From a virus, in IMG/VR virus record IMGVR_UViG_3300046009_013442, positions 1-25,922 of that record: a DNA stretch of 25,922 nt; one strand, 5' to 3'. The translations under genes were made by a program, and so were the position numbers. Of the stretch, positions 1-25,922 are shown in pieces. The notes under the pieces are model-generated. The model saw only the letters and a list, made by a program, of their open reading frames with translations. It did not search any database and was not told the origin of the DNA. Numbering within the stretch: the first letter of the stretch is position 1; each line of letters begins with the position of its first letter.

Positions 1-78
1 ATAAACAGTATTTGCAGCAGTTAATTCGTTACTTAACTGTTGCTGACTTTTAGGTACGGGTTTTCTATTTTCAGGCAT
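1..78 (-). CDS. Start of an unidentified gene downstream of the gp14-like gene (partial)
   Basis: An ATG at 76-78 opens a reading frame that runs off the low-coordinate end of the window; 26 residues are visible, beginning MPENRKPVPKSQQQ. Its ATG shares one base with the TAA stop of the gp14-like gene (TAATG arrangement), the tight translational coupling seen elsewhere here, so it is very probably a real gene of the neck/tail operon. The visible piece is polar and rich in Q, N and K, and too short to identify. In T4 the genes after 13 and 14 encode tail-terminator and terminase proteins, but order is not conserved here, so no function is assigned. Confidence 0.6.
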   Translation of the reverse strand, partial: MPENRKPVPKSQQQLSNELTAANTVY

Positions 79-680
79 TACATTCTTTCTAAAGTTATAC
101 CTACCTTATCAGCAGGTATATAATGAGTTTTACATATAATTGAGGTATCCCAACCAAATTTTTCTAATCCTGGATTCCATCCTGGGACAGGTTGAGGATT
201 ATTATTATAAGATGGATTTTTTCCTGTAAAGTATTGAGCTGCGTTTGTAGTTTCTACTTCATAATAAGAGTTTTCATAAAGAATAATATCTCCTATTTGA
301 GGTACTAAATCGGCACCATAAATATTATCAGTCCAATCATTTAATTTATAACCTGTTGTATTAAATGTATCAGGTTCAGATCCATCTCCTTGGAGTTTAC
401 CTATTAAATCATCTCTTAAAAATCTAAAGGTAGGTTTCCAACTAAAGCTAGTACCTAAATCATCTACGGGAAATTCCATTTCAGGAAGGTCGATTAAACA
501 GTATAAAAGGATAGGACCTATATAATACTTAGCATCATAGGCTTCACCATATATGTTAGTATTAGTTTCGTTTAATCTAAATTTATAAAAAGCACATTGT
601 TGAGAAATAATATTACCCATCAACTCACGGTTGATGTGTCTAAACATGCTAATATCTCTTGCTTCTCCGTAAAGTGCCAT
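78..680 (-). CDS. gp14: T4 gp14-like neck protein
   Basis: 200 aa. The N-terminus (YGEARDISMFRHINRELM, then a YGEA motif near residue 45) matches the pattern I know from T4 gp14, the neck protein that with gp13 closes the filled head and joins it to the tail. The middle holds an aromatic-rich beta segment (KPTFRFLRDDL, then a QIGDIILYENSYYEV stretch). It follows the gp13-like gene directly: the gp13 stop overlaps this ATG at 678-680. The gp13-gp14 pairing supports the call, but here the pair sits downstream of the capsid gene instead of upstream of the terminase as in T4. Function rests on family resemblance and context; I am fairly sure. Confidence 0.8.
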   Translation of the reverse strand: MALYGEARDISMFRHINRELMGNIISQQCAFYKFRLNETNTNIYGEAYDAKYYIGPILLYCLIDLPEMEFPVDDLGTSFSWKPTFRFLRDDLIGKLQGDGSEPDTFNTTGYKLNDWTDNIYGADLVPQIGDIILYENSYYEVETTNAAQYFTGKNPSYNNNPQPVPGWNPGLEKFGWDTSIICKTHYIPADKVGITLERM

Positions 681-1858
681 TATCCTATGTAAATTGTCAT
701 TGGGGTTCTATTTAACTCATTTTGTGAAAACTCTGCTTCATCTTTACGTCTTTCAAGCATACTTTTTCTTGAAGTTTCATCAAAATATGCTCTTAATCTT
801 TCAATTAAAGCAGTTTTTTCAGCTTCGGCAGCAGCAACTAATGCTGGACCATTAAGAGTAACTTCAGCTCCTGGGATTGGGACTGTAGTGTATTTACCTC
901 TAACATATCCTAGCATTTCTTTACATTGAGCTAGTGTATATTCAAAAATCCAAGATCTACCTATAGAGTTTATTTGAGAATAAACCGGATTTGTAAAGGG
1001 TACATTTGAAGGGTTACTAATATACCCTGCCCCTTCAAGACCACTACCTGATTGTAATGAATCTGTTAATCTTTCATTTTTAAGTAAATATTGGAACCAG
1101 TAATTAGTACCGGTATCACCTTCTGTAGGTACCGGGTAGATTCTTAATTTATTATTTATAAGTTCGAAACTATAAGCCGAAAGAAGAATTTCATTTCCTA
1201 ATTCTACTTGTTGGATAGTACCTACGTTATATGATAAAGGAGTAACAAAGAAGTTAGAGCCGTAACCGTAACCAGCTACACCACCTAAACCACCAAAGAA
1301 ACTACCCCAACCAGCACCTAAACCAATACCACCACCATAATAGTAAGTAGCAGAAGCAGGAACACCCTGATAAAATACTCGTTTAATTTCTAATTCACTA
1401 CCCGAAATCCCATGATCAGCTGCCCAAACATCAAGATCATAATCTTGAACTGAGCCTGTTAATATAACTGAACCTGAGTACCAGTTAACATTGCCTCCTA
1501 CACCTGCTTCTGTACCGTATTGTTCTGAGATACGGATAATATTACCCATATTAGGGGTAATAATAGTGTTATTAAGGTTAGGGATATTAATTGGTAAACC
1601 TTCTAAACTTAAAAGATTTTCTCTAACTTGATAAGCATATAATTCGTTACCGTAAACTGTTACAGCTTGTTCAAAAGCAGTAAAAAAATTTGTGTCTTGT
1701 AATTCTACGTTTTCAATAGGATAACCTAAACGTTGAGCACAAAATTTAGTTACTTTTACAGCATCTTGTTGAAATTCTATATCGTTACTGTAAAAGCCAA
1801 AAGGTACTAAATTAGAAGACCAGACGGGGTTACCATTATATATAGGAATATTTGCCAT
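680..1858 (-). CDS. gp13: T4 gp13-like neck (head completion) protein
   Basis: 392 aa from the ATG at 1858. A longer frame reaches an upstream TTG at 1894, but that would run through a terminator and promoter-like motif, so the ATG (MANIPIYNGN) is preferred. The C-terminal third (WIFEYTLAQCKEMLGYVRGK, then VPIPGAEVTLNG, then an E-K-rich helix) is the recognisable gp13 signature; this protein forms the connector neck after DNA packaging. Residues about 175-205 form a Gly/Tyr-rich low-complexity insert (YYYGGGIGLGAGWG and onward), presumably a flexible loop. Adjacent to the gp14-like gene in an overlapping arrangement, it heads a transcription unit with its own motif (1869-1877) and is insulated from the fibre gene by the terminator at 1878-1905. 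Confidence 0.85.
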   Translation of the reverse strand: MANIPIYNGNPVWSSNLVPFGFYSNDIEFQQDAVKVTKFCAQRLGYPIENVELQDTNFFTAFEQAVTVYGNELYAYQVRENLLSLEGLPINIPNLNNTIITPNMGNIIRISEQYGTEAGVGGNVNWYSGSVILTGSVQDYDLDVWAADHGISGSELEIKRVFYQGVPASATYYYGGGIGLGAGWGSFFGGLGGVAGYGYGSNFFVTPLSYNVGTIQQVELGNEILLSAYSFELINNKLRIYPVPTEGDTGTNYWFQYLLKNERLTDSLQSGSGLEGAGYISNPSNVPFTNPVYSQINSIGRSWIFEYTLAQCKEMLGYVRGKYTTVPIPGAEVTLNGPALVAAAEAEKTALIERLRAYFDETSRKSMLERRKDEAEFSQNELNRTPMTIYIG

Positions 1859-1868
1859 AATTTTTGTA

Positions 1869-1877
1869 ATAAATATT
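1869..1877 (-). promoter_or_regulatory. ATATTTAT motif, probable late promoter for gp13-gp14
   Basis: Coding strand AATATTTAT, 10 nt before the gp13 ATG and directly after the intrinsic terminator. The order terminator, motif, start codon argues for a promoter element. It is one of eight exact copies at gene starts in this window. Confidence 0.55.
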
Positions 1878-1905
1878 AAAAAAGAAAGCCCCAAATTGGG
1901 GCTTT
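1878..1905 (-). terminator. Intrinsic terminator after the ASYA-repeat fibre gene
   Basis: The minus-strand transcript forms AAAGCCCC / GGGGCTTT with a five-base loop, followed by a run of six T. It lies 36 nt past the stop of the fibre gene and before the gp13 start, ending that transcription unit. Confidence 0.9.
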
Positions 1906-1940
1906 TCTTAAAGAAAATTTATTATTATATAAACTATTGT

Positions 1941-3380
1941 TTATAGGGCATACCAAGATGACCCATCCCACATATAGGGTCTAGGAGGAGTGCTTGATGA
2001 TACAGCAAATGATCCTATAGCTACACCTGCAGGTAGGGGGTGAGTTGGTTGTAATGTTAGAACTTGTGAAGCCGATACTATTAAATCTCCATTTATAGTT
2101 AAATCTCTAGTTGAGAAATCACCTAAGATAAGAGGGTTAGTAACGTTATTTGCTGAGTTGTGGATTCTGAGTTTATTAGATTCTCCTGATACTCCTAGGA
2201 CTTCATTACCTATGTAAACGTTATAATTACCTGCATCATTATTAAATCCACTATTTACACCTACTGCAGTATTACCTGTACCTGTAGTTATATTGTATAA
2301 TGAATAAAATCCTACAGCAGTATTATTATTAGCTGATGTTGCTTGTAATAAAGCTGAATCACCAATTGCTGTATTGACTCCTCCTCCTTGAAGGTTAAAC
2401 CCAGCTTGATATCCTACTGCTGTATTATTATCACCTGTAGTTAGAGAAAATAAAGCAGCGTTACCTACTTGAGTGCTTGATGTATTTTTAAGTCCTATAT
2501 TTATTCCACTTATTTGAGATAATCCATAGGTTTCAAATGAACCTGAGACTGCAGCTGAACCTGTATAAGGAAAGACTCTAGCAAAAGAAGCGGTTGTAGC
2601 AAAAGATGAACTAACTGCTCTTGATGCAGAAGTTGCAAATGAAGCACTTACAGCGTTTAATACATAAGATGCTGTAGTTGCAAAAGATGCGCTTACTACA
2701 TTCTGAATTGAGCTAGTAACAAAATAACTTAATTGTCCTGAGATTATATCTATTCCTACTATATTGGTTCTAACAGCATTGTCTAAACTTTTAATTTGAA
2801 CTCTATTAGATCCTGAAATTTCAAAAGTGCCGGGGCTAACTAAATTAAACGATATATTAGATGCTGATGAGGTAGCATTAAATGTAAGATCATTTCCATT
2901 TGAAATAACTACTCTTGCACTACTAAGAGTACCATCTGAGTTGTAAATATTGGGTGCAAATGAAGTAGAAACTGCTTGAGAAGCACTTGTAGCATTTAAA
3001 GCATAAGAAGCTGATGTGGCCGTAATAGCGTTAGTAGCACTAGTTGCATTAGTAGCATTTAAAGCATAAGAAGCTGATACAGCTTGAGATGAGTTAATAC
3101 TATAAGAAGCAGTTGTAGAGTATGAAGCACTCACAGCATTCAAAACATAGGATGCTGTAGAGGCATATGAGGCACTTATAGAACTGATAATATAAGAAGA
3201 TGTTACAGCATAAGATGCTGTGCCCTCTAAATTACCAATAAAATTTGAAGCCGTAACATCTCCAGTTACGTTTAATGATCCGGTTATTGGGTGAGATCCT
3301 GTAAAATATGCAAAGTTATTGTCTAACTCTTGAATTGTTAAAGCAGATCCTTTTTGTTCTCTAAAAGTTAAGTTTGCCAT
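1941..3380 (-). CDS. ASYA-repeat fibre / adhesin with YadA-head-like motifs
   Basis: 479 aa. After a conserved-looking N-terminal part (MANLTFREQKGSALTIQELDN), residues about 53-140 and 228-268 consist of degenerate repeats of S-A-S-Y/F-A-x-x-A. Residues 319-395 hold repeats of the NTAVG-x-x-(A/S)(G/L) type, the head-repeat style of YadA/Hia trimeric adhesins. A short C-terminal domain ends in RPYMWDGSSWYAL. Known relatives of such repeats form trimeric beta-helical stalks on virions. The likely role is a virion fibre or capsid-attached adhesin that contacts the host. It follows a small structural gene (3398-3904) by 17 nt and ends at a strong terminator. The exact location on the virion cannot be decided from sequence. 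Confidence 0.75.
   Translation of the reverse strand: MANLTFREQKGSALTIQELDNNFAYFTGSHPITGSLNVTGDVTASNFIGNLEGTASYAVTSSYIISSISASYASTASYVLNAVSASYSTTASYSINSSQAVSASYALNATNATSATNAITATSASYALNATSASQAVSTSFAPNIYNSDGTLSSARVVISNGNDLTFNATSSASNISFNLVSPGTFEISGSNRVQIKSLDNAVRTNIVGIDIISGQLSYFVTSSIQNVVSASFATTASYVLNAVSASFATSASRAVSSSFATTASFARVFPYTGSAAVSGSFETYGLSQISGINIGLKNTSSTQVGNAALFSLTTGDNNTAVGYQAGFNLQGGGVNTAIGDSALLQATSANNNTAVGFYSLYNITTGTGNTAVGVNSGFNNDAGNYNVYIGNEVLGVSGESNKLRIHNSANNVTNPLILGDFSTRDLTINGDLIVSASQVLTLQPTHPLPAGVAIGSFAVSSSTPPRPYMWDGSSWYAL
2961..3224 (-). repeat. Degenerate ASYA-coding tandem repeats
   Basis: Codons for residues 53-140 of the fibre gene repeat GCATCTTATGC-like units with variable spacers. 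A second smaller block encodes residues 228-268 (2577-2699). Such units could recombine to change stalk length. Confidence 0.65.
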
Positions 3381-3397
3381 GGGGTTTTTTATTAAGA

Positions 3398-3904
3398 TTA
3401 AGAAGATGCAACGATATATTCTAATTGTATTGAACCAGAATATGATGTATTTGAATCCCCAGCTTTAGCTTTAATAAGATTCATATACACAAAATCTGTG
3501 TAATATTGTTCGTCAACATAACCTTCTACAACATAATCACCTGTTTGTGAAGCATTAAAATCATCATTACTTAGCATTAATGATTTACCAGCATCTAATT
3601 TAAAAATAACAGATTCACTATTAGTTTTAATTAAATAAATACTAGCAAAATAATTACTACTAGGTAAATTAGTAATTCTAATGTATTTTACAGCTGAATT
3701 AACAAAAGAACCAGGGGTTTGTTCAGATTCACTATTTGTAAATGCTATAATTCCTATACCAGATCCTGAGTAATCATAAGTAACTGTATCTATTCTTCTA
3801 ACAAATTGATTAACATCCGGTATAATAACCGTATTAATTGCAGTTTCTACATTATTGTTAGGTAATGTTATTTGTTCTTGAATAGAAACAGTAAGGTTTG
3901 ACAT
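3398..3904 (-). CDS. Small beta-rich virion-type protein, unidentified
   Basis: 168 aa, starting MSNLTVSIQEQITLPNN. There is no signal peptide, membrane segment or catalytic motif. The composition is strand-forming (alternating I/V/Y/S/T) with a Gly-Ser patch (DYSGSGIGIIAF), which suggests a beta-sandwich. It is expressed from a motif of its own (3916-3924) and followed at 17 nt by the fibre gene. A fibre-associated or capsid decoration subunit is the natural guess from context, but I do not recognise a named family. Confidence 0.6.
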   Translation of the reverse strand: MSNLTVSIQEQITLPNNNVETAINTVIIPDVNQFVRRIDTVTYDYSGSGIGIIAFTNSESEQTPGSFVNSAVKYIRITNLPSSNYFASIYLIKTNSESVIFKLDAGKSLMLSNDDFNASQTGDYVVEGYVDEQYYTDFVYMNLIKAKAGDSNTSYSGSIQLEYIVASS

Positions 3905-3915
3905 CTTTTTTTATT

Positions 3916-3924
3916 ATAAATATA
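3916..3924 (-). promoter_or_regulatory. ATATTTAT motif upstream of the 3904 gene
   Basis: Coding strand TATATTTATAATAA lies 11 nt before the ATG at 3904, in the short gap after the phoH stop. It has the same core and A-rich downstream flank as the other copies. Confidence 0.5.
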
Positions 3925-3933
3925 TAAAAAGAA

Positions 3934-4662
3934 TCAAAACTTTTTATTACTTAAACCAGAAGTGCCTAGATTAATTCCTTGTTCTTTAGCTTCTTCATAG
4001 TAGCTTATCAAATCTTCTACAATAGGATCTCTATGATTTTGTTTTAGAGTAATTGCTTCTAAATTTTTAATTTTTTTAGCTCCTTTATATAAGAATCTAA
4101 ATCCAGAATCTTTTTTATTTTTAAGATCAACTTGAATATCGTCACCGCAGATCATCATTTTAGATCTTAAACCAATACGTGTTACAATCATTTCCATTTG
4201 TTCATGTGTAACGTTTTGGGCTTCATCTACAATGACAATACTATCGAGAAAAGTCCTACCGCGCATAAAAGATAGGGGAACAATTTCGATAACTCCTTCT
4301 TCGATAAGTTTTTCAATTTTAATTTTATCATAAAGAACAAACATGTTTTGGTAAATAGGTTGAATCCAGGGGTCCATTTTTTCTCTTAGATCACCTGGTA
4401 GGAAGCCTATTTCTTCCTTAGATACTGTTGGACGTGTTATAATAATTTTTTCTACTTCTCGCATGAATAATTTTTCGAGAGCAATTTGACACGCTAACAG
4501 TGTTTTACCGGAGCCAGCGGCTCCGGCAAGTAATGTAACTGTATTTTGTAATATTTTTGCTTTAGCTTCTTTTTGTTCTTGATTTAAATCTATTTTAAAT
4601 TTTATTGGGTTTTTAGGTTTTCTTTTTTCTCTAAAAATATCTTTGTTAGATGTTGTATCCAT
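3934..4662 (-). CDS. phoH: PhoH-like P-loop ATPase
   Basis: 242 aa, the compact phage form of PhoH. Walker A is GAAGSGKT (residues 47-54). The PhoH-specific segment GFLPGDLREKMDPW follows at 86-99, Walker B IVIVDEAQN at 142-150, and the family's ICGDDIQ at 171-177. PhoH proteins are RecA/SF1-helicase-like ATPases very common in phages; some bacterial ones work as RNA helicases with RNases, and the phage role is not settled. The ATG at 4662 overlaps the end of the phosphatidylserine decarboxylase gene by 17 nt, so the two are translationally coupled in a three-gene operon with the pentein gene. Identification is secure; the biological role is not. Confidence 0.95.
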   Translation of the reverse strand: MDTTSNKDIFREKRKPKNPIKFKIDLNQEQKEAKAKILQNTVTLLAGAAGSGKTLLACQIALEKLFMREVEKIIITRPTVSKEEIGFLPGDLREKMDPWIQPIYQNMFVLYDKIKIEKLIEEGVIEIVPLSFMRGRTFLDSIVIVDEAQNVTHEQMEMIVTRIGLRSKMMICGDDIQVDLKNKKDSGFRFLYKGAKKIKNLEAITLKQNHRDPIVEDLISYYEEAKEQGINLGTSGLSNKKF

Positions 4663-5380
4663 TTTTAAAATTTATTTTAACCAGTTTATCTAAACCGGCA
4701 TTTACGTGCATAGTATCCTCGAGAACCAATTCGAAATCAAATCTATCATCTAAAGGCAAAACTAGATCTACTTGAGAACCCCATCGGATTAAAGAAAACC
4801 TTTCATTTTGAGCAAAAATGTCATTTTGTTGGTTAGTAAAGTGAGCTATAACATTTACGTCCTCATCTGCGATTTGTATCAAATGATAATTGTAATTTAA
4901 TGACGGTACGTAAATTTTGTTGTACATTCTTTCATTAAACTTCAAATATTCCATATTATTAGGATTAATTGCAGCATTAAGAATGTCTTTTTCAACCGCT
5001 AGCATTGGTTTATTTGTACTTTCAATGGGGTCTAACGGTTTATAAGTGAGTACTCCCCCATATGGTATGCGATTTATGTGAACGTCATAAAACGACATAA
5101 AAATGCCTATAACCAAACTAGGAGTATTATAATCTTTATCACCTATAACATCCTGAAGGGTGTAATTCATACCTTTAATTTCAACTACAGGTTCTGTTGG
5201 GTCTGTAATGAATTTTTGGTAGAGAATTGTACCGTCAGCAGGGCTATAGAAATGTTCAAAGTCTATATAATTTGGACGTAGTGGGTCTCTAAAGAAGAAT
5301 ACATTAGATAATTCTCCAATAGGTAGTTTAGACAGTTCTTCTACTTCACCATCTAACCAATCTTCTAAATATTGGGCCAT
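4646..5380 (-). CDS. psd: Phosphatidylserine decarboxylase-like pyruvoyl enzyme
   Basis: 244 aa. The family landmarks appear in order: FFRDPLRP (29-36), SPADG (46-50, Asp49), EIKGMNYTLQDVIGD (67-81), a YDVHINRIPYGG box (98-109, His101), and a late W-G-S-Q-V motif (200-204). In known PSDs the chain cleaves itself before the serine of a G-S motif to make the pyruvoyl cofactor; here Gly201-Ser202 keeps that serine, although the usual third residue (T/S) is Gln. PSD makes phosphatidylethanolamine from phosphatidylserine. No transmembrane helix is visible. The gene sits between the pentein and phoH genes with overlaps on both sides. It could instead act on another carboxylated amine, since the family includes non-lipid decarboxylases. 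The fold call is strong; the substrate is inferred. Confidence 0.85.
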   Translation of the reverse strand: MAQYLEDWLDGEVEELSKLPIGELSNVFFFRDPLRPNYIDFEHFYSPADGTILYQKFITDPTEPVVEIKGMNYTLQDVIGDKDYNTPSLVIGIFMSFYDVHINRIPYGGVLTYKPLDPIESTNKPMLAVEKDILNAAINPNNMEYLKFNERMYNKIYVPSLNYNYHLIQIADEDVNVIAHFTNQQNDIFAQNERFSLIRWGSQVDLVLPLDDRFDFELVLEDTMHVNAGLDKLVKINFKNGYNI

Positions 5381-6330
5381 TAAACTAAACTTTTAGTGTA
5401 ATCTACGTAGTTAAGGTGCATCACCATACATGAAAGAAGAGCGCCAGATTTCATGTATTCTGAAAGATTGAATATTACAGGTTCCATTCCTTCATTAGCG
5501 CATATTTTTTCTAGGCTGTGAAGTTTATGTTTTTCTAAGTCATATAACTCATCTCCTACTTTTAATTCGGAAATATTCGAAGCACATAGTACCATGTTTC
5601 CTAAACGTACAGAATTGGTTATACCACCAAAAGCATCATCAATATTGATATCAATAATTTCAGTAACTTTTTCAAGTGTTTTTAATTCAAGATCACTAAA
5701 TAATTCAGTGCAAATTAAAGTTTTGTCCTTAGATAATGGGAAAATAGAACAATCTAGATGATATAAATAATCTTCTACCATCTTAACTGGGATGATGTTC
5801 ATGTCAAAGTTTTCATGCATCCATTTATAGGTTTCGATATCACTTCTTATATCATACCCACCAATGTAAGTATTTCCATGAAGATATTTTAGATCAGCTT
5901 CACCTTCCCATTTATAAGGACTCACATGGGTATTGTACCCCATCAAATCAAAAAATGGTCTACCCACTATTTCTTCACCTTGTCTGGGCTCTGAAGTAAA
6001 GTTAGATAAAATGATATTGTTGCTATCTTTTATGTGGGGGAGATAGATACCTAGATTAGCTACATATACCTGATCCTGGAAATTACCTGCACTTGGGAGT
6101 AAGTAGGTAAGTGAAGCACCAGACATAAAGTTGTAAAGATCTAAAAATTGTTTGTAGGCTTTGCCTTTATTGATTTTTAAATCTTCAGGGTCTAGTTCTT
6201 GCATCCAAATGTTATTTGGATTGGAGGTATCCAGCGTAAAAGGAAAATTCATTACATAACTCGGTACCTGCAATTGCGAGGGCGTTTCTTTCATATAAAC
6301 TATTTTACTTGGTTTTAAATGTACAAACAT
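5380..6330 (-). CDS. Pentein-fold amidinotransferase / dimethylargininase-like enzyme
   Basis: 316 aa. The three active-site landmarks of the pentein superfamily (DDAH, arginine deiminase, amidinotransferases) are in order: acidic E144 in EGEADLKY, H191 in YHLDCSIFPLS, and C301 in SGALLSCMVMHLN near the C-terminus. The segment DQVYVANLGIYLP (86-98) corresponds to the usual substrate-loop strand. Members attack the guanidinium carbon of arginine or derivatives through the cysteine. Whether this one hydrolyses (deiminase/DDAH) or transfers an amidino group cannot be told. The start could also be Met13 (MKETPSQ). It is first in the operon with psd and phoH, downstream of a terminator, and lacks the ATATTTAT motif that precedes most late units here. 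Confidence 0.82.
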   Translation of the reverse strand: MFVHLKPSKIVYMKETPSQLQVPSYVMNFPFTLDTSNPNNIWMQELDPEDLKINKGKAYKQFLDLYNFMSGASLTYLLPSAGNFQDQVYVANLGIYLPHIKDSNNIILSNFTSEPRQGEEIVGRPFFDLMGYNTHVSPYKWEGEADLKYLHGNTYIGGYDIRSDIETYKWMHENFDMNIIPVKMVEDYLYHLDCSIFPLSKDKTLICTELFSDLELKTLEKVTEIIDINIDDAFGGITNSVRLGNMVLCASNISELKVGDELYDLEKHKLHSLEKICANEGMEPVIFNLSEYMKSGALLSCMVMHLNYVDYTKSLV

Positions 6331-6354
6331 ACATATAGTAGAACCACCTAGAAG

Positions 6355-6382
6355 TAAAAAAGCCTAGTAAAAAACTAGGCTT
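6355..6382 (-). terminator. Intrinsic terminator before the pentein-psd-phoH operon
   Basis: Minus-strand hairpin AAGCCTAG / CTAGGCTT with a seven-base loop, followed by TTTTT. It lies 20 nt past the stop of the C1q-like structural gene and separates the structural unit from the enzyme operon. Confidence 0.88.
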
Positions 6383-6402
6383 CTCTTTAAAGTACTTTAA
6401 GT

Positions 6403-7008
6403 TTACGATACTTGTGTAAGAGTTGCTATTACTGAGGGGATAGACGGGAAGTTACCTGAAGCTGGGTCAGCTGCTAATTGCATAGCAGTATCATTAGATT
6501 GCCATATAATTTCTAAATAATCATTTGGTACTAAATTATCTACATAATTCCAAGCAGCTACTGCTCTACCACCACCACCTGCTTGTCTTAACACACTTAC
6601 TGCAGTGTTTGAACGAGGAACATTTGTTCCGTTTTTCTTAAACCATATATAAACAGTATCAGTACCATTATCTGTTTTTTCTAATTGAGCTGAGAATTGT
6701 AAATTATATGTTCCTGGGTTTGCTACTGTAATTCTACTACCACTTACAACAGATACACCATCTGAATGTTCAGTAGTTTCTAGTTGCATTGAGCGAGATA
6801 CACTAGCTGTAGGGTTAGTTTGAGATCCTGTAGAACAAAATGCTCCATAAAATCCAAAACTACCTGTTGTGTAGAATGATCCTGTTAATCCGGTGTATAT
6901 AGCATTAAAAGTAGTTTGTTTAGTTACACCTCCTTGAACAGTAGCAAATAGTTCAGGACCTGTTAAAGCACTAGCTGTTGGTAATTGGGATATTGGTAAA
7001 TTAGGCAT
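6403..7008 (-). CDS. C1q/TNF-like jelly-roll virion protein
   Basis: 201 aa. The N-terminus MPNLPISQLPTASALTG is the short attachment-type leader common in phage fibre subunits. The C-terminal two thirds show the strand order of C1q-like jelly rolls: FYGAFCSTGSQTNP, then NPGTYNLQFSAQL, then VYIWFKKNGTNVPRSNT, then AWNYVDNLVPNDYLEIIW, ending PSVIATLTQVS. I recognise this as a widespread phage surface domain, usually trimeric and used for receptor binding or decoration. It follows a small surface-protein gene by 2 nt and is closed by the terminator at 6355-6382. The fold assignment is fairly sure; the receptor is unknown. Confidence 0.75.
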   Translation of the reverse strand: MPNLPISQLPTASALTGPELFATVQGGVTKQTTFNAIYTGLTGSFYTTGSFGFYGAFCSTGSQTNPTASVSRSMQLETTEHSDGVSVVSGSRITVANPGTYNLQFSAQLEKTDNGTDTVYIWFKKNGTNVPRSNTAVSVLRQAGGGGRAVAAWNYVDNLVPNDYLEIIWQSNDTAMQLAADPASGNFPSIPSVIATLTQVS

Positions 7009-7010
7009 AT

Positions 7011-7460
7011 TTAAAAGTTTAATACTATTAATGAGTTATCTTCTTGTAGTAAATAAAATCCATCTTCTTGAAGTAAATTAGCAGGATAATCATAAATACT
7101 ACAAGTATATAAAGTAATATATTTTTCACTTCCACTAACCCATCCTAAAGCTGTATTTATATAAGTAAATGAAGTTTGATTTACTCTATCTGGTAATTTA
7201 TTTATAGTATTTAGTACATCTGCTGAACTAGTAGTAGTAGAAGTAAAAAATATAGGGGTAGCTGATGAGGAAGGAGATAAACTTTGAGTATATGAATCTG
7301 AAATAAAGGTATAACCTGTAAGAGAACAGGCTTCATAACCCCAAATTAGATTAAAAGATCCAGAAACTATAGATGATGATATAGCATATGCAACATTTCC
7401 TACTTGGAATGTTCCTGGGATAATAGGTCCTCTTGGACTAAAAGCTACTAGATTTGCCAT
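7011..7460 (-). CDS. Small virion surface protein with duplicated LLQEDG motif
   Basis: 149 aa from the ATG at 7460 (MANLVAFSPRGP). A longer frame from an ATG at 7508 is unlikely because it would read through the terminator hairpin, and the ATATTTAT motif lies just upstream of 7460. The protein is Ser/Thr-rich and beta-prone, without signal peptide or membrane segment. Near the C-terminus a short motif is repeated in tandem (NLLQEDGFY / LLQEDNSL); similar LLQEDG pairs occur at the ends of many phage surface proteins. It is co-transcribed with the C1q-like gene. A fibre or decoration role is inferred from position after the capsid gene; the family is not named. Confidence 0.6.
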   Translation of the reverse strand: MANLVAFSPRGPIIPGTFQVGNVAYAISSSIVSGSFNLIWGYEACSLTGYTFISDSYTQSLSPSSSATPIFFTSTTTSSADVLNTINKLPDRVNQTSFTYINTALGWVSGSEKYITLYTCSIYDYPANLLQEDGFYLLQEDNSLIVLNF

Positions 7461-7465
7461 TTGCA

Positions 7466-7474
7466 ATAAATATG
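7466..7474 (-). promoter_or_regulatory. ATATTTAT motif after the capsid-gene terminator
   Basis: Coding strand CATATTTATTG lies 5 nt before the ATG at 7460 and immediately follows the terminator at 7476-7502. A second case of terminator, motif, gene supports a promoter role. Confidence 0.55.
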
Positions 7475-7475
7475 A

Positions 7476-7502
7476 ATAAGAAAGCCCCGCTTTTGCGGGG
7501 CT
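7476..7502 (-). terminator. Intrinsic terminator after the major capsid gene
   Basis: Minus-strand AGCCCCGC AAAA GCGGGGCT, a perfect 8-bp GC-rich stem with tetraloop, followed by TTCTTATT. It lies 24 nt past the capsid stop codon. Confidence 0.9.
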
Positions 7503-7525
7503 CTCCATTTCTATTCTAGGTTAGA

Positions 7526-9271
7526 TTAGAAGCTGGTTAAACCAGAAACGTAGATCTTACCGTAGAATTCAGGGCGTAACATTTTCTTAGCGTATCTAGT
7601 TAATAGACCCTTTCTTGGAGTGAAAGTTTCTGGATCGTAGATAAGCGGAGTCATGATTAACGGAATGTAAGGAGCAAACACGGCACCTGCTTCTAGGAAC
7701 TGAGTTCCTCTGAAGCCCATAAGGATAAGGTTTTCAACCATGTATGGGTTCTTGTATACAGTGTATCTGTTGTTGATAGCACCTGCTTTCTGAACACCAA
7801 ACGCGTATTCCATCTTAGTTACATCACCGTCAGAATTTGAAGCGTATCCAGGGATAGATTCAAGAACAGTTGCTACAGTTGGAGAACATACTAAGAAGTT
7901 TGCACCACCACGAAGGGTTAATTGGTGAATTCTATTAGAAAGTTTCTGCATCTTAGTACCAAGGGTTTGGAACCACTGGCCCTGAGTGTTGTAGTAACCA
8001 CCGTTGGTTGCGGTTAACTGACTGAAGTTAGTACCATTGTAGAACTCGTTAGAAACTGCAGACCAGTATTCTGTACCAGCACCAGCATCTTCGATTAACA
8101 TATCAAGGATCTCGAGGTCAATTTCCATTGAAATGTACTCAGACATGATGTTTGTTAATTCGGCTTCAGCGTCAAGTGCTTGGTAAGCATTAAGGTCTTG
8201 AGCGAATTCAGGAGTCCATACAGCTTTTAGCTTCTTGGTCTTAGCTACAATAGCTTGTGACTGCATATTGATATTGATCTGAGGGATATCAATTTGAGTT
8301 GAGCTTTGAGCGTTAGGAATTGCGAAAGAGTTACCAGCTTCAAAATCACCAATTTGGTATGGAGACATTGTAGTAGCTTTCTGGTAGTAAACTGTCCAGT
8401 TACCTAGGTAAGTACTTCCTATAAACTTAGCAACAGCAGCATCAACAGCAGTAGTTGAACCGGTTAGGTAGAAAGTAAGAGTATTAGCAGTGTAGTTGTA
8501 AGTAGTAAATGCTGGAAGTAAGCTAGTAGCAGTAGTGAAGATTGAACCTGAAATAGGTACGAAGCCTCTTACTGCATCTGGATCCAGAGCATCTAATGCG
8601 GTTCTAACATTACCAATAGTAAGCTCAAGAACTTGTCTAGATGCTACTGATTGAGATAGACTAGAATCGAAGTTTAATTCAGCCCATGAACCTGAGTTAA
8701 TTGTAAATCCAGTTGAACCAGTATTAAATGAAGCTGAGAATTGGTTGGTTGAGTAGGTAAATCTACCAGCACCGTATAAACCACCAGTGTTAGCTTGTGG
8801 GTCAAGTACGTCTACGTTAGTAGAGAATGGGTACTGAGCTGAACCAGTGTTACCATAAAGTGATTGACCTTCAGAGAATGGAGTCTTAGAAGTTCCGTAT
8901 TGGAAATCTAGGAAGAACACTAGACCAGAAGGAAGGTTCATAGGCTGTACAGAAACGAATTCTTTAGCAGCGATCTGACCGAACACCTTACGTACTAATG
9001 GTAGAGCTACACCAGCCCATTCAGCACCTGTACCTACTGTGAAGGCACCAGCACCGTTACCTGAACCACCACCAGGGTTAGTTGAGGTTTCTGTTACAAG
9101 CTGTTTAGCTTGGTTTTCAAGGATCATCGACATGTTATTCTTGTCGGTCTCTGAACGGAGACCTTCAAGAAGACCTGTCTTCTCCCACTTTGCAGCTAAT
9201 CTAGCCGCGTCTGATTGAAGGTTCTTCCATGAACCAGCAGCAGACTCAAGTAATGTTTGAATTTGTGACAT
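7526..9271 (-). CDS. gp23: Major capsid protein, T4 gp23-like
   Basis: 581 aa from the ATG at 9271 (MSQIQTLLES). An upstream in-frame TTG at 9316 would overlap the scaffold gene and is not preferred. The N-terminal segment (KWEKTGLLEGL, then MSMILENQAKQLVTE) parallels the T4 gp23 prepeptide, and a likely prohead-protease cut follows the VTE at about residue 61, near the T4 position. FVSVQPMNLPSGLVF matches the T4 'GVQPMNSPTGQVF' region. The core block KTKKLKAVWTPEFAQDLNAY followed by DAEAELTNIMSEYISMEID is the strongest gp23 signature. The C-terminus (FLEAGAVFAPYIPL, then TPRKGLLTRYAKK, ending KIYVSGL) also fits. It assembles the T=number hexamer lattice of the head. It is directly downstream of the scaffold gene (22 nt gap) and ends at a strong terminator. 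Confidence 0.97.
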   Translation of the reverse strand: MSQIQTLLESAAGSWKNLQSDAARLAAKWEKTGLLEGLRSETDKNNMSMILENQAKQLVTETSTNPGGGSGNGAGAFTVGTGAEWAGVALPLVRKVFGQIAAKEFVSVQPMNLPSGLVFFLDFQYGTSKTPFSEGQSLYGNTGSAQYPFSTNVDVLDPQANTGGLYGAGRFTYSTNQFSASFNTGSTGFTINSGSWAELNFDSSLSQSVASRQVLELTIGNVRTALDALDPDAVRGFVPISGSIFTTATSLLPAFTTYNYTANTLTFYLTGSTTAVDAAVAKFIGSTYLGNWTVYYQKATTMSPYQIGDFEAGNSFAIPNAQSSTQIDIPQININMQSQAIVAKTKKLKAVWTPEFAQDLNAYQALDAEAELTNIMSEYISMEIDLEILDMLIEDAGAGTEYWSAVSNEFYNGTNFSQLTATNGGYYNTQGQWFQTLGTKMQKLSNRIHQLTLRGGANFLVCSPTVATVLESIPGYASNSDGDVTKMEYAFGVQKAGAINNRYTVYKNPYMVENLILMGFRGTQFLEAGAVFAPYIPLIMTPLIYDPETFTPRKGLLTRYAKKMLRPEFYGKIYVSGLTSF

Positions 9272-9293
9272 TTGTCTGTTTTTTTTTATTAGA

Positions 9294-10445
9294 TTAAGAT
9301 TTAATAATACCGGCAAGTTTTTGCCATCTTAAAACTTGAGAATCAGCTTCAAGAATAGGTTTCTTTTCTGGAGCAACTCCTGATGCTTTAGAAGCGAGAC
9401 CTCTTACTAATGATTCATTCATAGCAGGTTTTTTAGCTGTTCTGATTTCATTATTAAGTGTTTCAAACACAAGTTTAGCTTCTTTTACAGTTGTTGCTTT
9501 ATCAAAAGCACCTAAAACTTTAACCTTTTGATTCTCGTTGAGATTTTTGGCGCGGAAGATTTTATTAGTGTAAAGAAGTTTAGCGTTTAAAAGGTTTACT
9601 TCTTGTAGATTTACTCTAATTTCAGCAAGTGCTTTTAGAGCTTCACCAAGATCAGCCTTTGTTTTTTCTAATTCTTCTTTCATTCTTTTCTTCTCATAAG
9701 CGGCTTTATCTTCGTCTTCAGCAGTATCTCTTTTAATTTTACCACGGAATTTATCTTTGATATCACCCTTATCTCCACCATAAGGTTGTTTTTTCATTTT
9801 CTTCTTAGCTTCAGCCATCATTTCATCGTCCATAGTCATGTTCATGTCGATTTCTTCATCGCCCATGTTCATATCCATGTCCATGCCCATCATGTCTTCA
9901 TCATCAGATTCAAAATTAGGACCAGCTTCTAGTTCACCACTAGCAACCATGTCCTTAATAACTTCCTCGACGTATTTAGCAAGGTCTTCTTCGGTCATGT
10001 CTTCGATTTCGATTTCTTCCTCTTCATCACCAGCTTCCATTTCAACTTCTTCTTCATCAGTTTCTTCTTCAGCTTCGTTAAGAGGTGTTTCATCACCTTC
10101 GTCAACATTTCCCTCCATTTCACTTAACTCTTCGTCAAGTTCGGCAAGGAGTTCTTCTAAATTCATTTCATCAACTGTATCGTCACCTTCTTCCATTGAA
10201 TCGGCTTCGTAAGTTGGATCCATTCCTTCTTCAGTTTCTTCCTTCCCGTAGTTTTCTTTAGCCATCTTTTTGGGCTCCTCATCTTCCATTTCTTCAAGTT
10301 CCATTTCAGCAATTTGTGCTGCGAATTTTTCTTGAAGATAAGGACTGAAGGTTTCCTCTAGAGCAGCTTTTGCATTGGCGATTGCAGCTTCTTTTACAGC
10401 TTTAGCATCGGCAATGGCTTCTTCTAACAGGTTTCTATCTGCCAT
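9294..10445 (-). CDS. gp22: Prohead core scaffold protein, T4 gp22-like
   Basis: 383 aa. A helical N-terminus (MADRNLLEEAIADAK) is followed by a very acidic region (about 50-215) that includes a Met/Asp repeat (MMGMDMDMNMGDEE). Then come a basic stretch (MKKQPYGGDKGDIKDKFRGK), a long coiled coil (about 245-300) and a C-terminal tail. Position directly before the capsid gene, acidity and coiled coil match gp22, the internal scaffold that is degraded by the prohead protease. Possible [IL]xE cut sites include LLE near residue 8 and ILE in the tail. The last residues, VLRWQKLAGIIKS, contain a box (R-W-Q-K-L-A-G) that recurs in two accessory proteins of this window. The sequence itself is diverged, so the call leans on position and composition. 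Confidence 0.85.
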   Translation of the reverse strand: MADRNLLEEAIADAKAVKEAAIANAKAALEETFSPYLQEKFAAQIAEMELEEMEDEEPKKMAKENYGKEETEEGMDPTYEADSMEEGDDTVDEMNLEELLAELDEELSEMEGNVDEGDETPLNEAEEETDEEEVEMEAGDEEEEIEIEDMTEEDLAKYVEEVIKDMVASGELEAGPNFESDDEDMMGMDMDMNMGDEEIDMNMTMDDEMMAEAKKKMKKQPYGGDKGDIKDKFRGKIKRDTAEDEDKAAYEKKRMKEELEKTKADLGEALKALAEIRVNLQEVNLLNAKLLYTNKIFRAKNLNENQKVKVLGAFDKATTVKEAKLVFETLNNEIRTAKKPAMNESLVRGLASKASGVAPEKKPILEADSQVLRWQKLAGIIKS

Positions 10446-10578
10446 AATACCACAAAATTTGTTTGGGGGGTACGCTTATTATTGAAAGCGCAATAGGGAT
10501 TAACTACACGGATGCTATATGTAAATAGCATATTACATCGATACATATATGAGGAGTTTCAAAAATCGCCTTTGCAGG
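10446..10578 (-). promoter_or_regulatory. Untranslated leader of the scaffold-capsid operon with hairpins
   Basis: This 133-nt stretch between the terminator and the scaffold ATG carries no gene. It contains an inverted repeat ATGCTAT-6nt-ATAGCAT (10512-10531) and a smaller one TATTG-6nt-CAATA (10480-10495), plus a run of six C on the coding strand. It lacks the ATATTTAT motif. It must contain or receive the signal for the most highly expressed genes of the phage; I cannot locate the promoter itself. Confidence 0.5.
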
Positions 10579-10606
10579 AAAAAAATGGCCTCTCTTTCGA
10601 GAGGCC
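10579..10606 (-). terminator. Intrinsic terminator upstream of the scaffold gene
   Basis: Minus-strand GGCCTCTC GAAA GAGAGGCC, a perfect 8-bp stem with GAAA tetraloop, followed by ATTTTTTT. It lies 26 nt past the stop of the 10633-11691 gene. Confidence 0.93.
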
Positions 10607-10632
10607 TCCCAAGGTAGCGTCCGTGGGAAAAT

Positions 10633-11691
10633 TTATTCTAAATCTCTAACGTCATCTGCTTTTAAATCATCGACGATAGCATTTATTTGGGCTTTAACCC
10701 AACGTTGTTGGCTTGGGGCTAGAGCATCGTTTAATAATCTTTCGATGAAATCAAGAAATTCTTTAGCTTCTAGTTTATAAATTTCGGCAAAAAGATATTC
10801 TCTTACTCTATCATCGTTACCTGAGTAATTGTCAAGATAAAGGTCTCTTAAAGCGTCGAAAATAAATTTGCCATAGCGCATGTCTTCTGGTTCAAATTCT
10901 ACTTTATCTACGGCGGCTACTGTTTGTTGGTTTCTAACTTCGTCTCTGGTAAATCCTTGAAGTGAAACTATTTCATATAATCCTTTTACACCTTCATGCA
11001 GGAGCATAGGAAAGTTTAAAGCTCTAGCTTTAATTATAAACTTATCGTTTTCTGAATCCCATTCAGCTTCAGCTGTACCTCCAGCACCACCAGCACCACC
11101 TGTATTTTTCATCATAGCTAACATTTGCAACATCATTGCGATAACATTTTCATCGTCAAATTGTGCAAAAGTAGCTTTCATTAATTTGTTATACTGGTCG
11201 TATAGATCAGGGCTAAATTTATCAACTGCTTCTCTAAACATTAAAAATCCAAAAGCACCTCTAATAGAAGCACCTTGAGTAATAGAATTTATAACTCTAC
11301 GTTTTTGTTCCTCAAAGTCATCTTCATCTTCTTCAGGGACAACTGTTGAACCATCACCTTCTTCTTCCTCTTCTTCTTCTTCAGGACTTTTAGGTATATT
11401 AACATTATCACCTATTTGAAGGTCTAATTCAATGTTGAGATCATTAATAACAGGATAAAGTTGTTTTAAAATATCAGTTGCTAAATCTTCTAATTCTTCT
11501 CTTCTTTGTCTTTCTATTTGACTGATTTGAGGAAGAATTCTCATTAAGTCTGCTTGACTAATTCCGGATTGTTTAATAGTAGCTAAGGCTTCTCGTGATT
11601 TAGTTTTTAAATCATCTAAAGTCTGTGGTGAGAATATTTTTTCATATTCTGCCTCAAGAAGTAAATTATGTGTAGCAGATATTGCTTTCAT
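10633..11691 (-). CDS. Conserved head-assembly protein of unknown function
   Basis: 352 aa. The N-terminus MKAISATHNLLLEAEYEK contains LLE-A, a good T4-type prohead protease site, so the protein may be trimmed. A coiled coil (about 25-95) is followed by a poly-Glu stretch (about 119-127, nine residues nearly all E), a Gly/Ala linker (NTGGAGGAGGTAEAEW), and a helical C-terminal domain with ALNFPMLLHEGVKGLYEIVSLQGF. I recall similar 'NFP-LL-E-KGLYE' segments in head clusters of other large marine phages, without a known role. It lies between the leader-bearing small genes and the scaffold, where T4 has only gp21 and gp22; a second core or capsid-associated protein is the likely job. Confidence 0.6.
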   Translation of the reverse strand: MKAISATHNLLLEAEYEKIFSPQTLDDLKTKSREALATIKQSGISQADLMRILPQISQIERQRREELEDLATDILKQLYPVINDLNIELDLQIGDNVNIPKSPEEEEEEEEGDGSTVVPEEDEDDFEEQKRRVINSITQGASIRGAFGFLMFREAVDKFSPDLYDQYNKLMKATFAQFDDENVIAMMLQMLAMMKNTGGAGGAGGTAEAEWDSENDKFIIKARALNFPMLLHEGVKGLYEIVSLQGFTRDEVRNQQTVAAVDKVEFEPEDMRYGKFIFDALRDLYLDNYSGNDDRVREYLFAEIYKLEAKEFLDFIERLLNDALAPSQQRWVKAQINAIVDDLKADDVRDLE

Positions 11692-11948
11692 TATTTCTTT
11701 AACTCTTTATATTTTGCTACAATTTTTTGCACAATCTCATCATCGCCTTCCTTTACCGCTTTAGGACGAGTTTCAGGTGCTTCTTTAGGAGGAGTTAAAG
11801 TTCTTCTTTTAGGGGTTGTTGGCTTTGTTCCTGGAACAGTTTCGGTATCAGGTTTAGGTTGAGCCGGAGCAGGTTGATTTTCTTCTAGATTTTCCTCTTT
11901 TAATAGGGGATTTTCTACTAGGTATTTTTTTAGGTCAAAGTTGCTCAT
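11691..11948 (-). CDS. Small Pro-rich protein with capsid-targeting-like leader
   Basis: 85 aa. The leader MSNFDLKKYLVENPLLKEEN is an amphipathic helix with possible [IL]xE sites. The middle (about 25-65) is a disordered Pro/Thr/Lys/Glu stretch and the end is a basic helix (IVQKIVAKYKELKK). The leader is nearly identical, also at the DNA level (11911-11942), to that of the next gene upstream. The stop overlaps the ATG of the 10633-11691 gene. T4 places small prohead core proteins gp67 and gp68 in this part of its head cluster; this could be an analogue or an internal protein. No family is recognised. Confidence 0.6.
   Translation of the reverse strand: MSNFDLKKYLVENPLLKEENLEENQPAPAQPKPDTETVPGTKPTTPKRRTLTPPKEAPETRPKAVKEGDDEIVQKIVAKYKELKK
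11911..11942 (-). repeat. 32-bp direct repeat, copy 1 (leader of the 11948 gene)
   Basis: Identical over 32 bases to 12268-12299. It encodes the FDLKKYLVEN leader in the same frame in both genes, while the rest of the two genes is unrelated. Confidence 0.95.
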
Positions 11949-11967
11949 AGCATTTAAAGTATTTATT

Positions 11968-11976
11968 ATAAATATT
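11968..11976 (-). promoter_or_regulatory. ATATTTAT motif upstream of the 11948 gene
   Basis: Coding strand AATATTTATAATAA lies 19 nt before the ATG at 11948 in the 42-nt gap after the previous gene. Confidence 0.5.
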
Positions 11977-11990
11977 ATGTTTTTTTATAG

Positions 11991-12305
11991 TTATGATCTT
12001 TTACTGTAAGCATAAAAGAGTCCTTTGTCACCCTGAGCTAAAATAATATAACTATCTGAATATTGGTCAGCTATTTGAGCAACATCATTCTCTGATGCTT
12101 CTCCAACCCACTTAACACCTGTAAAGTTTCTAAATGTTCCTTCAATCTCTTTAGAATAGTCAATTTTATCTTGCAATTCTTTCATTGCTTCTTCTTTAGT
12201 TGTGCTTTCAGGAGAATTAAAAGTAATATCTTTTCCTTCATTCAAACGAGAACCAGCTGTAAGTTTATTTTCTACTAGGTATTTTTTTAGGTCAAAGTTA
12301 TTCAT
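11991..12305 (-). CDS. Small protein with capsid-targeting-like leader
   Basis: 104 aa. The leader MNNFDLKKYLVENKLTAGSR is followed by LNE-G, which fits the T4 gp21 cleavage rule ([IL]xE before G/A). If cut there, a mature product of about 81 residues would remain, with a mixed alpha/beta character (KWVGEASENDVAQIADQYSD, then YIILAQGDKGLFYAY). It follows the protease gene by 13 nt. There is no catalytic motif and no membrane segment. Its leader is duplicated in the next gene. Likely an internal head protein or core component; the mature domain is not recognised. Confidence 0.6.
   Translation of the reverse strand: MNNFDLKKYLVENKLTAGSRLNEGKDITFNSPESTTKEEAMKELQDKIDYSKEIEGTFRNFTGVKWVGEASENDVAQIADQYSDSYIILAQGDKGLFYAYSKRS
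12268..12299 (-). repeat. 32-bp direct repeat, copy 2 (leader of the 12305 gene)
   Basis: Perfect match to 11911-11942, in the same codon frame, covering leader residues from F3 to about N13. Confidence 0.95.
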
Positions 12306-12318
12306 TTTATTTTATTGT

Positions 12319-12921
12319 TTAAAGAATAGGACAAGTGCCATTTACACAAAGAATTTCAGTTAAGATTTTATTTACTTTAGTGTATGGATTTATTATTTGA
12401 TTTTCTTTCCCTTCACGTACTAATTGCATGTATGAACCTGGGTTGGAAGGAGTTGATACAAAGTCCCAACATAAAAGTTCGAAGTCATCTTGCACTTCCA
12501 TAAGTTCACCAACTTGTTTTAGTGAACCCATACCACGTGAAGATACACCCACCATTACTCCGTTTCCAATAAGAGCTTTAAGTATATTACCAGTTGCAGT
12601 TGGAAGTATTTCGATTTTACCCATTATAGTATCGCCGTCCCACCAAATGTCACGAATTATGTGGCAAACATTTTTTAAGTTGATTATAGACGAATCTGGG
12701 TGATCTAATTCACCTGTGGCTCTATTTTCTTTGACCACATTCATGTATTTGTCTATTTCACGTTCCCAAATATCTTTAGAGTAATATCTACCGTTACCGT
12801 TTTTAACTTCGGGAGTAGCTAAAATCCCTTCAACTATAGGGTTGCCTGCTGAAGTTACACTTTCGGTTAATCTAATAGGGTTAACTTGAAAGGGAAGAGT
12901 TTCAATTAAGATTTGTTTCAT
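12319..12921 (-). CDS. gp21: Prohead maturation protease, T4 gp21-like
   Basis: 200 aa. This is a serine protease of the herpesvirus-assemblin-like fold used by T4-type phages to process the prohead. The histidine motif is ELDHPDS (71-77, His74) and the serine motif GVSSRGMGSL (125-134, Ser127 or Ser128); CWDFVSTPSNPGS (151-163) is the usual conserved block after it. The N-terminus contains LIE and LTE and the C-terminus ILTE, which fit self-processing at [IL]xE sites. The ATG overlaps the stop of the upstream gene (ATGA). Neighbours are scaffold-like genes and, further on, scaffold and capsid, as in T4. Its presence is what makes the [IL]xE-ending leaders in this window meaningful. Confidence 0.93.
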   Translation of the reverse strand: MKQILIETLPFQVNPIRLTESVTSAGNPIVEGILATPEVKNGNGRYYSKDIWEREIDKYMNVVKENRATGELDHPDSSIINLKNVCHIIRDIWWDGDTIMGKIEILPTATGNILKALIGNGVMVGVSSRGMGSLKQVGELMEVQDDFELLCWDFVSTPSNPGSYMQLVREGKENQIINPYTKVNKILTEILCVNGTCPIL

Positions 12922-13529
12922 CCTTTATTGATATCTTTAGCTATGGATTGGACAGATTCTTTTAAATTACCATATCCGCTTGCTTTATATTTTCCCTCAG
13001 CTGGTTTACTTTCACCTAAACCTGGTGCTTCTGTAGTGTAGCCTACTCCTTTAACACCAAATTGACCATCTTTTACATAGTAAAGTTTATCTTTGGTTAG
13101 GTTTTTAGCAACCATAGCTTTTAACTCGTCAACAGTTTTTTCCTTATTTTTAGGATCTTTCATTTCTGTATAGTATCCTTCTAAGAAAGCTTCACCGTAT
13201 AGGTTATCTATGTCCTTCATATTTTTGTAGTCGTAGCCTTTAGTTTCCATATCGGTTACTTCTTTAGTAGGAGCTTTTTCTACAGCTTTAGCCTCTTCAG
13301 CTAAAAATTTATCAAAGTTTACAAAAGGATTGATGGTAGGTTTAGAAACTAAACCACCTATTTTCATTTCAGAAATAATTCCTTTTTGCTTAAGAATCAC
13401 AGTAGTTTCATTGAAACCAAAATGGTTAGGGATTAAATGAGGAAATAAATTTTTAACAGACTTAAGGAATGTTTCTTTATGTCCTTTTCCTTTATTAATT
13501 GCATTGTATTGTTCTTGAAGGCTTTTCAT
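12918..13529 (-). CDS. Head-cluster protein of unknown function (possible core protein)
   Basis: 203 aa. The N-terminus (MKSLQEQYNAINKGKGHKET, then FLKSVKNLFPHLIPNHF) resembles a leader I recall on virion proteins of other large marine phages, and IISE near residue 54 is a possible protease site. The rest is lysine/glutamate-rich and polar (EEAKAVEKAPTKEVTDM, then a Gly-rich tail GKYKASGYGNLKE). It lies between the small 13526-13777 gene and the protease, overlapping both by 4 nt. Position equals that of the T4 core proteins gp67/gp68. No enzymatic motif is seen. Confidence 0.55.
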   Translation of the reverse strand: MKSLQEQYNAINKGKGHKETFLKSVKNLFPHLIPNHFGFNETTVILKQKGIISEMKIGGLVSKPTINPFVNFDKFLAEEAKAVEKAPTKEVTDMETKGYDYKNMKDIDNLYGEAFLEGYYTEMKDPKNKEKTVDELKAMVAKNLTKDKLYYVKDGQFGVKGVGYTTEAPGLGESKPAEGKYKASGYGNLKESVQSIAKDINKG

Positions 13530-13777
13530 GATTCTTCGTTTGAGTTTAAAGTAGTTAGTATATCTGAGAGACTGTCTTTAATAATATCAGTACCGTATAA
13601 TATAGAATAATTTGGATTTTTTTTATAGTATCGTAGAGTTTCTTTTTGTGCTTTTGAAATTAATTTTTTTATTTCTTCAAAGGCTAAAATTCTTTTTTTA
13701 ATGAATTCCCTTTTGTCTGAATCTACATTCAGATTATCTAAATATTTTTTTAGGGCAGGAGATTCATTTTGGTCCAT
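13526..13777 (-). CDS. Small helical head-cluster protein
   Basis: 83 aa, strongly charged and helical (SDKREFIKKRILAFEEIKKL, then a YYKKNPNYSILYG turn and an acidic C-terminal helix). Its ATG is 11 nt after the previous stop and its stop overlaps the next ATG (ATGA), so it is a real member of the operon between portal and protease. An early ALKKYLDNLNV segment resembles the LKKYL part of the leaders at 11948 and 12305, but there is no clear protease site. Function is unknown; a core or assembly factor is possible. Confidence 0.55.
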   Translation of the reverse strand: MDQNESPALKKYLDNLNVDSDKREFIKKRILAFEEIKKLISKAQKETLRYYKKNPNYSILYGTDIIKDSLSDILTTLNSNEES

Positions 13778-13788
13778 AATTATACATA

Positions 13789-14118
13789 TTATTTTCCCCA
13801 GAGATATTTTGTATCAATGGCTTTAGATTGAGCAGCTAATTTTTTACTGTTAACTGGTTTAAATCCAAATGCTTTAACATAATAATTATTTTTTACCCCA
13901 CTTGCTCCGGCTTTAGGACCTTTACCTAATGAAGCACCAGGATTAGCCTTACCTAATTTTTTTGCTTTAGGAGCTAATTTAAATGCATATGGGGTAAAGA
14001 ATTGGGCTCCACCTCCTGGGGTAGTAGAAGCAGTAGGTGCTCCTGTCCCCGCAGTAGTAGTTTCCTTAACTTTAAGTTCTCTAAGGATTTTTTTAATTTT
14101 ATTTTTCAGATCCTTCAT
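13789..14118 (-). CDS. Small basic protein with cleavable-type leader
   Basis: 109 aa. The leader MKDLKNKIKKILRELKVKET is an amphipathic basic helix. Next comes a Thr/Gly/Ala/Pro linker (about 20-38), then a strongly basic Gly/Lys/Ala-rich region (KLAPKAKKLGKANPG and onward) and a C-terminus ending TKYLWGK. The high lysine and low complexity suggest DNA or scaffold binding inside the head. It overlaps the end of the upstream gene by 20 nt. The position between portal and protease matches the small core proteins gp67/gp68 of T4, although those are acidic; an internal DNA-associated protein is an alternative. Confidence 0.55.
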   Translation of the reverse strand: MKDLKNKIKKILRELKVKETTTAGTGAPTASTTPGGGAQFFTPYAFKLAPKAKKLGKANPGASLGKGPKAGASGVKNNYYVKAFGFKPVNSKKLAAQSKAIDTKYLWGK

Positions 14119-14968
14119 TTGCTACTTTTAATTCTTCAATTAATTCGGCATATTGAAGTAGATTTACTACATGATCGTTAGTAATAGGAGTGTTTTTATC
14201 TACTTCTTTGATGAGAGGAACTACTTCTGAAAGTTTAATAGCAACTACTTGATTCTGAACTTGTGTAGAAAGTTCGTTTAACTCTAATTTAAACTCTTTA
14301 ATTTTATTATTATAGAAATTTTTTAACTTAGGAGTAGAATCTACTGAAGTTATAAATTCTTTAAGGATTTCTTTTTGACTAGAATAAAAATTAGAGTACT
14401 TACCGTTAAATTTCTCAAGTAAAATTTTATAAGCAAGAATTCTAAGATCCTTGTCATAGGTTTTATATTCTGAAATTAAATCGTCTTTGACTTTAGTTTG
14501 GTCAATTCTTTCAACAGAAAGATATTCTAGAAGAGTTATTTTATTAGAAATTAGTTGATCAGGATTAACGAAAGCAGAAGAATTTGATATTTCAATCAAA
14601 TTATAAAACGAAGCATATGCCTTATAATTAGGAAGCTTAGTTTTGAAAAATTCCTCTAAATTATAATATTTTTTGATTTCGTTAATCAAATTGTATTTTT
14701 CTCTTCTTAAAATACCTCTATTTAATTTTTGAGAAGATTCTAATAGAGTTTGAACAAGCAAATTAGCTCTTGACTCATGTAATTGAGTATTTTTATTTAG
14801 AGATTCATAAAGTTTTAGTTCTTTACCTAACTCACTTTTTACAAAATATTTTTTGATAATGTTAAGAGCAGCAGATTGCCCACCGTTTAAAGTATCAGCC
14901 GTTACTTGACGAACTAAAAGTTCAAATAAGATACCGGTATTTTTATATTTTGAATGTTTAATGTTCAT
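14099..14968 (-). CDS. Conserved phage protein next to portal, function unknown
   Basis: 289 aa, almost wholly helical and lysine-rich. The N-terminus HSKYKNTGILFELLVRQVTADTL is a conserved block I recall beside portal genes in other large marine T4-type phages, without an assigned role. The middle has helical-repeat-like segments (LLVQTLLESSQKLNRG, then LINEIKKYYNLEEFF). No enzyme motif, signal peptide or membrane segment. It is first in the unit after the portal and is preceded by an ATATTTAT motif. By position it may be a core or connector assembly factor. Confidence 0.6.
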   Translation of the reverse strand: MNIKHSKYKNTGILFELLVRQVTADTLNGGQSAALNIIKKYFVKSELGKELKLYESLNKNTQLHESRANLLVQTLLESSQKLNRGILRREKYNLINEIKKYYNLEEFFKTKLPNYKAYASFYNLIEISNSSAFVNPDQLISNKITLLEYLSVERIDQTKVKDDLISEYKTYDKDLRILAYKILLEKFNGKYSNFYSSQKEILKEFITSVDSTPKLKNFYNNKIKEFKLELNELSTQVQNQVVAIKLSEVVPLIKEVDKNTPITNDHVVNLLQYAELIEELKVANEGSEK

Positions 14969-14983
14969 TCCCTAGAATTTATT

Positions 14984-14992
14984 ATAAATATA
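14984..14992 (-). promoter_or_regulatory. ATATTTAT motif upstream of the 14968 gene
   Basis: Coding strand ATATATTTATAATAA lies 15 nt before the ATG at 14968, in the 34-nt gap after the portal stop. Confidence 0.5.
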
Positions 14993-15002
14993 TCAAGATT
15001 TG

Positions 15003-16901
15003 TTACTCATCTAAAAGCTGTGATTCATCTAAAAGTGATTCTTTTTCTTTATCACTTTCAAATACTAGCTTTTTATTTGCCAACCCCTCTAATAAAGTTT
15101 TATTTTTATTATAGTTTTTCTTAGACATTTCTAATGCTAAAGGAGAACCTCCTTTATATTGAGGACGAATTGAATCTGATTCGTTTTTATCGATTTTCAT
15201 ACCAACTGAACCAATTCTATCTTTTCCAAAAGCATTGTCTTGGGTGTTTCTATCTGTAACTTTTTCTTGTGGTCTTCCTAAAGGTAATTTTTCGTCGTAC
15301 CCATCAGGTACTGAATTATCTTCATATCTACCTTTTCCATATAGAGCAGCTAAATCGTGTGGTGTGCCATAAGATTTTCCTGTTTCTAACGGATCGTTTC
15401 CTTCATCAGCTAATTGTTGCATTCTAAAGGCACGTTTTTGATCTTCAGCTAACAAGTCTCTATATTCATCGTACTGGTCTTCGCTGAAATGGAATACATT
15501 ATTGTAGATCCAATCAGTTGGGAGAAGTTTAGAATTAATAATGTTAGTAGCTAAGTCTACTTTTTCTTTTAGTAATGCTATTCTTTCCTGATCGTAGATA
15601 ATTGATGGAGTGGTCAGGTTTAGGTCAAAATTAGTTAATTGATCACCATCGTATCCTTGAGTATACAAGTGTACTAAAGCAATTTTAGTTAACTCGGATA
15701 ATACAATTTTTTGGATACGTTCAATTGTACGAGCGAAGCGAATATCTTCAGCAGCTAATGTAGCTTTACCTGTTAGGTCTTTTTCGTAACCCATAAACGC
15801 TTTAGGTACCTTAAGAGCAGCAAATAATTTATCTCTTAAGTAAGCAACGTCTTCAATACCATTGTATTCTAAACCTTTTGTGGTATCAATTTTAGTTGCG
15901 GTATCGTTACCTCTTACTGGGATGTAGAAATCCTCAAGTAAGTTTTGCATATTGTATTTTTGGTTGTATTCACCTGTTTTTTCATCCATCAATGGAGTTT
16001 TCTTCATTGTGTTGATAGTTTTCTGCATAAATGCATCAACATCTTGAGGTGGAATATTACCTACGTTAATGTAGAAAATACGTTTTTCTGGGGCGCGAGC
16101 AATTCTGTGAATAAGCATCGCGTCTTCCATTAACACATATTGTTTAAATAGACGGCGGGCTGGTTCTAAGTACGAACGACCATAAGGAAGATAGTTAACA
16201 TCTGTAATTAAACGGAAGTGAGCCATCTCGTAATTATCAAATACAATCTGGTTGTCAGTTGGTTTAGTATTAGGTGTTGAATAATAACCTGAACCACCAG
16301 TATAATAACCATCTGGAGAGTAGAGGAATTCTACTTTAGATGGATGTTTTATATCGAAATTTTCTCTTCTTTGGATGTGATATGCTGTGTAAGGAATAAC
16401 GTTATATACACCGAATTTCTCCGCGATTTCTAGCTTAATAAAGAAATCACCGTACTTACACATTTGACGAATCCAAGACCATAGATTAAATTCTATGTTT
16501 AAAACGTCATAGAATAAATTGTAAAGTATCTTTTGAACATCATCATCACTACTTCTGATTTGAAGTACTTCACCTTGATCATTCTTTAAAGTACATTCAT
16601 CAGCTATAATATCAAGTGCCGATGCTACAATAGCGTCTGTATCCATTGTATCATAGTCATTATATAGATAAGTTCTAAGATACTGATATTGTAAGTTAAA
16701 TTGCTGACCTAAAAGGGATGTAGCGGCTGGGTTTTGGTAGATTTTACCAAATTTATCAATTAAGGAATTGGTTTGAAATTCACCTGTAGTTTGAATTCTA
16801 TCAGGATCAATAACTTTTAACTGACCTCCACCTTCATTTCTAATGATGACATCGGTTGAAAAAAGTCTTTTTAATCTACTAAATAGGTCAGTTTGAGCCA
16901 T
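15003..16901 (-). CDS. gp20: Portal protein, T4 gp20-like
   Basis: 632 aa, longer than T4 gp20 (524). The N-terminal region (DLFSRLKRLFSTD, then YRTYLYNDYDTMDTDAIVAS with the ALDIIADECTLKN block) and the central RIARAPEKRIFYINVGN segment followed by MQKTINTMKKTP are clear gp20 hallmarks. The stem/crown region continues with DKLFAALKVPKAFMGYE and the wing with LATNIINSKLLPTDWI. It forms the dodecameric ring at the packaging vertex, to which terminase and later gp13/gp14 bind. The extra C-terminal 100 residues are polar and end with several LLE/LDE motifs (TLLEGLANK, LLDESQLLDE), so protease trimming is conceivable. It has its own ATATTTAT motif and lies directly after the terminase. Confidence 0.95.
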   Translation of the reverse strand: MAQTDLFSRLKRLFSTDVIIRNEGGGQLKVIDPDRIQTTGEFQTNSLIDKFGKIYQNPAATSLLGQQFNLQYQYLRTYLYNDYDTMDTDAIVASALDIIADECTLKNDQGEVLQIRSSDDDVQKILYNLFYDVLNIEFNLWSWIRQMCKYGDFFIKLEIAEKFGVYNVIPYTAYHIQRRENFDIKHPSKVEFLYSPDGYYTGGSGYYSTPNTKPTDNQIVFDNYEMAHFRLITDVNYLPYGRSYLEPARRLFKQYVLMEDAMLIHRIARAPEKRIFYINVGNIPPQDVDAFMQKTINTMKKTPLMDEKTGEYNQKYNMQNLLEDFYIPVRGNDTATKIDTTKGLEYNGIEDVAYLRDKLFAALKVPKAFMGYEKDLTGKATLAAEDIRFARTIERIQKIVLSELTKIALVHLYTQGYDGDQLTNFDLNLTTPSIIYDQERIALLKEKVDLATNIINSKLLPTDWIYNNVFHFSEDQYDEYRDLLAEDQKRAFRMQQLADEGNDPLETGKSYGTPHDLAALYGKGRYEDNSVPDGYDEKLPLGRPQEKVTDRNTQDNAFGKDRIGSVGMKIDKNESDSIRPQYKGGSPLALEMSKKNYNKNKTLLEGLANKKLVFESDKEKESLLDESQLLDE

Positions 16902-16918
16902 AGTGTGTTGTTATTGTG

Positions 16919-16927
16919 ATAAATATT
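16919..16927 (-). promoter_or_regulatory. ATATTTAT motif upstream of the portal gene
   Basis: Coding strand AATATTTATCACAA lies 17 nt before the portal ATG; its upstream end overlaps the terminase stop codon. Confidence 0.5.
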
Positions 16928-18494
16928 AAAGCAACCATCTAAGGTCCTCTTGTTGTCCATTTATAGTTTGAGTATAAGGATTTCTTATACCCATCGGGTT
17001 ATAAGCTCCTACACTACTATCTCCTTTTCTCATACCATTTAAAGCCGCGCGAGTCATATCGAGTCCTTGTTGTTGGAACTTAAGTGAAGTGTCTCTTAAA
17101 TACATCCCAATACCAAAAGCCATTACCAAGTCGTCATTATACCCGGTTTGGGCTTCAGGTCTACCATTTTTCCAAACAAATACCTTCATTTCTTCTAGTA
17201 AACGTTTAGAACGAATAGTAACACTTTTATCACCAACAAATTCTCTAAATTTATTTACAATTAAGGGTCGTGTTCTTAAAGACATAGTAAAACCAGGAAC
17301 AAGGCTTGAATCTCCTTCCCATGTTCTAAGATATGACTCAGCTGTTAGGGAATCACTCTTAGGTGAGTGATAAAGATTTCTATATCCACGTTCTTTAATG
17401 GCATCTAACGTTGCCCAACCTATAGTAGCATTTTCTACTACAAGTAAAGCATTATTATATTCAGATGCTACTCCTACAAGAAAATAACCATATTCTTTAG
17501 GAGGTAATTGACCCTTATATTCAGCAACTTGTGTATTTGTTTCAATATCAACTATATGAAAAGCTGAACTGTCTTTACCATCACCACGAGCAACGTCAGC
17601 TACGACCATGTAATTTCTAGTATAATCAGCAGGCTCCCAAACCCAATAGTTTTGGTCTGCACCTCGTCTTTCTAAAGGATCTTTAATAGTGGTTTGAGAG
17701 ATAAATTCAAGCCATTCTGAGTAGAATACAATGTCACCTGAAGTACTAAAATCACAGTCACATTCTTGTGCTGCCATTCTAGGATCACCTAGTAATTCAT
17801 CTTGTCGTTTTCTCCAAGTATCATCCCTCTCAGGGTGTACGTACCAAGGTAACTTGATAGGTAAAAAGTCGTTCTCTGCTGCTTCCGCTCTCACCCATGT
17901 CTGGTGAAACCAGTTTCCAGTTCCATACGGTGTTGAAAGTACTATTGCTCCACCACCCGTAGCAAGTGTTTGTTGTGCTGATGCCCATATTTCTCCAATT
18001 CCTTCAATAAACGCAGCCTCGTCAACTATCAGCAAAGATACTGCTTCTGATCGACCAGCATCACTTGATGCTGAGGTTGCTTTAATTTGTGATCCGTTAC
18101 TTAATCTTAAGGTTAATTTGTTGTTTTCGTCTGCTGTTATTTTCAACCAAGAAGGTAAATTATCAAACATGAATTTTACCTTCGTAACCATGTTTTTAGC
18201 GGTTTCCTGCTTGGTTGCAATACAAAGTATATTTTTGTCTTTATGAAATAACATTAACCATAAAGAATAACCTGCTGCTAATGTTGAGATACCTAACTGA
18301 CGAGATTTAAGTACAACTGAGTATGGGTTATCTCTCCAAAGGGTTAAAACTTTACCCTGGAAAGGGTAGAGATTAAATTGAACTCTACCTCTTTGTGGGT
18401 GTTGAATATAGCAGTATTTACGCATAAAGTGTGCTGGGTCTTGGGCACACTTGATATATTCTTGTTGGATTATTTGTCTTAAATCTTCACTCAT
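16926..18494 (-). CDS. gp17: Terminase large subunit, T4 gp17-like
   Basis: 522 aa. This is the ATPase and nuclease motor that cuts concatemers and packages DNA through the portal. The ATPase domain has a Q-motif-like YPFQGKVL (43-50), Walker A SRQLGIST (64-71), Walker B LLIVDEA (154-160) and coupling motif STPYG (187-191). The GxxGKT lysine is replaced, as in many terminases that use the upstream Arg/Lys. The RNase H-like nuclease has D300 (VVADVARGDGKDS), E354 (LLVVENATIG) and D454/D455 (GYNDDLVMAFG), so all three metal ligands are present. It starts 7 nt after the spanin-like gene and is followed by the portal gene; T4's sheath and tube genes (18, 19) that normally lie between 17 and 20 are absent. 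Confidence 0.96.
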   Translation of the reverse strand: MSEDLRQIIQQEYIKCAQDPAHFMRKYCYIQHPQRGRVQFNLYPFQGKVLTLWRDNPYSVVLKSRQLGISTLAAGYSLWLMLFHKDKNILCIATKQETAKNMVTKVKFMFDNLPSWLKITADENNKLTLRLSNGSQIKATSASSDAGRSEAVSLLIVDEAAFIEGIGEIWASAQQTLATGGGAIVLSTPYGTGNWFHQTWVRAEAAENDFLPIKLPWYVHPERDDTWRKRQDELLGDPRMAAQECDCDFSTSGDIVFYSEWLEFISQTTIKDPLERRGADQNYWVWEPADYTRNYMVVADVARGDGKDSSAFHIVDIETNTQVAEYKGQLPPKEYGYFLVGVASEYNNALLVVENATIGWATLDAIKERGYRNLYHSPKSDSLTAESYLRTWEGDSSLVPGFTMSLRTRPLIVNKFREFVGDKSVTIRSKRLLEEMKVFVWKNGRPEAQTGYNDDLVMAFGIGMYLRDTSLKFQQQGLDMTRAALNGMRKGDSSVGAYNPMGIRNPYTQTINGQQEDLRWLL

Positions 18495-18500
18495 ATTATA

Positions 18501-18920
18501 TTAGAGTAGAAAAAGAACAGCTACCAAAGCTAAACTACTCCCAGCTCCAACACCTATCCCACTCCAAAATTTAGCTCCTTTTTCTTTTTTAAGGGCTTTA
18601 ATTTCGTCTTCCTTTAATTGTATTTGTATATTTTTTTCCTTAACAATTCCTTGACAATCGTTTAAACGTCCAACAGTGTTTTCGTATTCTTTTTCTCTAA
18701 TAGAAATTAACTTACGTAGATTTTCAATATCACGTAGATAACTTTGCTTTTCTTGTTGACAAAAATCACCTGTCTCTAGGTCAACCATAATCTGGCGAAC
18801 CATAAGTTCAGGGAAGCAGATTAATGTATCACCATTAACGACTGTAACGCTTTGAGAAATAGCCGGGAAGCTCATCAGTAGAAAGCTTGCCAAGCTCAGC
18901 CATTTTTTTATCGTATTCAT
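18501..18920 (-). CDS. Signal-peptide, coiled-coil, C-terminal membrane protein (spanin-like)
   Basis: 139 aa from the ATG at 18920; a TTG-initiated frame from 18956 is possible but would bury the signal peptide. MNTIKKWLSLASFLLMSFPAISQS is a standard signal peptide with a likely cut after the AIS triplet. The mature part has VVNGDTLICFPE and a GDFCQQEK segment, then a coiled coil (about 55-115), and ends in a hydrophobic segment (GVGAGSSLALVAVLFLL). I recall similar 'VNGDTLICF' proteins in Bacteroidota phages. Its gene starts inside the upstream membrane-protein gene (86-nt overlap, different frame), the nested arrangement typical of spanin pairs that disrupt the outer membrane at lysis. There is no lipobox cysteine at the cleavage site, so a classical o-spanin is not proven. 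Confidence 0.6.
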   Translation of the reverse strand: MNTIKKWLSLASFLLMSFPAISQSVTVVNGDTLICFPELMVRQIMVDLETGDFCQQEKQSYLRDIENLRKLISIREKEYENTVGRLNDCQGIVKEKNIQIQLKEDEIKALKKEKGAKFWSGIGVGAGSSLALVAVLFLL

Positions 18921-19188
18921 TTTTTGCTCTTTTACGTCGTTTTTCTTCTTTGTCAAGTTCTACTAAAACAGAATCTGCTTGTGCACGTAGTTTTATATTT
19001 ACTACTTCTAGAGAATCGGAATGGTCCTCTAGTTTTTTGATTCTAGCTTCGCTTTCAATTCGCTGTTTTTCTAGTTGTTGTTTAAATGCTCTTTTATAGA
19101 TATTACCTCCTACAAGATATTGGAAAATAACAATCCCTATCAAAGCAAATATAACTAGAAACTCAGGATTCTTTTTTATCCAGTTCAT
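18835..19188 (-). CDS. Inner-membrane coiled-coil protein, probable i-spanin
   Basis: 117 aa. One N-terminal transmembrane helix (about 10-28, EFLVIFALIGIVIFQYLVGG) with a short positively charged cytoplasmic end is followed by a long charged periplasmic coiled coil (about 35-100, KRAFKQQLEKQRIESEARIK and onward) and a short basic tail. This is the architecture of inner-membrane spanins (Rz type). The 3' end overlaps the next gene, which encodes an exported protein, as in Rz/Rz1 pairs. The unit is preceded by an ATATTTAT motif, consistent with late lysis expression. Sequence identity to a named spanin is not claimed; topology and gene overlap are the evidence. Confidence 0.6.
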   Translation of the reverse strand: MNWIKKNPEFLVIFALIGIVIFQYLVGGNIYKRAFKQQLEKQRIESEARIKKLEDHSDSLEVVNIKLRAQADSVLVELDKEEKRRKRAKNEYDKKMAELGKLSTDELPGYFSKRYSR

Positions 19189-19201
19189 AAAGGTTTCTTT
19201 A

Positions 19202-19210
19202 ATAAATATT
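19202..19210 (-). promoter_or_regulatory. ATATTTAT motif upstream of the spanin-like pair
   Basis: Coding strand TAATATTTATTAAA lies 13 nt before the ATG at 19188 and overlaps the stop codon of the kinase gene. Confidence 0.5.
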
Positions 19211-19739
19211 ACAAAGAAAGCGCCTCTTTGACCTGTTTGATACGTTCAGTATTTGAGCCTGAGATGATATGGAGATGTTGGATTCGATATTTGTTAGAAT
19301 TAATAAGATGGTTGATTATAAAATCAATCAAATTACGATATTCAGGATCTGTTTCGCGCACACCATTATTTTCTACTTCTACACCTTCAGGAGAAACATA
19401 AAAAATATGATCGTATTCTGAAATAAGATTACTGGCGAAGTCGATAAATGCATCTTTATCAATGTAATCCATTGTTTTAGATGCCTTAGCAAATGCCATT
19501 ACATCAATCACAGTGCGATCTGTGATAATGTTTTCTTGCATTAACTCACCGGCACGTTCAGCTAAGAACACAATTTGTCCTTTAAGTGTTGAATCAGTGT
19601 TCAATGGAATACCTAACCCCATTAAATACTTTGAACGTTCTGTTCTGAAAGTATAATCTTTAAATTCAGGTAATTCTTTTAACGCATTAACAAGCGTTGT
19701 TTTACCTACTGACATAGTGCCACAAAATCCTATCTTCAT
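19209..19739 (-). CDS. NadR/AAA_28-like P-loop kinase
   Basis: 176 aa from the ATG at 19739, which overlaps the TGA of the upstream gene (ATGA). The P-loop is GTMSVGKTT (7-15) at the very N-terminus. A TERSKYL segment (39-45) and NIITDRTVIDVMAFAKA (70s-80s, LID/DR-type motif) follow, then HIFYVSPEGVEVENNGVRE and a terminal HIISGSNTERIKQV. This is the layout of the AAA_28 group that includes the ribosylnicotinamide kinase domain of NadR and nucleoside/nucleotide kinases. It probably phosphorylates a nucleoside-like substrate, which may be for NAD salvage or nucleotide metabolism, but the substrate cannot be read from sequence. It is last in a metabolic unit with the cupin-methyltransferase fusion and the flavoenzyme. 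Confidence 0.75.
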   Translation of the reverse strand: MKIGFCGTMSVGKTTLVNALKELPEFKDYTFRTERSKYLMGLGIPLNTDSTLKGQIVFLAERAGELMQENIITDRTVIDVMAFAKASKTMDYIDKDAFIDFASNLISEYDHIFYVSPEGVEVENNGVRETDPEYRNLIDFIINHLINSNKYRIQHLHIISGSNTERIKQVKEALSL

Positions 19740-20812
19740 GATTTCCAAAAATACATAAAAGTTTGTATGGAGCCAAGTTTAACATGAAAATTAAAACCAT
19801 GTTGGTGAATAGTTTTAATGAACTCTGTTCGAGCTTCTTCACTATATCCAAACACATCTTCATGATATTCAATAAAGATTTTATCAATTTTAGCCCAAGT
19901 TTCAGGACTTATCCCATGTATTGCTTCTTTTTCTCCACCTTCAATATCCATTTTTAGGTAGTTTATCTTTTCAATATTGTGTTTTTTTACAATATCATCT
20001 AGAGTAGTACAGCGGATAATTCTTTTAGCTTGCCAATTAGGCCATATACTAATCTCCATAAAGCTATTTTTATCCGAAATAGCAATTTGTTCTAAAGTCC
20101 AATTGGTACCTGCATTTTTCTTTAAAGCTTCAAAAATATCAGGATCAGGTTCAATAGCATAGATTTGTGACGCTCCTTTAGATTCAGCATAAGCACAATT
20201 CATTCCTACATTAGACCCTAAATCTACATAAACGTCACCAGGTTCAACTGTGAAAAATTCATTGTCAAGTTCTTTATGTATAATGTTAGCCCAGTACATA
20301 CAGGCCTCCCACCCATACTTTACCTCAGCTTCATTCTGGGGGGTAGTTGATAGATCTTCAAAAAGGGTAAAATCAACTAATTTGTCGTTTAAAGACCAAA
20401 ATTGAGTTAAATCTCTACCTTTAAATTGAGTTTTAAAAGTGTCTCCTTTAAATACTCTGTAACTGTCTTCCTCATAGTGTTTTGTAGATACCTCAAAAAT
20501 TGTAGCACCTTCAGTAAGTGCTTTTAATTGGTGGGGTTGTCCTATTTCTAGATCTACAACATCTCCTTGACGAATTACAGTTGATTGTACTTCAGCTTTT
20601 TCGGTATCAATCCAACTGTATTCAAATTCTCCTTCAGCTACATACCATGATTCTTCTTTAATCAAATGGTAGTGCATTGAAAATTTTTTACCTTTCTCAA
20701 ATACAAGTAGTTTACCACAATATAAATCATGGTTTATAATCCAAAGCTCGTGTCCCCAAGCTTTCTTATGAATATCTCCTTTACGAGGGATTGGTTGATA
20801 TTTGTGTCCCAT
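19736..20812 (-). CDS. Cupin-FkbM methyltransferase fusion
   Basis: 358 aa with two domains. The N-terminal cupin (about 20-120) is of the mannose-6-phosphate isomerase-like type: GKKFSMHYHLIKEESWYV carries metal-binding H47/H49 and E53, and IGQPHQLKA carries H94. The C-terminal FkbM-family methyltransferase (about 165-355) has SAM motif YVDLGSNVGMN (195-205), the acidic EPDPD (221-225) and KMDIEGGEKEAIHG (287-300). FkbM enzymes methylate sugar or polyketide hydroxyls; sugar-nucleotide cupins act in glycan synthesis, so the fusion could modify a surface glycan, but the target is inferred. It overlaps the small upstream gene (TAATG) and the downstream kinase (ATGA), so it is translationally coupled. 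Confidence 0.85.
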   Translation of the reverse strand: MGHKYQPIPRKGDIHKKAWGHELWIINHDLYCGKLLVFEKGKKFSMHYHLIKEESWYVAEGEFEYSWIDTEKAEVQSTVIRQGDVVDLEIGQPHQLKALTEGATIFEVSTKHYEEDSYRVFKGDTFKTQFKGRDLTQFWSLNDKLVDFTLFEDLSTTPQNEAEVKYGWEACMYWANIIHKELDNEFFTVEPGDVYVDLGSNVGMNCAYAESKGASQIYAIEPDPDIFEALKKNAGTNWTLEQIAISDKNSFMEISIWPNWQAKRIIRCTTLDDIVKKHNIEKINYLKMDIEGGEKEAIHGISPETWAKIDKIFIEYHEDVFGYSEEARTEFIKTIHQHGFNFHVKLGSIQTFMYFWKS

Positions 20813-21081
20813 TAGAATCGTGTTGTTCCTCGCATTGAAGGATTTTTATACCAAGGTAAACCTTCTCTGTCTTTACGAGCTTGAGTCCAATCTTGTTCAG
20901 CTAATTCTAAACCATATAGATAATAGGCTTTTTTTAATGTACTATCATCTTCAATAGGTTCAATAGCTGGGCCATCCCAGTTGTGCATTTTCCAACTTTC
21001 TTGTCCTTGTTCTTTAAACAAATGGATTAATGCTCCTTGTGATCTAATAGTTTTAGTTTCAAATACTTTTTCTTTACTCAT
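20812..21081 (-). CDS. Small conserved phage protein, function unknown
   Basis: 89 aa. The pattern HNWDGPAIEP followed by KKAYYLYGLELAEQDWTQARKDREGLPWYKNP is one I recall in small proteins of large T4-type phages, usually of unknown role. The Tyr-Gly repeat has a MORN-like flavour but is too short to call. No membrane segment. Its ATG overlaps the stop of the flavoenzyme C-terminal half (ATGA), and its TAA overlaps the ATG of the cupin-methyltransferase gene (TAATG), so it belongs to the same metabolic unit. Confidence 0.6.
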   Translation of the reverse strand: MSKEKVFETKTIRSQGALIHLFKEQGQESWKMHNWDGPAIEPIEDDSTLKKAYYLYGLELAEQDWTQARKDREGLPWYKNPSMRGTTRF

Positions 21082-21902
21082 ACTGCATAGTGGCTTAAAA
21101 ATTCCGGATATTCGGTATCGCGAAGGTAATAAGAAAGAATGTTCTCGGCAACATATATTGCTTGAGCTCCTGAAACTGTTATGCCTCTAGCTGATAAAGC
21201 ATCACCTACAAAGTGTACATTGGGGAACTTGGTAAGAGACAAGTTGCGATAGTTTACAAGTGGTTCAGGTGAAAGATATTTTACCTCGGGAACGTAAATA
21301 CCCCAATCGTCTTGTAGGGTTGGGAATACTTTTTTCATATCCTCGATAAAGTCCATAATGTAGGTCCAATATTCACCCATTACATTCTCTACTCCGCTCA
21401 AATTATCAATTTGGAAAGCTGACACATCGTTGCCTTCAGAGGTTGATGATGGAATTCGAGTAGGTGAGTAATATAAACCAGTACCATTGAATTGAAGCTT
21501 GTTTACAACATCACGTGACCAAGCAAATGGATCTTCAATGCCATTGATTTCCATCAAGATACCAAAATTGGTCATCCCGTTTAGATATTTTGGATCTTTT
21601 TTAGCGTGGCCATTGTAGCTATGATCACCATATGTTTCTTCTACAGCAACATAAGCGGCATTGTTATTTGTACAGAATGAGCGAAGCGAAACACCTTTAT
21701 CGTCAAATTTTCTATACAACTTAAAGTCGTATGAAACGTCAATTAGTTTCTGGAAGTGTTTTTGTGGTGCCTCGAATCTTACGCCCAATTGCACACTCTT
21801 AACTTCAGTAGGTAAGTCATATTCCTTAGCTAATTTAGATGAAAAATCTATTCCTGATTTTCCGGTTCCTATAATACATTTGTCAAATTTTATTTTTCTC
21901 AT
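21078..21902 (-). CDS. C-terminal half of a split COG2509-like FAD-dependent dehydrogenase
   Basis: 274 aa from the ATG at 21902; an in-frame TTG at 21935 lies in insertion sequence and is not preferred. MRKIKFDKCIIGTGKSGIDF is the internal strand and GTG(K/R)SG motif found midway in COG2509-type flavoproteins. Next come LGVRFEAPQKHFQKLIDVSYD and, at the end, FVGDALSARGITVSGAQA, the second FAD-contacting motif that closes the nucleotide-binding fold. Alone it lacks the N-terminal GxGxxG, which is in the gene at 22415-22930. Between the halves lies a 518-nt insertion. Joining after codon GAT of the first half to AGA of the second gives a seamless reading frame. It may fold with the other half as a two-chain enzyme, or be dead. 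Confidence 0.8.
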   Translation of the reverse strand: MRKIKFDKCIIGTGKSGIDFSSKLAKEYDLPTEVKSVQLGVRFEAPQKHFQKLIDVSYDFKLYRKFDDKGVSLRSFCTNNNAAYVAVEETYGDHSYNGHAKKDPKYLNGMTNFGILMEINGIEDPFAWSRDVVNKLQFNGTGLYYSPTRIPSSTSEGNDVSAFQIDNLSGVENVMGEYWTYIMDFIEDMKKVFPTLQDDWGIYVPEVKYLSPEPLVNYRNLSLTKFPNVHFVGDALSARGITVSGAQAIYVAENILSYYLRDTEYPEFLSHYAV

Positions 21903-21903
21903 A

Positions 21904-21990
21904 TTACTTGTTTTTATATTCCCATTTATAACCAAATGCTGTTTTTATTTTCCCTTTACAAGCTAAATTTATACAACCATAAGAAAAAAT
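21904..21990 (-). pseudogene. Relic of a homing endonuclease C-terminus (NUMOD1-like)
   Basis: A 28-codon frame without a start codon, closed upstream by TAG (21991-21993) and downstream by TAA (21904-21906), reads INLACKGKIKTAFGYKWEY followed by KNK and stop. The pattern '(S/N)I-x-C-x-G-K-x-K-T-A-x-G-Y-x-W-x-Y' is the usual C-terminal DNA-binding motif of phage HNH homing endonucleases. It ends one base before the ATG of the flavoenzyme's C-terminal half. No HNH or GIY-YIG catalytic part remains. Confidence 0.75.
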
Positions 21991-22000
21991 CTAAGAAAAA

Positions 22001-22393
22001 TTAAATTCTTCCTTTTTCTCTAATACGTTCATTATCATCATTTACTATAATGTGACCCAGTATATCTTCTATTATAGCTGCTATTTTTTTTAAATCATCA
22101 TGAGCCTTTGGATTTTCAATACTTAAAAATCCATCATAATATATACCTTTAACTTGAAAAGCTTCAGCTTTAAATCCTTTCTCGTTTAATTTATTCGCTA
22201 TATTTTCTGCTTCAGAAAATTTTAAAGTTGATAATGAAATTGTTTTTCCATTATTAGTAACTCTAATTTGATGAGAGCGAACTGTTTCTCCATATGGAGT
22301 TATATCACCTATTTTATATTTTTCTAAATTTACTTCATTTAATACTTTATTAATTTCCTCTTTAATAATTTGTTTTAATTCAGATTTTTTCAT
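22001..22393 (-). CDS. Leader-bearing small protein inserted within the flavoenzyme locus
   Basis: 130 aa. The leader MKKSELKQIIKEEINKVLNE is a textbook amphipathic helix ending in LNE, the type I interpret as a prohead-targeting, protease-cleaved peptide. The remainder (about 110 aa) has TNNGKTISLSTLKFSEAEN, where the NGK and SEAENIANKLNEKGF elements suggest a small SPOR- or RRM-like alpha/beta domain, and ends with a helix and polar tail. I do not recognise the family. It is not an endonuclease. The gene has its own ATATTTAT motif (22408-22416) and lies with a homing-endonuclease relic inside the insertion that splits the flavoenzyme gene. Confidence 0.6.
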   Translation of the reverse strand: MKKSELKQIIKEEINKVLNEVNLEKYKIGDITPYGETVRSHQIRVTNNGKTISLSTLKFSEAENIANKLNEKGFKAEAFQVKGIYYDGFLSIENPKAHDDLKKIAAIIEDILGHIIVNDDNERIREKGRI

Positions 22394-22407
22394 AATTATA
22401 TTTTATT

Positions 22408-22416
22408 ATAAATATT
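22408..22416 (-). promoter_or_regulatory. ATATTTAT motif at the insertion boundary
   Basis: Coding strand AATATTTATAATAA lies 14 nt before the ATG at 22393. It overlaps the TAA stop (22415-22417) that truncates the flavoenzyme N-terminal half, so the insertion appears to have brought the motif with it. Confidence 0.5.
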
Positions 22417-22930
22417 AATCTTCCAATATTACTTCCCCAGTTTCAAAATTTATATTTTTGACTTTAGTTTCCCACTCAAATTTTACACCTTTAGACACTA
22501 AATAATCGTACCAGTTTTTAGCAATTTCAGATAAATAATCTGTACCTACGTGCCAAACTGGAAACAATCGTAAACCGAAGTATGGTTTGATAAAATCTGG
22601 TTCTGCTACTGGATTTGAACACTGTACTTCCTCTGGTTTAGGATGGAAACGTTTGAAATTGGTAATAACTTGATCCATCAACTGCATTGCTTTTTCTTCA
22701 CCACAATACTTAGACAATTGACCTCCAATTGCTGTGTGGTATGTTAGTTTACCATCAGACCAACCACCTGCACCCAAAAATCCTGTCATTACCTCTTCGG
22801 GTAAGCGGGTATATGGGTCTTTACCCATATCAATTATTGTGATCAGTTCACCTGGATAACCTTGGTCTACAAGCTTAGTAGCAGCATTTACTCCGGCTAC
22901 ACCTGCACCTACGATTACGATGTTTTTCAT
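22415..22930 (-). CDS. N-terminal half of a split COG2509-like FAD-dependent dehydrogenase
   Basis: 171 aa. The FAD-binding start MKNIVIVGAGVAGVNAATKL has GAGVAG at 8-13, and an acidic residue D34 follows at the second strand end. GAGGWSDGKLTYH (53-65) is the hallmark of the COG2509 group of uncharacterised FAD-dependent dehydrogenases. The sequence stops after KNINFETGEVILED, exactly where the intact family continues with a strand leading to the GTGRSG motif, which here begins the gene at 21078-21902. The stop codon is formed by the insertion. Upstream lie a terminator (22962-22997) and a variant motif (22950-22957). The substrate of the family is not known to me. Confidence 0.82.
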   Translation of the reverse strand: MKNIVIVGAGVAGVNAATKLVDQGYPGELITIIDMGKDPYTRLPEEVMTGFLGAGGWSDGKLTYHTAIGGQLSKYCGEEKAMQLMDQVITNFKRFHPKPEEVQCSNPVAEPDFIKPYFGLRLFPVWHVGTDYLSEIAKNWYDYLVSKGVKFEWETKVKNINFETGEVILED

Positions 22931-22949
22931 AAATTTCTATTGTTAACTA

Positions 22950-22957
22950 TTAAATAT
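22950..22957 (-). promoter_or_regulatory. Variant ATATTTAA motif after the terminator
   Basis: Coding strand TATATTTAATAG differs from the core at the last base. It lies 19 nt before the ATG at 22930 and just after the terminator at 22962-22997, the same order as the exact copies. Weaker than the others. Confidence 0.35.
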
Positions 22958-22961
22958 ACGT

Positions 22962-22997
22962 AAAAAAAGTGACGCCTCCAAATTTTGGTGACGCCAC
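22962..22997 (-). terminator. Terminator with G-U pairs, minus strand only
   Basis: The minus-strand RNA GUGGCGUC-ACC...GG-AGGCGUCAC pairs along two arms, with two G-U wobbles and one A-A mismatch, and is followed by seven T. The plus-strand copy would have A-C mismatches at the wobble positions, which fixes the direction. Confidence 0.8.
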
Positions 22998-23034
22998 AGC
23001 TGCCATAGAATTTTTTAAAGCGACTGGCTATGAA

Positions 23035-23295
23035 TCAGTCTAAATGTATTTTTAACTTAAGTGTTCCTGTGCCTTTTATGGCTCGGTGCCACATATGTCT
23101 TGGTATAAATATACGTTGATTTAAGGAGGTTGGCAAATTATTTTCTAATTGTATTTGCCAATCTGTTTCTCCTATTATTTCTATTGTACGATCTTCATCA
23201 TCACGATGCCAAAGGAGTTCGATGGGATCTATATTCTCATCGAACTCTCTTATAATGTATTGATCTGTGACTTCTAGATCTGTGTATGGGGTCAT
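23035..23295 (-). CDS. Small cupin-like protein
   Basis: 86 aa, a minimal single beta-barrel. The motif LLWHRDDEDRTIEII (27-41) and the later IFIPRHMWHRAIKGTGTLKLKI (62-83) are the two halves of a short cupin fold, with histidines H30, H67 and H70 as possible metal ligands. I recall the WHRDxEDR motif in small proteins of marine phages, where the function is not established. It is translationally coupled to the ADP-ribosyltransferase-like gene upstream (ATGA) and is the last gene before the terminator. Enzymatic or regulatory roles are both possible; it has no leader peptide of the type seen in its neighbours. Confidence 0.6.
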   Translation of the reverse strand: MTPYTDLEVTDQYIIREFDENIDPIELLWHRDDEDRTIEIIGETDWQIQLENNLPTSLNQRIFIPRHMWHRAIKGTGTLKLKIHLD

Positions 23296-23747
23296 TGGAT
23301 TTCGTAAGGTATATTTTTTTCTTGAATTTTTTTAATTAAAGAATCAAAGTATGTGTAAGAATATTCATCTTCATCATTTATTATAACTTTTATATTTGTT
23401 ATATAATTTATAGGAAGTCCATCTTTTTTAGTTATTATTTGTTCTTCAAATTCTAAACTTTCTTTCCCCATATGTCCAAAACTGTAAGGTTTAATTTGAA
23501 AATTATTAGAAATTTTATTTCCATCCAAATCTATTCGTACAATATTTTCATCTGGTTCTCCTTCTGAGTCAAATTCAGCTGTGTTTAGATTTTTATCTCT
23601 AGTAGCAGATACAACACCGTCTTCATTTGTTCTAATTTTTCCTGAGGTTAAAATTCCCATTGCCCCCCTTAGAGTGGTAAAATGATATAAAGTACCTACT
23701 TGTTTTCCTTCAGTAATTTCTTTTAATATGTCTAACAGTTTAATCAT
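23292..23747 (-). CDS. Probable ADP-ribosyltransferase-fold protein with cleavable leader
   Basis: 151 aa. The leader MIKLLDILKEITEGKQ contains ITE-G, a T4-type prohead protease site. Then LYHFTTLRGAMGILTSGKI (20-38) has the 'YH-T-x-A-x-x-I-L-x-x-G' motif of DarT/PARP-like ADP-ribosyltransferases, SATRD (47-51) the usual second strand, and LEFEEQIIT (98-106) the glutamate-containing third motif. T4 injects Alt, an ADP-ribosyltransferase carried in the capsid by such a leader, so an injected host-modifying enzyme is a reasonable analogy. The distances are short but plausible for a minimal ART. Loss of activity, or a non-ART relative, cannot be excluded. Neighbours are other leader-bearing genes. 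Confidence 0.6.
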   Translation of the reverse strand: MIKLLDILKEITEGKQVGTLYHFTTLRGAMGILTSGKIRTNEDGVVSATRDKNLNTAEFDSEGEPDENIVRIDLDGNKISNNFQIKPYSFGHMGKESLEFEEQIITKKDGLPINYITNIKVIINDEDEYSYTYFDSLIKKIQEKNIPYEIQ

Positions 23748-23748
23748 A

Positions 23749-24102
23749 TTATTTTAATTGAGCTAATTTATTTTTAGCCCAATATTTAATATTCATTATA
23801 GCTTTTTGTTTTTCTTTATCATCCAAATCAGAAAGAATTACTGCTATTTCATAGTAACCTCCTTCAAAATCTTCTAATTCTTCATCAGAGGCATCTAACA
23901 AGTAATCTAAATATTCTTCTTCAGTTGTAACGTGCATTGCACCTTCCAATTCATTTTCTGCTGCTTGGAGTTCACCATAGTAATCCTCAGGTTCAGGTGA
24001 TATAACTTTTATTTCGTTTATGTTTTTATTTAATTTAGCTTTATATTCACTTTCAGTAATTAAACCAGCTAACATTTGCATTCTGAGTGTTTCTTTATTC
24101 AT
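23749..24102 (-). CDS. Small acidic protein with LAG-box leader
   Basis: 117 aa. The N-terminus MNKETLRMQMLAGLITESEY carries the R-x-Q-x-L-A-G-L-I box followed by ITE-S and, further on, INE, both compatible with the prohead protease. The rest is very acidic (VTTEEEYLDYLLDASDEELE, then a YYEIAVILSDLDD helix) and ends in a basic helix (KYWAKNKLAQLK). Related boxes occur at the C-termini of the scaffold and of the large accessory protein. It ends 1 nt before the ADP-ribosyltransferase-like gene begins. A packaged internal protein is the best guess; the mature domain is unrecognised. Confidence 0.6.
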   Translation of the reverse strand: MNKETLRMQMLAGLITESEYKAKLNKNINEIKVISPEPEDYYGELQAAENELEGAMHVTTEEEYLDYLLDASDEELEDFEGGYYEIAVILSDLDDKEKQKAIMNIKYWAKNKLAQLK

Positions 24103-24129
24103 GTCATATATTTGTCTGTAATTTCTAAA

Positions 24130-24555
24130 TCAATACTTTAAAGGGAATTTAGATAAAAAAGCACACATATAACCAATATCATCTCCTAATATTACTAAAG
24201 AATTAAATCCTGAAACAGAATACTCGGTTGAAAGTTCCTCAACTCTATCATCAGTACTAATAAGAAAAAGAGGTTTAACATCTCCAAATTCAACAGCTCG
24301 AATAGCTTGCTGTGCTATAGGTTCAAATTCTTTATAATTTGAACCAAACATATCTTCAAATTCTTCGATACCTTCTCCATGATATTCAGTCATGAACTCC
24401 TCTAAAGTATCATAATCAATAGTTAAAATAAATGTTTGAAAAGGACCTAAAATTTCTAAACATTTATTGTATGCTTCTTCATTAGATGTAGGACGTTCTA
24501 CTTTTATTTCTTGTAAAGAAGATTTGATGATTTTTTTTAAATCAGATTGTTTCAT
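24130..24555 (-). CDS. Small protein with capsid-targeting-like leader
   Basis: 141 aa. The leader MKQSDLKKIIKSSLQEIKVE is closely similar in pattern to that of the gene at 22001-22393 (MKxS-x-L-K-x-I-I-K) and offers LQE as a cut site. The mature part is acidic and alpha/beta (YNKCLEILGPFQTFILTIDY, then FGDVKPLFLISTDDRVEEL, then GFNSLVILGDDIGYMCAFL). No family or catalytic motif is recognised. The ATG overlaps the stop of the large upstream gene (ATGA). It belongs to the accessory cluster of predicted packaged proteins. Confidence 0.6.
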   Translation of the reverse strand: MKQSDLKKIIKSSLQEIKVERPTSNEEAYNKCLEILGPFQTFILTIDYDTLEEFMTEYHGEGIEEFEDMFGSNYKEFEPIAQQAIRAVEFGDVKPLFLISTDDRVEELSTEYSVSGFNSLVILGDDIGYMCAFLSKFPLKY

Positions 24556-25922
24556 AATAACCCGGCTAATTTTTTAAATCTTACAAATTCTAGACTTTCT
24601 TGTAATGGTAATTCTTTAAAATTTTGATCATCTAAAATAATACCATCATAATCTATTCCTGGTTTTAAATAGAATGAAGTAGATCCGGTATATCCTAAAT
24701 TAGGATCAGGCATTTTTCTTTTACCATCTTTGGTAAAACTATATTGTTTAATGTCACTTTTTATAGTATTCCCATTTTCATCAAGTATACTATAAGTAGT
24801 CACATTTGATTTATTTTTATCAGGAGTTATAAAGTAAAGTTTCCCGTTTTGTTCAAAAGTAGTAGGAATACCTAAAGATAGAGCAAAGTATTTAAGTTGA
24901 TTTGAAGGATTAGTAAGTAATTCTTTAGATAAATTTATTAATTCTATTCTTTCTTGCTCTGAAAGTTTTTTAAAGGATGAAGTACTTAGGTTAAATATTC
25001 TTACAGATCTAGAAGGTGCTATTCTCCCTCCTTGTGCTCCGCTTGAAGCGTATTCTAAATCTCTAAAAGCAATGCTGTATACATCAAATGTTGCTTTTTG
25101 TTCAGGAGTCATATATTTAACGGCCTCCTTAGGTAGAAAATCTAAATTATCTATTTGTTTTTGAATGTATTGTTTAACAATACTTTCAGGAAAATATTTT
25201 TCAATCTCATCAAATGATAAATAATCTTCTTCAAATTTTTCGTAATACTTCTGTTGAAGGGGAGATTTTAGGTAAGGTAAAAATTCGTATGGAAGAGGTT
25301 CATTTGAAAAACGGGTAAATCTATAATCAGCATATCTTTTTACTAATCCTAAATTTGATTTTACCTCATCAAATGTTACTTTTCTATTATTGTTAATAGC
25401 TTCATTCTTTAAATCTAAATCTAAAAGATTAAATATTTCAGAAGGTAGCTTTTGGTAATTAGAAGCATTCGTTCTTACATATAATTTTTTAGTAGCATAA
25501 CTTAATTCAGCAAATTGGTCAGGAGTTAATTGTTTACCTGCTAAAGCTTGAACTTCAACTTCTTCTTTGCTTGGAGGCGAATATGGGAATAAATTTTCTT
25601 TATCTTTAAGAACATTAGCTAAATCTTCTGGAAGTGCAGCTAGTAACTCTTGGTATGTTCTGAATTCTCTATCCCCATCATTAAGTGCTGAAGTAAGAGC
25701 CCAAGTTCCATTTTCAAATCTATGGATAACTATAGCATGATAGGGGTCAATAAATCGATTATTTTGTTTAGTATCGGGTTTACTTCTATCAAAAACAAAA
25801 TAAAACATTCTACTTCTTCCACCACTAAAACGATAGGTTCCATACATACTACCTTGTGGACGTGATATACACCATAAATAGTATCCATCTTTACCGTATT
25901 TAATACATTTCTGTTCAGCGTC
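24552..25922 (-). CDS. Large accessory virion-type protein with C-terminal LAG box (partial)
   Basis: The frame is open to the window edge, so the N-terminus is missing; 456 residues are visible. An internal ATG at 25847 is not the start, because coding continues upstream (GKDGYYLWCISRPQGSMYG). The visible N-terminal domain (CIKYGKDGYYLWCISRPQGS, then RSRMFYFVFDRSKPD, then ALTSALNDGDREF) has a Trp-Cys-Ile / FYFV pattern I recall in large proteins of other big phages, without a function. The middle is helical with motifs like PSEIFNLLDLDLKNEAINNN and LPKEAVKYMTPEQKATFD, reminiscent of repeated 'LP-E..' helical units. The end (LPLQES, then FVRFKKLAGLL) matches the scaffold tail FxR-x-x-K-L-A-G. 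It is probably a packaged internal protein. Confidence 0.65.
   Translation of the reverse strand, partial: DAEQKCIKYGKDGYYLWCISRPQGSMYGTYRFSGGRSRMFYFVFDRSKPDTKQNNRFIDPYHAIVIHRFENGTWALTSALNDGDREFRTYQELLAALPEDLANVLKDKENLFPYSPPSKEEVEVQALAGKQLTPDQFAELSYATKKLYVRTNASNYQKLPSEIFNLLDLDLKNEAINNNRKVTFDEVKSNLGLVKRYADYRFTRFSNEPLPYEFLPYLKSPLQQKYYEKFEEDYLSFDEIEKYFPESIVKQYIQKQIDNLDFLPKEAVKYMTPEQKATFDVYSIAFRDLEYASSGAQGGRIAPSRSVRIFNLSTSSFKKLSEQERIELINLSKELLTNPSNQLKYFALSLGIPTTFEQNGKLYFITPDKNKSNVTTYSILDENGNTIKSDIKQYSFTKDGKRKMPDPNLGYTGSTSFYLKPGIDYDGIILDDQNFKELPLQESLEFVRFKKLAGLL

Follow-up and report, generated by a model that had tools for sequence, protein, structure and literature searches.

A GIY-YIG homing endonuclease cassette as the probable cause of a split flavoenzyme gene in T4-like phages

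In the DNA analysed here, a 25,922-nucleotide (25.9-kb) IMG/VR fragment of a T4-like myovirus that is referred to below as the window, the gene for a flavoenzyme is divided into two ORFs by an insert (21900..22417, minus strand) of 518 nt, counted from the stop codon of the N-half to the start codon of the C-half, both included. The explanation that we favour, and hold with considerable confidence, is that a GIY-YIG element split the gene and spread as a patch, and that the window lost the endonuclease by deletion.

The window encodes the major capsid protein Gp23, the portal protein Gp20, a T4-type terminase, the prohead protease S77 and PhoH. Three bacterial-genome records with an intact flavoenzyme gene match were found and, since two of the three are Flavobacteriales/Flavobacteriaceae MAGs, the window likely belongs to a group of uncultured T4-like phages with flavobacterial hosts. 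No cultured model was found, as a DNA search among cultured phages returned no match, and the relatives recovered by a protein search, from Campylobacter phages and gut phage contigs, were no more than ~25-30% identical. Downstream of the flavoenzyme gene, positions 19736-20812 encode a cupin domain (phrog_7851 'cysteine dioxygenase', E 1e-35) fused to an FkbM methyltransferase domain.

A flavoenzyme gene in two halves

The N-half of the gene (22415..22930, minus strand) encodes 171 aa with an FAD-binding GxGxxG motif and terminates after FETGEVILED with a TAA codon at the insertion point, and the C-half (21078..21902, minus strand) encodes 274 aa that begin as M-RKIKFDKCIIGTGKSG from an ATG of its own. 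An earlier note on this DNA had proposed that one gene was split by an insertion, and alignment of both halves to intact homologues bears this out, in that the two are colinear with the first part and the rest of one continuous ORF, rather than being unrelated separate genes, in 137 loci from two collection scans; these include 91 distinct intact alleles, each of at least 380 aa. Junction patterns and protein searches revealed about 27 distinct alleles with a break at this one place, and the insert of the window recurs in two more contigs (L082/L160 and L175), which come from metagenomes 3300046010 and 3300046007. The identical insert in independent contigs, together with the recurrence of the split at one site, rules out an assembly artefact, and the split is real. 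The split alleles have conserved start and stop codons at the junction, and their C-halves open with a conserved ATG; this ATG and the ORFs within the insert rule out a programmed bypass or frameshift across the 518 nt.

Intact relatives have at the split point a loop of very variable length, differing by up to about 26 residues, that is followed by YDELIFAVGKSG. The earlier note had described the join as seamless, with no residue lost. The joined length does equal that of the shortest natural loops (for instance L051, L065, L092 and L112, with a gap of 0), but the stronger claim cannot be judged to the residue, because the loop is so variable and because both flanks of the insert arrived with it. 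An AlphaFold2 model of L112, one of the intact relatives, was built with 52 aligned sequences and has a mean pLDDT of 79 (about 90 at the split site); in it, the split point is the turn between strands 166-169 and 172-175. Given the variable loop length and this position between strands, the predicted insertion site is a beta-hairpin turn that is tolerant of change. The Pyr_redox_2 domain extends across the split point, and the top structural match of the model is the flavoprotein VP0956 (3nlc; Z 20.5, 352 residues, rmsd 6.3), which we take to be a COG2509 member. By the overall fold of the model, the enzyme is thus assigned as a COG2509-type FAD-dependent flavoprotein; a PDB sequence search gave nothing informative.

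Contents of the insert

The insert opens with a conserved 5' edge, TAATATTTATAATAA (22403..22417, minus strand), in which the stop codon of the N-half is merged with a promoter-like motif. This motif is also present ahead of other genes in the window: exact copies of ATATTTATAATAA precede the genes starting at 3904, 11948, 14968 and 22393, at 6-14 nt before the start codons, and five of 13 near-matches fall in upstream zones that cover 5% of the window. The motif is probably a phage promoter element, and may in this role allow the cargo and the C-half to be transcribed.

The new gene that had been noted in the insert was confirmed as a passenger, or cargo, gene at 22001..22393 (minus strand), the 130-aa product of which has no clear family; a PADLOC search with the cargo found no match. 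The cargo proteins differ between phages, yet many share nearly the same ~20 N-terminal residues (MKKSEL..IIKEEI..VL.E), represented in the window by the first 20 cargo codons, MKKSELKQIIKEEINKVLNE (22334..22393, minus strand). This shared peptide, which is common to otherwise unrelated cargo proteins, ends in L-x-E, the cut pattern of the T4 prohead protease, and since the window also carries the S77 prohead protease gene, the peptide may be a head-targeting sequence and the cargo proteins may be packaged and ejected. A small gene elsewhere in the window (23292-23747), with the start MIKLLDILKEI, has a diverged relative among the cargo of another split locus, L163 (37% identity over ~100 residues).

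The endonuclease of the split loci, complete in L164, L173, L181, L183, L189 and others, is a GIY-YIG enzyme with NUMOD3 and NUMOD1 that matches the PHROG 314 homing endonuclease (E 9e-19), and in many broken copies it ends just ahead of the start codon of the C-half. The window copy lacks a complete GIY-YIG domain and DNA-binding modules, with only the last codons left. Nucleotides 413-437 of the insert (21981..22005, minus strand) match the leader that precedes the intact endonuclease gene in L159, L164, L173, L181, L183 and L189, and nucleotides 438-518, with 97.5% DNA identity to L164, are the last 81 nt of the endonuclease region including the ATG of the C-half. The last codons and stop of the endonuclease lie at 21904..21980 (minus strand); read in a frame other than that of the cargo ORF, the insert ends in INLACKGKIKTAFGYKWEYKNK and a stop codon, the exact C-terminus of the intact homing endonuclease of relatives. 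Because the leader is directly followed by the tail, with the junction at 21981/21980, one internal deletion removed most of the gene. The homing-endonuclease relic suspected in the earlier note is therefore genuine, with ~25 nt of leader and the last ~80 nt kept and fused by the deletion, and different deletions of the same gene are found in L177 and L168.

Insert lengths across the split loci vary from 372 to about 1630 nt. The endonuclease alone is present in L181, cargo plus complete endonuclease in L164, L173, L183, L189 and L159, cargo plus a relic in L168, L177 and the window, and cargo with no endonuclease remnant in L165 and L162.

Relatives of the endonuclease with 64% identity or more are located at this site, and more diverged relatives (58-66%) occur in L192 and L194, in stretches that lack the flavoenzyme gene. 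Other GIY-YIG endonucleases, of at least two types, are found in the same loop (L072/L074, L270 and L199). In addition, diverged GIY-YIG genes lie directly upstream of the flavoenzyme gene often, and downstream sometimes (L188, L197, L199, L213-L218, L220-L223, L227-L231, L238, L240, L241 and L246), and on account of these flanking genes the whole flavoenzyme locus is a homing hotspot. The L072 and L074 endonucleases are nearly identical in their C-terminal part and clearly diverged in roughly the first 240 nt, which likely reflects a recombination point inside the nuclease gene. A conserved ORF of 46-47 codons, starting MGRIKKYQTEDERILK and ending HEKKTKQ, overlaps the endonuclease start in another frame in L159, L164, L173, L181, L183 and L189. 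This ORF is the translated frame to judge from the overlap, where nine of the 11 variable sites are at its third positions. The GIY-YIG domain is in the +1 frame relative to this ORF and has no nearby start codon, an arrangement suggestive of frameshifting or an internal start as the means by which the domain is reached.

The transferred patch and its spread

The window locus is a mosaic. Nucleotides 1-481 of the N-half and 114-772 of the C-half match intact relatives, and the segment between them (~30 nt of the N-half, the insert and ~110 nt of the C-half) is of a type confined to split alleles. When the C-half is compared in 60-nt windows, its first ~110 nt show about 92-95% identity to the closest split allele versus 67-77% to the closest intact one, whereas past ~110 nt it is mostly 90-98% identical to intact alleles; the N-half is of the intact type until ~30 nt before its end. 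Within one segment, 30 of 32 informative sites are split-type, as opposed to none of the 91 outside it, a contrast that none of 200 permutations equalled. The innermost split-type markers place the transferred patch at 21795..22444 (minus strand; ~650 nt), running from nt 487 of the N-half across the insert to nt 108 of the C-half, with a 3' edge that depends on the panel, falling at nt 108-114 with 16 close intact relatives and extending up to nt 124 with another panel. The same switch between split and intact type is seen in five other split alleles (L168, L165, L169, L159 and L188). Consistent with this, a scan of 20 split and 88 intact alleles found an excess of between-group divergence of 0.18-0.28 in C-half nt 1-120 and 0.10-0.17 in the last ~45 nt of the N-half, versus 0.05 or less elsewhere, and an allele-by-allele table of best matches agrees. 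In a tree of whole C-halves the window falls among the intact alleles, with the other split alleles grouped together, a placement that is due to the mosaic structure.

The split-type segment recurs in many otherwise divergent phages, and on this evidence the mobile unit is best read as an endonuclease, variable cargo and a divergent stretch, equipped with its own start codon, that replaces the initial ~36 codons of the C-half. No unsplit allele carrying the split-type GTGK sequence came to light in a search for one. In one locus (L268:5275-5349), the first ~25 codons of a split-type C-half occur alone, fused to unrelated sequence and away from the flavoenzyme gene, and this fragment is possibly an ectopic scar of the cassette.

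The events that we envisage would begin with a free-standing GIY-YIG homing endonuclease gene entering the beta-hairpin turn of a COG2509-type flavoenzyme gene, where the insertion would supply both the stop codon of the N-half and the start codon of the C-half, such that the enzyme came to consist of two chains, which probably pair with each other across the hairpin. Most likely the intact allele is cut by the endonuclease and repaired on the template of the split one, whereby a single patch would be copied that comprises the endonuclease, the cargo in front of it, the final ~30 nt of the N-half and the divergent first ~110 nt (~36 codons) of the C-half, and that extends as far as the nearest well-conserved DNA at C-half nt ~110-180. 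For T4-type endonucleases it is established that flanking markers are co-converted (PMC2988022). The divergent ~36 codons would keep the C-half translatable, and may also protect the new allele from being cut. The window later lost the endonuclease by internal deletion, with the cargo and both enzyme halves kept.

Homing endonucleases often ride in introns or inteins, and the earlier note had pointed to the T before and the G at the end of the insert as an exon-like boundary that would suit a group I intron. We nevertheless find it hardly credible that a single-chain enzyme is still made, whether by way of such an intron or of a split intein that joins the two halves ('fractured gene'). A search of the window and ten related split loci at the Rfam gathering threshold found no match and no group I or II intron, the only hit in the insert being a chance sRNA match (E 0.39), and by BLAST the window insert has no ribozyme-sized block in common with the other inserts, its matches being limited to the 5' edge, together with the beginning of the cargo gene, and to the leader and tail of the endonuclease. 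Given these results and the conserved ATG of the C-halves, the T/G boundary is most likely a product of chance; the join is no splice site, since the coding DNA on either side of it itself belongs to the patch that was transferred. A split intein was rejected, as no residues are added on either half: the N-half stops right after ILED and the C-half adds only Met, leaving no room for intein fragments. The earlier suggestion that an intron or endonuclease was replaced by cargo thus stands in part, the loss of the endonuclease with cargo kept being supported by the leader and tail relic, and the intron being unsupported in Rfam. It is also very improbable that the split copies are decaying pseudogenes of an enzyme no longer needed in these phages. 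One split C-half (L186) does have an in-frame stop, but the split halves are nearly all full-length, their start and stop codons at the junction have been conserved, and median dN/dS among split alleles is 0.167 for the N-half, 0.165 for C-half nt 1-110 and 0.155 for the rest of the C-half (0.13, 0.26 and 0.15, respectively, for intact alleles). The range of 0.155-0.167 takes in the cassette-borne region of the C-half, which has long been in the split state; the split cassettes differ strongly at synonymous sites (median divergence 0.475), which means that the transfers are for the most part not recent. Judging from these ratios, both halves are under purifying selection, which for the N-half and the distal C-half may be partly inherited from intact ancestors. 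The two-chain flavoenzyme that had been proposed from the window is probable, and the chains would probably assemble by likeness to Aeh1 NrdA, where two chains form an active enzyme (PMC2988022).

The closest rival accepts the same anatomy, but has the patch spreading by ordinary phage recombination with the endonuclease as a mere passenger; here, crossovers inside the patch would fail, either since split and intact sequences are too dissimilar or since the resulting halves do not work. The edge of the patch is at the nearest well-conserved DNA (C-half nt ~121-165), as ordinary recombination would have it, and its sharpness could come from recombination being unable to cross over inside dissimilar DNA. 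In addition, L165 and L162 carry the patch without any endonuclease remnant. Active homing, in contrast, fits the complete endonucleases found repeatedly at the site, the use of the same loop by two or more further GIY-YIG types (L072/L074/L270 and L199), and the many endonucleases that flank the intact gene. The data do not fully separate the two processes, but because intact endonucleases are found repeatedly at and around the site, spread by homing is preferred and ordinary recombination is judged unlikely.

Comparison with known systems

Gene breaks by homing endonucleases have so far been known from isolated examples. Here, one site is seen in many natural snapshots (intact, endonuclease without cargo, endonuclease plus cargo, relic plus cargo, and cargo only), from which a cycle and a moving patch can be read. 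On balance, although by a modest measure of confidence, we regard the element as one of a new layout, in which a homing endonuclease splits its host gene for good and brings with it a divergent beginning of the second half that is ready for translation. Each invasion would break the gene, supply a working part and protect the new copy, and the break would serve as a dock for swapped, possibly virion-packaged cargo. A literature search, which covered part of the literature, found no report of this combination of gene splitting and replacement sequence in phages. The locus offers a testable phage system in which a selfish nuclease fragments a conserved enzyme gene with no evident loss of function, and in which accessory genes are collected at such breaks.

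Among phages, the nearest precedents are the nrdA gene of Aeh1, split by mobE, the T4 topoisomerase gene, split by mobA, and the split gene 43 of Aeromonas phage 25 (PMC2988022). As with Aeh1 nrdA/mobE, a free-standing homing endonuclease divides a phage enzyme gene into two ORFs (PMC2988022): the gene is a single ORF in relatives, an endonuclease lies in the split (a relic in the window), and both fragments are conserved. Unlike these splits, the element described here is of the GIY-YIG type and is represented by many independent natural alleles that cover the whole cycle; cargo genes gather within the split, and the element brings along replacement coding sequence for the C-half. The HEG-islands of ICP1-like phages, in which homing endonucleases carry phage cargo genes and mark the boundaries of genetic exchange, are similar in linking an endonuclease with cargo and an exchange boundary, but they bracket whole genes, whereas here the element is within a gene and the patch edge is inside coding sequence (PMC10448857).

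Replacement coding sequence that is brought by an endonuclease ORF inserted within a gene is also a feature of the fungal mitochondrial mORFs in atp6, atp9, cox2 and nad3, which bring a foreign C-terminal coding part (PMC3630166). In the case of mORFs, however, the native C-terminus is displaced and often unexpressed, whereas here the replacement is limited to ~36 codons and the remainder of the native sequence forms a separate chain (PMC3630166). The yeast WHO elements at FBA1 likewise carry replacement coding sequence of their target, which here extends from C-half nt 1 to ~110, and each of their moves replaces part of the target coding sequence to give chimeric genes and nuclease resistance (PMC7282813). 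WHO elements are intein-derived and located downstream of an unbroken gene, with a displaced gene fragment left behind (PMC7282813), in contrast to the element described here, which has an unrelated GIY-YIG nuclease and resides inside a permanently split gene; at the window locus the C-half is continuous, with no displaced target fragment and no duplicate. A WHO element proper is ruled out by the different nuclease, the position in the gene and the lack of a displaced fragment. The likeness nonetheless suggests that phages, too, have elements with target-replacement coding sequence of the kind known from the yeast WHO elements.
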